A stretch of 64,000 bases of DNA from NCBI GenBank assembly GCA_028291515.1, contig JAQGHU010000069.1, positions 62,001 to 126,000 on the forward strand. The letters are read 5' to 3'. Below are positions 1 to 64,000 of this stretch, one piece after another. Position 1 is the first letter of the stretch; every line of letters starts with the position of its first letter. A program made the position numbers and the translations under genes. The notes under the pieces are model-generated. The model was not told the origin of the DNA. It was given only the letters and a program-made list of their open reading frames with translations, and ran no database searches. The stretch is from Schlesneria sp. (lineage in GTDB: Bacteria; Planctomycetota; Planctomycetia; Planctomycetales; Planctomycetaceae).

Positions 1-320
1 ATCTTGCGCTCGATCTTTTTCACGGAGATCTGATAGCGGCCAGGTGGGACTCCGTCGCCCTCTTTGAAGGTGGTCAGTTTAAAGCGGCCAGTGCTGTCGG
101 TCTGGGCTGAGGCGCCAGGCTTGGCTGTTGATGTGCCGTCGCTCTCTGGTGAGAAAGAGACGATTGCTCCGCTGAGCGGTTTCTGATCGAGCGTCACCAC
201 GCCTGACACGGCGACGATTGCCGGGCGCTTGTCTGTCCAGCGATCATTCGCCGCTCCGGAACAGCCCACGAATAGACAAACAAGGATCAGCCGTAGGAAG
301 AGGAGTAAACATCGAGGCAC
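1..320 (-). CDS. Small lipoprotein with carboxypeptidase-regulatory-like fold (partial, runs off window start)
   Basis: Minus-strand GTG start near 320 gives VPRCLLLFLRLILVCLFVGCSGAANDRW...VSGVVTLDQKPLSGAIVSFSPESDG...TDSTGRFKLTTFKEGDGVPPGRYQISVKKIERK; lipobox LFVGC; typical planctomycete neighbour of DUF1559 genes. Confidence 0.7.
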   Translation of the reverse strand, partial: MPRCLLLFLRLILVCLFVGCSGAANDRWTDKRPAIVAVSGVVTLDQKPLSGAIVSFSPESDGTSTAKPGASAQTDSTGRFKLTTFKEGDGVPPGRYQISVKKIERK

Positions 321-385
321 GAGCGGACTCTCCTGAACGTACTAATAGTAATTGTGCAGACTTTGCGCAGCGTCGCAGATGAGTC

Positions 386-1414
386 TTAGAAGTCACCGAG
401 GACTTCGCCGCCCTGCTTGGATCCCAAGGCACCCCAGACTCCGTAAGGGCTGGGGCCGCTGGTGACGGGTGGCGTTGTTTGAGTCCCTGCGTCGATGTTT
501 TCGCTGATGAATCGGACGGACCCGTCGGCCAGCAAAGCGTGGACCCCACCTGAATGGCGACTGGACGCAGTGTAGTAGCCGTCCCCCTCGTCCGATCCGC
601 CATAGCACTGGGCTTTATTTGGCGGCAGCATCGTGGAGAACGAACTGAACGACGAACCACCGTCATTCCATCGCAATCCCGTGTTTGTCACGGGTGAGGC
701 ACCATAGCCGGTCGCTGTTGAGTAGTAGGCCGCACAGTCGGCCGGGCTAGATCCGTATCCATTGTGCATGTTGTAGATATCTTTGTCCGAAGAGGGATAC
801 GCACGTTCTGAGACAGCGATTGTGTTCGAAGCGCCATCGACCATGTCGCGCATGCGAACGCTGGATTGGTACGAGAACATCCCGCGTGGATCGCGGATGT
901 TGGTATGGAACGAGTCGCCCGCACAGAAGGCGTAGTTCGACTGCCCGAATGAGTACTGGTTTGAAGACTGGTAATGAGGGGGTGAAGTGGGACATTGCAA
1001 TGCGGTCAGCCGCACCTTCCAACCCGCAAACCCTGAGTCCCATGGCGAGTAGTTGATGCCGACTGACTGGATATTGGCATACAGCGGAGCCTGATCAATG
1101 CCGGGAAGCAACGCGACGGCTGCGCTGATTCTCGCGTACTGCGGGCCGACACAGCCAAAGGAACAACCACTGCCGGCACCTGTCGATGCCGAAGGAAAGA
1201 CGTTGTAGGTGTCGTGATAATTGTGAAGTGCCAGGCCAAGTTGTTTCAAGTTGTTCTTGCACTGGGTTCGTCGCGCCGCCTCGCGTGCCTGTTGCACGGC
1301 CGGCAACAGTAAGGCGATCAAGACCGCAATGATTGCGATGACGACCAGCAGTTCAATCAGAGTGAATCCGCGCTTTCGCGTCGCCGCAGAATGATGTCGA
1401 CTAGACCCCAGCAT
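386..1414 (-). CDS. DUF1559 domain protein with prepilin-type N-terminal methylation motif
   Basis: [54 protein letters not shown] and C-terminal H[21 protein letters not shown]. Confidence 0.95.
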
Positions 1415-1674
1415 GCGTGACTTCCTTCGAATTCAGACGGTCAGTTTGTCGAGCCCAAGTTGGCTGGTGGCAAAATGAAGCAACCGTTATGCCCACGTAC
1501 ACGGTCAAGGTGCCGAATCTCGCAAGTCGCAAAGAACTGCCAATTGAGCGCAAACGGCTGACAACTGTTATCATCCCGGCTTGTGGGATGCCGAAATGCC
1601 CGCGAGTTGGCGCGTGTCAGTCCGTGTTCAGTCGTGCCGCAATGCGCGACATCTTAAGAAGCGAGTCACCAGAG

Positions 1675-2559
1675 TTACTGAACTGAATTACCTACGGCAG
1701 CTCGATGAGCCTGTCGGTATTCGCGTGGCGACATCTCGCGTAACTGTCGAAACCGCCGGGCGAAGCTGGAAGGGCTGTTGAATCCAACGGCGTCAAAGAT
1801 TTCGGTCACAGGGGTCTCTGTCTGAATCAGCATTCGACACGCCAGGCTGATACGCAGTTCGGCCAGATAATCCATGACTGTTTTGCCGGTGGCCTGGCGA
1901 AAGAAGCGACTAAAGGCCGAGCCGTTCATGCCGGCGAGCTTCGCCAACTCCTGGTGGGTGAGGTTGGCGTTACGATAGCGTTCACCGATCAGCCCACAGA
2001 CTTTTTCGATGCGAGAACTGGAGAGATCTTCCGTGGCCAGACCATAGGATGCACTCGCCAGCGGTTGCGGATCGGGACATTCGGCGAGTTCGACGAGGCA
2101 TTCGAGCAGCGAGACGAGGCGGCGCGCGGGAGAACCTTTATTCAAGTCGCTTAAACTCTGGCCCAGGCGTTTCGCAAATTCAGGCGGGAACTGCAGACCA
2201 CGACGAGCGGCGTCGAACATCTCTCGCACATTCGCGAATTCCGGGGATGCGAACAGGTCGTTTCCCAGAAAGTCGTGGCGGAATTGAATGACGATCGCGG
2301 GATGTAGATCGAGTTTTCGTCCGCGAAAATCGTCGGATTGCCAGGTGTGCGGCAGGTCTTCGCCGACGAGAACCAGATCGTGATCACCGTAACTAGCGAT
2401 GCTGTCGCCAACGATCCGTGTTCCCGATCCGTGCTCGACATAAGTTAATTCGAGTTCCGGATGACGATGCCAGCGCGCGGCAACGCTGAGCGTTTGTCGA
2501 TCGAAACACCGAAACGACTGGCCGACCGGAGTCAGCAGCTTCTCAAAGGCAGGTTTCAT
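1675..2559 (-). CDS. AraC family transcriptional regulator (N-terminal cupin-like, C-terminal HTH)
   Basis: IGERYRNANLTHQELAKLAGMNGSAFSRFFRQATGKTVMDYLAELRISLACRMLIQTETPVTEIFDAVGFNSPSSFARRFRQLREMSPREYRQ; start MKPAFEKLL at 2559 preferred over ORF-track start 2763. Confidence 0.9.
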   Translation of the reverse strand: MKPAFEKLLTPVGQSFRCFDRQTLSVAARWHRHPELELTYVEHGSGTRIVGDSIASYGDHDLVLVGEDLPHTWQSDDFRGRKLDLHPAIVIQFRHDFLGNDLFASPEFANVREMFDAARRGLQFPPEFAKRLGQSLSDLNKGSPARRLVSLLECLVELAECPDPQPLASASYGLATEDLSSSRIEKVCGLIGERYRNANLTHQELAKLAGMNGSAFSRFFRQATGKTVMDYLAELRISLACRMLIQTETPVTEIFDAVGFNSPSSFARRFRQLREMSPREYRQAHRAAVGNSVQ

Positions 2560-2912
2560 GAGTATCCGCCTACTGTTGTGACAGGGGGCGTCGCATGTGA
2601 GGTAGGAATGCGTAGCAGTGGGTTGCAGGCGTGAGCGGCTAGCAAAGACAATAACATTGTCGAGAGCGAGGATGCAAATCCTGCAGTTCGACTGGCATGG
2701 CGGCGGGTGGCAGTGGCGACAACTTTGTGATGCCAGTGTCTTACCGATGTAACAAAGCGCCAACCATGCGTGGTGACGACGATTGTTACAGAGACTTCTT
2801 ACGCAACCGGATCATTAGTAGCGACGCGAAGAGACTGGTAGCGCAGAACTGCCGCCAGTGCCACCAATACCGTGCTGGGCTTACGCCACCCCGCTCAGGA
2901 AACCCGTTGGGT

Positions 2913-5120
2913 TTACGCGCGTCGTCGCAATGGGGTCACGACTGGCGGGAATTGGTGAATCTGCAGTGCGGATTCAGATTCGGTGGGGGTGGATTGTTGA
3001 GCGGCGATCTCTTGAGCAGTCTTTTTGCGAGCGGGGCGGAGGCAGAGCATGGCGGGGAGTAGCACGAGTTCGCCGAGGAGCGAGGCGACCATTTGTGAGG
3101 CCATCAGCATGCCGAAGCGAGCTGTGGGGGTGAAGCTGCTCATACAGAGGGCGAGCATTCCCAGCGAGGAAATCAGCGTGGAATTCAGCATCGGTTCACC
3201 CGAGTGTTCCAAGGCGTCCTGACACGCTTCGGCGGAGGTCTTCCCCTGGCCATACGACTGCTGGTACTGGACCAGGAAGTGGAAGGTGCAGTCCACTGAA
3301 ATTCCCAGCGAGATGCTGCCGGTCATCATCATGCCGATATCGACGGGCGTTCCCAGGTAGCCGATGCCTCCGAAGACCAGCCAGATCGGGATGATGTTGG
3401 GGATCATGGCGATCGCGGCGGTAACGAAGGATCGCAACGAGATGATCATCACGAGTGAAATCGTGATCACGGCAGCCGTGAAGCTTTGCCAGAATCCATC
3501 GAAGATTTCGTGTTGAGCATTCTTCAGTAGTGGTGTCAGGCCGGTGAAGTGGACGGGATCCCCTTCGACGGCTTCCTGCAGGTCGGCCAGGGTCACGATG
3601 GGCGACTTTCCATTTTCGTACCCGATACGAGCGGAGATCTTCCACAGTCGCTGACGATCGGCAACCAAACCATCTTCGCTGCTGTACGATTGGGCGAGGC
3701 TCAGCATGCGGGCGGTTCCCAATGCGGAATCGGGCAATTCGATGGGGAAGAACGTCGCCAGCGAGAGTGTGTGGTGAACGTTGGGGTGGGCGGCGATCTT
3801 GGCTTCGATCTCGCGGACTCGCTGCAATTGATCGAGGAACGCGAGCTTCTCGCCATGGAAGTCGACGACCGCTTCGATCGAATCGATATTCGTCAGCCCT
3901 TCTTCGACGCGGACCAGATCGCGGAAGACTCGGCTGTTCTTGGGGAGAAACTCGGCGGGGTTGAGGTCCGGTTTCAGTTTCAGCAAGCCGAAGCCAGAGA
4001 CGACGATCAGCAGAGTGGCACAGGCGAGGATCGAGTGGCGATAGTGAGCGACACCGGCTCCCCAGCGTCGGAAATCGAACTGGAAGCTGACCACGTTTTG
4101 AGTTGTGCAAGGGATGACCGTCAGCAACGCGGGAGTGATTCCCAATCCGACGATCAATGCGACGATCGAACCCGCCGCTGCCGCATAGCCGAATTGGCTG
4201 ACGGGTAGAATCGTACTAACATTCAGTGATACCAGGCCAAGCAGCGTCGTGAGGGTTGATAGCATGCAGGGATTAAGTGACTCGCGGACGGCTTTCCCCA
4301 GGGGATCCGGATCGCCGTGTTTTACTGCGGTGGCGTAGTAGCTGACGACATGGACCGAGATCGACAGCGTGAAGATCATGACCAGAATGGCCAGTGAGCC
4401 GAGAATGAAATTCATCTCTCCGCCGCAGATGTACAGGACCGACTGATTGAGGAAGATACCCCAGAGCGTGGCACCAAGGAGTGCGAACGACAGACCCCAG
4501 TGGCCGACCGAGTAGTACAGTAATCCGAGCGAAATGGCACAGGTCAGCAAGAAGAAGCGACGGTTGGTCTTCTGGCTACCAAGACGGTCCAGTTCCGAAA
4601 CGATAACCGGTGCTCCGGTGAAGGCGACATGTTCTGGATCAAGCTGGCAATAGGTGATCGCCTCTTTCACGCAGTCCGTCGTACCGCCTCGGTCCTTAAC
4701 ACCAGCTTCGGACAGGACTGCGATCATTCCAAACATGTCTCCGGTGCGAGACTTCAATAATCCGGTGATTCGTCGATTCGCTTCGTCCTCGTCGACTCCG
4801 AAGTCTTTCATTCGGGTGACCATTCGGGCCGGCGTCCAGCAATGGCGAATGCCTGGCAGGCGATCAATGCGACCGGCCAGGGCTTCGATTTGCTTGGTAT
4901 CGATCTTGCTGGCGGACAGGCCGATGACGATCACTTCTTCCGCGCCAAAGTCGCGCTTGAAATCTTCGTACTCGCGCCGCACGGGGGTATCACGCGGCAG
5001 CCAGGTTTCGATGTCATTGTTGGACGGAATATGATCCGACACGTACCACAGCACGGGGAATGATAGACCGACAGCCCAGAGGATGAGGCGGCTGTATTGG
5101 CGGTAGAATTCGGAGATCAT
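2913..5120 (-). CDS. RND superfamily (MMPL-type) exporter
   Basis: 735 aa; two sets of hydrophobic segments (CAISLGLLYYSVGHWGLSFALLGATLW..., AAVITISLVMIISLRSFVTAAIAMIPNIIPIWLVFGGIGYLGTPVDIGMMMTGSISLGISVDCTFHFLVQY). Confidence 0.88.
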   Translation of the reverse strand: MISEFYRQYSRLILWAVGLSFPVLWYVSDHIPSNNDIETWLPRDTPVRREYEDFKRDFGAEEVIVIGLSASKIDTKQIEALAGRIDRLPGIRHCWTPARMVTRMKDFGVDEDEANRRITGLLKSRTGDMFGMIAVLSEAGVKDRGGTTDCVKEAITYCQLDPEHVAFTGAPVIVSELDRLGSQKTNRRFFLLTCAISLGLLYYSVGHWGLSFALLGATLWGIFLNQSVLYICGGEMNFILGSLAILVMIFTLSISVHVVSYYATAVKHGDPDPLGKAVRESLNPCMLSTLTTLLGLVSLNVSTILPVSQFGYAAAAGSIVALIVGLGITPALLTVIPCTTQNVVSFQFDFRRWGAGVAHYRHSILACATLLIVVSGFGLLKLKPDLNPAEFLPKNSRVFRDLVRVEEGLTNIDSIEAVVDFHGEKLAFLDQLQRVREIEAKIAAHPNVHHTLSLATFFPIELPDSALGTARMLSLAQSYSSEDGLVADRQRLWKISARIGYENGKSPIVTLADLQEAVEGDPVHFTGLTPLLKNAQHEIFDGFWQSFTAAVITISLVMIISLRSFVTAAIAMIPNIIPIWLVFGGIGYLGTPVDIGMMMTGSISLGISVDCTFHFLVQYQQSYGQGKTSAEACQDALEHSGEPMLNSTLISSLGMLALCMSSFTPTARFGMLMASQMVASLLGELVLLPAMLCLRPARKKTAQEIAAQQSTPTESESALQIHQFPPVVTPLRRRA

Positions 5121-5568
5121 AGCGGCGTCTTGATAGCAATGCGGGCAAATCGTGATGCACGTCGACGGGTGTGTGAACAGTCAGCGGAGTTGCCGCTTGT
5201 GACCATTGCACAGTTTGGCTGCTGGCCGCAAAGGGTCGAGTGCTGAAAGCGTACTCGCAGATTTTGCCGCTCGGTCGCCCCACGCAACCAAACTTGGCCT
5301 ACTGCACTCGCACGCCCGCTTGCTCGAGACTTCAAGAATCAACCGCACCACACCATTAGAAAACGTCGACGAAAGACGTTGCGCATGATCATTACAAAGC
5401 TGTTGAGAAAGCAGGACCGGTACAGGAATGGTCTGGACAACACATTCAGGCAGACTTTACCGCGTGACTTGGAATTGGTGACGATCCTGTTGGCGCAATG
5501 TTTTGTTCATCCTGTTGGACATTGATATTACTTTGATCAGGGACTTCAGGTTCGGGGAGTCGACGGTT

Positions 5569-5664
5569 CTTGATCCCCGCGCAGGCGAGAATCCATCCGT
5601 ACCGCAGCTCCTGCATCAGTGCCGTTCCATGGCTCGCTGGATTCCCGCCTGCGCGGGAATGACG
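5569..5664. repeat. Second, partly degenerate ATTCCC-N8-GGGAAT repeat pair
   Basis: gatccccgcgcaggcgagaatccat near 5572-5596 and ctggattcccgcctgcgcgggaatgacg at 5637-5664. Confidence 0.75.
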
Positions 5665-5938
5665 AGAGGAATTGTCCTGAGCGAGTCGGCGGAATTCGAG
5701 TACGATTAAGACAATCGTGACCTCTGGAATGCCGAGCCGGGAGCGATACCTTGAAGTTGAAGCGGAGCGAAATGCAACAAACTGGCTTTCGCAGGGAGGT
5801 CGACTTATAATCGCCGCTTAACGCCATTTGGTCCCCAAATCGGAGCGTGCGAAGCTTTTGGGGCTCGCAAACGTCGAGTCGTCGGTGAGGACCATCGCAG
5901 CTCTGGCGACGGCAAGATCAAGAGCTAACTATAGTAAG

Positions 5939-6979
5939 ATGAGTGATTCCATGCTGATTATCGTGATTCGGGTGCTGTATGCCTTCATCTGCGCGGGTGC
6001 CATTGCCGCTGCGGTCCAGCCGGAAGAAGGGCTCCCTGCCTTCATCGCAGATCACAAATTTGCCACGTTCATTGGACTGTTTTTGTTAACGCAATCGCTG
6101 ACGTTTGGGGATCTGCTGTTCAAGCAAAAGCGGCTGGAAGTCATTTCGGCCGTCTATTTTGGGTTGCTGATCGGGTCGTTGCTGGCGTACCTGATGCTGC
6201 TCGGTCTGGGTCCTGTGATCCAGTTCCAGTTCCGGCCGATCGTCACCCTGCTGATGGGGATCATGCTTCCCTACATCTGTATCTCATTTCTGTTACAGAC
6301 GAAGGACGATTTCCGATTCGTGATTCCGTACGTCGAATTTGCGAGGGAAGTCAAAGGGGGGCGGCCGCTGATTATCGACACCAGCTCGCTGATCGACGGA
6401 CGGATCGCAGATGTGATGGATACGAATGTGCTTGATACCCAATTGATCGTCCCCAGCTTCGTGCTGGAAGAAATGCAGACAATTGCCGACAGCAGCGACA
6501 AGATGCGTCGGACTCGGGGTCGCCGAGGCTTGGATGTGCTTACGAAACTGCAACAAAACCCGAAGGTTGACGTGCGAATGCACGAAGTGAAGGACAAAGA
6601 TCTGGCCGAATTGACGGTGGATCAGCGGTTGGTCGCATTGGCGAAGCGTTTGGGTGGTCGGGTCGTCACCAATGACTTCAATCTGAACAAGGTGGCCAGC
6701 GTTCAGGGGGTGGAAGTCATCAATCTGAACGATGTGTCCAATGCGCTGAAGCCAAGATATTTGCCCGGGGAACAGCTTAGAATCAAGATTATGCGTGAAG
6801 GAGAATCGTTCGGTCAGGGTGTCGGATACCTGGACGACGGTACAATGGTCGTGTGTGAACAAGCCAGTGGTCTGGTCGGGAAAGATATTGAAGTTGTGGT
6901 CACCAGCATGCTGCAAAACAGCGCCGGCCGCATGATTTTTGGCAGGATGATGGGATCGCCGGTCACGGCGTCTCGATAG
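5939..6979 (+). CDS. PIN/TRAM domain membrane protein (YacL-like)
   Basis: N-terminal TM helices, then PLIIDTSSLIDGRIADVMDTNVLDTQLIVPSFVLEEMQTIADSSDKMRRTRGRRGLDVL...VVTNDFNLNKVASVQGVEVINLNDVSNALKP and a C-terminal TRAM-like region. Confidence 0.92.
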   Translation: MSDSMLIIVIRVLYAFICAGAIAAAVQPEEGLPAFIADHKFATFIGLFLLTQSLTFGDLLFKQKRLEVISAVYFGLLIGSLLAYLMLLGLGPVIQFQFRPIVTLLMGIMLPYICISFLLQTKDDFRFVIPYVEFAREVKGGRPLIIDTSSLIDGRIADVMDTNVLDTQLIVPSFVLEEMQTIADSSDKMRRTRGRRGLDVLTKLQQNPKVDVRMHEVKDKDLAELTVDQRLVALAKRLGGRVVTNDFNLNKVASVQGVEVINLNDVSNALKPRYLPGEQLRIKIMREGESFGQGVGYLDDGTMVVCEQASGLVGKDIEVVVTSMLQNSAGRMIFGRMMGSPVTASR

Positions 6980-7336
6980 CCCGAAATTGATTGCTGCGGT
7001 TGAAGTTTTGTCCGGCAGTTTTCGCTGATGACCACCTATTGAGGGTGAGTACAGCGAAAAATGCTGGACAAACTCTTTTGAAGGAAAGCAGAATTTCGAT
7101 TCTTCGCGCTCCTCATTCCGAGCGAGGTCTGCTAAATTCGCGGGAGCGATCCGGCCAGTTTGGCGGACCTTTTCATTTTGGGGAATTGTAACGGAGACCA
7201 CATCTTTTCCCGAGATCGAAGAGCCGATGAATGGTCGACAATAATTAAATGGACGTTTCCTGCGGGGCCGGTTTGATGCCCAACTGTACCCGACAGCGTT
7301 GATGCCAGGATTTGGGATCAAAAGCAAACAAACACG

Positions 7337-10252
7337 ATGAGTCCTTCGAACACGGTTGTAGCTTCGCCTGCGGCGCGCGAGGTGGTGGCAACGGAATCGG
7401 CCCCTTCTAACGGATTCCACCACATGCAAGATGATGATCTGGGCTCGGTCGACAGTTCCAATCTGTCGTATCTGGAATCCCAGTATCTTCAGTTTCAGGA
7501 AGCGCCTGAAACGGTCTCTGCCGAATGGCGAGAATACTTTCAGCACATCGCTGACCATCAGGCCAAATACGGTGACGACGTCGACCTGTTCCGTGCTCCG
7601 CGCATGGGCAACAGCTCGATGGCCAGTCCCGTCGAACTGGAATACGCGATTCTGCAGGAACGCGTCGACCGCCTGATCCGCAACTATCGGGTGATGGGTC
7701 ACTATGCGGCCGACATCGATCCGCTCGGCCAACCCCGCATGAAGGTGCCGGAACTGGAACCGGCTAACTGCGGATTCTCGCCGGCGGACATGGAACGGCA
7801 GTTCTCAACGATGGCGGCCAGTGGTCCCAACTACCGGACGCTCGCCGAAATCGTGATCTGGTTGCGAAATACCTATTGCCGATCGATCGGCGTGCAGTTC
7901 ATGCATATCGACGACCTTCCGGTGCGCGAATGGTTGCAGCGCCGCATGGAAGCGACCGAAAACCGCATCGAACTGACTCGCGAGGAGCAACGTCGCATCT
8001 ACAAGCGGCTGAGCGACGCAGTCGTCTTCGAAGAGTTTATTCTGAAGAAGTTTGAAGGAGCGAAAAGTTTCTCACTGGAAGGTGCCGAGACACTGGTTCC
8101 GTTGCTGGAACTGGCGATCTATAAAGCAGCTGATCAGGGCTTCCAGGAAATCGTGCTGGGTATGGCCCACCGTGGTCGCTTGAACGTGCTGGCCAGTATT
8201 ATGGGTAAGGCTCCGCGAGCGATCTTCCGCGAGTTTGCCGACTTAGATCCAGAAATGAATTCCGGCCGCGGTGACGTGAAGTATCACCTGGGTTATAGCA
8301 ACGACTGGTATTCGGGTGACGGACGTAAGGTTCACTTGTCGCTCTGTTTCAATCCCAGCCATCTGGAATTCGTCAATCCGGTCGCGATGGGACGAGTGCG
8401 CGCGAAGCAGGATCGCCGCCAAGACTTGGACCGCAGTAAGGTCCTGTGCCTGTTGATCCACGGGGACGCAGCCTTCGCGGGCGAAGGGATTATCCAAGAA
8501 ACGCTGAACATGAATCAGCTCGAGTCGACTAAAATCGGCGGCACGATTCATGTGGTTGTGAATAACCAGATTGGATTCACGACGGGTCCGTTGCAGGCTC
8601 GATCGACCGCCTACGCGACCGACGTCGCCAAGATGCTGCAGATTCCGATCTTCCACGTGAACGGCGAAGATCCAGAAGCGGTGGCTCAGGTCGTTCGATT
8701 GGCGATGGATTTCCGACAGGAATTCCACCGCGACGTGGTCATCGATATGTACTGCTACCGGCTACGCGGTCACAACGAACAGGACGAACCCGCCTTCACT
8801 CAACCCCTGATGTACAAAAAGATTCGGGCTCGCAAGAAGGTTGGTCAAAGCTATCTCGATCAACTCGTGAAAATGGGCGGCATGGCGCAAGACGAGGCTG
8901 ATCGCGTCCAGTTCGTGCATCGCCAGCAGTTAGAATCGGAATACGAAGTCGCCCGCGGACCAGGTTACGAGCATCGCTGGGACATGTTGCAGGGGCTGTG
9001 GCGTGGCTACGTTGGCGGATCCGAGACTGGAATCGCGGAAGTCGATACTGGTGTCGATCCAACGAAGTTAACTGAGATTCTCGATAAATTGACCCAGTTC
9101 CCCGAAGACTTCCACCCTCATGAGAAGATCTTCAATCCCGATCCGAAACGAGTGAGCCTACTGCAAAACCGTCGCGCCATGGCACGTGGCGAACGGCCGT
9201 TGGATTGGGCTGCCGGAGAATCACTCGGCTTCGCCACCCTCTTGTTGGAAGGCTATCCTGTTCGGTTGCACGGACAGGATGTCGAGCGCGGGACGTTCGG
9301 GCATCGGCATGCGGTACTGCATGATTGCGAATCCGGCAAGATTTTTACACCGCTTGCCAATCTGTCGCCAACTCAGGCACCGTTGGGGATTTACAATAGC
9401 TGTCTGTGCGAAACTGGTGTGCTCGGTTTCGAATACGGCTACAGTCTTGATACACCAGATGGGTTGATCTGCTGGGAAGCCCAGTTCGGCGACTTTGCCA
9501 ACGTCGCACAAGTCATCATCGACCAGTTTGTCGTCAGTGCCGAAGACAAATGGAATCGGCTCAGCGGCCTCGTGATGCTGCTGCCGCACGGGTTTGAAGG
9601 TAACGGTCCCGAGCATTCCAGTGCTCGCCTGGAACGGTTCCTGACCATGTGCGCCGAAGACAACATTCAAGTGGTGTGTCCAACGACTCCAGCTCAGATC
9701 TTCCACGTCCTGCGACGTCAGGTGCTGCGAAAGTGGCGTAAGCCGCTGATCGTGATGACCCCGAAGTCGTTGCTCCGGTTGAAGGAAGCGGTCTCGACGT
9801 TTGATGACCTGGCGACGGGAACCTTTCAACGTGTGATTCCTGATTCGCCGGCGATCGATCCAAAGGGCGTGAAGAAGATCCTGCTCTGCTCGGGCAAGGT
9901 CTACTACGATCTGCTGGGGCGTCGCACGGAACTCGGTCGCACCGATGTTGCGATCTTGCGAATGGAGCAACTGTACCCGCTGCCTGATGACATCCTGAAA
10001 GAGAAGTTGGCGGCCTATGCCGAAGGGACTCCCGTCGTCTTCGTTCAGGAAGATCCTGAAAACATGGGCGCGTGGCGATTTCTGCGAGTGGTCTATGGCC
10101 AGTCGTTGTTTGGTCGTCATCCGTTTGACGGCATCAGCCGCCCGGCATCGGCCAGCCCGGCTACGGGATCCCATAGCAGCCATGATATTGAACAGGACGC
10201 AATCCTGACGAAGGCGATCGGTGCTTCACTGAAGCCGCGTGCCGCACACTAA
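7337..10252 (+). CDS. sucA: 2-oxoglutarate dehydrogenase E1 component
   Basis: 971 aa; [79 protein letters not shown]. Confidence 0.97.
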
Positions 10253-10316
10253 TCCGCTGTGACTGACAACAGGCGATGCCCGTCGAGGCTGAATACATAC
10301 TGGAACTGAGGACGTC

Positions 10317-11582
10317 ATGACTGTCGAAGTAAAAGTGCCGGGGTTCGGTGAATCGGTCACCAGCGTCGTGCTGGTGGAATGGCTGAAGCAGGAAGGCGAT
10401 GTCGTTGCCGTCGATGACGAACTCGTCGAAGTCGAGAGCGATAAGGCGACGCAAAAGATTGCTTCACCGAGTGCCGGCAAAATCACCAAAGTGATGAAGG
10501 CCGCTGGCGATGCCGCTGATGTGGGCGAAGTGATCGCATTGATCGACGAAACCGTGACCGCGGGATCTGCTCCGGCCGCCCCCGCTCCAGCGGCTCCCGC
10601 CGAGTCCAAGCCGGCTGCAGCTTCAACTCCATCACCTGCACCGAGCAACTCGAACGACGGTCCGCGAGTCATGCCAGCCGCAGCTCGTGCCCTCTCCGAA
10701 AATGGGATGACGGCGTCGCAAGTCACGCCGTCGGGGCCAGGTGGACGACTGTTGAAAGAAGACGTGCAGCGGCAAATCTCAGTCGTGGCCGGTGCTGTCA
10801 GCGCACCAGTGAAGCCACCTGAAGCGAAACAACCGGTTGTCGTCACGCCGCCGACTTTTAAAGCTGTTGTCAAAACTGGCGAGCGATCTGAGAAACGACA
10901 GGCGATGAGCCCCATTCGTAAGCGGATTGCCGCTCGACTGGTGGAAGCTCAAACGAATGCCGCGCTGCTGACGACTTTCAACGAAGTCGATATGTCGGGC
11001 ATCATGACGTTGCGCAAGCAGCATCAAGATGCGTTCACCGAACGCTACGGCATCAAGCTGGGCTTCATGTCGTTCTTCGTGAAGGCCGCCATCGATGCCT
11101 TGCAGGCGTTCCCGGCGATCAATGCCGAGATTCAGGGCAACGAAATCGTCTATCACAACTACTATGACATCGGCGTCGCGATCGGTGGCGGCAAGGGACT
11201 GGTCGTCCCCGTGCTACGTAACGCGGAACGAATGGGCTTTGCCGAGATCGAACTGGCGATTTCCGACTTCGCTAAGCGTGCTCAGAACGGAAAGCTGACT
11301 CCGGATGAGTTGACCGGTGGGACGTTTACAATCAGCAATGGCGGCGTCTACGGTTCGCTGCTGTCGACTCCGATCGTCAATCCGCCACAAAGCGGTGTCC
11401 TGGGAATGCATGCCATCCAGGATCGACCGGTCGCACGCGATGGGCAGATTGTCATCCGTCCGATGATGTACCTGGCGATGACCTATGACCACCGCATCGT
11501 TGACGGTCGCGAAGGGGTCAGCTTCCTGAAACGCATTAAGGATTGCATTGAAAACCCTGTTCGCCTGCTGCTGGATGTCTGA
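10317..11582 (+). CDS. sucB: Dihydrolipoyllysine-residue succinyltransferase (2-oxoglutarate dehydrogenase E2)
   Basis: Lipoyl domain [12 protein letters not shown], Ala/Pro linker, catalytic [15 protein letters not shown]. Confidence 0.97.
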
Positions 11583-11691
11583 TTCAGTCGCAATCGTTAC
11601 GATTCGAAATTCCGAGCGGGGGGAAACCTCCCGATTCAAGCCCGACTCGTTTGAGTTCGGGCTTTCGTCTTACCTGATGGAAATTTGACGC

Positions 11692-13074
11692 ATGACTCAA
11701 CACGATCTGGTCGTCATTGGAGCGGGCCCCGGGGGATACGTCGCCGCGATTCGCGCGGCTCAACTCGGAATGAATGTCGCCTGCATCGAAAAGGAAAATG
11801 CTCTGGGCGGGACTTGCCTGCGAGTGGGCTGCATTCCGAGCAAAGCGCTGCTCGAAGCCAGCGAACTGTATCGCATGGCGACGGGGCATCTGTCCGAGTT
11901 CGGTGTGAACGTCGATGGTGTCAAACTGGACCTGCCGAAGATGCTGCAGCGGAAGGATCAGATCGTCGCTTCGCTCTGCAAGGGGGTCGAAGGTCTGTTC
12001 CGGAAGAATAAAATCACGCGTTATACGGGCCATGGACGAATCGTGGCGCCGGGCCGAGTTGCAATCGAAGGCGCGCAGGCTCAGGAAGTGTCAGCGAAAA
12101 ACATCTTAATCGCCACCGGCAGCATTTCTGCTCCGCTTAAGGGAGTGGAAGTCGACGGCAATCTGATTGGGACCAGCACGGAAGCGTTGACGTATCCGGA
12201 AGTACCGAAGCATCTGGTCGTCATCGGGGCCGGCGTGATCGGGCTCGAACTGGGCTGCGTGTGGGCTCGTCTGGGTGCGAAGGTGACCGTGCTGGAGTAT
12301 CTGAATCGCATCCTGCCTGGCATGGATACCGAACTCGCCACGGAAGCTCAAAAGACGTTCCAGAAGCAAGGCTTGGAGTTCCGCCTGGGGATGCGAGTGA
12401 CTGGGGCTCGTGTGAAAGACGGACGTTGCGTCGTCGAGTGCGAAGGTCAGGAGCCGATCGATTGTGATCGTGTGCTCTTGGCTGTCGGCCGTTTGCCAAA
12501 TACCGGCGACCTGGGATTAGACAACTTGAACGTCGCCCGAACCAATCGCGGCTTCATTCAAGTCGATCGACACTTCCAGACATCGATTCCCGGGATCTTT
12601 GCCATCGGCGATGCGATTCCGGGTGCGATGTTGGCTCATAAGGCCGAGGAGGAAGGGGTTGCCTGCGCGGAAGGGTTGGCGGGCAAGTATTGCCACGTCA
12701 ACTACGACGCGATTCCCGGCGTGGTCTACACCGATCCTGAAATTGCCAGCGTCGGCAAGACAGAGGAACAATTGAAGGATGCGGGGATTCCCTATCGCAA
12801 AGGGTCGTTCCCGTTCATGGCCAACGGCCGCGCGAAGGCATTGGGCCAGACAGAAGGCCGCGTGAAGATGCTGGCGCACGCCGAAACGGACCGCATTCTA
12901 GGAGTTCATATTCTTGGTCCCCGCGCCGGTGACTTGATCGCCGAAGCCGCGGTCGCCATCGAGTTCGGCGCGAGCAGTGAGGACATCGCCCGCAGTTCGC
13001 ATGCGCATCCAACGCTGGCAGAGGTCGTTAAAGAAGCGGCCTTCGCGGTCGATGGTCGAGCGATTCATATTTGA
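11692..13074 (+). CDS. lpdA: Dihydrolipoyl dehydrogenase (E3)
   Basis: GAGPGGYVAAIRAAQLG, GGTCLRVGCIPSKALLEAS, GAGVIGLELGCVWARLGAKVTVLE, SSHAHPTLAEVVKEAA. Confidence 0.97.
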   Translation: MTQHDLVVIGAGPGGYVAAIRAAQLGMNVACIEKENALGGTCLRVGCIPSKALLEASELYRMATGHLSEFGVNVDGVKLDLPKMLQRKDQIVASLCKGVEGLFRKNKITRYTGHGRIVAPGRVAIEGAQAQEVSAKNILIATGSISAPLKGVEVDGNLIGTSTEALTYPEVPKHLVVIGAGVIGLELGCVWARLGAKVTVLEYLNRILPGMDTELATEAQKTFQKQGLEFRLGMRVTGARVKDGRCVVECEGQEPIDCDRVLLAVGRLPNTGDLGLDNLNVARTNRGFIQVDRHFQTSIPGIFAIGDAIPGAMLAHKAEEEGVACAEGLAGKYCHVNYDAIPGVVYTDPEIASVGKTEEQLKDAGIPYRKGSFPFMANGRAKALGQTEGRVKMLAHAETDRILGVHILGPRAGDLIAEAAVAIEFGASSEDIARSSHAHPTLAEVVKEAAFAVDGRAIHI

Positions 13075-13170
13075 TGTTGTAGGTAGTAGGCAGCACACTT
13101 CGTCTACTGCGTTCGGCACACGGAGTGTGCCGTCTACTTTGAAGAAAGGGCGGCGAGCGCCGCGCTGAAA

Positions 13171-13929
13171 GTGATGCCGCCCTCCCCTGTCGAACTATGG
13201 CCTGCGAGTGTCGACTGGTGTGATATCACGTTGCCGACGCCTGCTGAGAACCTGGCACTCGACGAAGTCCTGCTTCACGAAGTGGACGCGAATCCGCAGC
13301 GGGCGTTTCTGCGAACCTGGGAGCCAACCAGCGACTTCGTGGTACTTGGGCGTTCCAACCAGGTTGAGACTGAAGTCAATCAACCTCAGTGTCAGATCGA
13401 AGGGGTGCCGATCTATCGGCGATCCAGCGGTGGCGGGGCCGTCTTGGTCGGGCCCGGTTGCCTGGGGTTTGCGGTGGTATTGCCGCTCACGGACGCGGTT
13501 CGCACTGGTGGCGTCACCGCTGTGACTCGATTGGTGATGCAGACGATCGCGTCACAATTGGAAGTGGTGGTCCCCGGTATCGAAGTTTGCGGGACCAGCG
13601 ATCTGGTGCTGAAGGATCGTAAGTTCTCCGGCAATTCTCAGCGGTGGTTGAAGCAGGCGTTCCTGCATCACGGCACGATCCTGTATGACTACGATCTGGA
13701 TAAAGTCCAGCGGTTGTTGAAATCACCCTCGCGACAACCGGACTATCGATCGCAACGAATTCACACGGACTTCATCACCAATCTCGCCGCTCCGCGTGAC
13801 GAAATCCTGCGCTGCCTAGTTACCGCCTGGAACGGCCAGCGCGAGGAATGCCCCGCGGCCGTCATCGAGCAAGCCAGATTGCTGGCGTCATCTCGTTATG
13901 AACGAGATGACTGGAACCTGGAACGCTGA
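13171..13929 (+). CDS. Lipoate-protein ligase A / lipoyltransferase family
   Basis: LALDEVLLHEVDANPQRAFLRTWEP..., YRRSSGGGAVLVGPGCLGFAVVLPL, KFSGNSQRWLKQAFLHHGTILYDYDL. Confidence 0.9.
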   Translation: MMPPSPVELWPASVDWCDITLPTPAENLALDEVLLHEVDANPQRAFLRTWEPTSDFVVLGRSNQVETEVNQPQCQIEGVPIYRRSSGGGAVLVGPGCLGFAVVLPLTDAVRTGGVTAVTRLVMQTIASQLEVVVPGIEVCGTSDLVLKDRKFSGNSQRWLKQAFLHHGTILYDYDLDKVQRLLKSPSRQPDYRSQRIHTDFITNLAAPRDEILRCLVTAWNGQREECPAAVIEQARLLASSRYERDDWNLER

Positions 13930-13933
13930 TCGC

Positions 13934-14269
13934 TCAGGCCACTTCGACGTAGTCGTCGCCGTGCTTGGCGAGTTGCACCAAGGCGAGCAGCCGATCGAGC
14001 TCATTGGTCTGGCGAATGATATCGATCATCAGGACGTCGACATCTTCACTCTTGTCTTTGGCCAGTGCCTTCAGGCGATTGCGGCCGTAGACTAGGAAGA
14101 CCTCTTGCGTCGGAATATCACGTCCCAGGATGACTTCGACTTCCGACAGCAAGTCAATCGCATTGCAGGTCGTCGGCCAGTTCATTTCGTCGCCGAGCAC
14201 TTCGTTCAGAGTCATCGAAGGAATGTGCATGTCGTGGCTTTCGGTTCTTAGAGAGTGAGGACGGAACAA
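13934..14269 (-). CDS. Hypothetical protein (111 aa)
   Basis: Complete ORF with coherent composition: MNWPTTCNAIDLLSEVEVILGRDIPTQEVFLVYGRNRLKALAKDKSEDVDVLMIDIIRQTNELDRLLALV. Confidence 0.55.
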   Translation of the reverse strand: MFRPHSLRTESHDMHIPSMTLNEVLGDEMNWPTTCNAIDLLSEVEVILGRDIPTQEVFLVYGRNRLKALAKDKSEDVDVLMIDIIRQTNELDRLLALVQLAKHGDDYVEVA

Positions 14270-15012
14270 GGATAGATGAATGAAGTCGAGGTCCCAGCCC
14301 TCGTGAGGTTAGCTAAAGGAAGGCCCCTGGTTGCCCAGGAGCCCCTTGGAACTCACCAGAACTCGGTTGGCGATTCCCACAACAGGCGTTCACCCCTGCG
14401 AGGGCCGTGATCTGGCGAGCATTCAGGACAACATTGAATTGCGGTTGGCTGACTGAGGTTGGCTGGTTGCAGCGTCTCAGTCACGATGTTGCATGAAAGC
14501 ATCACGCGTGCCGCAATGTTGCGGGAAGTCGACATTCGCCAAACGGCGTGAGAAGAAACGCGCGGAGCATTGAAGCAACTTCTGATGCCGCTTCACTCTT
14601 AGACGACCGCGTTCAGCGAGTCGAATATTTAATCGGCATGCCACCTCGATCGGCTCGGCGGTGGCGATGTTGCCGAACGTCAACAGACTGTCAATGACAG
14701 GCATTCAGTTCATTGAACGTATCGCCCCTGCTCGAACTGGCCTGGTTGACCAATTCGAGGCCTTTCCTTCGTGTATCCTATTACGATTCTGCCGGTTAGT
14801 GCGATCGTCGACAAAGCATTGTGACGATCAGTCCGAACAGGCAAATCCACCATGACGCAACGTCTATGCCGAAGAATCCGGCTGTGCGAGAAATGCGGAG
14901 TCGGCGGCCAGCAATAGTGGCGACGCTCGCACGGTGTCCACATCCGTCGAACGCTGCTATTGTCGTGCGGACTGATCGGAATTGGCTGCTGTTTACTGAT
15001 GGAGCTGTGACT

Positions 15013-18000
15013 GTGCGTTCTCGAACATTGATCCTGATTTGTGTGGCCAGCTTCATCGCGATGATTGGGTTGGCTATGGCAACCCCGCCCGTTCTGCCAG
15101 ACGGAACGGATGCGGCCGCTAAGCGACTGGCGACCTTCAAAGTCCCCGAAGGGATGAAGGTCGAACTGTTTGCCGCCGAGCCGAAGCTGGCCTCTCCCGT
15201 CGCGATCGGGCTCGACGAACGGAACCGCGTCTACGTTGCCGAAGAATATCGCTTCAATCTGGGGACCGAAGAGAACCGAACTCGCCCCTTCCTGCTGGAC
15301 GACGATCTGCAGATTCAGACGCTCGACGATCGCCTGAAGATGTATGAGAAGTTTGCCTCGAAGTTTGAAGGGGGAATGGATTGGTTTCGAAAGGTCGCAG
15401 ATCAGGTCCGGTTGCTGGAAGACACCGACGGCGATGGCAAAGCGGATCGATCGACGATCTTCGCGCCCGACTTCAATGGCACTCTGGATGGGCTGGCAGC
15501 GGGCGTGATGGCGATGGATGGGGATGTCTATTTCACATGCATCCCGAATCTTTGGCGGCTCCGTGACACCAATGGAGATGGCATTGCCGACGAGCGGCAG
15601 ATCATCCATACCGGATTCGGTGTGAACGCCGGCTTCCTCGGGCACGACCTGCATGGCTTGTGCTGGGGGCCCGATGGCAAACTGTACTTTTCGATCGGAG
15701 ATCGAGGCTTTCACGTGACGACGCCAGACGGGAAGGTGTTTCACGGCCCGCGTAACGGTGCTGTCTTTCGCTGCTTCCCGGATGGCAGTGAATTTGAAGT
15801 TGTCTGTCGCGGATTGCGGAACCCACAGGAACTCGCGTTCGATCAGTTCGGCAATTTGTTTGCCGCTGACAACAACTGCGACAAGGGAGATCACTCGCGC
15901 CTGGTCTATTGCCTGGAGGGAAGCGAGAGCGGCTGGAACATGGCGTACCAGTCGATCGCCGAGCCCTACCTGACCGGTCCCTGGCATGCCGAGAAGATGT
16001 GGCACCTGTGGGGTGGTGACATGACTGGGGCGAATGGGAAGCCGACGCCAGATCCTGCTGCAGTCTCAGGAGAACGGCCCTCATGGGCTCTTCCGCCGGT
16101 TGGCAAACTGGGGGCGGGGCCATCGGGCTTCACCTACTATCCCGGAACAGGATTGCCTGCGAAATACGACCATCACTTCTTCATGTGCAACTACACCGGC
16201 AATGGTGGCGTCGATTCGTTCAGTATCAAGCCGCGAGGTGCCGGGTTTGAGACAATCGACGAACACGATTTCATGAAGCCCATTTCTGCGACCGACTGCG
16301 AATTTGGTTACGACGGCAAGCTGTATGTCAGCGATTTTGTGAGCTTGATCTGGAACGGCGGCAGCGCGGGAGGCCGAATCTATACGGTGTTCGATCCGCG
16401 CATTGTGAGTGAGCCGAATGTCATTCAAACGGCCGAGATCGTACGAACAGGATTTAAGCAGCGAACTTCGACTGAATTGATCGGCTTGCTAAGTCATCCC
16501 GATCAACGAGTCCGACAGCGATCCCAGTTTGAGTTGGCCAATCGCGGCGCTGAATCGTTGCCCTTGTTGAAGGAACTGCTGGCATCGTCGAAGCACCGAC
16601 TTGCTCGCTTGCACGCCCTGTGGGGAATGGGCCAACTGGCGGCATCAAAGACGCACCGAAATCAGAATGCTGCTGATCTTCGGACGAGTGCGAATGCGAC
16701 GATCGCAACTTACTTGTCAGACGATGATATAGAGATTCGAGCCTGGTCGGCGAGACTTCTGTCGGATCAGAAATATCAGCCAGCGGCCGTTGCGATTACG
16801 AAACTGTTGTCCGACCAGAATCCAAGAGTGAAGCTGTTCGCCGCTCTCGCCATGCGAGCATTTCCCACGGAGCCGGTCTCAAACGAATTACTCACGCTGA
16901 TTCGCGACAACAATGATGCAGATCCATGGCTGCGGCACGCCGGTGTGATGGCTCTTTCGTCGAAGGTGCAGAACAGCGAGCAACTCGCCGTGTTGCTGAA
17001 CGACAAGAGTCCTGCGATTCGCATGTCGGCCCTGTTGGCCGTGCGACATTCGTTTAAACGCGACAGCGAATGGGCCGGAAGAGATGCCGCGACGGTGGAC
17101 GTTCAAGCCATCAATGCCACAATGCAAACCCTGCTGCGTGACGAGCAACTCAATATCGTCAGCGAAGCGGCACGCATGATTAACGATCTTCCGTTGGAAG
17201 ATAGTTTCCCCGCACTGGCAGCGCTTGCTGCGGCACTAAAAGGGCCGACTGCTGCGGCAGTCCCCGAGGCGCTGGCCCGCCGAATCATCAATGCGAATTA
17301 CCGATTGGGTCATGTCGAAAACGCGCAACGGGTCTTGGCCATGGTGACCGAGGCTTCATTGAGTCTACCGATTCGCAGTGAGGCGTTGCGAACGCTGATC
17401 GACTGGGAACAAGTCGGTCCGCGCGATCGCGTGACCGGATTCTGGAGATTGCCGTCACCATCTGGATTCGCCAAGCCCCTGACGGCGCGTGATCCACAAG
17501 AGACAGCCAGATTGAAGACCTTTTTGACGGAAAACGTCGCGGTTCTGCTGAGCGGTGCCGGAAGCGAATTGCAGCCAGATGTCCTGAAGCTGATCAGCCG
17601 CTACGAACTCCCGACCGATGACACGGTCTTCGCGAGTTGGGTGGCTGACAAGTCTCGAAGCGTCGCCACACAGGCCGCGGCTCTGCAATTGCTGGCATCT
17701 CGGCGATCCCCTCTGGCTGCTGAGACGATCAAGACGGCGTTACAAAGTGATCGACCTCTGGTGCGTGCCGAAGCGCGAGATGCCTTGGGCGCGATCGACC
17801 CGAACGCCGCGGTCGGCACCTTGCGAGAAGTGTTGAATCACGAATCGTCCGCAATCGTGGAACGGCAACGTGCTTTGGCAACGCTCGCAAAACTGAAGAC
17901 CGACGCTGCGGACGCGATTTTGAGCGAGTGGGTGGCACGATTGAATGGCGAGCAAGTGGCTGACTCGCTGCAACTCGATGTGCTCGATGCAGCCGAGGCT

Positions 18001-18516
18001 CGTGGACTTCCTGATTTGAAGGCGGGTGCAAATCGATATGCAGCCAAGTTGGCTGAGGGTGATCTGCTGTCGCGTCATCGGGTTTCGTTACACGGTGGCG
18101 AAGCAGATCGTGGACGCGAAATCTTCCTGGGACATCGCCTGGCCCAGTGCGTTCGTTGTCACAAAGTGGGAGTTAGCCTGGCCGGTGGCAACGCAGGCCC
18201 CGATCTCAACCAAGTGGCGACGCGGCACGATCGACTCTCGCTGCTGCAGTCGCTGGTCGATCCCAGCGCGAAGATTGCCAAGGGGTTCGAGGCCGTGACG
18301 CTGGTCATGTCAAACGGTCAGGTCTACGGCGGCGTGATTCGCAGTGAAGCTGATGGCGAGATCGTACTGGAGAAGCCGGACGGCATGAAGGTGACATTGA
18401 AGGTCGCCGATGTCGAAGAGCGTTCACAGCCGAAGTCAGCGATGCCCGAGATGAATCGAAGCCTTTCCCCACGGGAACTGCGGGATCTTGTCGAGTTCCT
18501 CGCAAATCTGAAATAG
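15013..18516 (+). CDS. PVC-type haem-binding membrane-bound dehydrogenase with HEAT-like repeats and C-terminal cytochrome c
   Basis: VPEGMKVELFAAEPKLASPVAIGLDERNRVYVAEEYRF..., beta-propeller region, HEAT-like repeats, C-terminal GREIFLGHRLAQCVRCHKVG...GPDLNQVATRHDRLSLLQSLVDPSAKIAKGFE; likely GTG start near 15013 rather than ORF-track start 14821. Confidence 0.92.
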   Translation: MRSRTLILICVASFIAMIGLAMATPPVLPDGTDAAAKRLATFKVPEGMKVELFAAEPKLASPVAIGLDERNRVYVAEEYRFNLGTEENRTRPFLLDDDLQIQTLDDRLKMYEKFASKFEGGMDWFRKVADQVRLLEDTDGDGKADRSTIFAPDFNGTLDGLAAGVMAMDGDVYFTCIPNLWRLRDTNGDGIADERQIIHTGFGVNAGFLGHDLHGLCWGPDGKLYFSIGDRGFHVTTPDGKVFHGPRNGAVFRCFPDGSEFEVVCRGLRNPQELAFDQFGNLFAADNNCDKGDHSRLVYCLEGSESGWNMAYQSIAEPYLTGPWHAEKMWHLWGGDMTGANGKPTPDPAAVSGERPSWALPPVGKLGAGPSGFTYYPGTGLPAKYDHHFFMCNYTGNGGVDSFSIKPRGAGFETIDEHDFMKPISATDCEFGYDGKLYVSDFVSLIWNGGSAGGRIYTVFDPRIVSEPNVIQTAEIVRTGFKQRTSTELIGLLSHPDQRVRQRSQFELANRGAESLPLLKELLASSKHRLARLHALWGMGQLAASKTHRNQNAADLRTSANATIATYLSDDDIEIRAWSARLLSDQKYQPAAVAITKLLSDQNPRVKLFAALAMRAFPTEPVSNELLTLIRDNNDADPWLRHAGVMALSSKVQNSEQLAVLLNDKSPAIRMSALLAVRHSFKRDSEWAGRDAATVDVQAINATMQTLLRDEQLNIVSEAARMINDLPLEDSFPALAALAAALKGPTAAAVPEALARRIINANYRLGHVENAQRVLAMVTEASLSLPIRSEALRTLIDWEQVGPRDRVTGFWRLPSPSGFAKPLTARDPQETARLKTFLTENVAVLLSGAGSELQPDVLKLISRYELPTDDTVFASWVADKSRSVATQAAALQLLASRRSPLAAETIKTALQSDRPLVRAEARDALGAIDPNAAVGTLREVLNHESSAIVERQRALATLAKLKTDAADAILSEWVARLNGEQVADSLQLDVLDAAEARGLPDLKAGANRYAAKLAEGDLLSRHRVSLHGGEADRGREIFLGHRLAQCVRCHKVGVSLAGGNAGPDLNQVATRHDRLSLLQSLVDPSAKIAKGFEAVTLVMSNGQVYGGVIRSEADGEIVLEKPDGMKVTLKVADVEERSQPKSAMPEMNRSLSPRELRDLVEFLANLK

Positions 18517-18565
18517 CGGACGGCCAAAGGGGCCCTCGCTGAGTTAGGTCGCATAAGGACTGGCT

Positions 18566-18934
18566 GTGGAAGAGATCCTGTTCTTTCTGTTGCAGATTGT
18601 CATCGAAATCGCCATCGAAGGAGTCGCCTATCTGCTGACAAGCAAGTCCATCGCGAAGCGGCAAAGCCAAACTGGCGCCGGAGTTGGTGCCACAGTCGCG
18701 TATGCCGTTATTGGCGGCATTCTGGGTGGGGTGTCGGCGTTGATTTATTCGCACGTGCTGCTGCCACAGGCTTGGATGCGAATTGCAAACCTCTTGATCA
18801 CGCCTGTTCTGTTTGGTGGGCTCGCGATGTGCCTGCCTGGGCCTACAGCATCAACGAACACCCGGCGATTCTGGAATGCTTATTTCCTGGCGGTCTTTTT
18901 TGCCGCCAGCAGGCTGATGTTTGCCGCGAGCTAA
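18566..18934 (+). CDS. Small hypothetical membrane protein
   Basis: 122 aa with several hydrophobic helices. Confidence 0.6.
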   Translation: MEEILFFLLQIVIEIAIEGVAYLLTSKSIAKRQSQTGAGVGATVAYAVIGGILGGVSALIYSHVLLPQAWMRIANLLITPVLFGGLAMCLPGPTASTNTRRFWNAYFLAVFFAASRLMFAAS

Positions 18935-18941
18935 GACGCAA

Positions 18942-20219
18942 TCAGCCATCCAACCGGAACAACCTCTTCAGTGCGTTGATCAAACCGTGTGGCGTGCCCT
19001 CGCGGGCTTCGTCCTTCAAGACGGTAAGCGGCGGATGCAGCAGTTTGTTGACGATTCGTTCCACAGTCCGCTCGATCGCTTCGCGATCTTTCGGCGTGGT
19101 ATGGGGTAGCTTATTGAAGAGGCGACTGAGCTCTTCTTTGCTGATGGCATGCCAGTCGTCCATCAGTCGCGTCAGCACGTCGCCGCTGGCCCGGTGGTGG
19201 TATTCGGACATGAACCGTTGCAGCTCTTCAGAGACGATCTGACGGGCGTGATCGATTTCGCGAACACGTGCGCGACGGTTGTCTTCACAGGTGCGGCTGA
19301 GGCTGTCGATGTCGTAGAGGAAAACCTCGGACATTTTGCCAACTGCAGGTTCGAAATCGCGTGGCGCTCCGAGGTCGAGGATGAACGCTGGCCGTCCACC
19401 GGCCGAGGCCCTGGCCTTGCGAAATCGAACCACATCGACAATCGGTTTTTCAGCGCCGGTCGTACTGACGATCACATCGGCATATCCCATCCAACGGTCG
19501 AGTGTCTCCCACGGTTCAGCTCGACCACCCCACTCGCGCGCCAGACGTTCGGCCCGTTCGAGGCTGCGGTTGACGACGACAATGTCGCGGACGCCTTCGT
19601 CCTTCAGGTAACGCAGCGTCTCTTCGGCCATCTCACCAGCACCGACGATCAGGACCAGCTTGTCGGCGAAGTTATCGAAAATGCCCTTCGCGAAGTCGCC
19701 GACTGCGACGCTGGCGATCGAAACGCGGCCTTCCGCCAATCGTGTTTCAGATCGAACACGTCCAGAGACACGAATCGCACTTTGAAACAACGAATGCATC
19801 ATCGCCCCGCAGGCGCCGAATTCTTCGGCCTCGCGATAGGCCTGTCGCACCTGATTCACAATCTGCGGCTCACCCAGCACCATGCTGTTCAATGACGAGA
19901 TGACATCGAACAGGTGCCAGACAGCTTCGGAACCCGATGCGGCCTGCAGCTTGTCGACGAATTCGTCGAGTGGAACTTGATGGAACTCAGCCAGGAAGTG
20001 GACGAGTTGATCTCGTACGAGTTCGGGGTCGTCCTCTGGACTGGAAAGATAGATTTCGACTCGATTGCAGGTCGAGAGGATGACACATTCGCACTCAGGA
20101 ATCCGGCGCTTAAGTTCTGCATACGCCTGCTGGATCCGATCGCGCGACGCAAACGCTAACTTCTCGCGGATGGCGAGCTGCGTGTTTTCGTGCGTGCAGT
20201 AGAGCGCGAGCAAATTCAC
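18942..20219 (-). CDS. hemA: Glutamyl-tRNA reductase
   Basis: CECVILSTCNRVEIYL, SLNSMVLGEPQIVNQVRQAY, LVIGAGEMAEETLRYL-type NADPH site, LDLGAPRDFEP. Confidence 0.97.
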   Translation of the reverse strand: MNLLALYCTHENTQLAIREKLAFASRDRIQQAYAELKRRIPECECVILSTCNRVEIYLSSPEDDPELVRDQLVHFLAEFHQVPLDEFVDKLQAASGSEAVWHLFDVISSLNSMVLGEPQIVNQVRQAYREAEEFGACGAMMHSLFQSAIRVSGRVRSETRLAEGRVSIASVAVGDFAKGIFDNFADKLVLIVGAGEMAEETLRYLKDEGVRDIVVVNRSLERAERLAREWGGRAEPWETLDRWMGYADVIVSTTGAEKPIVDVVRFRKARASAGGRPAFILDLGAPRDFEPAVGKMSEVFLYDIDSLSRTCEDNRRARVREIDHARQIVSEELQRFMSEYHHRASGDVLTRLMDDWHAISKEELSRLFNKLPHTTPKDREAIERTVERIVNKLLHPPLTVLKDEAREGTPHGLINALKRLFRLDG

Positions 20220-20270
20220 CGGCGGGTCTCAATCTCAAGTGGATAGTAAGTCGGGGGCATTGTGGGCGGG

Positions 20271-21155
20271 CTAGTTGTTGTCGGGCGTGGTCTTCTCAGG
20301 CTGGATCTGGCGAGTCATCTGGTGCCCATGCACTGATGGCATTCGGATGGCCGCTGTCAGTGCCTGCAGGCCGACAATCATGAACAGCAGAAATCCGCAG
20401 GACCAGGCCGTCAGCCAAGCGACCTGGCGTCCGGGAGGACGCTTGCCAACCAGTAACCAGGCAAACAGTCCGCACATCAGCAACCACATGATGGCTCCGC
20501 CCAAAACGACGGGATCGCTCCAGGTGGGAACGGCGTCCTGGTTGGCAACGACGGACAAGCCAATCCCGCTGGCGACTCCAAATGTCAGCAATGGAACAGA
20601 GACCAGCACGGAGACTCGATTGAATCGTTCGAGACGTTCCAGGCTGGGTAGCGTCGACCCGCTGGTCAGCATCTGGCGATGCTTCAAGCGACGATGCTGC
20701 CACAGGTACAGCAGGCTGAGTACGAAGCCACAAAGAATCGCGCCGGTCCCCAGGACCAGCATCGAAGCGTGCAGCATCTTCCAGTTTCGATAGTAGTCGA
20801 GCGATTGATTCGGCAATGTTCCGACGAACAGTGACCCGACGACTAACGACAGGACCACTGGCCAGACGACGATGCCACTGACGATAGTCGAATCCAACAG
20901 CGAGACGAACAGGTGCGTCAGAACGGCCAGCCAGGCTAGGACCAACAGCCAATCGTGGGCAGAACTAAGCAATGGTGGAAGGTGTGAAGTGCCAGATCGC
21001 TGCAGCAGATAGAGTGTCAGGGCGAGCAGTCCGGCGGCACCGAACCCCAATGACAGGAAGCGACCCCAGCCAGTTCGCGCACGCAAGCGCCAGACGTCAA
21101 ACCCGAAAGCGACGCTGAAGCTGGCGAGAAAACAAACGACGTTGACGTTGGGCAT
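20271..21155 (-). CDS. CcsA/HemX-like cytochrome c assembly integral membrane protein
   Basis: ~8 hydrophobic helices, HASMLVLGTGAILCGFVLSLLYLWQHRRLKHR; adjacent to hemA. Confidence 0.82.
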   Translation of the reverse strand: MPNVNVVCFLASFSVAFGFDVWRLRARTGWGRFLSLGFGAAGLLALTLYLLQRSGTSHLPPLLSSAHDWLLVLAWLAVLTHLFVSLLDSTIVSGIVVWPVVLSLVVGSLFVGTLPNQSLDYYRNWKMLHASMLVLGTGAILCGFVLSLLYLWQHRRLKHRQMLTSGSTLPSLERLERFNRVSVLVSVPLLTFGVASGIGLSVVANQDAVPTWSDPVVLGGAIMWLLMCGLFAWLLVGKRPPGRQVAWLTAWSCGFLLFMIVGLQALTAAIRMPSVHGHQMTRQIQPEKTTPDNN

Positions 21156-21248
21156 CCACCAAATCCCGAAACCGACGGTACCTGCTCTAAAAGCGGACCA
21201 GCTAGTTTACAGGAATGACCAAGGGAATCGTAGTGGGGGACGCAATGC

Positions 21249-21378
21249 GGGAGATTGCAAATTGACAATTGCAAAATGAAAATTGGAAGACCGAAAGCGA
21301 GAAGCGGCAGCTCGAGTTCGCCGCCATTCTTCATCAATTTGAAATTTGCATTTTGCAATTGTCAATTTGCAATCTCCC
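21249..21378. repeat. Perfect 30-bp inverted repeat (arms 21249-21278 and 21349-21378, 70-nt loop)
   Basis: gggagattgcaaattgacaattgcaaaatg ... cattttgcaattgtcaatttgcaatctccc. Confidence 0.9.
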
Positions 21379-21387
21379 TTCCTTCTC

Positions 21388-22503
21388 CTACCGGGCTTCG
21401 GATTCCAACCCGTAATCGCTGATCTTCTTATGCAGCGTGTTGCGGTTGATCCCCAGACGCGTCGCGGCTTTGGTTTGCGTTCCCTGGCAGGTTTTCAGGA
21501 CTTGCAGGATCAGTTCGCGTTCGACCAGGGACACCACGCGTTCGTGGACATCTGCTGCTTCTTCCCCGGCCTCAAGCAGACCCAGCGTGACCAACTCGCT
21601 GCACATCGACTTAATCCCGCCGGAACGTGACCGGCTGAGTCGAATCGGGGCCAGGCCGCGCACGTGTGATGGGAATAGGGTGAGAGAAAGAGTGTCGCTC
21701 GTACTGAGCACTGTCGCTCGCTCGATGTAGTTTTGGAGTTCACGCACATTTCCAGGCCAGGCATACGTGCGGAGCATCGAGATCACATCGTCCGCGATTT
21801 TCGGAGAGGGTCGGTTGTTCGCGAGTGCGTATTTCCTCGCGAAGAATTGGACCAGGGGCCCAATGTCTTCGGGGCGCTCGCGTAGTGGCGGCAAGTAGAT
21901 CGGCACCACGTTCAGGCGGTAGTACAAGTCCTCACGGAAGCGGCCAGAGTCGATTTCATCCAAGAGGTCGCGATTGGTCGCGGCGACGATTCGACAGTCG
22001 ACGCGAATCGTCTTCGTGTCCCCGACGCGTTCGAACTCTTGCTCCTGCAGGACACGCAGCAGTTTGACCTGCAGCGTGTAGCTCATCGAATTGATTTCAT
22101 CCAGGAAAATGGTGCCCCCGTGCGCGGCTTCGAAGCGGCCGGTGCGGTTTTCGTGAGCACTGGTAAACGCACCCTTCACGTGTCCGAATAGCTCACTTTC
22201 CAGCAAGCTTTCGCTGAGGGCTCCGCAGTTCACACGAATGAATGGACCGGAAGCGCGAGGGCTGAGTTCGTGAATGCCTCGGGCAACCAGCTCTTTTCCG
22301 GTCCCCGTTTCTCCCAGCAACAGCACAGTGGCAGTGGTGGCAGCGACCTGCTGCGTCAGGCGGTAGACCTCACGCATCGCAGGTCCATCGCCAATCATCC
22401 CGTTTAGAACAGGCATCTCATGCCGGCCTAATGTCGTCACATCCCGCTCTGCCATTCCGTCGTCCCTCGCAGCTTTACGCTGAAGTGTCGCGCTGTCATG
22501 CAC
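21388..22503 (-). CDS. Sigma-54 interaction domain / Fis-type transcriptional activator lacking a receiver domain
   Basis: [54 protein letters not shown]-terminal Fis-like [23 protein letters not shown]. Confidence 0.93.
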
Positions 22504-22726
22504 GCAATAGGGGCATTTTAGGCGAGTTTGGAAGGCGTCGGCAATGCTCTGAGCTGCCGTAAATGAAAATTAACACAGAAATAGTCGTTGTTTAGCGTGT
22601 TTAGGGGGCATTTTGCTTATCAAGTGAGCGTATTGTAGGCAATTGGAGACTTGGTTGGATCGACTTAATGTCTTCGGGTAACCGAAATGTTCGGTGGGCC
22701 GATGAGATAGCACGGTTCTTGGGCAT

Positions 22727-23428
22727 CTACAGCGTCCAGCGGACGAACTGTACGCCGGTTTGTGTTCTGATCTGTTCGATAAATGAGGGTGTCGACGAGA
22801 CATCTTCGCGAGCGCGCCATCGCACTTCGCATCGCAAAAATAGGGCTCGTTCGCCCTCGACTCCTTTGTACGCGATATCCCAAGTCCCAAACTTGTAGCC
22901 GGCCGCAAGCAGCTTCTCGCGGATCTGCTGTTCAGTAGGACCGTTGGCTGTCGTCCGAATCGTGAACAAGGCTCGATGATCTTGCGGGATTTCGGGTTCG
23001 ATCTTCTTCAAAGCCCACAGGACCAGCATCGCCAAGACCAACGTAGTCAGGCCCAATCCAATTTGGCCGCCCCCCAGGCAAAGGCCGATGATGGTCACTA
23101 ACCACAGCGTCGCCGCCGTGGTAACTCCCTGGATCATCCTGGGACGCCTGATAATGGCTCCCGCTCCAATGAAGCCCATGCCGGTCAAGATGCCCAAGGG
23201 GAGTCGCATCAAATCGAGCATGATGAACGAATTCGACGAGCGACCGGCGGTGGCCAGCAGCAGATTCACTTGGATCATCGAGACCGACGCCGCCAGGCAG
23301 ACCAGGATCGTTGTCCGCAGCCCGGCCGACCGGCCGCGTTCTGCTCGGTTGATGCCGATCACGGCACCGGCGATGACGGTCAAAAACAGTCGCCATCCGA
23401 TGTCGTACCATTCCAATGTCGTGGGCAT
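22727..23428 (-). CDS. MgtC/SapB family membrane protein
   Basis: AGAVIGINRAERGRSAGLRTTILVCLAASVSMIQ...PLGILTGMGFIGAGAIIRRPRMIQGVTTAATLWLVTIIGLCLGGGQ. Confidence 0.93.
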   Translation of the reverse strand: MPTTLEWYDIGWRLFLTVIAGAVIGINRAERGRSAGLRTTILVCLAASVSMIQVNLLLATAGRSSNSFIMLDLMRLPLGILTGMGFIGAGAIIRRPRMIQGVTTAATLWLVTIIGLCLGGGQIGLGLTTLVLAMLVLWALKKIEPEIPQDHRALFTIRTTANGPTEQQIREKLLAAGYKFGTWDIAYKGVEGERALFLRCEVRWRAREDVSSTPSFIEQIRTQTGVQFVRWTL

Positions 23429-23756
23429 GCTGATCTCCAGTTGCAGGCTTTTCCGGTCATACTGGCGTCGCGGGCACCATTGTCAAGACGCGCCAAGGTG
23501 GGTTTTGTCTTCAAGTCGCACGCCGTGTGGTCTGCTTCTCCAAACTCACAATATGTCACTCTAGGCGCTGATCAACCAGACGCAGCGACAATCAGAAGGC
23601 AATAACTGCCGAAGCGTAAGATCCCGGCTTGATGAAGGGGACTTTCCAGGCACTGCAACGGCGATCCGTTCGAAGGTCCGGTTGACCGAAACAGGGGTCA
23701 CAACTAATTTGCAAGCTCACATCTGTTCACTCCATTTTCTCTGCGCGGAGACCATT

Positions 23757-25085
23757 GTGCGCGTTGGCTTGACCTTCAAATCGGGACTCGTCCTGGCTGG
23801 CTTTGCCTGCCTGTCGATCGCCGTATTGATCGTGAAATCAGCACTGGCAGATGATACGGAAGCGCGCGAGCGAGTGATTCTGATGACCAATGGTCGGGTA
23901 CTGACGGGGTTTGCTTCGCGCAATGCCGGTGGCTGGTTGGTTGAACAGTCGAACGGCCGCGTTCAGGTTCCCATCGAACAGGTGAACGTGGTCGCCAATA
24001 ATCTGGCCGACGCCTATCGCAAGCAGCGAGACGCCGTGGTTGAGCCAACACCGGCCACACACATGGCTCTCGCGCAGTGGTGCATCTCGTACCGACTGCA
24101 CAACGAGGCGCGCGATGAACTTCGCAAGTGCATGAAACTCGATCCAGAACACACGTCCGCTCGCAAGCTGTTGCGCAGACTGGATGACATGCTGGATCCA
24201 CCTGAAATCAAGACCACACTCAAAGATCAAATAGTGTTGAAGTCGGGAGACGGATTTGTCGTTCCCGATGCCGAGTCACTGGGAGGCCTCTCGAACGAAG
24301 CGGCTGCCGGCTATACGCTGCGAATCCAACCGCTCCTGATCAACAAATGCGGCAATGCGTCTTGCCATGGAAGTACGACCCCGGCCGAAAAACCGGAAGG
24401 GTTTCATCTGATTCCCGTTCGCCCCGGCACCAACGGTCATCGAATGTATACCGAGCGAAATCTCGCCGAAGTTTTGCGGTATATAGACGTTCAAGAACCG
24501 TCACTCAGCCCGCTGGTCGCGATTCCGCAGGGTACTCACGGTGGCACTGCGGGTGTGTTCCACGGAGTGGCCGGAAATACCCAGATCAAGATGCTGCGAG
24601 CCTGGATCAAGACGGTTGCTGAGGAAAAGAAAACCGAGGAAGAAGAACTACAAAATCGTCCCAGCATTGCAGCCAAGAAGCGTCGACCAACTGCCGAAGG
24701 GCGAGGAACTCGCCCCGATCCACTCGATGATCCAGACCAGCCGACGGCCATCGCGGCCGGAGTAGGTGCCCCTGGCGGCCACGTTCCGAATGAGGCTCGT
24801 CGAGCCGCGATGTCGACTAAGCCAGAACAAGTTGCGAGCGAAGCGGAATTGGTACCGACCTCGAAAATCGGACGCCCATCGAAGCTTGGCAGCCGTCCGC
24901 AGACGTTGCTTCACGGCGAAGCATCGTTGTTGTCCGGTCAGAATGAGATTGGCACGGCCACCGAGCGCAAGCCGACGAACGACTTGAAAGCGAGATCATC
25001 GGAACGAGCCGAAGATCAGCTTAGCGACGATCCCTTCGATCCCGACATTTTCAACCGACGCTTTCACAGTCGCCCGCGACGCTGA
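23757..25085 (+). CDS. Planctomycete secreted protein with CX4CH motif
   Basis: Signal-like N-terminus (LTFKSGLVLAGFACLSIAVLI), QPLLINKCGNASCHGSTTPAEKPEGFHLIPVRP, Pro/Lys-rich low-complexity C-terminus. Confidence 0.7.
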   Translation: MRVGLTFKSGLVLAGFACLSIAVLIVKSALADDTEARERVILMTNGRVLTGFASRNAGGWLVEQSNGRVQVPIEQVNVVANNLADAYRKQRDAVVEPTPATHMALAQWCISYRLHNEARDELRKCMKLDPEHTSARKLLRRLDDMLDPPEIKTTLKDQIVLKSGDGFVVPDAESLGGLSNEAAAGYTLRIQPLLINKCGNASCHGSTTPAEKPEGFHLIPVRPGTNGHRMYTERNLAEVLRYIDVQEPSLSPLVAIPQGTHGGTAGVFHGVAGNTQIKMLRAWIKTVAEEKKTEEEELQNRPSIAAKKRRPTAEGRGTRPDPLDDPDQPTAIAAGVGAPGGHVPNEARRAAMSTKPEQVASEAELVPTSKIGRPSKLGSRPQTLLHGEASLLSGQNEIGTATERKPTNDLKARSSERAEDQLSDDPFDPDIFNRRFHSRPRR

Positions 25086-25114
25086 ATGAAACGGATTTCA
25101 GGCGTAGAGGAAAG

Positions 25115-25342
25115 ATGATTATGCACAGTGTTTCCAATCACCGAGCATCGCCCACAAAAATGGGTGCCAAGTGGCTGCTGCTCTGCCTGGCTTTCGTGTG
25201 GCTCGTTGGTTGCATGGGCTTGGGCAAGACTAAGTCGGCGCGCGATCCGTTCGCGTCCACGAAGTTCTCATGCGGCGAAGAGATCCCTGCCAGCAGAACT
25301 CCGTCTCCGCCGCAAAGCGCTCGCGCCGTGAAGGATATGTGA
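25115..25342 (+). CDS. Small putative lipoprotein
   Basis: 75 aa, WLLLCLAFVWLVGCMGLG lipobox. Confidence 0.6.
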   Translation: MIMHSVSNHRASPTKMGAKWLLLCLAFVWLVGCMGLGKTKSARDPFASTKFSCGEEIPASRTPSPPQSARAVKDM

Positions 25343-25382
25343 CCCTCTCAACGTGGAAGTGCCATTGGTCGGCCTCTTCGAG

Positions 25383-25757
25383 CTATGCCCTGATCGCCAG
25401 TCGCGTCGTGCACCAGATCGTCATGACCGTGTGAAGAACCACCGCTGCCCATAAGAGCGGTTGAGACAGGCCGTGGGTAATGCCGGCGTAACCCAGGACA
25501 CTCGCGGCCCCGATGTTGTAAGCCAACATCGCAGTGATCACAGATCGCGCAGCGCGAAGTTCTTTGTCAAGCTGCGACGTCCAGCAGGCAACGCCCAGTG
25601 AGAACAGCCCCGCCCCGCCAAGCCGGACAGCGACCAGGGCTGCCGGCGGTCCAATCGATTCGCCCGTCAATAGGGTGACCACCAGCACCGGGAAACAGAG
25701 CAGGCCCAGCCCTGCCCCCAGTTCGATGACTGCTGACGCGATAAGAAGTGACTTCAT
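25383..25757 (-). CDS. Small hypothetical integral membrane protein
   Basis: 124 aa, four hydrophobic segments. Confidence 0.65.
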   Translation of the reverse strand: MKSLLIASAVIELGAGLGLLCFPVLVVTLLTGESIGPPAALVAVRLGGAGLFSLGVACWTSQLDKELRAARSVITAMLAYNIGAASVLGYAGITHGLSQPLLWAAVVLHTVMTIWCTTRLAIRA

Positions 25758-25764
25758 AGGTTGA

Positions 25765-27060
25765 TTACTGTTGAACTTCAGGTTGCGACAGCCGCACCAG
25801 TAACCAGCGTTCGGTGCGGCCCGACTTGTGAATTAATGTCGGTGCTTCGCCGGTGGTGAGATTACTGAGACCCGCTTCCATGAAGAAGTTCTTGTTGTTG
25901 TCCACGGTCCAGGCGGCTCGTTGCGTCTCTTTATCGACCGCGCCATGAACCGGCAGCACATGATCGATTACCACGTCATTGTAGTTGCCTCGCAAAATCC
26001 CTTGCTTGTTGACCGCCAACTGGAGAGTCAATTGAGCGTGCTGATCTTCGTCGCGGACCAACGCAAAAACACCCAGTGGAAGCCAATCTTGAGTATCGGA
26101 GATGTCGGCGTTCTGACCGACGAGCGCCAGGTCGGCTGCCTGTTGGCTGAAGTGCTCAGCGGTCCCGACGCTTTGTCCGTCGACTAGGACATTGCCTTCC
26201 TGGTAAACCACGTTCGAGCCATAGCCGTACGAGACAGGTGTGTTGTTCGAATAGCCCAAGTAACCGGAAGCACCTGCCATGGTTGTCGGAGCCCAGATGG
26301 AACCCGCTGCCCAGTTGTTGGCGGCCCAGGCACCTTGGTGTTGGCCGTACCATTGCTGACTGTAAACGTCAGGATGGTTGAATGAATTTCTGACGGCGGC
26401 ATAACCAGCAGCAGCAGGGACAGCTCCGGCTGCCAGCGGCTGATTTCGTTCAGCGACAGCCGCGCCGGCTGCAGCACCTTGTGCACCAGAGACTGCTGGG
26501 CTATTGCGATTGACGGCCGCGGCTCCCACAGCAGCACCTTGAGCACCCGTTGCAGCGGGATTGTTTCGGTTCGCAGCAGCAGCGCCTGCGGCAGCACCCT
26601 GTGCACCAGAGACTGCCGGGTTATTGCGATTGGCAGCAGCGGCTCCGGCGGCGGCTCCCGTCGCACCGGAGGTCGCTGGCTTGTCGCGATTGGCGGCAGC
26701 AGCCCCGGCCGCGGCTCCTTGTGCGCCAGTAGCCTGAGGTGATTTGTTCTTGGCAGCGCGTTCTGCGGCGGTCTCTGCGCCTTCGTTCGAATTGGGTGAC
26801 TTGGGCTTATTTTCTGGCTCGTGCTCGCGAGATGGGTTACTGGCAGGCTTCTTGTTTTCTGACCAGGCTCCGCCCGGTGGCTTCGAGCCGCCGCGTGATT
26901 CACCGCCCGGTTTTTCTTCCGCGCCAGGCTTCTTACCTTGAGGCTCTGATTTACCCTTTTCCCCGCCGGGTTTTTCACCCTTACCGCGTTGTGCGTGAGC
27001 AGCTGCGCCTGTGAGGCACAGTGCCAATACCAATGTCAAACTGAGAGATCGACGTAACAT
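25765..27060 (-). CDS. Secreted protein with Ala/Asn-rich 20-residue tandem repeats
   Basis: Signal peptide MLRRSLSLTLVLALCLTGAAAHA; repeats of NRNNPAVSGAQGAAAGAAAA; start moved to 27060. Confidence 0.8.
   Translation of the reverse strand: MLRRSLSLTLVLALCLTGAAAHAQRGKGEKPGGEKGKSEPQGKKPGAEEKPGGESRGGSKPPGGAWSENKKPASNPSREHEPENKPKSPNSNEGAETAAERAAKNKSPQATGAQGAAAGAAAANRDKPATSGATGAAAGAAAANRNNPAVSGAQGAAAGAAAANRNNPAATGAQGAAVGAAAVNRNSPAVSGAQGAAAGAAVAERNQPLAAGAVPAAAGYAAVRNSFNHPDVYSQQWYGQHQGAWAANNWAAGSIWAPTTMAGASGYLGYSNNTPVSYGYGSNVVYQEGNVLVDGQSVGTAEHFSQQAADLALVGQNADISDTQDWLPLGVFALVRDEDQHAQLTLQLAVNKQGILRGNYNDVVIDHVLPVHGAVDKETQRAAWTVDNNKNFFMEAGLSNLTTGEAPTLIHKSGRTERWLLVRLSQPEVQQ
26392..26748 (-). repeat. 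~60-bp in-frame tandem repeat array (about 6 units)
   Basis: Consecutive units NKSPQATGAQGAAAGAAAA / NRDKPATSGATGAAAGAAAA / NRNNPAVSGAQGAAAGAAAA / NRNNPAATGAQGAAVGAAAV / NRNSPAVSGAQGAAAGAAVA / ERNQPLAAGAVPAAAGYAAV. Confidence 0.85.
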
Positions 27061-27101
27061 GATGACTCTTTTCCAGTGGAGTGAAAGATGGCAAAGCGGA
27101 C

Positions 27102-28877
27102 TCATTTTCCGGCAGCATGTCCGGCGATCGCTTTGTCGATCTGTTCTTTAACGGCATCCAGATTGAAGCTGGCACCCTTTTGCATCGGCGGGAATTCGAT
27201 CGCCGTCTTGGCGAGCTGAGCGACCCTCTCTTGAACATAAACGAATCGCCAGAACTGAAACTTGAACCATTCGAAGTACTCGACGGAACCGGTGAACCCG
27301 GTGCGCTCGAATGGATCCAGACGCAGGTTTGTCAGAATCGGAATGTCGGGTTTGACCGTGCCACCGAACCAGCCGTTTGGCTGATCAAGGAAGCGATATT
27401 TGAAATCGTCGATGCGCACGGCACCGAGAGTCCCCTCGGCGAAGTAGAAGATTTCGTGGCGGGCTGATGGTCCCTTGCCGGTGATCAGATCCAGTTGGTT
27501 GTAGCCGTCGAGATGAACGTTGTAGTTGGTTCCGTCCAGCTTCTGGCCCTTTTTCAACTGATCGACGATATCCGGGTTACCGGCGGCCGCAACCAAGGTG
27601 GGGAACCAATCCAGCCCCGAAATGATCCCGTTTTCAATCTTTCCGGCGGGGACATGTCCGGGCCAACGGACCATTGCGGGGACACGGAAGCCCCCTTCCA
27701 TCACGGTCCCTTTGCCACCGGCAAACGGGGTCTGTCCGCCGTCCGGCCAGGTGAAGTTTTCGGTGCCGTTGTCGGTGGTAAACACCACGATCGTGTCGTC
27801 GTCCAGGCCCTCATCTTTGAGCTTCTTCATGACTGAACCGACGATATCGTCGAGTTGCGCCATGCCGGCTTCGACTGTGGCCCAGCCGTTCTTGGAAGTC
27901 CGCATCTTTTCGTATTTCTCGGAAAGATGAGTCACGACGTGGATGCGCGTGGGGTTGAGCCACACGAAGAACGGCTTGTCGTCGGCCTTGGACTTGTCGA
28001 TGAACTTCAGTGTCTGTTCCAGGATCTCGTCGTCGACCGTTTCCATTCGCTTGGGCGGAAGTGTGCCGGCATCTTCGATTTTTTGTTTGCCAATTTTTCC
28101 CCAGCGTGGTTGCTCGGTCGAATCGTCCTTATCCGTGGCCCAGCAGTGAAGCATGTTGCGCGGGCCGACTTTGTCCTTCAGTTCTTCTGGGTAGTTCGGA
28201 TGGAACGGATCTTCCATGGCGTCCAGGTGATACAGGTAGCCGAAGAACTCGTCGAATCCGTGCACGGTGGGCAGGAATTCGTTGCGATCACCGAGATGAT
28301 TTTTGCCGAATTGACCAGTCGCGTAGCCCATCGACTTGAGGGCTTTCGCGATTGTGGGAGCTTGTGCCGGCAGTCCGATGGTGGCTCCGGCCTGGCCGAC
28401 AGTGGTCATGCCGGTGCGCTTAGGAATCTGTCCGGTGATGAAGTTCGCACGGCCGGCCGTGCAACTGGCTTCGGCGTAGTAATCGGTGAACAGCATCCCT
28501 TCGGCGGCCAGCTTATCGAGGTGAGGAGTTCGTCCCGCCATCATCCCTCGGTGATAGGCACCGATGTTCCAGATGCCGACATCGTCACCCATGATGACGA
28601 GGATATTCGGCTTCTTGCCCGTCGCCTTTTCTTTGGCTTGTGCCTGCAGGTTGGCCGTCGCCAGCAGGCGTCCCTCGGTTAGTTTCTGGGGGCTGCAGGT
28701 GAGGTCCGCTGGTTCTGTTTGCCGCGCATCGATCGCAGGCTGCGATGAAGCGGCAACTTGGTTTGGACTCGTCGCCGCAGTGACCTGTGGCATCCCCGGA
28801 AGCGGGACCGACGCGGCTGCGTAGCCCAATAGCCCCCCCACCAGCAGGATGGTGAAGGCGTTTTGCTTGAACTGCAT
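27102..28877 (-). CDS. Sulfatase (arylsulfatase family)
   Basis: KPNILVIMGDDVGIWNIGAYHRG, EASCTAGRANFITGQIPKRTGM (CxAxR formylglycine motif), TDNGTENFTWPDGGQTPFAGGKGTVMEGGFRVPAMVRWPG. Confidence 0.95.
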   Translation of the reverse strand: MQFKQNAFTILLVGGLLGYAAASVPLPGMPQVTAATSPNQVAASSQPAIDARQTEPADLTCSPQKLTEGRLLATANLQAQAKEKATGKKPNILVIMGDDVGIWNIGAYHRGMMAGRTPHLDKLAAEGMLFTDYYAEASCTAGRANFITGQIPKRTGMTTVGQAGATIGLPAQAPTIAKALKSMGYATGQFGKNHLGDRNEFLPTVHGFDEFFGYLYHLDAMEDPFHPNYPEELKDKVGPRNMLHCWATDKDDSTEQPRWGKIGKQKIEDAGTLPPKRMETVDDEILEQTLKFIDKSKADDKPFFVWLNPTRIHVVTHLSEKYEKMRTSKNGWATVEAGMAQLDDIVGSVMKKLKDEGLDDDTIVVFTTDNGTENFTWPDGGQTPFAGGKGTVMEGGFRVPAMVRWPGHVPAGKIENGIISGLDWFPTLVAAAGNPDIVDQLKKGQKLDGTNYNVHLDGYNQLDLITGKGPSARHEIFYFAEGTLGAVRIDDFKYRFLDQPNGWFGGTVKPDIPILTNLRLDPFERTGFTGSVEYFEWFKFQFWRFVYVQERVAQLAKTAIEFPPMQKGASFNLDAVKEQIDKAIAGHAAGK

Positions 28878-29162
28878 CGTCGTCTTTCTAAAAGAACTGA
28901 GTTCGTTCTGCGGACTGGAAGTCGTCCGGCATATCTTCACGCCACTAACAAACAGAGAAACACCGCGTACAGAGCTCGCTTTAAACGTAGCTGTGATTGC
29001 CACGAACCGCGGTGCTAAGGCAGATCGGAAGAAGAGAATTGGTGAACTGATCGCGCGCATGCTACTCAGCATTGCAGCGGGTGACTATCAGGCAACGGGG
29101 AATTAACCAATTTTTCAGCGGGTCTAAGATCGCCGGATATCATTGATGCTCAATTGCAACAT

Positions 29163-29282
29163 TCAGCGGAGTTTCACAAAACCAATGACGCATGCCACAA
29201 TCAGTAACAGTACGATGGCCACCACAGCAACGGTCGTATTCGAAATTTCGAAATACGTATCGTGGATGTAAATATCCATCAT
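29163..29282 (-). CDS. Small single-pass membrane protein, 39 aa (below ORF-track cutoff)
   Basis: MMDIYIHDTYFEISNTTVAVVAIVLLLIVACVIGFVKLR*, with GGAG 5 nt upstream of the ATG. Confidence 0.55.
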   Translation of the reverse strand: MMDIYIHDTYFEISNTTVAVVAIVLLLIVACVIGFVKLR

Positions 29283-29356
29283 GTTCACTCCGCGTGGTCC
29301 AGACCTGTCCAACGGCCATCAAACGTATCGTGGCCGAACCAATAAACCTCGGTCTC

Positions 29357-30823
29357 TCAGGCCAGCACTCGTTTCACAATCTCGCCGTGAATATCCGTCA
29401 GCCGGAAGTCGCGTCCTTGATAGCGGTACGTGAGCCGAGTGTGGTCGATACCGAGCAAGTGCAGAATTGTTGCGTTCAAGTCGTGGACGTGGACCGGATC
29501 ACTGACAATGTTGTAGCAGTAGTCGTCGGTTGCACCGAGCGTCGTGCCGGCTTTGATGCCGGCACCTGCCAGTAGCGTTGTGAAGCAGCGCGGGTGGTGG
29601 TCGCGGCCGTAATCGGTGGCGGTTAGCCCCCCTTGTGAATAGATCGTGCGACCGAATTCGCCGCCCCAGACGATCAGTGTGTCCTTTAGCAAGTCTCGCT
29701 GATTGAGGTCCTTGATCAGAGCGGCAGTCGGTTGGTCGGTGTCTTTGCACTGGCCGCGGATGGCATTCGGCAAGCCGCCGTGATGATCCCATCCCATGTG
29801 GAACAGTTGCACGAACCTGACCTCGCGTTCGGCCAGACGGCGGGCCAGCAGACAATTTGCAGCATAGCTACCGGGACGGCTGACATCAGGGCCATAAGAA
29901 TCGAGGATGTGCTGCGGCTCTTTGGAGGTATCGAGCAGATCAGGCACACTCGTCTGCATGCGAAACGCCATTTCGTACTGGGCAATTCGAGTCTGGATTT
30001 CAGGATCGCCGACTTGGTCAAAGTGTTGTTGATTCAATGCCGAGAGTCGGTCGAGCGTCCCGCGACGAGTTGCCTGGTCGACGCCGGGCGGGTTGGACAG
30101 GAACAGCACCGCATCGCCTTTATTGCGAAACTTCACTCCCTGATGCACGGATGGAAGAAAACCGGAACCCCACAAGCGATCGTAGAGCGGCTGATCATCC
30201 GGTCGACCGCTGCCAAATGAAGTGAGTACCACGTAGGCTGGCAGATCCTGGTTTTCGCTTCCCAAGCCGTAGCTCAGCCACGACCCGATGCTGGGGCGGC
30301 CTGCCAGTTGATGGCCGGTCTGGCAAAAGGTGATCGCCGGATCGTGATTGATCGCCTCGGTGTTCATCGAACGAATCATGCACAGGTCGTCGGCGATCTT
30401 GGACATGTGCGGCAGCAGTTCGCTCATCCACATGCCGCTCTGGCCGTGTTTGGCGAATCGGAAGATCGACGGGGCCACGGGAAACTTCGATTGTCCCGAA
30501 GTCATCGTTGTCAGCCGCTGACCCTGGCGAATGGATTGGGGCAGATCTTCGCCGTGGCGATCTTTCAAATCGGGCTTGGGATCAAACAGATCCATCTGCG
30601 AAGGGGCACCCGATTGAAACAGGTAAATGATCCGCTTGGCCTTCGGCGCGAAATTTGGAAAGCCAGCCAAAGCGAGATGCGCTTTCTGACTGTCGCCTGT
30701 AGCAGCCATGACCTGCTGTCCCAGCAGCGATCCCAGTGCCGCAGCACCGACACCGGTGCCGGTATGCCTCAAAAAAGCACGGCGATTCAGTGCGTCTTGA
30801 AACGCGAACGGTCGATTCATCAT
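29357..30823 (-). CDS. DUF1501 domain protein
   Basis: LNRRAFLRHTGTGVGAAALGSLLG, APKAKRIIYLFQSGAPSQMDLFDPKP, VWGGEFGRTIYSQGG...GRDHHPRCFTTLLAGAGIKAGTTLGATDD. Confidence 0.95.
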   Translation of the reverse strand: MMNRPFAFQDALNRRAFLRHTGTGVGAAALGSLLGQQVMAATGDSQKAHLALAGFPNFAPKAKRIIYLFQSGAPSQMDLFDPKPDLKDRHGEDLPQSIRQGQRLTTMTSGQSKFPVAPSIFRFAKHGQSGMWMSELLPHMSKIADDLCMIRSMNTEAINHDPAITFCQTGHQLAGRPSIGSWLSYGLGSENQDLPAYVVLTSFGSGRPDDQPLYDRLWGSGFLPSVHQGVKFRNKGDAVLFLSNPPGVDQATRRGTLDRLSALNQQHFDQVGDPEIQTRIAQYEMAFRMQTSVPDLLDTSKEPQHILDSYGPDVSRPGSYAANCLLARRLAEREVRFVQLFHMGWDHHGGLPNAIRGQCKDTDQPTAALIKDLNQRDLLKDTLIVWGGEFGRTIYSQGGLTATDYGRDHHPRCFTTLLAGAGIKAGTTLGATDDYCYNIVSDPVHVHDLNATILHLLGIDHTRLTYRYQGRDFRLTDIHGEIVKRVLA

Positions 30824-30827
30824 GGCA

Positions 30828-33800
30828 TTATTCTCGCGTAATCACTTCATCGAGGTTCAGCAAGACATTCGCAGTCAGGGTGTAAGCAGCTAAGTCGACA
30901 GCATCTAGAGTTGCTGCCGACTTTGCATCGCCAAATTTCAAGAGCTTCTGTGTCGCCTCGGGTTCTTGTTTCAGTCGCGCCAAATCCGCCGTCAGGCCTT
31001 CGTTCAGGACTTTCAATTCGTTGGCTGTCGGCTGTCGCGATGTCGTGAGTTGGAAACCATACGCCAGCCGATCGGCGGTGGTGGTGCCCCCTTCAGTCAG
31101 CATTCGTTCGGCGAGCTTGCGTGCGGCCTCGACGTAGGTGATCTCGTTGAGCAACGACAACGCTTGCAGCGGTGTGTTGGTGCGCGATCGTTTGACCGTG
31201 CAGACTTCGCGATTCGGCGCGTCGAACAGCAGCATCGTGGGTGGAGCGGCGGTCCGCTTCCAGATCGTGTACATCGTGCGACGATACAGTCCTTCGCCTG
31301 CATCATGCTTGTAACCACGCAGATCGCCGTACCGGCTGGTTTCGTCCCAGACCCCTTCGGGCATATACGGCCGAACGCTCGGCCCGCCAATCTTGTCGAC
31401 CAACAGGCCGCTGGCTGCCAGGGCCTGGTCGCGTAGTGTCTCGCCAGATAATCTGAATCGCGGGCCTCGTGCCAATAGCCGGTTTTCGACATCACGCTCG
31501 ATGAGTTCTTTCGTGACATGCGACGATTGACGATACGTGGCACTCATGACCATCAGTTTCTGGATCGCCTTCATATCCCAGGGTTTCGCCAATTGGTTTG
31601 CCGTCGCTGGATCGACTGATGTGGCCACTGTCGGCTGCATGAATTCAGCGGCCAGCCAATCGAGCAACTCGGGATGCGAGGGGAAGTCGGCCTGGGAGCC
31701 AAAGTTCTCGGATGTTTTCACCAAGCCTGTTCCGAAGAACCGTTCCCAGGCTCGATTCACCCACACGCGCGACGTGAGCGGGTGCGATGGATCGACGAGC
31801 CATTGAGCTAAGCCGAGGCGATTTGGTACTGCTCCGGCGGGAAGCGGCGGAAACGCCTTGGGAAGCCCCGCTGTGACTTTGTCGCCAGGCTTATCGTATT
31901 CACCTCGAATGAGAATGAAGGCATCGCGGGGATTTGGGAGTTCGCGCATGACCATCACGTTCGGGGCGGCTGCGGCGAGCTTGTTCTTCTGTTCTTTGAG
32001 TCCCGCAACGACTGCTTCGGCCTGCTTCCAGGGGCTGTCGATATTCGCTTTGAAGAACTTTTCCAGTTCTGCCTTCTGATCGGGCGATCGTTTGTCGGCA
32101 TTGATGGCCAGGATCTGCTTGAGAGATTCCGGAAACTTGGCACCGTCAAGTTTCACCGTGCTTGGCGGCAGGGATGTCATCGACAGGCGGAACCGACCGA
32201 TGTTGTGTTGATTCAACGCGGCGTGCTTCAGGCGAATAGTCAGAGTGGAGTTTGCTGGAATGGTCACCGGTGATTCGGCGAGGAACATGGCATTGGTCTG
32301 ATCGCGTCGAGTCGGTCCGTCGACAGCCCAGCCATTGTTTGGATTGCCATCGAGAATCAAACCGATTTCCCAGCCACGCTGTGAGTAAGTGGCTTCCGCA
32401 CGGTTGAATTTGAGTTGCAGCGCGGCAGGCAATTCTGGTGAAGAAATCTCGGCCTCGATCGCCGACAGCACAAAGTTGCCGTTCGAGTAACGACCCAGAC
32501 TTTGCATCGGCAGGCTTGGGTCGGGCAGGCATTCCAGCAGCAGTCCACTCAATTGACCGGGCGAGACCTCGCTTGTCAGGGTGTAAACATCGTTCTGCGG
32601 GTTCTTGCCGCCAGCGAGGTAAGAGCCGTCGTCCTGTCTGGTGAGCGTGGCACCTCCGTCGGACGCGACTTGTTTCGGATGCAGGATCTGCCAAACAGTC
32701 CCATTCCCGGCAGACAGTTTGGCTTTGAAGTCGGGTTCCCAAGCCGCGATGAGCGCCGGGATTTGTTTCGCGATCTCTAAGGCCTGCTTCTCGCTTTGGT
32801 CGATTTCACCATCTAGCCGCTTCAGTTCAGTAAGTTGTTCTTCTGTCGGAACAGTGATCAGAGGATCGGTGTTCTTCGAGTCTCCTTGCAACGTTCCACT
32901 CTCGGCCACGTTGTTGAAGAACGAGAAGAACTGATAGAACTCGCGCTGCGCGATCGGATCGTATTTGTGATCGTGGCAGCGACAGCAATTCAGTGTCAGT
33001 GCCATCCAGGTCATCCCGGTCGTTTCCACGCGATCGATGACGGTTTCGACTCGCCATTCTTCGGCGATGATCCCCCCTTCTCCGTTCAACCGGTGATTGC
33101 GGTTGAATCCCGTCGCGACAATTTGTGCTTCGGTGGGGTTGGGCAGCAGGTCGCCCGCCAGTTGCTCGATGGTGAACTGATCGAACGGCTGGTTCTGATT
33201 GAACGCTTTGATGACCCAGTCTCGCCAGGGCCATTGATAGCGACTGCCATCAGTCTGATAGCCATTGCTGTCCGCATAGCGCGCGAAATCGAGCCATTGC
33301 AGTGCCATCCGTTCGCCGTAGCGCGGCGACAACAGCAGTCGATCGACGACTTTTTCATAGGCGTCTGGCGATTTGTCGGCGAGGAATGCAGCCACCTCTG
33401 CCGGGGTGGGCGGCAAGCCGATCAGGTCGAGTGACACACGTCGGATCAGTGTTTCGCGGCTGGCTTCCGGCGATGGCTTCAGACTCTCGTGCTCCAACTT
33501 GGCCAGCACAAACCGATCGATGGGGTTCCGGACCCAGGCGTCATTCTTCGTTGCGGGTGGGGCCGGACGGTCGACGGCGAGAAATGCCCAGTGTCCCTGA
33601 TACTCCGCACCTTGATCGATCCAGCGTTTCAAAAGATCGATCTGGGCTGCCGTCAGTTTTTTGTTGGCACCGGCCGGAGGCATCTGCAGATCTGGATCAG
33701 CGGTGAGGGTCCGCTTGACCAGTTCGCTGGCGTCTGATTTTCCCGGCACGATCGCGATCTGGCCGGATTCCGCGGTCTTTGTCGCGGGCTCTTTCAAATC

Positions 33801-33986
33801 CAGTCGCAACCCCGCCTGCCGCTTGTGTTCATCGGGGCCGTGACATTGAAAGCAGTAGTCCGACAGGATCGGCCGGATGTCGCGATTAAATGAAATCTTG
33901 CCGTCATCAGCGAAGCTCTGGCTGACTGGTATCAGGACCAGGCCAAAACTGAGGATCATGCAACAGCGAGTAATGCGAAAAGTCAT
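30828..33986 (-). CDS. PSD1 / DUF1549 + DUF1553 domain protein with planctomycete cytochrome c
   Basis: ISFNRDIRPILSDYCFQCHGPDEHKRQAGLRLD, NPIDRFVLAKLEHE, LTSRVWVNRAWERFFGTGLVKTSENFGSQADFPSHPELLDWLA, NTPLQALSLLNEITYVEAAR. Confidence 0.95.
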   Translation of the reverse strand: MTFRITRCCMILSFGLVLIPVSQSFADDGKISFNRDIRPILSDYCFQCHGPDEHKRQAGLRLDLKEPATKTAESGQIAIVPGKSDASELVKRTLTADPDLQMPPAGANKKLTAAQIDLLKRWIDQGAEYQGHWAFLAVDRPAPPATKNDAWVRNPIDRFVLAKLEHESLKPSPEASRETLIRRVSLDLIGLPPTPAEVAAFLADKSPDAYEKVVDRLLLSPRYGERMALQWLDFARYADSNGYQTDGSRYQWPWRDWVIKAFNQNQPFDQFTIEQLAGDLLPNPTEAQIVATGFNRNHRLNGEGGIIAEEWRVETVIDRVETTGMTWMALTLNCCRCHDHKYDPIAQREFYQFFSFFNNVAESGTLQGDSKNTDPLITVPTEEQLTELKRLDGEIDQSEKQALEIAKQIPALIAAWEPDFKAKLSAGNGTVWQILHPKQVASDGGATLTRQDDGSYLAGGKNPQNDVYTLTSEVSPGQLSGLLLECLPDPSLPMQSLGRYSNGNFVLSAIEAEISSPELPAALQLKFNRAEATYSQRGWEIGLILDGNPNNGWAVDGPTRRDQTNAMFLAESPVTIPANSTLTIRLKHAALNQHNIGRFRLSMTSLPPSTVKLDGAKFPESLKQILAINADKRSPDQKAELEKFFKANIDSPWKQAEAVVAGLKEQKNKLAAAAPNVMVMRELPNPRDAFILIRGEYDKPGDKVTAGLPKAFPPLPAGAVPNRLGLAQWLVDPSHPLTSRVWVNRAWERFFGTGLVKTSENFGSQADFPSHPELLDWLAAEFMQPTVATSVDPATANQLAKPWDMKAIQKLMVMSATYRQSSHVTKELIERDVENRLLARGPRFRLSGETLRDQALAASGLLVDKIGGPSVRPYMPEGVWDETSRYGDLRGYKHDAGEGLYRRTMYTIWKRTAAPPTMLLFDAPNREVCTVKRSRTNTPLQALSLLNEITYVEAARKLAERMLTEGGTTTADRLAYGFQLTTSRQPTANELKVLNEGLTADLARLKQEPEATQKLLKFGDAKSAATLDAVDLAAYTLTANVLLNLDEVITRE

Positions 33987-34344
33987 ACGAGCGATTTCCA
34001 AAGTCTCAAGCAGCAGTTGGCTTGATCATGACAACAGCGTCGCAACCAGGATGCCTAGGATACTCGGGCAATACCAAATGAGATACCACAGCACGACGTC
34101 TCTCGTTCGCAGGCTTCTCAAGGCGAGACCGGGTCCGCATGACACAACCTTGTTTTTGTAGCCATGGTCGCCAAGACCTTTGGGTGTTGTCCGTTTGGAT
34201 TTGTTGGCACATGGACTTCGCCCAATCTCTTGGCGAGATTGGCTACGTTGAGCGAGACGATACAACCGACGGAATGAAAAGACTGAGGGCTAAGGGCTGA
34301 GAGCCAAGGGACAGACAGCGCATGACACAACCTTGTCTGATGTT

Positions 34345-34481
34345 CGTCATTCCCGCGAAGGCGGGAATCCAGCGATCTGTCACAACGCAATTCCCTGCTC
34401 TGTCGTCCGATGGTATGTACGGGGATTGAATAGGGAAGTCCAATGTCCATCTTCTGGATTCCCGCCTGCGCGGGAATGACG
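34345..34481. repeat. MITE-like element with 28-bp terminal inverted repeats (ATTCCC-N8-GGGAAT core)
   Basis: cgtcattcccgcgaaggcgggaatccag (34345-34372) versus ctggattcccgcctgcgcgggaatgacg (34454-34481); one mismatch between arms. Confidence 0.85.
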
Positions 34482-34673
34482 ACAGAGTGGTCGCGCATGA
34501 CACAACCTCCTTGACAGTCCGATTTCGGCAGTGGGTTGGGCTCGAACCTTACGAAATGGCAGAATTTGTCAGTCCATGGCAGGTTTTTGGGGGGGTGGTC
34601 GATTTTGGCAGCGGGATGTATAGGCAAAATCTGAGTATTGCGGTGTTGAAACTGACACATCGATCTGCCTCCC

Positions 34674-34728
34674 AAAAAAAACGGCCACACGTGTTGACGC
34701 TTATTGGCCGTCAACAGGTGTGGCCGTT
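34674..34728 (-). terminator. Rho-independent-like terminator on the minus strand
   Basis: 20-bp stem AACGGCCACACSTGTTGACG (one mismatch), 9-nt loop, followed on the minus strand by 8 T. Confidence 0.6.
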
Positions 34729-34998
34729 GGCTACGGTCCACGGGAATCGGGGTTCTTTGCACTGATGCGTTATGCCATTCCCTGGTGCGCGAAGCTAGAT
34801 GGCATTTCGGAGATTTTGTCTCTTTGTGGAGGAAATCCTGTTTGATCGACTGACAGATTTTGACACCCACGGACAGTTTTTGACATTGGGGGACAAAACG
34901 GCCCTGTTTTTGGCGGTTTTCCTCAAAAAAGTGGATGTTTTGTGACAGATCGCGATCTTGAGTCACGCAGTCGCTGAATGCACGCCGTGACCCACGAC

Positions 34999-35102
34999 GG
35001 GTGGCCGGTGCCGGAGCGTTTCGCGAAGCCCCGGTTTGTTCACGCGGCACCTGCTATCAAAGTCGATCGACCATCGACCGGGGCTTCCCGTTGGTCCAGC
35101 CT
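34999..35102 (+). repeat. Left copy of a ~104-bp inverted repeat flanking the cassette array
   Basis: gggtggccggtgccggagcgtttcgcgaagccccggt...gatcgaccatcgaccggggcttcccgttggtccagcct; ~90% identical by eye to the reverse complement of 40524-40627. Confidence 0.85.
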
Positions 35103-35257
35103 GCCGCGCAATTCTCAGATGGAGAATGCAGATTCTGTATTGAAGCCAGACTTCTGGCGGTTTAGCCTAGCGACGATGTCGCGCGGCTAAGCACTGCGCA
35201 GAAAGTCCATTTATACAGAAACAATTCTGTCTAATTACAGTTCGGCGGACATAGATT

Positions 35258-35629
35258 ATGGCTAACTTTAGAGCAGAACGCCTCTTCATCCGTATCGCTG
35301 GCGAGTTAGACTTCGATCCCAACGAAGGGATCAACGCGGAAGAGTTTGCTTTCGCGATGGTTTGTGATGGCGGTGCTTACGATCGCCCCTCTTTGCAAGA
35401 CTACACGTTCGCGCCTTATGACTCTCCGCGGTGGTTTCGAGCATCGAAAGGACTGGCCACAATTCGAGCGGTGATCGCCGAAGAAGAGGCCAAGCTCACG
35501 TCTGCCACTCCAGAACAGAGAACTCACATTGAAAACAAGATTGAGGTCCTCCGAGTGGTTGAGGACAAGCTCGATTCCATAGATCTCAAAGATTACAAGT
35601 TCCATTTTCTGGCTCGCGACCTCGGATAG
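35258..35629 (+). CDS. Cassette ORF 1, hypothetical protein
   Basis: 123 aa MANFRAERLFIRIAGELDFDPNEGINAEEFAFAMVCDGG...; starts 12 nt after GTTCGGC (35240) and ends 30 nt before GCCGAAC (35659). Confidence 0.7.
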   Translation: MANFRAERLFIRIAGELDFDPNEGINAEEFAFAMVCDGGAYDRPSLQDYTFAPYDSPRWFRASKGLATIRAVIAEEEAKLTSATPEQRTHIENKIEVLRVVEDKLDSIDLKDYKFHFLARDLG

Positions 35630-35658
35630 GGGATGTCACGGTCCAGAAGGTCAACAAG

Positions 35659-35683
35659 GCCGAACGAGACGGTCAACTTGACC
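35659..35683 (+). repeat. 5' half of an interrupted attC site
   Basis: GCCGAAC GAGAC GGTCAACTTGACC. Confidence 0.75.
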
Positions 35684-35719
35684 TGAACTGCCCACCAAAC
35701 AAGGATGATTCTGTAACGA

Positions 35720-35763
35720 AACTAGGACAAAATCAGTAGCGAAAAGCTCGTTTTGTCCTAGTT
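35720..35763. repeat. 13-bp perfect inverted repeat AACTAGGACAAAA / TTTTGTCCTAGTT
   Basis: Arms 35720-35732 and 35751-35763; 18-nt loop. Confidence 0.85.
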
Positions 35764-35864
35764 GTTTGTCCTATTCCGTATGAAAAATACTTCTTGGATT
35801 CACTTCCAATGGGCTTTTACTACCGCCCATCTTTCTGTGTTCGTGCACCCGTGACGAGGCTGGC

Positions 35865-36284
35865 TCAAAGCTCACGCTCGATTTGTTGAACGGCTGCAAT
35901 CCATTCTGGACGACTGATCTGCAGGCGGGCTTGCTTCTCCCATTTTGCGGGGCTACGACGGCACCATTTATATCCGCCTGCATCAGTCATCCAGAGATAT
36001 TCGTGCCATTTGAGTGCGTCAAATCCGAAGTCCTGCTTAGTAATATCAACAAGAAACGCTCTGCCGGAACGGATGCGGTCAATAAGCCCCTGTTCTGGCA
36101 AAACAGGAACCCATCCGCCGAGCAATTGATGCATGCCGAGTTGTGCTGGGGTCATCCTCATTTTCCGCTCCGTAAACGAACAAACCCCAGCTTCTCGCTG
36201 ATCGCCCCGAGTCATTTCGTCGCCAATTGCCATCCTTCCATGTTGCTGAATCAAGATTGTCCTAGTGCAATTGTCTTTCGTCAA
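35865..36284 (-). CDS. Hypothetical protein, antisense to the cassette array, inside the attC interruption
   Basis: Up to 139 aa, ...MRMTPAQLGMHQLLGGWVPVLPEQGLIDRIRSGRAFLVDITKQDFGFDALKWHEYLWMTDAGGYKWCRRSPAKWEKQARLQISRPEWIAAVQQIEREL; flanked by TTGTCCTAG motifs. Confidence 0.6.
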   Translation of the reverse strand: MTKDNCTRTILIQQHGRMAIGDEMTRGDQREAGVCSFTERKMRMTPAQLGMHQLLGGWVPVLPEQGLIDRIRSGRAFLVDITKQDFGFDALKWHEYLWMTDAGGYKWCRRSPAKWEKQARLQISRPEWIAAVQQIEREL

Positions 36285-36369
36285 TTGTCCTAGCCAAGCC
36301 TTGACGTAAATGTTGAAATGATAGGCAATTGTGTCCGCCGAAGTCGTCTTGGGTGGAATGGCGGGATGA

Positions 36370-36462
36370 CAACTTGACCCGCAGTCGCTGGCGGCTCAAA
36401 GTATTGGCGTGTTGATCGGAAGCCCGTCGTTTATCGCGGGCAAGTTACCTTTGACGTTCGGC
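36370..36462 (+). repeat. 3' part of the interrupted attC site
   Basis: CAACTTGACCCGCAGTCGCTGGCGGCTC...ATCGCGGGCAAGTTACCTTTGACGTTCGGC. Confidence 0.8.
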
Positions 36463-36466
36463 GGCA

Positions 36467-36847
36467 ATGTTACAAGTAATTCTGAACGTGCCGCAGTTAT
36501 CACAGATGCAGTTGGCATCGCGTGCCATCGCCCTGATTTCAGTACCGTGGTCACCGTGGCCACAGAAGTCGCGAGAGGTGTTGGTTTCGTTAGAGACCTC
36601 GCAAGAACAATGGTCTCCTCAATGTCCCGTGGAATTCTTCGATGTTTGGCCGGAACGTGACGCGGAACTGAACCGTTGGTATGAGATGCAATGTGTCGAT
36701 GCGGAGCCAAAGTTCGAGTTGCATGGTCACGGTTATGGCCCGCTGTGGTGGCTGGCGAATGGCAAGGTTCTGGAATGCCTTGCCAAGCCGTATGATCTTC
36801 CGCTGAAGGAAATTCAGCGGCGTTCGGCAGCGATCTTCCAACGGTGA
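36467..36847 (+). CDS. Cassette ORF, hypothetical protein
   Basis: 126 aa, ATG 4 nt after attC R'; C-terminal part ...FFDVWPERDAELNRWYEMQCVDAEPKFELHGHGYGPLWWLANGKVLECLAKPYDLPLKEIQRRSAAIFQR is protein-like, N-terminus less certain. Confidence 0.55.
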   Translation: MLQVILNVPQLSQMQLASRAIALISVPWSPWPQKSREVLVSLETSQEQWSPQCPVEFFDVWPERDAELNRWYEMQCVDAEPKFELHGHGYGPLWWLANGKVLECLAKPYDLPLKEIQRRSAAIFQR

Positions 36848-36883
36848 TTGCAGCCAAACCGTAGAGACCGCGTTAGCATTATG

Positions 36884-36991
36884 GCCGAACGAGGCGGTCA
36901 ACTTGACCCGCAGTCGTTGGCGGTTCAAAGTATTGGCGCGCTGATTGGAAGCCCGTCTTCAATCGCGGGCAAGTTACCTTGAACGTTCGGC
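36884..36991 (+). repeat. attC site (108 bp)
   Basis: GCCGAACGAGGCGGTCAACTTGACCCGCAG...CAAGTTACCTTGAACGTTCGGC. Confidence 0.88.
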
Positions 36992-37009
36992 AGGAAAGAA
37001 AACAGCGAC

Positions 37010-37348
37010 ATGACCGCTGCTGACCTTCATCGTTGGATTGAGTCGTACAACTGGGACGACGGTTTGGCTCCGATGTGGCCCATCGTCGACAGCCCACAGA
37101 CTGAGTACGCTACAGCACTGTTGATCTATTGGCGACTTGACGGCCCATGGTTGACGTCAGAACCTGGGGACGTGAATAGCGAGGCGAAGACACTTCAAGA
37201 CCGACTTCGAAGTCGGCTATTGAGTGGCCAGTACACCGTCGGTTCATGCCATTTCGACCCAACGGAGGAATTATCACAAGTCCAGATAATCAAACTGCGC
37301 AAGGCAGGATTGCCCGAGGTCTTGTTGGGATCGGTTAGTCACCGTTAA
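37010..37348 (+). CDS. Cassette ORF, DUF4274-like protein
   Basis: MTAADLHRWIESYNWDDGLAPMWPIVDSPQTEYATALLIYWRLDGPWL resembles DUF4274 (W-D-x-G ... DSP..D.aTALLiYW). Confidence 0.7.
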   Translation: MTAADLHRWIESYNWDDGLAPMWPIVDSPQTEYATALLIYWRLDGPWLTSEPGDVNSEAKTLQDRLRSRLLSGQYTVGSCHFDPTEELSQVQIIKLRKAGLPEVLLGSVSHR

Positions 37349-37383
37349 TGTCGCTATTTCAGTGGCGCTCCAGTTAAAACAGA

Positions 37384-37491
37384 GCCGAACCATTCGGTCA
37401 ACTTGACCCGCAGTCGCTGGCGGTTCAAAGTGTTGGCGTGTTGATTGGAAGCCCGTTATTGATCGCGGGCAAGTTACCTTTGGCGTTCGGC
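37384..37491 (+). repeat. attC site (108 bp)
   Basis: GCCGAACCATTCGGTCAACTTGACCC...CAAGTTACCTTTGGCGTTCGGC. Confidence 0.88.
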
Positions 37492-37507
37492 TGCGGAAGG
37501 TTATTTG

Positions 37508-37759
37508 ATGTCGGATCGCCGAATCATCAACCGGAACTATACTTGCCGATTCTGCGGCACAATCCGACGTGCTCCCGCTGATTACGTGCCGGGTGCGCCG
37601 CCGACACCGAGGTGCTGCGGGCAGCCTATGCAGTTACTATCGTACGAACAGACGGTCGCGGCTACGCAACTCTCGGAAGTCGCTAGGAAGGCTTGGCTTG
37701 ACGCTGGCGGCGATGTCGCGAAACGTGGTGGGAAACACCATTGGAAAGCTGTTTGGTAA
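37508..37759 (+). CDS. Cassette ORF, small Cys-rich (zinc-ribbon-like) protein
   Basis: MSDRRIINRNYTCRFCGTIRRAPADYVPGAPPTPRCCGQPMQLLSYEQTVAATQLSEVARKAWLDAGGD. Confidence 0.7.
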   Translation: MSDRRIINRNYTCRFCGTIRRAPADYVPGAPPTPRCCGQPMQLLSYEQTVAATQLSEVARKAWLDAGGDVAKRGGKHHWKAVW

Positions 37760-37824
37760 TCTCGCCAAGATTTCTATTGAATTAAAAGATCAGCTTGGTG
37801 ACTGGAGTCGGATAGTGAGCAATC

Positions 37825-37932
37825 GCCGAACGAGTCGGTCAACTTGACCCGCAGTCGCTGGTGGTTCACAGTGTTGGCTTGTTGATTGGAAGCTCGTCGT
37901 CAATCGCGGGCAAGATACCTTGGTCGTTCGGC
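37825..37932 (+). repeat. attC site (108 bp)
   Basis: GCCGAACGAGTCGGTCAACTTGACCC...CAAGATACCTTGGTCGTTCGGC. Confidence 0.88.
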
Positions 37933-37956
37933 AGAGTTCGCAGTCGTAAGGAAAGC

Positions 37957-38379
37957 ATGACATATCGAACCGTCATCCTTTCCAGTTTCGAGGCGTTTCT
38001 CGCATCCGAGTACCCTGGTGAAGCATATTCGCAAGCCGACTTCGAGCCTCGCAATGAAATGCTCTCCCGCTTTCCATACTCAGTGATGCTGGAACTCTCG
38101 TTCGCAGAACTCGATTATGCCAATCGGTGGTGCTGGCACCAGTTCGGTTCACCTCGTGGTGAATGTTATGATACGCAATCTGACTATCTTACCTGTGACA
38201 TCCAGACGCCTCACTGCCATCCCGGAACATGGGCTTGGGAATGGTTCGTGAAAACTGAGTACAACTTTGGCTTCAACGAATGGTATTTTTCCTCAAGCTC
38301 TCAAATGGAACAATTTCTCGGTTTTGTCCCACTGATAAACTGGGGCGATAAGTACCCGGTGGTCTATCCAGTTTATTAA
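37957..38379 (+). CDS. Cassette ORF, hypothetical protein
   Basis: MTYRTVILSSFEAFLASEYPGEAYSQADFEPRNEMLSRFPYSVMLELSF...; AAGGAAAGC upstream of ATG; ORF-track start 37861 lies inside the attC. Confidence 0.7.
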   Translation: MTYRTVILSSFEAFLASEYPGEAYSQADFEPRNEMLSRFPYSVMLELSFAELDYANRWCWHQFGSPRGECYDTQSDYLTCDIQTPHCHPGTWAWEWFVKTEYNFGFNEWYFSSSSQMEQFLGFVPLINWGDKYPVVYPVY

Positions 38380-38394
38380 AAACAAACGACAACG

Positions 38395-38502
38395 GCCGAA
38401 CGAGGCGGTCAACTTGACCCGCAGTCGCTGGCGGTTCAAAGTGTTGGCGTGTTGATTGAAAGCCCGGCTTCAGTCGCTGGCAAGTTACCTTGAACGTTCG
38501 GC
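38395..38502 (+). repeat. attC site (108 bp)
   Basis: GCCGAACGAGGCGGTCAACTTGACCC...CTGGCAAGTTACCTTGAACGTTCGGC. Confidence 0.88.
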
Positions 38503-38508
38503 AGCAGC

Positions 38509-38763
38509 ATGCACCGGCTTGTCCTTCCAACACTTGTTTTTACGTTGGGGCATCTCTTCGTTTGGATGTCGGCCTTTGGCGTCTTCGTGGGACTTTTCTT
38601 GTGGCGCATGGACGTTCCCGGAGCAACGATTTGGGACAACAGTATCGCAACCTGCACGCTGGCAGTCCTATCCTTTCCAGTTGGTCTCGTGGCGTGGTTC
38701 ACAATTCGACCCCATCTACACGCTTTCGACTGGGCAGTTGTTTTGGCTAATAGCGCACTTTGA
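38509..38763 (+). CDS. Cassette ORF, small membrane protein
   Basis: MHRLVLPTLVFTLGHLFVWMSAFGVFVGLFLWRMDVPGATIWDNSIATCTLAVLSFPVGLVAWFTIRPHLHAFDWAVVLANSAL; begins 6 nt after attC. Confidence 0.65.
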   Translation: MHRLVLPTLVFTLGHLFVWMSAFGVFVGLFLWRMDVPGATIWDNSIATCTLAVLSFPVGLVAWFTIRPHLHAFDWAVVLANSAL

Positions 38764-38845
38764 GGATATTGTCTGGCCTCGACGTGGACGTCGTCGAAAT
38801 GCCGAAAAAGCATGGCTTCGCGTTTGCGATCGCATTACCCCAAGG

Positions 38846-38953
38846 GCCGAACAACACGCTCAACTTGACCCGCAGTCGCTGGTGGCTCAAAGTGTTGGAG
38901 TGTTGATTGAAAGCCCGTCATTGATCGCGGGCAAGTTACCTTGAACGTTCGGC
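38846..38953 (+). repeat. attC site (108 bp)
   Basis: GCCGAACAACACGCTCAACTTGACCC...CAAGTTACCTTGAACGTTCGGC. Confidence 0.88.
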
Positions 38954-38977
38954 GAGCAAAAGACTTGAGATAACTTC

Positions 38978-39445
38978 GTGGGAAAAACGTACCTCCTCGT
39001 CAATCCAATTAAACGTGAGTTTGTCGACCCGATGCGCCTCAACGGAGGTTTTCAATGGGATGACGTTCTTACAGATCCGTTTTGTGTGCTTGTCCTAAAA
39101 CGCCTGATCGCTGACCCACCCAGAGGGACGACAGAAATTGATGGTCGTTGGACCGGTGACGCGGTCATCCTTCCTGCAGGATGGGGCGGAGAAGATAATT
39201 TACATGATCGCGCCAGCTTGGAGTTCACCGACATCAGTTATCTTGCACTCGCACGACTCTGTGACAAGGATAAAGTCTTCAATAATATCTTGAATCAGGC
39301 AATGGAAACGGATTCATTCTTTGTCGAGCTCTGCAATGCGCTACGAGAGTTTGCACCGGGGCTCCTGTTAGATAAGCCGTTCACCACTGTGTTGGGAGTA
39401 GATTGGAGCAGACGGTATAAGAAAGTGTGCGCGCAACGATATTGA
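38978..39445 (+). CDS. Cassette ORF, hypothetical protein
   Basis: GTG start; 155 aa MGKTYLLVNPIKREFVDPMRLNGGFQWDDVLTDPFCVLVLKRLIADPPRGTTEIDGRWTGDAVILPAGWGGEDN... Confidence 0.75.
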   Translation: MGKTYLLVNPIKREFVDPMRLNGGFQWDDVLTDPFCVLVLKRLIADPPRGTTEIDGRWTGDAVILPAGWGGEDNLHDRASLEFTDISYLALARLCDKDKVFNNILNQAMETDSFFVELCNALREFAPGLLLDKPFTTVLGVDWSRRYKKVCAQRY

Positions 39446-39543
39446 AAGCATGAGGCCGAAATCGGGTAAGGGCGGCCATTGCTGACCGCCCTCCCCACAC
39501 CACCTAGCATGCGGCAGGGTGGCCGGGTCTGGAGCGTCTTCGC

Positions 39544-39725
39544 GAAGGCCCGGTGGAGGTTCAAGCGGCGTTGTCGGTGAATAACCGTGACCTGCCAGGC
39601 TCTGTTGAGGGCATGGACTGCCGAGATGTGGCCGGGGGTCGACTGCTTCAATGTGCATGAAACTTGGATGCGTGGTGCCAGACCGGGTCTTCGCGAAGAC
39701 GCTCCAGACCCGGCCACCCTGCCGC
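39544..39725 (+). repeat. Direct repeat copy 1 (~182 bp)
   Basis: gaaggcccggtggaggttcaag...gttgtcggtgaataaccgtgacctgccaggctctgttgaggg...agaccgggtcttcgcgaagacgctccagacccggccaccctgccgc. Confidence 0.85.
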
Positions 39726-39956
39726 AAAATGTTCCCTCGCACAATGTGCAGTGGATGCCAAGCCAGGGTTGGGCCGTCGATCAGAATTGAACTGGCCCCA
39801 GTCTGATTGTCTCCCGTCTGTCGTCCAACGATCATCGGGACCGCATCGGCACTGGCGATCCAAAGCCATCGCCAGTGGCACCCAAACCCAGTCTCTTGAC
39901 GTCGAAGCGTTTCTGTTCATCGTCCTCATCAACCGTGCGGCCAGTGCCACCCCGCC

Positions 39957-40148
39957 GAAGGCCCGGCGGAGGTTCAAGACGTGTTGTCGGTGAATAACCG
40001 TGACCTGCCAGGCTCTGTTGAGGCATGGACTGCCGAGATGTGGCCGGGAGTCGACTGCTTCAATGTGCGTGAAACTTGGATGAGTGGTGACAGACCGGGT
40101 CTTCGCGAAGACGCTCCAGACCGCTCCAGACCCGGCCACCCTTCCGCC
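39957..40148 (+). repeat. Direct repeat copy 2 (~192 bp, with an internal 10-bp tandem duplication gctccagacc)
   Basis: gaaggcccggcggaggttcaag...gttgtcggtgaataaccgtgacctgccaggctctgttgagg...gctccagaccgctccagacccggccacccttccgcc. Confidence 0.85.
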
Positions 40149-40523
40149 AATACGTTCGAATCGATCGCTGTCGCAGCGAAAAACAAGACGGTAAAGGCAT
40201 TACGACAGGTGCCATAGACTAGCGTAAAGCTCATTTCGCAGTCCCGTCATCTTTGAGCCGTATTTCAGCAGCAGAAACCGCCGATCAGTTCATCGAGCAG
40301 CTGATCCCAATAGAAAACGACCTGTTGAAACCTGTTGATCTTGTCACGAACGGCGTACGTAGGCACCTCGATACGGCGTTGTCGGGGCTGGACTAGTGCA
40401 TTGTCACAGATAAGAATGGGGGGTTGGGTTTCTCCGTCCAACAATCCAAGCTCCTAAGATTCTGGGGGTTCGGGCAAGGCCCTCAACCCCAGCCACCCTA
40501 AAATTAAGCGGTGACAAAGCACT

Positions 40524-40627
40524 AGGCTGGACCAACGGGAAGCGCCGGTCGATGGTCGATCGGCTTTGATCGCAAGTGGCGCGTGGACACACCGGGGCTT
40601 CGCGAAGCGCTCCAGCCCCGGCCACCC
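40524..40627 (-). repeat. Right copy of the ~104-bp inverted repeat flanking the cassette array
   Basis: aggctggaccaacgggaagcgccggtcgatggtcgatc...accggggcttcgcgaagcgctccagccccggccaccc. Confidence 0.85.
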
Positions 40628-41028
40628 TGACGTTGCTGAACCGGTGAGCGTCGGCGGATACTGCGAGTTGCCGAGCCATCATGCTTGTGTCGCGAGTTTT
40701 TCTCGCCGTCAGGATCGGTGCAACCGGTATGGGTGGCACTGGACGCAGGATCTGAATGACCGGAGCGATCCTTACGTTCCTAATGCCGTGCCCGAGTGAG
40801 CGTTCGGACGGTCGCATTGCACCGACTTTGCTGAATAGCAGTCCATCATCGGTCGATTCGACTTCGGACGAGTGCGATGAAATTCGTGCTGGGTCCTGCT
40901 TTGTCGTTGTTTCGCCCCCGAGAGCGTTCGTACTATCAGTGGCTATTCCTCAAAGCGACCAATACGCCGAAGAAACGCCGTCTCTGCGTCAGAGGACGGA
41001 ATTCAACGGCGGGCAGTGGAGTCAGCGA

Positions 41029-43275
41029 ATGCCCCGGCTTCGAGAAATACTGGTTGTCGGTGCTGCGTATGCGGCCTGCCTGCTGGTGTATTCCTCATCG
41101 ATTCAAGCTCAACCCGCACCACCCGCTCCCTTACCGGGTAAGGTGGTGGGTATTGAACCATCGCCATTGCTCGTGGAGCCGAAGACTCCTGAAGAATCGT
41201 TCGCGGCTGCCTTGTTGATGGTCGACCTCGCCCGCGTCGATCTCGCTCGCAAGTATCTCGAGCAGTTTGATTCCTCGACACCCGATGACGCGATGCTGAT
41301 GGCGTTGCGCGATAAGCATGGCACCGGTGAATTCCTGAAGCTGGCGCGGATCAAAGAGTTGCAACCGCTGTCGTCTGACCTGCTCGATCGTCTGAACGCC
41401 GCATCACGAAAGCAGTCGGAAGATCCCGCTTTTGTCGATGCCTTGCTCGCTCGACTCAGCCAGGGATCCGCTCAACGCGAATTGGCCATCACAGAATTGC
41501 GAAATGCCGGACCGCGAGCGGTTCCGCAGGTGATTCGACAGATGAGCCAACCCAATATGGAGGGCCAGCAGGACCAGTTGGTTTACGCCCTGATCCGCAT
41601 GGGCCGGCAAATTGTCCCGCCGCTGCTGGGGGCCCTCGATACGCCGCAAGAACGTGTCCGAGCGGCCATCATTGGAATTCTGGCAACACTCGAAGCCAAA
41701 GAAGCGATTCCGTATTTGTGGTTCCCTGCGTTTGCCGAAGAGCAGCCGTTGGGAATACGGATGGCGGCTCATCAGGCGTTGAACAAACTGGTTGGCACGA
41801 GCCGTATCGAACGACTCTCCTCCGTCGAAGCGTCAGTTGAATTGCGTCGCTTGTCGCGAATGCTCTATGAGAATTCAGCGTTGCTGCCACGTGACGAGGC
41901 CGGCACCGTGACAATCTGGGGTTGGGATACCGAGCAACAGACAGTTGTTGCCAAGACGTACTCACCGCAAATCGCTTCGATCCTGCTGTCGACTCGTTTC
42001 GCCAGCCAGTCTCTGGCCATGTCGCCAGATCAATCAGAACCACAGCAACAATACCTGGCTTCGTTGCTGGGTTTAGAAGTCTTGCAACAAGGTTGGGACA
42101 AACCGCGCGAGCCACTGCCTGGGACGGCGATGTATCTGGCGGTGACCGCGGGCGAATCGACTGTCGCCAACGTCCTGGCTGACGCGCTGTCTGCCGATCA
42201 ACGGGCCACGGCGGTGGCGGCCCTGGAAGTTCTCGGCCAGATTGGGACTCGCGAACAGTTGCTTGGTCAAAAAGGATTGAAGTCGCCAGTTCTGGCGGCA
42301 CTCAATTCACCAGATACCCGCGTGCAGTTTGCCGCCGCAGTGGCCATTCTAAGAATGGAACCCCGCGTGGCGTTCCCGAATGCCAGTCGAGTTGTTTCGA
42401 TCCTGTCGCGAGCACTGTCTGATCCCGGTCAAGCCACGGCGATCATTATTGATGCGGATACGTCTCGCGCCACCGAGGCGGGATCTTATCTGGCGGAATT
42501 GGGATACGAACCGGTGACGGCCTCGACGGGACGCGACGGATTTGAACGGGCTGCGACTACCGCCGGCGTCGAAATCGTGGTGGTCCATGCCAACTGTATC
42601 CGCTGGGATCTGACGCAAACGCTGTCGAACCTGCGAGCTGATTCCAGAACCGCGGCGATCCCGATTGTCGTTTATGGCGCCGAAGACGTTCGCAACAGCG
42701 TGGCCCGACTGGTTGCCCGCAGCAAGCCTGCGATGTTCATCGCCGAATCCAGCACGTCATCGGATTTCGCTCGACAGTTCGCTCCACTGACACGGGAAGC
42801 CAAATCCCCGCCGATTTCGCCACAGGAACGTAGTCAGCAAAAGATCGCCAGCGCCTACTGGCTGTCTCTAATCGCCACCAATCGCAATTCACAAATCTTC
42901 GATGTCGCCACTGCGGAAAAAGAGATCGCACTTGTCGCCGAAGATCAGGATGTCGGTGGGAATGCCCTGGCCGCTCTTAGCAGTATTGGCACCGGTTCGG
43001 CACAACGCCGGTTGGCCGAAGTCGCATCAAATCCACAACTGGATCCGCCGCTTCGACAAGCCGCCGGACTGCAATTGGGCTTTCACATTCAGCGCTTTGG
43101 GTTGCTGCTGACGAAGGACGAAGTCGGAGCGGTTCACGAAGCCTGGGTTTCGACAGACAACCCAACCGTGAAGGCGGCGCTGGCCAGCGTGATCGGAACG
43201 CTTCGCCCCAACCAGGCACTCGTTGGTGAACGGCTGCGGCAATTCCCATTGCCAACGATTAAGACGCCGAACTGA
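41029..43275 (+). CDS. HEAT-repeat protein with an embedded response-regulator-like domain
   Basis: HEAT-like repeats plus AIIIDADTSRATEAGSYLAELGYEPVTASTGRDGFERAATTAGVEIVVVHANCIRWDLTQTLSNLRADSRTAAIPIVVYGAED. Confidence 0.75.
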   Translation: MPRLREILVVGAAYAACLLVYSSSIQAQPAPPAPLPGKVVGIEPSPLLVEPKTPEESFAAALLMVDLARVDLARKYLEQFDSSTPDDAMLMALRDKHGTGEFLKLARIKELQPLSSDLLDRLNAASRKQSEDPAFVDALLARLSQGSAQRELAITELRNAGPRAVPQVIRQMSQPNMEGQQDQLVYALIRMGRQIVPPLLGALDTPQERVRAAIIGILATLEAKEAIPYLWFPAFAEEQPLGIRMAAHQALNKLVGTSRIERLSSVEASVELRRLSRMLYENSALLPRDEAGTVTIWGWDTEQQTVVAKTYSPQIASILLSTRFASQSLAMSPDQSEPQQQYLASLLGLEVLQQGWDKPREPLPGTAMYLAVTAGESTVANVLADALSADQRATAVAALEVLGQIGTREQLLGQKGLKSPVLAALNSPDTRVQFAAAVAILRMEPRVAFPNASRVVSILSRALSDPGQATAIIIDADTSRATEAGSYLAELGYEPVTASTGRDGFERAATTAGVEIVVVHANCIRWDLTQTLSNLRADSRTAAIPIVVYGAEDVRNSVARLVARSKPAMFIAESSTSSDFARQFAPLTREAKSPPISPQERSQQKIASAYWLSLIATNRNSQIFDVATAEKEIALVAEDQDVGGNALAALSSIGTGSAQRRLAEVASNPQLDPPLRQAAGLQLGFHIQRFGLLLTKDEVGAVHEAWVSTDNPTVKAALASVIGTLRPNQALVGERLRQFPLPTIKTPN

Positions 43276-43311
43276 GTTGCCCATTCGAACTCGCGAACGA
43301 ATGAGTTCGGT

Positions 43312-44022
43312 TCACTGACAGTGCTCGGCGACCGCTGTGACGAAGCCGGAAACCAGCGGGTGCGGCTGTTCAATTGTCGATTGGGTCTGAGGAACGAAGA
43401 GTGTCCCCACAAAGAACGGGTGACCGGGAAGTTCGATCACGCGGACTTCCCCTTCCGCATCGTGTCCAGAGATGCGAAGCGGCCCCTGTCGAAGCAGATC
43501 GACGGACTCCGGATTCACGCCAAAGTTGCAGTAATACTGCTCATGCGCGGTAATGGCTCCATAGCACTGAGCGACCTGTGAATCAGGCGTGAACTTCAAC
43601 TGCATTTCTCTTCCGACCAGCGAACAGGCCAGTCGCGTCAAAAAGAGTCGCGAGGCATACGGATCGTACTCGGCGTGATGAGCGTCATCGAATCCCAGGA
43701 CATTCCGTGCATACTCCAGGATCATGTGCTGAAATCCGCCGCAGGTGCCCAAGCATGGTATGCCTTGCTCGCGAGCGATGCGAATCGCCTGAAGTGTCGC
43801 CTCTAGGTTTTTGTAGGGACTACCGGGAGCGACCCACAAGCCGTCGATGTTTCGCAAATCGGTTGATTCGATGTCCACGGTCGAGACCCAGCGATAGTCA
43901 ATCGCAATCGATTTCAGGGAACAAGAATGCTCGATGGCCGCACTCGTCGCGGCGTGAAGCGATCGCGTAGGGTCGTACTCACCGAGCAGAATCAGTTTTG
44001 GCGTAGGGATCATGCTTTGCAT
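43312..44022 (-). CDS. CTP synthase C-terminal-like glutamine amidotransferase domain protein
   Basis: KLILLGEYDPTRSLHAATSAAIEH...IDGLWVAPGSPYKNLEATLQAIRIAREQGIPCLGTCGGFQHMILEYARNVLG...HPFFVGTLFVPQ. Confidence 0.9.
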   Translation of the reverse strand: MQSMIPTPKLILLGEYDPTRSLHAATSAAIEHSCSLKSIAIDYRWVSTVDIESTDLRNIDGLWVAPGSPYKNLEATLQAIRIAREQGIPCLGTCGGFQHMILEYARNVLGFDDAHHAEYDPYASRLFLTRLACSLVGREMQLKFTPDSQVAQCYGAITAHEQYYCNFGVNPESVDLLRQGPLRISGHDAEGEVRVIELPGHPFFVGTLFVPQTQSTIEQPHPLVSGFVTAVAEHCQ

Positions 44023-44051
44023 TGAACCGTGGCGGATACCAGATTTGGTTT

Positions 44052-44137
44052 GGGTGCCACGGACTCACCGTCTTCGGAGTGGCCGTGTCCTCAATCAAAG
44101 ACACGGCCATGTCGAAGACTCCAAGTCCGTGGCACCC
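44052..44137. repeat. Imperfect inverted repeat (GGTGCCACGGA...TCCGTGGCACC family), copy 1
   Basis: gggtgccacggactcaccgtcttcggagtggccgtgtc...gacacggccatgtcgaagactccaagtccgtggcaccc. Confidence 0.8.
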
Positions 44138-44149
44138 GACTCTTAATCG

Positions 44150-44866
44150 CTACTTGAGTTCGCGGATGCGGATCTCTTTAAACTCGGCCCACATCGGGGA
44201 ACCTGCATGAAGCTGCAGGGCGAGGATTCCGTCTTTCAGAGCCAATTCTGGATTGTTGTCAGTAAAATCCAGGGTCAGTTGACCGTTCATGAAGTGCTGA
44301 ATGTGGTTCCCCTGAGCCTTGATCGTGACTTCGTTCCATTCGTTTAGCTTGAACAGCTTTTCCCAGCTGGCTTGGTCGATTAGGTCTGACTTCACGACTT
44401 TCTTGCCGTCGACTTCCCAAGTGGCTTGCTCGCCGACCAGGCAAATGCGGTTTCGCTTGCCCCCCTCGTCGTAGATAAATCCAGAGACGTTGGGCAGTTT
44501 CATTTCATTGCGAAGTTCGTGTTGGTATCCGCGAACGACCCACTTGTTGGAGACCTTCTCAGCGATGTGCTTGGAGCGATACTGAATGCCGGAATTATTG
44601 GCGGCGTTGCAACGGTACAACAGACGCAGTTCAAAGTCCTTTGTCGTTCCATCCTTCCAGATCAGGAACGTATTCCCCTTCGCGGCATTTTCGGCGGTTG
44701 TTTCTCCGTGAATGGCGCCGTCCTTGACGCTCCACAGGCGCGGATCGCCATCCCAGCCGGTGAGGTCTTTTCCGTTGAAAATCACTTGGGAACCATCGGG
44801 GGTCTCTGCCCCGAAGGCACACAAGGAAGTGAAGACAACTGTCAGGGCGAACATGCTGCGAATCAT
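44150..44866 (-). CDS. DUF1080 (3-keto-disaccharide hydrolase-like) protein
   Basis: VIFNGKDLTGWDGDPRLWSVKDGAIHGETTAENAAKGNTFLIWKDGTTKDFELRLLYR...NSGIQYRSK. Confidence 0.93.
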   Translation of the reverse strand: MIRSMFALTVVFTSLCAFGAETPDGSQVIFNGKDLTGWDGDPRLWSVKDGAIHGETTAENAAKGNTFLIWKDGTTKDFELRLLYRCNAANNSGIQYRSKHIAEKVSNKWVVRGYQHELRNEMKLPNVSGFIYDEGGKRNRICLVGEQATWEVDGKKVVKSDLIDQASWEKLFKLNEWNEVTIKAQGNHIQHFMNGQLTLDFTDNNPELALKDGILALQLHAGSPMWAEFKEIRIRELK

Positions 44867-45234
44867 TAGTCTCTCCAGGGAACAGGCTCGACGATTGCCA
44901 TTTACTGATCAATGTGACGCTGACCGTGCAAAAATGCGTTTCCGGGCTACAGCGTCCACGTTTTGTCGTTGATGTCAACCGATCCCGGTCAACCTTTTGC
45001 GCACTACATCCGGAACCGATACGGCACCGTTAAGCTAATGTAAGTGACACTCACCTCGCCATGCTGAGTGCAGGAGATGGCGGCGACGATCGGGCACATC
45101 TTCCGACTGGCTTGGCGCTTGTGAAGATGAGCTGCATGCAGTCGTGGCTTCGTTGATCCTTTAGAAAAGGGTATTCCAGTCCCTGTGCTCAGATTGACCT
45201 ACTTTGTACAGTTCATTGTCAGCCGATATGAAAC

Positions 45235-46473
45235 ATGTCTGATTTGCAATCACTCAAGGGATGGCGAATGGCCAGCGCAGCCCAGGTTCTTCCCCCAAGT
45301 GGCGATGTCTCGCGCCTGACAAAGGTCTGGCGCGGGACGTGGATGTTTGCGGCGATGGTTGTCACCGTTATCGTCGTCGCCGTGTTATTGAAACCGCATC
45401 AACCTGCCAACCCGGGTGCTTCGAAAGAACCACGCCCTGCGCCTCCGATCGAACCGATTCGGATTGTTTCGCAAGGGGTGATTGCAATCGCGCCCGATAC
45501 ACCCCTGCAAAAGGAGTTGGCGACCACGAAGGTCGTGACGGAACGATCCTCGGCGCCGCTGGTCTCTGTCAGCGGCACGATCCTGGCGCAGGTACGCGAA
45601 GGGACGGGGTCGTTTGAAGACCGATGGCAGTTCAGCACGTCAGAGCTGTCGAGCCTCTATGCAGATTGGTTGCGAACCCTGACCGAAATCGAGTTCGCTC
45701 AAAGTCAGTTGACGAAGACTAAGGAATTGGCCGTCGCCGACACCACCTTTTTGGAAGCCAACGTCAAACGGCTGAATTCTGTGCCTAGTGGTACAGTTCC
45801 TGAAAAGGAAATCCTGCAGGCCAAAGCGACGCTTTTGCAGGCTCAGTTACAGCGTGAAAAGGATGTATTCAGCGCCGAATCAACCCTGCGAACTGCTGTG
45901 AAACAAAAATCGGCTATTGAACGCAATCTGTCGCGCGCGGGAATTGAAACCATAGTCTTTGGCCAGGCTGCCGAGCACATGGTCCTCGTGGCGGCCAACG
46001 TTCCTGAGACGCAAGTTTCACAAATCCATATGGGTCAAGCTTGCGAAGTTCGGTTCTACGGATATCCCGAGGTCGTCTTCCCGGCACATGTGGAAGCCAT
46101 CAGTTCCACGCTGACTCCGGAACGACGGACACTGCGAGTGCTTTTCGATGTTACCGACGACAAGGGGATGCTGAAGCCAGGCATGTTTGCGGAAGTGGGG
46201 TTGGGGACTGATGAACGAGATTCGATTCAGATTCCGTCGACTTCGCTGCTGCATATTGGCCGTTCCGACTATGTGCTGGCGGATATCGGGAACGATCAAT
46301 GGCGTGTCACGGAAGTGCGCGTGGGCGAAGTCCGGAAAGATCGTTGTGAGATTCAGGCGGGGCTGAAGGATGGTGACCGCATCATCTCTCGCGGTGCGAT
46401 CCTGCTGAAGACTCTGGCGGGTCAGTCACTGACGATGCCCAGTCGGAGCGCGAACAACGCGGAAACGCCATGA
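45235..46473 (+). CDS. Efflux RND transporter periplasmic adaptor (CusB/CzcB-like)
   Basis: MFP architecture; VPETQVSQIHMGQACEVRFYGYPEVVFPAHVEAISSTLTPERRTLRVLFDVTDDKGMLKPGMFAEVGL; overlaps the next pump gene. Confidence 0.9.
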   Translation: MSDLQSLKGWRMASAAQVLPPSGDVSRLTKVWRGTWMFAAMVVTVIVVAVLLKPHQPANPGASKEPRPAPPIEPIRIVSQGVIAIAPDTPLQKELATTKVVTERSSAPLVSVSGTILAQVREGTGSFEDRWQFSTSELSSLYADWLRTLTEIEFAQSQLTKTKELAVADTTFLEANVKRLNSVPSGTVPEKEILQAKATLLQAQLQREKDVFSAESTLRTAVKQKSAIERNLSRAGIETIVFGQAAEHMVLVAANVPETQVSQIHMGQACEVRFYGYPEVVFPAHVEAISSTLTPERRTLRVLFDVTDDKGMLKPGMFAEVGLGTDERDSIQIPSTSLLHIGRSDYVLADIGNDQWRVTEVRVGEVRKDRCEIQAGLKDGDRIISRGAILLKTLAGQSLTMPSRSANNAETP

Positions 46474-49400
46474 TTGCACGTCTGATCCGACTGGCGACAG
46501 AGCATCGACTGCTCGTGACTGTGCTGGTGTTGCTGGTCTGCGTGGGGGGCGTCTGGTCGTTCACGCAACAGCCAATTGACGCCTATCCCGATATTTCGGC
46601 CCAGCAAGTCCTGATCATCGCGTCCTACTCCGGCCGTGCTCCCGAAGAGATCGAGCGTCAGGTCACGATTCCCATTGAACTCGGCATGGGTAGCGTTCCA
46701 AATGTGCAGGTCATTCGTTCGCGTACGATCTTCGGTCTGGCGGTCATCTCGCTCGTGTTCGAGGAGGGAACGGACAAATATTTCGCTCGGCAGCGCGTTC
46801 AAGAGAAGCTGTCTGCGGTCACGCTACCACCGGGTGTGACACCGGAGATCGGACCACTGGCAACCGCGTATGGTGAAATCTATCGCTACGAATTGCAGAG
46901 TGACCGCGGTCACAGCTTGATGGACTTACGCACGCTGAACGATTGGGTGGTGACACCCAGATTGCAGCGAACCCCGGGTGTTGCCGAAGTCGCCAACTTT
47001 GGCGGATTGGAAAAGCAGTACACGCTAAAGCTGGACCCTCATCAGTTGGAACGTTACGGCATGACGTTGGGTGACATCGTCGATGCCGTCAAAACTAACA
47101 ACGCGAATGCGGGCGGCAGCGTGTTGAAACGCGGCGACATGTCGTTCGTGATCCGCGGGCGTGGTTCATTGCAGGACGAGCACGATCTGGAGCAAACCGT
47201 CGTCAATACGGTGGATGGAACGCCGGTCTATTTGCGAGATGTGGCGACGATTGAGTTTGGTTCACGCATGCCCGCCGGGATCTTTGGCCGCGATGCTCGC
47301 AACGAATCGGTCGAAGGGATCGTGCTGATGCGACGCGGAGAGAACCCATCGCGAACGCTGGATCGCGTGAAAAAAGAAGTGGAAGTGCTGAACGAGTCGG
47401 TTCTGCCCAAGGGAGTGAAAGTCGTCCCGTTCTACGATCGTCAGTACCTGGTTGATAGTACGCTCCATACCGTCGGTCACAGCGTCTTCACCGGCATCGG
47501 ACTGGTACTGCTGGTGCTGCTGGCGTTTCTTGGCACCCCGAGGCTGGCGATCCTTGTCGTCTTGACGATCCCGTTTTCATTGATGTTCGCGCTCGTGCTG
47601 ATGTACCTGTCAAACATCCCGATCGGCTTACTATCGATTGGGGCCATCGACTTTGGAATTCTGGTCGATGGGACAGTAATCATGGTGGACAACATTGCCC
47701 ACCATTTGACGCAGCAGCACCGTTCCAAGATGCAAGTGCCGGTCAGAGCCACGATTCTGACATCCGCCTTCGAGGTCGAGCGACCGATCTTCTTCTCGAC
47801 GATGATGATTATTTGCGCCTACTTGCCACTGCTGTCGTTGACCAGCATCGAAGGCCTGTTGTTTCGTCCGATGGCCCTGACCGTCGTCTATGCATTGCTG
47901 GGAGCTGTGCTGTTTTCGCTGTTTGCGATCCCCAGTCTGGCTGGTTTTCTGCTGCGGAAAGGATACAGCGATTGGGAGAATCCGTTGCTCCAGTGGGCAC
48001 GACCGGTTTACGCATCGCTGCTGCGAGTATTGATTCGAGTAAGATGGGCCGTGGCGGTCGCGGTGGTGGCTTGCTTCGTCTGGGTTTGCGTTCAAATCGT
48101 TCCGAAACTAGGATTCGACTTTTTACCATACCTGGATGAAGGGGTGATTTGGGTCCGCGCGAACTTTCCCGAGGGAACGTCACTCGATCAGACGGCAAAC
48201 TATGCCAATCGAATGCGCGGGTTGATTGATGAATGTCCCGATGTGACGTTTGTGACTTCGCAAGCGGGCCGCAACGACAGTGGCACTGATCCCTTCGTTC
48301 CGAGCCGCGTCGAAATGATGGTTGGCCTCAAGCCGATGGAGGAATGGACCGAGCCGTCCAAACAATCGCTGATTGCGAAAATCGGGTCGAAATTACGCTC
48401 CGAGTTTCCGACGACGCGGTTCAACTTCACACAACCGATTATCGACAGCGTGACCGAGGATACGAACGGAACGTCCGCGAATCTGGCCGTTGAATTCTCG
48501 GGGGCAGACTCTGATCGATTGCTCGAATTGGCACACAAAACCGTGACGCTGCTGCGAAAGGTTCGCGGCGCGGTCGACGTGAATATCGAACAAGAAGGTC
48601 CGCAACCGCAGATGGTTGTGCAGGCCGATCGAACTCGCTGTGCACGCTATGACGTTCACATCGAAGACGTCAACGAACTGATCAACACCGCCCTCGGTGG
48701 CGAACCGATCAGCACGCTCTATGAAGGTGAACGCCGGTTTGACATCACGGCCAAGTTTGATCGAGAATTGGTGACGCCGGACTCGCTCCGACAGTTACCT
48801 GTTTACAACAAGTCGAACGTTCCCATCCCATTGGGATTGGTGGCGAATTTCTCGCTGGTCGATGGCCAAACGATGATTGCTCGCGAAAGCAATCGCCGAC
48901 GTATCACCGTCCGTAGCGATATCGTGGGACGCGATCAGGGCGGCTTTGTTGCCGATGCAAAGAAGCTGTTTGCACACGAGATTTCTGTACCCGAAGGGAC
49001 CACAGTCCGATGGATCGGTATGTTCGAGAATCTTGAGCGAGCCAGTCGTCACTTTCTAATTGTCATTCCTGTGACCATTGCCATTATTTACGGACTGCTG
49101 GTTCTGACATTTGGCTCGCAGCGTGAATCGATTCTCGTGCTCCTGTCGGTGCCATTCGCATTTGTCGGCGGTGCGATTGCCCTGTATGTCAGAGGAATGA
49201 CGCTGAATGTTTCCAGTGGCGTTGGATTCACAGCGCTGTTCGGCGTGGCGATTATGGACGGCGTCCTGATGGTTGAATGGATCACCGCTCTCCGAGAACG
49301 AGGCCGCCCTCTGGACGAAGCGATCATCGAAGGGGCGCAAGGTCGGTTGAGACCAATCTTGATGACTTCTTCGGTTGCGATCCTGGGACTGCTGCCGGCG

Positions 49401-49586
49401 TCGATCGCTCGCGGTCTGGGGTCCGACGTTCAGCGGCCGTTAGCGACAGTGATTGTCTGGGGCTTGGTCAGCGCCGTCTCGTTGACGCTGTTTGTCGTGC
49501 CGATTTTCTATCGGATTTGCTTCGCCCACACGGCCGTCGATACTCACAAGCATCTGACTCCCGAGGAAACACAAGCAATTTCCTAG
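46470..49586 (+). CDS. HME-type RND efflux permease (CusA/CzcA family)
   Basis: 1038 aa; QPIDAYPDISAQQVLIIASYSGRAPEEIERQVTIPIE, GAIDFGILVDGTVIMVDNI, GVAIMDGVLMVEWI. Confidence 0.95.
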   Translation: MIARLIRLATEHRLLVTVLVLLVCVGGVWSFTQQPIDAYPDISAQQVLIIASYSGRAPEEIERQVTIPIELGMGSVPNVQVIRSRTIFGLAVISLVFEEGTDKYFARQRVQEKLSAVTLPPGVTPEIGPLATAYGEIYRYELQSDRGHSLMDLRTLNDWVVTPRLQRTPGVAEVANFGGLEKQYTLKLDPHQLERYGMTLGDIVDAVKTNNANAGGSVLKRGDMSFVIRGRGSLQDEHDLEQTVVNTVDGTPVYLRDVATIEFGSRMPAGIFGRDARNESVEGIVLMRRGENPSRTLDRVKKEVEVLNESVLPKGVKVVPFYDRQYLVDSTLHTVGHSVFTGIGLVLLVLLAFLGTPRLAILVVLTIPFSLMFALVLMYLSNIPIGLLSIGAIDFGILVDGTVIMVDNIAHHLTQQHRSKMQVPVRATILTSAFEVERPIFFSTMMIICAYLPLLSLTSIEGLLFRPMALTVVYALLGAVLFSLFAIPSLAGFLLRKGYSDWENPLLQWARPVYASLLRVLIRVRWAVAVAVVACFVWVCVQIVPKLGFDFLPYLDEGVIWVRANFPEGTSLDQTANYANRMRGLIDECPDVTFVTSQAGRNDSGTDPFVPSRVEMMVGLKPMEEWTEPSKQSLIAKIGSKLRSEFPTTRFNFTQPIIDSVTEDTNGTSANLAVEFSGADSDRLLELAHKTVTLLRKVRGAVDVNIEQEGPQPQMVVQADRTRCARYDVHIEDVNELINTALGGEPISTLYEGERRFDITAKFDRELVTPDSLRQLPVYNKSNVPIPLGLVANFSLVDGQTMIARESNRRRITVRSDIVGRDQGGFVADAKKLFAHEISVPEGTTVRWIGMFENLERASRHFLIVIPVTIAIIYGLLVLTFGSQRESILVLLSVPFAFVGGAIALYVRGMTLNVSSGVGFTALFGVAIMDGVLMVEWITALRERGRPLDEAIIEGAQGRLRPILMTSSVAILGLLPASIARGLGSDVQRPLATVIVWGLVSAVSLTLFVVPIFYRICFAHTAVDTHKHLTPEETQAIS

Positions 49587-49589
49587 GGG

Positions 49590-50873
49590 CTATCCACCCA
49601 GAAACGCTCGCTTCAGCTCATCGATCGCCTCTTCACCCATCGGAGTGATCGCTCCAACAAGACGGCTGTTGATGATGGCTTCCGAGGTCGTTTCTAAAAC
49701 CTCCAACCGGTCAAAAGCGTCCAGAATATTCGTCCCGAGGACGACCACACCATCGTTTTCCAACAATGCCGCGGGCGAACGCGACGAGACGAATTCAGCA
49801 ATCTGGCCGTCCGTCTGATATTGCACGCCATAAGGGACACGTTGCACGTCCCGCAGGAAGATGTAACTTTCGGGGATGGTCCGTGCATCTAACGGCGCAC
49901 TCGTGACGCTGAACGCGGTCGCATTCACGGGATGAGCGAACACGATGGCGTGGACATCGGGATGTCGCTGATAGATGGCCTGATGAGCGAGCGCGGCGCG
50001 ACTCGGCTTGCCGGCCGAACAGGTGTCCCCTTTCACTCGCACCAGATCGCCCACATCCAGCGTGTATCGATCCATCTGCGACGGCGTGATCAGAAATGAA
50101 TTCGCATCCAAGCGAGCGGAAAAACTTCCTTCCGTGCTGATCAACAATCGTTGTCGGCAACCGCGACGGACGAACTCGCAAAGTTGTCGTCGTAGCTCGC
50201 GTTCTTCACTGCCGATTGCCGAAGGCGGTGCGCTTCGAAAGTTGATTTCGCGACGTTCGGCGACAGCCAGTTGGGCATCCGACAAATAGCGGACATCTCC
50301 CAGCAGCCGTGCTTTGATAATCGTTTTGGCGGCGAATTCCAGGGCCTCAAATCGCTGATAAGCCTGCGAGAGCGATTCACCTCCCACGACAACACCGTGG
50401 TTCTCAAGGATGACGCAGTTCAGGCCACTCTTGAAGGCATCCGCAATGTTCTGTGCCAACTGCTCACTGCCTGGGAGCGCATAAGGGGCGAACCCTGTCT
50501 CTCCGCACACGAAATGGGCTTGATGAAACAAGCGGGTATTCGGCAATGCGCGACAGATACTGAAGGCAACCAGCGCGACCGGATGGGCATGCACAATCCC
50601 CCGCAGCTCCGGACGGCAAGCATAGATCGCCCGATGAAACGGGAACTCGGACGAGGGGCGGTGCAAGCCGTCGACGGAACCATCGGCCCGAACTCGTACG
50701 ATGTCGTTGCGAGTCAGATTGCCCTTGTCGATCCGCGCTGGCGAGATCCAGGTGTCGCCGTCGTTCTCGCGGATTGAAAGATTTCCACCCGAGGTCGTGG
50801 TCATGCGATAGCGATAGATTCGTTCCATCGTCTGCATGATTTCATCGCGGGGATGAAGCATGTCACGTGTCAT
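49590..50873 (-). CDS. Tandem class II aldolase/adducin domain protein
   Basis: Two aldolase-II modules: [12 protein letters not shown]...[12 protein letters not shown]...ENHGVVVGG and [16 protein letters not shown]...[12 protein letters not shown]...ENDGVVVLG; upstream extension to 50996 is read-through of a hairpin repeat. Confidence 0.9.
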
Positions 50874-50912
50874 AGTTGTGCAGTCATTGGTGAATGAGTG
50901 GCAGAAGTATTT

Positions 50913-50994
50913 GGGAGGGCGAGGCTCCTGCCGAGCCGCGCATGTCATTGTGAGACCAGCGACATGCGCGGCTCGGCAGGAGCCTCGCCCTCCC
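50913..50994. repeat. Perfect 34-bp inverted repeat hairpin
   Basis: gggagggcgaggctcctgccgagccgcgcatgtc / 14-nt loop / exact reverse complement. Confidence 0.95.
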
Positions 50995-51040
50995 AATCAA
51001 GAACATCAACTATTTCGCGAGCCGAATTGCGCCTGGTGAT

Positions 51041-52060
51041 TTAGCTCAGGCGCGAGCCGTACTGCTGTTCGTAGTAGGAACGATAGACTCCAGACTTGAT
51101 TCGTTCGATCCAGTCCGAGTTGGACAGGTACCAGTCGATCGTCTGCCGCAACCCTTTCTGGAAGACTGTTCGCGGTTCCCAACCCAGTTCTCGTTTCGCT
51201 TTCGTCGCATCGATTGCATACCGATGATCGTGTCCAGGACGATCACTGACGTAGCGAATCAAAGTGCGCGGTTTACCGAGCGCCTCCAGAAGTGCGTAGG
51301 TCAGGTCCAGGTTCGTCAGCTCTGAATTGCCGCCGAAGTTGTAGACCTCGCCCACCTTCCCCTGCCGGAGGGCCGCTCCAATGCCACGGCAATGGTCTTC
51401 CACGTGAATCCAGTCGCGGATATTCAACCCCGTCCCATAGACTGGCAGCGACTGGCCTTGCAAGGCGTTCGAGATAAACAGAGGAATCAGTTTTTCTGGA
51501 AACTGGTATGGCCCGTAGTTGTTCGAGCAGCGAGTCGTCACCGCCGGGAAATTGAACGTGTGGACATACGCCCGCACCAGTAAATCGGCGGCGGCTTTGG
51601 AGGCTGAATAGGGGCTGTTCGGTGCCAAGGGCGTTTCTTCGGTGAACTTTCCGTCGTCACCCAGGCTGCCATAGACTTCGTCGGTGGAGACCTGCAGGTA
51701 TCGCTTGATCTGGTGCTGGCGGCTGCAATCCAACAGGTTCTGCGTGCCGACAATATTTGTCTGCACGAACGGTGACGAATCCAGAATGCTACGATCGACG
51801 TGGCTTTCGGCAGCGAAGTTCACGACGGCATCGACGTTGCCGTCCTTAAGCAGCGAGTTGATAAACTCTTTATCGCAGATGTCGCCGCGAGCGAACTGAT
51901 ATCGCGAGTCGTTCTGAAAATCGGCCAGGTTCTCAAGATTGCCGGCATAGGTCAGGTTGTCGACATTGATGATCGACAAATTCGGGTTCGTTTGGAGTTC
52001 CAGCCGAATGAAATTGGAACCGATGAATCCACACCCGCCTGTCACAAGCATCCGTTGCAT
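51041..52060 (-). CDS. rfbB: dTDP-glucose 4,6-dehydratase
   Basis: MLVTGGCGFIGSNFIR, ESHVDRSILDSSPFVQTNIVGTQNLLD, VSTDEVYGSLG, YSASKAAADLLVRAY, TRCSNNYGPYQFPEKLIP. Confidence 0.95.
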   Translation of the reverse strand: MQRMLVTGGCGFIGSNFIRLELQTNPNLSIINVDNLTYAGNLENLADFQNDSRYQFARGDICDKEFINSLLKDGNVDAVVNFAAESHVDRSILDSSPFVQTNIVGTQNLLDCSRQHQIKRYLQVSTDEVYGSLGDDGKFTEETPLAPNSPYSASKAAADLLVRAYVHTFNFPAVTTRCSNNYGPYQFPEKLIPLFISNALQGQSLPVYGTGLNIRDWIHVEDHCRGIGAALRQGKVGEVYNFGGNSELTNLDLTYALLEALGKPRTLIRYVSDRPGHDHRYAIDATKAKRELGWEPRTVFQKGLRQTIDWYLSNSDWIERIKSGVYRSYYEQQYGSRLS

Positions 52061-52092
52061 GAAAGCAGTCCTTTTCGTCGCGCATTAGTAAC

Positions 52093-53820
52093 TTACAACC
52101 GCCCACTGCGGAAGATACCAAAGATCAGCCAAATCGCCAGCAGACTTGAGCAGATGTACATCGGCACGCTGATCCAGGGCGAACTCACCTTGCCCGCCAC
52201 GATCAATGCCGATGCCATGATCAGAGCCGCCACGACCATTCCCACGACCAGCCGATTGCTGGAACGCTCCATTTCCAGGATGAAATGGTCCAGATTTCGA
52301 TGTTCGAGCTGAATGCGAAGGTCGTTCTCGCTGAACTTTTTCATCGTGGCATTGATATAAACTGGCATTTCATGAGCCAGTTCCAGCATTTTCTGCGTCT
52401 CGGCATACAGCCGCTCTGCGATATGAGACGGATGAAATCGCTGCCGCACCATGCGCTCGACAAACGGTTGCAGGTGCTTGGCCAGGTTGAAGTCCGGGTC
52501 GAGCTCACGGCCAATCCCCTCCAGCGTCACCAGTGCTCGGATCAGCAGCATCAGGCTACCGGGACAGCGAATGCCGTGATTGGACATAATGCCGACAAAG
52601 TCCGACAGCAGCCGTCCCACGTTCATGCGTTCGAGCGGTAAGCCATAGTAGTTGGCAATGAAGTCGCGCATGTCGACCTGCAGCAATGTGCGGTCGACCT
52701 CGCGATACGGCTCGCCAATCTGCAGCACCAGCTTGAGCGCTCCATCGACATTCTGTTTGCTGATGGCGACCAGCAAATCGATCAACTGCTCGCGAGTCTT
52801 GTCGTCAAGCATTCCGATCATGCCATAGTCGAGCAGACAGATCGTCCCATCATGGCGGATGCGGATATTGCCGGGGTGCGGATCTCCATGAAACACGCCG
52901 TATTCGAACGCCTGCTTCATGAAAATCCGTGCGCCATTCACCGCCACCTGCGCCGGATTGATCGCTTGCGAAACGGGAATGTCGACGCGATCGGCATACA
53001 CGTCGATCGATCGTGTTTCCACAGTCACACCCGCCAGGCCCACGAGTTCATTGATGCTGTAGGCATCGATGTACTCCATCGTCAGCACCGCTTCTGTTGT
53101 CAGTTCCCAGAAGACATTCGGCACGTACAGCGTGGCATCTTCGCGAAACACGCGACGGAATTCGTCCATCGTCCGGCCTTCGCGAGCAAAATTGAGTTCA
53201 CGACGGATGGTACGGGCGAAGTGATTGACCAGGCCGACTGGATCAAAGATTCTGGCTTCGGCGATGTTACGATCAATCAGCGTCGCGATTTCCAGCATCA
53301 GGCTGACATCGCGCTCCACATTCCTGACGGCGCCAGGTCGTCGAATCTTGACCGCCAGCGGCGTTCCATTGAAGTGAATCGCGCGATGAACCTGACCGAG
53401 CGAACCCGCAGCCAGCGGGGTCGTGTCAAAACTGGCGAACAACTCGACGATGGGTTTCCCCAATTCCTCTTCCAGACGTTCGACTGCGGCTGCGGACGGA
53501 AATGGCGGCACCCGCTCTTGAAGCTTCTTCAGTTCGACCAGCATTTCGGGGGGGACCAGATCCGGGCGGGTGCTCATGACCTGCCCGAACTTGATGTAGG
53601 TCGGTCCCAGGCTTTCGAGGGTCAGGCGAATCCGTTCCACCATTCTCAATTGTCGAGCGGGTTCGGCCGGCTTGCGTGAGAAGATTCGGCGCGAACGGTG
53701 CCAGGCCGAACGCAAGCCGAGTCGATCGGCCAGATCGCTAAAGCCGTGATTGAGCAATACGGTCGCGATTTCGCGGCTACGCCCCAGATTGCGAAGCAAA
53801 CGAAAGGGATGACTATCCAA
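52093..53820 (-). CDS. ABC1/UbiB (AarF) family kinase-like protein
   Basis: LGPTYIKFGQVMSTRPDLVPPEMLVELKKLQERVPPFP, PLAAGSLGQVHRA, FHGDPHPGNIRIRHDGTICLLDYGMIG. Confidence 0.95.
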   Translation of the reverse strand: MDSHPFRLLRNLGRSREIATVLLNHGFSDLADRLGLRSAWHRSRRIFSRKPAEPARQLRMVERIRLTLESLGPTYIKFGQVMSTRPDLVPPEMLVELKKLQERVPPFPSAAAVERLEEELGKPIVELFASFDTTPLAAGSLGQVHRAIHFNGTPLAVKIRRPGAVRNVERDVSLMLEIATLIDRNIAEARIFDPVGLVNHFARTIRRELNFAREGRTMDEFRRVFREDATLYVPNVFWELTTEAVLTMEYIDAYSINELVGLAGVTVETRSIDVYADRVDIPVSQAINPAQVAVNGARIFMKQAFEYGVFHGDPHPGNIRIRHDGTICLLDYGMIGMLDDKTREQLIDLLVAISKQNVDGALKLVLQIGEPYREVDRTLLQVDMRDFIANYYGLPLERMNVGRLLSDFVGIMSNHGIRCPGSLMLLIRALVTLEGIGRELDPDFNLAKHLQPFVERMVRQRFHPSHIAERLYAETQKMLELAHEMPVYINATMKKFSENDLRIQLEHRNLDHFILEMERSSNRLVVGMVVAALIMASALIVAGKVSSPWISVPMYICSSLLAIWLIFGIFRSGRL

Positions 53821-54073
53821 GTGGGAACTCCGCGGTCACGCCGGATTCTTCGCGACCTGTCGACGCTGATCATGACAACCTGGCGGGCAACTCATGCCGT
53901 CTGACAGCATCGCAAAGTCGTCCGCGAACCCTGATTGTAAGCACCGGCGGCACTTCAGGGAACATGAAGCGATTGACAGATACGAAGATTGGGCAGAGTC
54001 GTTGAATGCCGGTGATATAGGGCGAGGAGCAGGAATTCCAGAATCCCTCAAGCCTGAATACCGAGGGGCAGCA

Positions 54074-54198
54074 GAAGAGTTAGAAACACAGAGGCACAGA
54101 GATAACAGAGGAAGGCAAGTTCAACGGAACAAGGCTTCTTGATCGGAGAGATTTTTCCAATCTCTGTTTCCTCTGTGCCTCTGTGTTTCTAACTCTTC
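54074..54198. repeat. Perfect 28-bp inverted repeat
   Basis: gaagagttagaaacacagaggcacagag (54074-54101) / ctctgtgcctctgtgtttctaactcttc (54171-54198). Confidence 0.92.
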
Positions 54199-54257
54199 TC
54201 ATTTCTTCGCCTTGGCACTTCGACGACACCCAAGAAGATTTCGATTGCGATGAATGA

Positions 54258-55805
54258 TTAAAGCACCGAGAAATATGTCGAGACGGCGAAGTCAAACGAG
54301 GCTGGAGTCATCGTACGCTGTTGCTGTTTGTAAGTGCAGTAGTTCCGGACTTGCTGCAACAGGTCGCGAGGTTGGCACGATCGGAACGGGCGCCCGACGG
54401 CCTGGTAGTGCTTTTGCACCAGGTGATCGACCGCCGCATCGTCGTATTGGAATCCCATTCGTGGTGAAAGTCGGCGAATGATCTCGCGGAACTCGGCTTC
54501 GGTGGGGTCAGGGACTTGGATCTTGTAGGGAATTCGTCGCAAGAACGCCCCGTCCACCAAGTCACGCGGTTCCAGATTCGTGGAAAAAATAATCAACTGA
54601 TCAAATGGAACCTGGATCTTCTTGCCACTCGGCAGGCTCAAGAAGTCGTATCGTTTTTCCAGGGGAACGATCCACCGATTCAGCAAGTCGCAAACCGGCA
54701 TGCGCTGACGGCCGAAGTCGTCGATCACCAGCGTGCCGCAGTTGCTCTTCAGTTGCAGGGGTGCTTCGCACACTTTGGTCTGCTGATTCTGGCAGACTTC
54801 CAACTCTTCCATCGTCAATTCACCCCCCGCGATGACGGTGGGACGGACGATGCGAATCCAGCGCGGATCGACTCCCGACAAGTCGAACAAGCCCTCGCCG
54901 GTTTCGATCGGGACCTCTTCGTGAACACCCGGGTCATACAGACGAATAAAATCGCCATCGATCCCCAACGCACGCGGAATCCAGATTGTCGATCCGAAGC
55001 ATTTCGTGATTCGTTCGGCAATACTGGTCTTGCCATTACCAGGCTCGCCGAACAGGAACATCCCTCGACCGGAGTTAATTGCCGGTCCCAGACGTTCGAG
55101 CAGATCGGGGCTAATCAGCAGGTCCGAGAACGCTTCGCGAAGGTCGCGCTCGGTCACCTGTTGTTGACCGATGCTCTGAACTTCCATCGCCTTCAAATAA
55201 TCACGCAGGCCGACGGGAGCGGCACCGTAGTAGGTGCATTCCTCCACATACCGGCGAGCTCGTTCGCGGCCCATCTCCGTGATGGTGTATTCGTAGTCAC
55301 CCATTTCGGCGGTGCCAACGAATGCCACCAGTTGATCGTATTTCAGCGCCCGCAGAATGGGGTCGATGATTCCAAACGTGAGTCGAACTTGTTGCGAGAT
55401 CGCGCGCCCCGTGGCGGAACCGCGTGCCAGCAGGTACTTCAAGATCAGACGTTCGATGTCATTCGAGGTGAGCCCTGTTTCTTCCAGTCGCTCAGGACTG
55501 CGAGGAAACCATTCTTCTTCTGATCCGGCCGCGGAAGGTCCGAGCAACGCCTCGACCCGGTCGAACAGCGCTACCAGTTGCGAGTCGCCACGCACGGCGT
55601 CCGGTACATGGCGCTTCGGTAGCCACGACGTAATTCCCGGCGTCGAACTTTGCGGTGCTGCTGGTTCTGAGCGACTTTCCGTCGTTGGCACCTGGTCATT
55701 TTTCGCAGCGCTGCTCGACTGAATTCCAAACTCCGCCAGCAACTGGCTGAGGTCTCGCAAGGGAGGATTGGCAGCGTCGGCAGATCCGTTGGTCTGATTG
55801 GTCAT
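54258..55805 (-). CDS. AAA-family ATPase with N-terminal winged-helix-like region
   Basis: [24 protein letters not shown] (Walker A), [15 protein letters not shown] (Walker B), [26 protein letters not shown]. Confidence 0.88.
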
Positions 55806-56051
55806 TTCGGACGTAAATCCTGAGATTCGACAGCGCAAGTCGAGTGGCCCGACTTTCCTGCGGTGGTGTTTCGACGAGGAATCTGGTTTCCCGCCCCATG
55901 AATACAACACGCTGCAAACCTACGCCGACCTGGCGCAAAGGCAAATCACAATCGCTCGATAGCGAAGGTTGGATGAATCCGGTTATTCCGCAGAATCGGT
56001 TTTGCGGTGCTGTCTGTGTGGCCTTGCGCGATGCTGGTTGTCTGGATTTCT

Positions 56052-56170
56052 GGTGCCACGGACTCACCGGACTCACCGTCTTCGGGGTGGCCGTGCCGAT
56101 GAAGAGAAAGACACGCAGCGAGAGAAAAACGAAGACACGGCGACGTCGAGGACTCCGACACCGTGGCACC
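56052..56170. repeat. Imperfect inverted repeat (GGTGCCACGGA...TCCGTGGCACC family), copy 2
   Basis: ggtgccacggactcaccggactcaccgtcttcggggtggccgtgc...gtcgaggactccgacaccgtggcacc. Confidence 0.78.
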
Positions 56171-56205
56171 CCGAACATGATTTCGATGTGCAGAATCGCG
56201 GACGG

Positions 56206-57006
56206 TCATTCTGGCGACGGCGTCCCGGAATCGTGTTGGAGTCGGTCTAGGAAATCTGGTGTCATCCCTGCCGCCAACCTGGGTTCGGCGTGAAAGATGT
56301 CACCGATCGATTTGTTGGGCCGCAGTGGATATTGCAGGTTCTGAACGTAGGCATCCCATTCGGATTGCCCTTCTGGCTTCAGTCGCCGCAGCCATTCCAT
56401 GCCGAACGCAACGTGAGCGATCTCGTCCCGATGGATCGTCTTCATGATGGCGGCACTCTTTGGGTCGCCGGCCTTCAGAAAGTAATCTTCGAATTCGAGC
56501 GTATGGTCAAGGTTTCGCCCTTCGAAAGTGAGTGGCAACCCGGCGAGATATTGCAGAACAGTCTCGAAGCCCAAGGCCTTCTTCCAGATGTAGCAGTTCA
56601 CTGGAAGGTCACCGAATTTCACCCCGAGGGCCGACGATCGCTCCATATGCATCAGAGTGTGTCGCTGTTCATCTTGCATCACGCGAGCGATTCCCATGCG
56701 AAATTCGGCAGGTGCATTGGGGAAAGCGACCAGAACCCAGGCCATCACCTCCAGAGCCTGCAGTTCATGATTCGCCATGATGTGATGTGCAATCGCGCGC
56801 CGCTTGGGATCGGTGAACGTGCTGGGATGCGGCATCGCCGGAGCAGCCCGTCGTGGCGCGAACTGCAGGTTCGCCGGTCGAATTGGCTCGGTGACACGTC
56901 GCTCGGCTCCCGGAGAACTATCCGTAAAGCTCTCTCGGACACGTTCCAGCTTCAGATCCAGAGAATCGGATAACAACACCCGCTCGGCAAAGGCACGCAG
57001 TTCCAT
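56206..57006 (-). CDS. DUF455 family ferritin-like protein
   Basis: RRAIAHHIMANHELQALEVMAWVLVAFPNAPAEFRMGIARVMQDEQRHTLMHMERSSALGVKFGDLPVN...IHRDEIAHVAFGMEWL. Confidence 0.88.
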   Translation of the reverse strand: MELRAFAERVLLSDSLDLKLERVRESFTDSSPGAERRVTEPIRPANLQFAPRRAAPAMPHPSTFTDPKRRAIAHHIMANHELQALEVMAWVLVAFPNAPAEFRMGIARVMQDEQRHTLMHMERSSALGVKFGDLPVNCYIWKKALGFETVLQYLAGLPLTFEGRNLDHTLEFEDYFLKAGDPKSAAIMKTIHRDEIAHVAFGMEWLRRLKPEGQSEWDAYVQNLQYPLRPNKSIGDIFHAEPRLAAGMTPDFLDRLQHDSGTPSPE

Positions 57007-57048
57007 GGCAGTCCGGACTTGGTATCGATCGCAACGACTGCGAAGCGA

Positions 57049-57240
57049 TTATCCGCGTCCGCCTTCACAACAGGTCTCGCAAATCGTATGGCATCGGCTG
57101 CAAACCAGTTTGTGCCGGATGTCCTGAAGAGTACCATCGCAAACGGGACAGACTGGTGTTGTTGAGCACTGCCCATTTGTTTGCTCGGACGGCTTCGCTT
57201 CAGGGGCCGAGCGTTCTGTTTTCTTGGCCGGTGTCGTCAT
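57049..57240 (-). CDS. Small Cys-rich zinc-ribbon-like protein
   Basis: MTTPAKKTERSAPEAKPSEQTNGQCSTTPVCPVCDGTLQDIRHKLVCSRCHTICETCCEGGRG. Confidence 0.72.
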   Translation of the reverse strand: MTTPAKKTERSAPEAKPSEQTNGQCSTTPVCPVCDGTLQDIRHKLVCSRCHTICETCCEGGRG

Positions 57241-57385
57241 CGGATCTTCAGTTCGCAACATCGCACATACAATCGCTGGCAAGAAAATAGTGTCATACGG
57301 CACTTATACCGCCCACGCAGAACTCATGCACGCCTCTCGGGATTTGTCGAACAGTCGCTTTACGCTATCGCAGAGATTCCCGGGA

Positions 57386-58480
57386 TCAGCGGGCATCACA
57401 AATTCGGCGCAAGCACCATTCCAGGGGTCCGTGCCGGAAGAAGTATTTCCAGGCACACGACAATGCGATCGCGATCAGAAAGAATCCGACGCCGCACGCA
57501 ACGGCGATTGACAGCGGCTGCGACGAGACCAGATCCAATGCCTCTATCGCTCCCAGCCCAAAGACGATATGAACGACATACCAAGTCAGTGCCATCTGGC
57601 CAGTCGCGCAAAGCGGCCAGCAAATCCAAGCGGGAACAGAACTGGCAAGCGTGATGCTCAGAATAATGACCGCCACCTCTGCTCCACCGCTGGCGGCGAC
57701 AAACAGCGGCAACGCGGGCATCGATTCGGTACCGAAGAGCGCCTTGATGCTGGCCGCGTCCAATCCCATTGCAGTTGGCGGTAGACAGGACGTACATAAC
57801 CAAGAGAGCATTTCGGCACTCGCTGCCGTCGCCCAGGCCGCCCGCAACACACGGCGATTAGTTTTGGGTTCAAGAAGATTCAGGCGGCCCAGCCACATGC
57901 CGAACAGCAGAAATCCGGTCCACGGAAAAACGCTGCGAAATCCGTCATAGAACAGGTTTCGAAAAACGCCTGCTGGTGTCCACAGGCCGTGATAAGTCAT
58001 CGTGCCCCAGTCCCAGTGACTCTCAAAGTTCACTGAGAGGAACAGCAAGACAAACACAACTTCGAAGGCCATTGCGCACAGCAACAGTTGCCGACTCGAC
58101 GCTGCGATCAGCATCGATGCCAGCATCAACGCCACACCATAGACGCGCAGGATGTCGCCCGGCCAGATGTACAGGTTCAGGAAACCGATCCCCAGCAGCA
58201 ACATCCCCCGGCGAATCAGAGTTCGTCGAACTGCAGCGATTGCTGGTGGATCGCCCCTCGAAACCGCACGGCGCGACATCAGGGTCACACCGATTCCGGC
58301 CAGGATCACAAATGTCGCTGTCGCTCGGCCATCGAGCAGCCCGAGCAGACAATTGAACCACGGCGAACTGTCGCGCCCGGTTCCCATCACCAGCGAAAAG
58401 TGGACGACCACCATCCCCAGAATGGCGAAGGCGCGAGCGATATCGAAGCCCAGAACTCGATCGCTGTCGCCCTTGTTCAT
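57386..58480 (-). CDS. DUF418 / heparan-alpha-glucosaminide N-acetyltransferase-like membrane protein
   Basis: RVLGFDIARAFAILGMVVVHFSLVM..., LLGLLDGRATATFVILAGIGVTLMSRRA, multiple TM segments. Confidence 0.82.
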   Translation of the reverse strand: MNKGDSDRVLGFDIARAFAILGMVVVHFSLVMGTGRDSSPWFNCLLGLLDGRATATFVILAGIGVTLMSRRAVSRGDPPAIAAVRRTLIRRGMLLLGIGFLNLYIWPGDILRVYGVALMLASMLIAASSRQLLLCAMAFEVVFVLLFLSVNFESHWDWGTMTYHGLWTPAGVFRNLFYDGFRSVFPWTGFLLFGMWLGRLNLLEPKTNRRVLRAAWATAASAEMLSWLCTSCLPPTAMGLDAASIKALFGTESMPALPLFVAASGGAEVAVIILSITLASSVPAWICWPLCATGQMALTWYVVHIVFGLGAIEALDLVSSQPLSIAVACGVGFFLIAIALSCAWKYFFRHGPLEWCLRRICDAR

Positions 58481-58493
58481 AGTTGTCGCTCGA

Positions 58494-58967
58494 TTAGCAT
58501 TCCGGGCTTTGTTTCATCATCTGCGCGAGTCGCTCTTTAACCTGCTCCATCGTGACATCTTCAACGTGTGTCGCCAGCGACCAGACATGCCCGAACGGAT
58601 CCACCAGCGTTCCACTGCGATCTCCGTAGAACTGGTCCTGCACTTCTCGCTGAACTTTAGCTCCCGCGGCCACGGCCTGCTTGAAACGAGCATCGACATC
58701 TTCGACGTAGATCATCAGGCTGACCGGAGTTCCCTTTAGCGTCTGCGGGCTGATGGCGTCCATTTCTGGAAACTCATCGGCCAGCATCACAGGCGAATCG
58801 CCAATCTTCACTTCGGCATGCATGATTTTCCCGTTGGGACCATCCAGACGCATCAGTTCCACGGCCCCGAACGCCTGCTGGTAGAACTCCACTGCACGAG
58901 CTGCGTCAGAGACGATCAGATAAGGTGTAACGGAGTGATATCCAGCGGGAATCGGTTTAACGCTCAT
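58494..58967 (-). CDS. VOC (glyoxalase/PhnB-like) family protein
   Basis: MSVKPIPAGYHSVTPYLIVSDAARAVEFYQQAFGAVELMRLDGPNGKIMHAEVKIGDSPVMLADEFPE...GTLVDPFGHVWSLATHVEDVT. Confidence 0.93.
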   Translation of the reverse strand: MSVKPIPAGYHSVTPYLIVSDAARAVEFYQQAFGAVELMRLDGPNGKIMHAEVKIGDSPVMLADEFPEMDAISPQTLKGTPVSLMIYVEDVDARFKQAVAAGAKVQREVQDQFYGDRSGTLVDPFGHVWSLATHVEDVTMEQVKERLAQMMKQSPEC

Positions 58968-59281
58968 GACAATCCTTTTTAGTATACGAGAGAGTAAGCA
59001 TCGTTCGCTGGAGATGAGAGACACCAGCGCGGGCGACGATAATCGGAGCGGTGCTTGGTGGGAAGAGTCAAGTTCAGCAAAATGACATGACGGTCGCCAG
59101 TTCGACCATTCAGATCATTGATCACCCCGGTCTTGGCAATGCATTGTTAGTATTCCATCACTAAGATTAATGGAAAATGCTCTGATCGGCTGATCAATGT
59201 TTGCATGGCACCCCGCTCGGCAGGTTAGAAGATTTCGAGCAGCCGCGCTTTCCCGCGAACCAATAGCTTACTGAACGTTCG

Positions 59282-60385
59282 CTATTTGCCGGACTTGGGG
59301 GCGTCTCCTTTATTGCCAGTCCATGTGCGTCCCAGTACGGCTCGTTGCCCGATGGTTTCCCAGATTCTGTCTTGCAACTCGATTTCGGTCTTGGTTTTGG
59401 CGTCGAGTCGAAGTCCGCTGAGAGTCTTGCACTCCTTGAGCAGATGAAGATATTCGAGCCTGATTTGCGACGCCTTGATGTTTTCCAGCGGCAATGTCGC
59501 CAAGACTTTGAAGCACGCTCCGTTTACTTCCGTATTCGTCACATCCAGTTGCTTCAGTTTGTGACAATTCTTCAACCCCATCGCCAAGTCGTCGTTGAAC
59601 CACTTTTCGGTACAAGTAAAGGAGTTCAAATCCGTCAACGCCGCAAAACCTTCTGGAGTAAACTTGCCGGAGATTAAAGTTAGACTTTGCAGAGTCGTCA
59701 GTGTGCCGATTTCTCGCAAGGCGACATCGGTTAGCCCTTCACCACCAATTACCAATGCTTCCAGTTTTGCACACGCTTTCAAATTGGTTAGACCTTGACC
59801 ATCCCAAGGTGATTTCAGCAGCCGCAATGTCAACTCTTCGAGCTCGGTGAGCTGGTGGAACTGGTCAACATTCAATCGCTCCAGATTACTGGCACTGATA
59901 CTGACGGTCATTACCTTCGGGAATCGATCAAGCATTTGAATTCCACCGGCAGCGTGATCGGAGATGCGCAGTTTGGTGACTTGTCTCAATACTGGCAGCG
60001 ACTTCCAGTCGGCGGCGGTATGGTGTTTGGCGATTCCCAAATCCAGCTCGCGAAGGCTTCCGCACTGCCCCAACGGTTGCATTATCACAGGTGAGTGATC
60101 ACGGGATTCAGCATCCCGCACAGGGACAGCTAATTGTGAAAGTGACGGTAATCTTGGTAGCAGAGCAATTGCTTCAGTAGTCGCTGCCGATCGACTGAAG
60201 CTGACATACGTCACTCGTTCTTTTGAACTGCGGCTCCATTGGAGTTTTGGATCGATGGCGAGCAACTTTTGGATTACGGCGCGATCAATCGGATTCAGCT
60301 TCTCCAGTTCGGGATCGGCGGCTTTTGTTGATTGAACGCAGATCACGCACAGCACACAGGCGAGCATTATCATCAGGCGGTTCAT
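59282..60385 (-). CDS. Leucine-rich-repeat-like secreted protein
   Basis: Signal peptide; LEELTLRLLKS, LEALVIGGEGLTDVALREIGTLTTLQSLTLISGKFTPEGFAALTDL, LKQLDVTNTEVNGACFKVLATL. Confidence 0.8.
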   Translation of the reverse strand: MNRLMIMLACVLCVICVQSTKAADPELEKLNPIDRAVIQKLLAIDPKLQWSRSSKERVTYVSFSRSAATTEAIALLPRLPSLSQLAVPVRDAESRDHSPVIMQPLGQCGSLRELDLGIAKHHTAADWKSLPVLRQVTKLRISDHAAGGIQMLDRFPKVMTVSISASNLERLNVDQFHQLTELEELTLRLLKSPWDGQGLTNLKACAKLEALVIGGEGLTDVALREIGTLTTLQSLTLISGKFTPEGFAALTDLNSFTCTEKWFNDDLAMGLKNCHKLKQLDVTNTEVNGACFKVLATLPLENIKASQIRLEYLHLLKECKTLSGLRLDAKTKTEIELQDRIWETIGQRAVLGRTWTGNKGDAPKSGK

Positions 60386-60394
60386 GATGTCACC

Positions 60395-62515
60395 TCATGG
60401 GTTACCGTAGTAGGGACCGTAGGGATCGGCGGGAATGATTATCCCTTGATTGACCCGCACAGTATAGGAGATTGGCGCGGTCGCCCACCCTTGGACATCG
60501 AAACCACCCTCGCCTGCTCGCAGGCGCAGCACTTCCGAAGGTGGCACTGTCAACGGATTTGGTGACGCGATTGTCGGACCGCCTGGGGCAGTAAAATACA
60601 CAGCGCCTCCACCGGCGACTTTGCCGACAGTGCCATCAATCATCAGCGCCGTCGCTTCATCAGCCATGATTGATCGAGATGCGGAAGATCCGAATGCACC
60701 AGACTGGACCACGAGGGCCAGGCTGCGCGCCATACGATCCCGTTCGCGGAAATGTGTATCGGTGACTAATCCGTCCAGCATCGGGATGTTGAGGAACGCC
60801 GGTCGAAACGATCGCATGAGCGGCGAATTAGGATTAGAGAGCGCCTCGGGCGACGTGATTCCATCGCCATCCAGTTGAGGCGTGTAAACAACACCTCCCA
60901 GCAGGTGCATTCCCGCGCTCCCCCCGCTAATCGGAATGCTACCCACCTTGGCCTGTAAAGCCGTCTGGACACCAGTACCTGCCCAGTTTGTGTAATAGAT
61001 CGTCTGGTCGCCTCCCTGGATGAAAATCGCCGCGGCTTCGTTGATCGCCTGCACGACGGACGGCTCCCCTGCGACCCCTGGAGAATTGAGGACCAGGGCC
61101 GTGACGCAACTCCAAGAATTACTATTCGATTCGGACGAAAACAGATCGTCGGCAGCGCTGCCGGAACCGCTCAGGATTACCAGTTTGCCTCCATTTCCGT
61201 GAGTGCGCAACCAAGTGATTCCCTCGTCTGGAATACTTCCACTCCCAACCAACATGATCCCTGGCATCGGCATCCCCGGTGCCGGAGGATCATCCTTGCA
61301 TTTCGAAGCCCGAGCGGAACGGATCGTGACAGTGGCTTGCGAGGTGAGCCCGAGCGCCGTGTTTTGGATCTTGTACGTGAATGTATCGGAGAGACCATCT
61401 TGCTGCTGGTTCCAATATGTGTCATCGTCGAGTTTCTTGTACGTGAAAGCGCCGTCACTAAGAATGGTGGCGTTTCCGTGCGTTCCGTCTTTGATCAAAC
61501 TCAACGTCACATCCATATCATTCGGTCTGATGTAATCATTTCGTCGCAAACCGTATGTGGATGTAACGACGAGATCTGCCGGCGGTAGAAAATTGTAGTC
61601 GTCATCGACCGCGATCAAGGCTTGGTCGCCGACAGTGTTGATATCCTCCTGGCGGCTCTTCGTTCGGCCAAGACTGTCGGTAGCCGTTACTTTCAGGGTG
61701 AGGTAACCGGCCGCTGCTGGAGTGATCTGCAATCGGGCCGATTGTCCGCCGCTGGGATAGGTCCCTTTCAGAAACTTGTTGCCTGGCAGCGCGACCCAGT
61801 TGTTTGATCCGTCTAGAACCTGCAGGGTGACCGTCGCCCCAACTGCGGGTGTCATGTTCTCCGTTGGCAGGATTTCAAACGAGATCGTGGTGTCCTGGGT
61901 ATCCATTTCGGACTTGTTGCCCGGTCCCCCGGGAAAGATTTCGCGCAGATTGGCAATGGCGGCCACACCGACTTTCATCCGCGTGGGGGCAGTCAGAGTC
62001 AGATACGGGTCTTCGTTGGCTGTCGCCGTGCCGCCGATACCCAGCATGACGACCCCGTCAACATCCCCTTCCCCCGTGTACAGAGTATTTTTGTATTTGA
62101 TGGTGACGGTATAGCTCTTGCCCGCCTCCAGAACTCCGTCGCATTTCTGGAATGATTGGGCCAGGTTCGGCAATGCTTGACCTTGACCGTATCGGCTCAG
62201 TGCCGTCCGAGGCGTTCCTGTCGCCATATCCGTGATCGTTACGGTGACCCCATCGTCGCTGAAGGCGTACAGGGTGATCGGAGCACTGACGTCCGAAATC
62301 ACGAATGAAAAAGTGCGGTCATCGAAGTTCGTCTGACCAGCACTGCCGACGCTATGAAATCCCAGTTTCGATGGATCATCGATGAACATCTGGCATTGGC
62401 TGCGAAGTTGCTCCTCTGTCATATTGCCCAAAAACTGGAACATCTCGCCGGCGCTGGCCGCAGACCCAAAACCAGCGAACACCAGCAATAAAACTGTCGC
62501 CAAGGGAAAACGCAC
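60395..62515 (-). CDS. Cyanophycinase-like (peptidase S51) secreted protein with Ig/cadherin-like N-terminal domains
   Basis: ALQAKVGSIPISGGSAGMHLLGGVVYTPQ, DTHFRERDRMARSLALV, IMADEATALMIDGTVGKVAGGGAVYFT. Confidence 0.82.
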   Translation of the reverse strand: MRFPLATVLLLVFAGFGSAASAGEMFQFLGNMTEEQLRSQCQMFIDDPSKLGFHSVGSAGQTNFDDRTFSFVISDVSAPITLYAFSDDGVTVTITDMATGTPRTALSRYGQGQALPNLAQSFQKCDGVLEAGKSYTVTIKYKNTLYTGEGDVDGVVMLGIGGTATANEDPYLTLTAPTRMKVGVAAIANLREIFPGGPGNKSEMDTQDTTISFEILPTENMTPAVGATVTLQVLDGSNNWVALPGNKFLKGTYPSGGQSARLQITPAAAGYLTLKVTATDSLGRTKSRQEDINTVGDQALIAVDDDYNFLPPADLVVTSTYGLRRNDYIRPNDMDVTLSLIKDGTHGNATILSDGAFTYKKLDDDTYWNQQQDGLSDTFTYKIQNTALGLTSQATVTIRSARASKCKDDPPAPGMPMPGIMLVGSGSIPDEGITWLRTHGNGGKLVILSGSGSAADDLFSSESNSNSWSCVTALVLNSPGVAGEPSVVQAINEAAAIFIQGGDQTIYYTNWAGTGVQTALQAKVGSIPISGGSAGMHLLGGVVYTPQLDGDGITSPEALSNPNSPLMRSFRPAFLNIPMLDGLVTDTHFRERDRMARSLALVVQSGAFGSSASRSIMADEATALMIDGTVGKVAGGGAVYFTAPGGPTIASPNPLTVPPSEVLRLRAGEGGFDVQGWATAPISYTVRVNQGIIIPADPYGPYYGNP

Positions 62516-62578
62516 TTTGAGGTTCCTCTCTCAAATGAATCGAGTGATCGATGTTTCGCGAGTGTGATTTTCAAGCGG

Positions 62579-63415
62579 TCACTTTTTTTTAACCCCCTTC
62601 GCTGCCTGTTCCTTTTCGTAGGCTTCCTTTTGAGCAGCCAGCGATCTCGCATACTCGTGGGCACCGTTTCTCATATTGATATTGAAATCGCTGATTCTTC
62701 CCAATTCCTCGATCGCCTCGTCGTATCTCCGTTGCTTGCTGAGGCACTTAGCGAGGGCGATGCGGGTGGCGTCTTCGCCGCTCTGCTCCGAAGGCGTCTC
62801 CAAGGCCATGCGCAAGACGGCCTCCTGCTTGACGTACTGTTGCGCTTTCCCATAAATGGCGATGGCCGATTGCTGCATTCCATCGCGATTCGAGGCTCGT
62901 CCTGGCAGAGGATTAGCGAGTGCGAAGTTCACCATCTGGTAAGCATCGCAAACGCTGACCGCCAGAGGGTAATCTTGCAGCACATAGATATTGACCAGGA
63001 TCCAATGAACGACCAGCACGGCACTGCGCCGAACTTCGAGATCTTTGTGAATGAGCAGTCGGTCGACCAAGGCGAGGTCGCGGCCAAACAACAGATAAAG
63101 TTTTGGTCGGTCATTTTTGGCTGCGCTGTAATCCTGCGTGAGCGGGCCGGGGTCGATCGGTCCGGTGATTTCCTGCAGCGAGCGGGGGATCGGTCGCTTG
63201 GCTTGCTTCGCGAGATATTCGCGAATCTGCTTCCGCAGTTTTACGACCTCGGGCGTGGGCCGCGGGATTTCGCTCAAGTTCGGCTTTTCTTCCGCCTTGA
63301 CCTGCCTGGTGACCGAGACCTTCGGTTCTTCCGAAAACACTGTAGGCAAGCAGAAGATCGCCAGGAAGCTTGATGTGATGAATGATTTAAGTGTTTGTGT
63401 GTCAGGGTGGATCAT
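62579..63415 (-). CDS. Hypothetical secreted protein, TPR/helical-repeat-like
   Basis: 278 aa with signal peptide; ALETPSEQSGEDATRIALAKCLSKQRRYDEAIEELGRISDF. Confidence 0.65.
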   Translation of the reverse strand: MIHPDTQTLKSFITSSFLAIFCLPTVFSEEPKVSVTRQVKAEEKPNLSEIPRPTPEVVKLRKQIREYLAKQAKRPIPRSLQEITGPIDPGPLTQDYSAAKNDRPKLYLLFGRDLALVDRLLIHKDLEVRRSAVLVVHWILVNIYVLQDYPLAVSVCDAYQMVNFALANPLPGRASNRDGMQQSAIAIYGKAQQYVKQEAVLRMALETPSEQSGEDATRIALAKCLSKQRRYDEAIEELGRISDFNINMRNGAHEYARSLAAQKEAYEKEQAAKGVKKK

Positions 63416-63628
63416 GATGCGTCTCTGTGTGGACGATTTTGTGGTTTATACCTGATTGTCTTGTGTCGATCTGCTTTAGTCAAACGAGCCGGGTGTGACA
63501 AATCGTTGCTGATTTTCATTCGTAAGCTGTTACCCCGATGGATTTGGGAGAGTCATTCCCGCCGGTCTTGAGATAGAATCTTTCCCGCTCATCTCCCGAC
63601 GTTTCGCACTCCATTCGCAGGATGCATC

Positions 63629-64000
63629 ATGGGATTCACCGTCTATTACCGGTCGACCGAACCGCTGGAATCCGACAAGGCGGCGCAGATTCGGTTTGCC
63701 CTGCGAGCAGCGAATGAGGGCCGGACGTGGCTCAGTTGCGAACCAGCGCATTTGTTCCTCGATCAAGAGGACGGTCATCTGCTGGGAGGAAGCAAGCCTA
63801 ATTTCACGCCTCATCCCGACGATGTTGCTTCCGCCGAGGCCGAAGGGTTGCCCGATGGAACCCTCATGGATGTGCTGCGAATTCTGTGTGACATCTCTGA
63901 GGAACACGGCGTCGATTGGGAATTCAGCCACGACCACGATCCGGGCGCGATCGGCTCGATCCGACAGGGGACGCCCGATTCTCGATTGGTCGGCGAGTTA
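63629..64000 (+). CDS. Hypothetical protein (partial, runs off window end)
   Basis: MGFTVYYRSTEPLESDKAAQIRFALRAANEGRTWLSCEPAHLFLDQEDGHLLGGSKPNFTPHPDDVASAEAEGLPDGTLMDVLRILCDISEEHGVDWEFSHDHDPGAIGSIRQGTPDSRLVGEL; open to window end. Confidence 0.7.
   Translation, partial: MGFTVYYRSTEPLESDKAAQIRFALRAANEGRTWLSCEPAHLFLDQEDGHLLGGSKPNFTPHPDDVASAEAEGLPDGTLMDVLRILCDISEEHGVDWEFSHDHDPGAIGSIRQGTPDSRLVGEL

Follow-up and report, generated by a model that had tools for sequence, protein, structure and literature searches.

The window, a stretch of 64,000 nucleotides from a Schlesneria genome, contains a succession of small open reading frames (ORFs) separated by repeats of 108 bp, all on the plus strand. 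The repeats start, exactly as a sequence-only reading had placed them, at 36884, 37384, 37825, 38395, and 38846 and end 107 nt further, and a covariance model of integron attC sites scored them at 131.4 (36884..36991), 134 (37384..37491), 124.8 (37825..37932), 127.1 (38395..38502), and 126.7 bits (38846..38953). The E values of the attC sites in the window, from 1e-25 to 3e-36, are far beyond chance with a model trained on, among others, the five full copies. Together with a half copy and one repeat whose left arm is degenerate, these sites occupy 35659-38953. The array is bordered on its left by a dispersed palindromic repeat (34996..35101), which occupies the same place beside an array at the equivalent position of a sister species, and it is headed by an attI site (35099..35240, plus strand) that ends with the G preceding the crossover point G^TT. 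This attI had been overlooked in the sequence-only reading.

The same reading had noticed short ORFs behind the R' boxes, and an ATG-started ORF on the plus strand is indeed found 4-24 nt past six of the seven R' boxes of the window. The last box is followed, 24 nt further, by an ORF of 155 aa with a GTG start and no family (38978..39445); an intact attC is absent downstream of it, and GCCGAAAT at 39455 is possibly the remnant of an R''. Cassette 1 encodes a protein of 123 aa without a family (35258..35629), and a copy 88% identical to it in the same genome (G000:C59:1467-1841) sits behind a degenerate attC, so that one ORF occurs with two different recombination sites. The next cassettes, all on the plus strand, encode a protein of 126 aa with no family (36467..36847); a DUF4274 protein of 112 aa (PF14096; 37010..37348; E value 9.8e-12, 45.1 bits against a cut-off of 27), for which a plasmid match was not found; a cysteine-containing protein of 83 aa with sub-threshold matches only to desulfoferrodoxin (37508..37759); a protein of 140 aa with no family (37957..38379), whose homologue (about 62% at the amino acid level) at G000:C82:203.5 kb has no detectable attC; and a hydrophobic protein of 84 aa, also without a family, that is possibly a small membrane protein (38509..38763). 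Regarding cassette functions, Pfam gave DUF4274 alone, NCBIfam gave nothing over its cut-off, and PADLOC and PHROGs returned no match.

The repeats have the anatomy of attC sites, with imperfect inverted arms, R''-L'' and L'-R', flanking a variable center. The outer 7-mers, GCCGAAC and GTTCGGC, are exact inverse complements, as had been stated, and the inner arms read GGT-C-AACTTG-A-CCCGC versus GCGGG-CAAGTT-ACC. The extrahelical C described earlier is real, but it is not the only one: the A that follows AACTTG, a T when read on the bottom strand, is also extrahelical and had been missed. Both L''-side bases (bottom-strand G and T) are kept in nearly all of 44 sites, and the same double feature is present in divergent attC outside the Schlesneria family. 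The Rfam scan of the repeats returned no attC family, only sub-threshold chance matches. The attC R box is described by the consensus RYYYAAC/GTTRRRY (PMC12901181), from which GCCGAAC/GTTCGGC deviates at one position per side, in agreement with the departure pointed out before; the AAC/GTT core triplets are exact in all five full copies of the window. The two deviating bases form a pair, and the odd base is one side of a compensated pair, since relatives that share the L core and have a canonical R box (a Burkholderiales MAG and two IMG/VR contigs) read GCCTAAC/GTTAGGC. The consensus is descriptive and is not known to be an absolute requirement for attC, so the departure was not counted as excluding these repeats from the attC sites.

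Across 44 attC sites 95.7% of cells are paired, and within the Schlesneria family this pairing is conserved while covariation does not rise above that of shuffles. This within-family test is uninformative because the sites have diverged too little, and divergent attC were then added: in the enlarged alignment, which was fitted to the structure, compensatory (two-sided) changes affect 8 of the 21 pairs and 17 cells, a result reached by none of 500 shuffles. The bottom-strand hairpin that the sequence-only reading had named as a test is available: when R and L stems are both imposed, the energy lies on average 1.8 kcal/mol above the free minimum. However, unconstrained folds give the R stem in 39 of 44 sites and the L stem in 28 of 44 only, and the two strands do not differ in stability. 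Free folding of single sites, robust for R and variable for L, was not used as strong evidence. A different kind of relationship links neighboring repeats. Of 19 informative cases, 16 have an R'' that resembles the R' opening its cassette more closely than it resembles the R' of the repeat it belongs to; mismatches number 12 against the former and 34 against the latter.

The attI at the head of the array, attI-A, is about 91% identical over 158 bp to the stretch that separates the first cassette from an intact intI in the sister species (G012:C188; L138:1818-1972), and the identity breaks off at ...CTAATTACAGTT. There, an intact IntI, with the IntI-specific patch and the R..H-x-x-R..H..Y residues, adjoins the same type of attI, and in two attI lineages the homology terminates at G^TT. 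These boundaries bear on the notion that the locus consists of repeat-bounded small genes grown by ordinary duplication, with the repeat acting as a hairpin terminator or a REP-like element. The high uniformity and hairpin-forming nature of the repeats, as well as ORFs of no known function between them, would fit such an origin. However, the ORFs are not copies of each other, attI and both extrahelical bases are present, similarity ends at G^TT, the R'' covaries with the R' of the preceding repeat, as would not be expected of a self-contained hairpin, and a sister-species array of the same kind is headed by an intact IntI; duplication thus has a vanishingly small chance of being the right explanation. 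The locus is almost certainly a Schlesneria integron cassette array that has retained its attI and has no integrase gene beside it.

As for the enzyme, the profile TIGR02249 has no match on the contig of the window, in keeping with the earlier remark that no integrase is nearby. The genome possesses one integron integrase gene, located on another contig (C32), which scores above the TIGR02249 cut-off and is cut before the catalytic C-terminus; the search of the whole genome (100% estimated completeness) yielded this truncated gene only, the remaining matches skipping the patch region. Schlesneria has two attI/IntI lineages, one of which is degenerate in both species examined. The presence of attI-A without its gene might instead mean that a complete and active integron was split by the assembly, with an intact IntI-A gene truly adjoining 35099 and either the junction at the dispersed repeat misassembled or the gene lying in a gap. 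The junction does coincide with a dispersed repeat in a genome of 119 contigs, the intI end of the sister-species contig likewise stops in short tandem repeats, and drafts are known to overestimate such integrase-less arrays according to IntegronFinder 2.0 (PMC9024848). On the other hand, the sister species, which was assembled separately, has an array against the same repeat in the same place, also without intI, and the whole-genome search points the same way, which makes a split integron unlikely.

The attC family is not confined to this locus. The covariance model found 52 sites over many contigs of the genome and 59 in the sister species, and a query with the consensus repeat gave 40 matches in the 8.59-Mb genome. 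By the model, the family is present in 11 of 15 genomes of the genus and, among the relatives searched outside Schlesneria, it has only two marginal DNA matches. The sister-species locus equivalent to the window also carries an array, with not one cassette in common; the possibility, raised earlier, that related strains would share these ORFs as fixed paralogues is thus contradicted by a complete replacement of cassettes. At the DNA level, none of the cassettes of the window is shared elsewhere in the genus among the matches listed. An array of this kind could also have arisen by off-target cassette insertion by an IntI acting in trans, rather than from an integron minus its integrase. The many dispersed arrays and lone attC within one genome would fit such an origin; insertion at attG sites is established in other systems, according to work cited in PMC12901181, and off-target insertion is listed as one origin of integrase-less arrays (PMC8618304). 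Nevertheless, the first cassette here sits in attI and not at an arbitrary site, and comparison of two other arrays (C80:286-300 kb and C93:30-38 kb) with the sister species did not reveal a clean empty site, one of them being bordered by rearrangement breakpoints and dispersed repeats. Off-target insertion is therefore improbable for this array, and the attI retained at its head is a direct trace of descent from an integron whose intI was lost.

A cluster of attC sites without an integron integrase is known as a CALIN (Cury et al., IntegronFinder; PMC9024848, PMC8618304), in which two or more attC and no neighboring intI are expected; the model found six attC in the window and no intI match. 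The array is thus a CALIN, an integrase-less array of an already known kind, with at least two attC in one orientation and single small ORFs, but it differs from other CALINs in still having attI (35099-35240) at its head, as a complete integron has, whereas the intI with the IntI-specific patch that would adjoin a complete array is represented by the truncated gene on C32 only. The integron-type, CALIN-like array with homogeneous attC proposed for a planctomycete by the sequence-only reading was upheld in full, and neither the folding nor the paralogue comparison overturned it; its "superintegron-like" character was not borne out, the arrays being short (1-8 attC) and dispersed over many contigs instead of reaching tens of attC or more. 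Sedentary chromosomal integrons, such as those of Vibrio and Xanthomonas, have taxon-specific homogeneous attC (PMC8352920, PMC8618304), and intI pseudogenes are common, at about a third (PMC2426708). Schlesneria resembles them in its genus-specific, near-uniform attC, cassettes of unknown function that differ among close relatives, and intI decay, but its many short arrays and lone attC are scattered over the chromosome instead of forming one large array, and a further difference is the presence of two attI/IntI lineages, of which one is degenerate. Integrons are also known from planctomycetes, including Rhodopirellula baltica (PMC2426708, PMC3108266), and an attC model exists for the phylum (PMC8352920); the Schlesneria elements share the phylum and the overall architecture with them but not the attC core GCCGAAC/GTTCGGC. 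No report of Schlesneria integrons was found in the literature searched.

The attC of cassette 1, described earlier as a split copy, is interrupted by 687 bp having conserved ends of their own. Its left half (R''-L'') lies at 35659..35683, the interrupting segment at 35684..36369, and the remainder (L''...L'-R', with an unrecognizable R'') at 36370..36462 (97.2 bits by cmsearch for 36353-36462), both attC parts being on the plus strand. The segment comprises a left module (about 35684-35779) with the hairpin AACTAGGACAAAA..TTTTGTCCTAGTT, a right module (about 36250-36369), and, antiparallel to the array, an ORF of 139 aa with no family (35865..36284, minus strand), while CAACTTGACC is duplicated on either side of it. 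Segments in two other species (G011:C55 and G013:C778) have the same ends at the identical attC position but different ORFs. The model of the segment, R2, has three known copies only, plus marginal matches in the genus, and a viral contig with a similar hairpin scored weakly with R2 (17.6 bits) and did not match attC. IS1111-attC elements are mobile elements that target attC. Group II introns occur in attC as well (PMC7923331). The segment is like both in interrupting attC at one fixed position, and unlike them in having no visible transposase or reverse transcriptase, a 10-bp duplication, and conserved ends around varying passenger ORFs in either orientation. It might, tentatively, be an undescribed mobile module of small size that inserts into attC at its L'' arm, duplicating 10 bp, carries a hairpin and repeated CTAGGACAA motifs at its ends, and has its passenger gene swapped in either orientation.

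Regarding the history of the array, we infer that an integron integrase of the IntI-A type, acting from elsewhere or in an ancestor, joined circular cassettes to attI by recombination at G^TT, using their attC sites folded as bottom-strand hairpins. Every such event would have inserted one small, mostly promoterless ORF together with the attC it carries. The integrase gene next to the array would later have been lost, or left behind as the attI-array segment moved to a position bordered by dispersed repeats; this order of events is a reconstruction from the sequences compared. With a remnant truncated at the C-terminus as the sole integron integrase found in this genome, the array is now probably frozen, unless the assembly, a draft from which an intact intI could be absent, misses such a gene.

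If the module in the attC of cassette 1 is what it may be, it would mean that genes are also exchanged at a further level nested within integron attC, and the interruption of attC at one position in three species offers a lead toward an attC-targeting element. Their attI, a genus-specific attC, a pair of integrase lineages that have decayed to different degrees, and equivalent loci with wholly different cassettes in two sister species make the integrons of Schlesneria an unusually complete comparative record, in which the origin of at least one integrase-less array is indicated: intI is gone and attI has been kept.

The 108-bp repeats noticed in the sequence-only reading form an array at 35659–38953 with all copies in one orientation, which consists of five complete repeats, one copy without the R″ box and one left half. 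Their anatomy is GCCGAAC-N5-GGT(C)AACTTG(A)CCCGC ... GCGGG-CAAGTT-ACC-N6-GTTCGGC, where the bracketed C and A are unpaired and give an extrahelical G and T on the bottom strand. The six copies with right arms scored 97–134 bits (E 1e-25 to 3e-36) on the bottom strand with a covariance model whose training set includes the five full copies of the window. By this model, 52 attC sites were counted in the 8.59-Mb draft genome and 59 in a sister Schlesneria species (G012); sites are present in 11 of 15 genomes of the genus, and outside it only two marginal DNA-similarity matches were obtained from the relatives searched.

The boxes along an array offer an integron-specific test: a cassette's terminal R″ box and the TTNNNN at its start were parts of one attC while the cassette was circular, and the R′ box that shares a repeat with that R″ is part of the following cassette. 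Where these boxes differ (19 cassettes of the genus), R″ matched the start of its own cassette better than the R′ of its own repeat in 16, worse in two and equally in one, a count that is inflated by box decay at array ends; the mismatch totals were 12 against 34. Three exact non-standard matches are independent of decay: GTTCGCC with GGCGAAC (L030, a stretch of contig C32), GTTCTGC with GCAGAAC (first cassette after the attI of L138, a G012 stretch beside an intact intI) and GTTATCT with AGATAAC (L116). A self-contained hairpin or a REP element, both of which were rejected, predicts no such matching of R″ to the start of its own cassette.

Within the Schlesneria family alone, the pairs are kept and there is no covariation. 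More distant attC sites, reached by pattern search and the model, were then added to the alignment, namely a second attC type from the same arrays (L030:13362–13452 and L138:2553–2643) and sites from a Burkholderiales MAG (L104) and two IMG/VR contigs (L124, L125), which share the L core of the Schlesneria family and carry a canonical R box, GTTAGGC paired with GCCTAAC (L125 has two R boxes, one of which reads GCATAAC). Two-sided changes were found at 8 of 21 pairs (17 cells), matched by none of 500 shuffles, in an alignment fitted to the structure and biased in its favor; slid controls all scored far lower. The one-base departure of GCCGAAC/GTTCGGC from RYYYAAC is present as claimed, and, since both partners have changed in the distant sites, the odd base is one side of a compensated pair. 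Unconstrained folds of individual sites are weaker evidence: of the anticipated bottom-strand hairpin, the R stem formed in 39 of 44 sites and the L stem in only 28, the attC structure lay on average 1.8 kcal/mol above the free minimum, and both strands were equally stable.

The second type is shorter (~91 bp) and is also mixed into arrays at L091:1797–1887 and L116:3154–3244; one such site belongs to the first cassette after an attI, beside an intact integrase. The Schlesneria-like L core with a canonical R box occurs in another phylum (L104) and in contigs classed as viral (L124, L125).

The region at 35099–35256 (158 bp) is ~91% identical to the one that separates the intact intI from the first cassette on G012 contig C188, and in the alignment the identity extends to ...CTAATTACAGTT and then ends. 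A second attI lineage, on C32 and C102 of the genome under study and on C74, C147 and C24 of G012, ends likewise at ...ACCTGTT (ACCTGAT on C24); the window array thus starts in an attI. Inside this attI (attI-A), just upstream of the crossover, at 35215–35230, a perfect inverted repeat kept in G012, ACAGAA-acaa-TTCTGT, may serve as a binding site for a regulator or for the integrase.

The window and G012 are colinear (~90–93% identity) up to 35101 and from ~40642 onward, and between these points G012 has its own array with three attC; sequence comparison found no cassette common to the two. The expected cassette gain and loss is therefore borne out, the content being wholly replaced with no fixed paralogues. 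Across the 15 genomes, matches to the window array were essentially to attC and to the ends of a segment interrupting one site, and two cassette ORFs have a second copy, both within the genome under study. The copy of the first cassette (ORF 35258–35629, plus strand) on C59 is 88% identical and immediately follows a decayed attC right half; the one cassette occupies two kinds of site, an attI and an attC. Other arrays are partly shared with G012 (C80/C82, C80/C85), as expected of sites of different age.

This genome carries its attC in short arrays spread over a dozen or more contigs, and many of the sites are decayed or stand alone. Sequences flanking the C93 site fall at separate loci in G012 and contain dispersed palindromic repeats, and such repeats are also present at the left border of the window array; rearrangement has therefore probably contributed to the spread of arrays. 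Off-target insertion was considered for two other arrays (C80 and C93), for which comparison with G012 yielded no clean empty site. The palindromic repeats (GGTGGCCGGGTCTGGAGCGTCTTCGCGAAG...) flank the window array on both sides (34996–35101, 39510–39726 and 40022–40150), and related copies lie next to a further array and also at a rearrangement breakpoint relative to G012.

The sole match over the TIGR02249 cutoff in the whole draft genome, C32:27754–28422, stands at the head of a different array built of this attC. The 389-aa reading frame there gave a match to Vibrio cholerae IntI4 (2a3v, E 6e-50), patch region included, and stops shortly after ...FPAKNLSQDPRS, without the C-terminal third bearing the HxxR, H and Tyr residues, which was not found in any other frame. 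The G012 counterpart is even more shortened, and alignments of the other tyrosine recombinases found in the genome skip the patch positions. Intact enzymes occur in G012 (IntI-A, 465.6 bits with TIGR02249, with HTLRH and IYTH) and in two further genomes (G001, G006). The same search of the draft genome found no intact integron integrase, and one may fall in a gap of the assembly. The truncated integron with its array is flanked on one side by a tRNA-Gln (ttg) gene (L030:7468–7539) and on the other by a partial repeat of the 3′ end of this tRNA gene with ~90 bp downstream (L030 ~14720–14830), a layout like that of an island in a tRNA gene.

The copy first described as split proved to be an attC, that of the first cassette, in which 687 bp (35684–36369) interrupt the L″ arm. 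In two other Schlesneria genomes (G011:C55 and G013:C778; L098:526–1368 and L146), an attC is interrupted at the identical L″ position, and in all three the segment has conserved ends and a 10-bp duplication, CAACTTGACC, on both sides. The left modules are similar, with a hairpin carrying GTAGGACAAA or CTAGGACAAA and TTTTGTCCTAG, as are the right modules; the passenger ORFs between them are unrelated (on the minus strand in two genomes and on the plus strand in the third). A model search found no further clear copy of the left module in the genus. The segments could descend from one old insertion with a replaced interior, or the nested segment may represent a mobile module that targets attC and carries a variable passenger.

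The original observation is confirmed. By the features tested, the window array belongs to the integron/CALIN kind and works like it, which supports the original interpretation and sharpens it to an integron array that kept its attI and lost its integrase. The literature already describes integrons of planctomycetes and an attC model for the phylum (PMC2426708, PMC8352920), as well as CALINs, a well-known class (PMC9024848, PMC8618304), and intI pseudogenes are frequent (PMC2426708); in the literature searched, no report of Schlesneria integrons was found. The array is modestly new, and the nested segment is the part that deserves follow-up.
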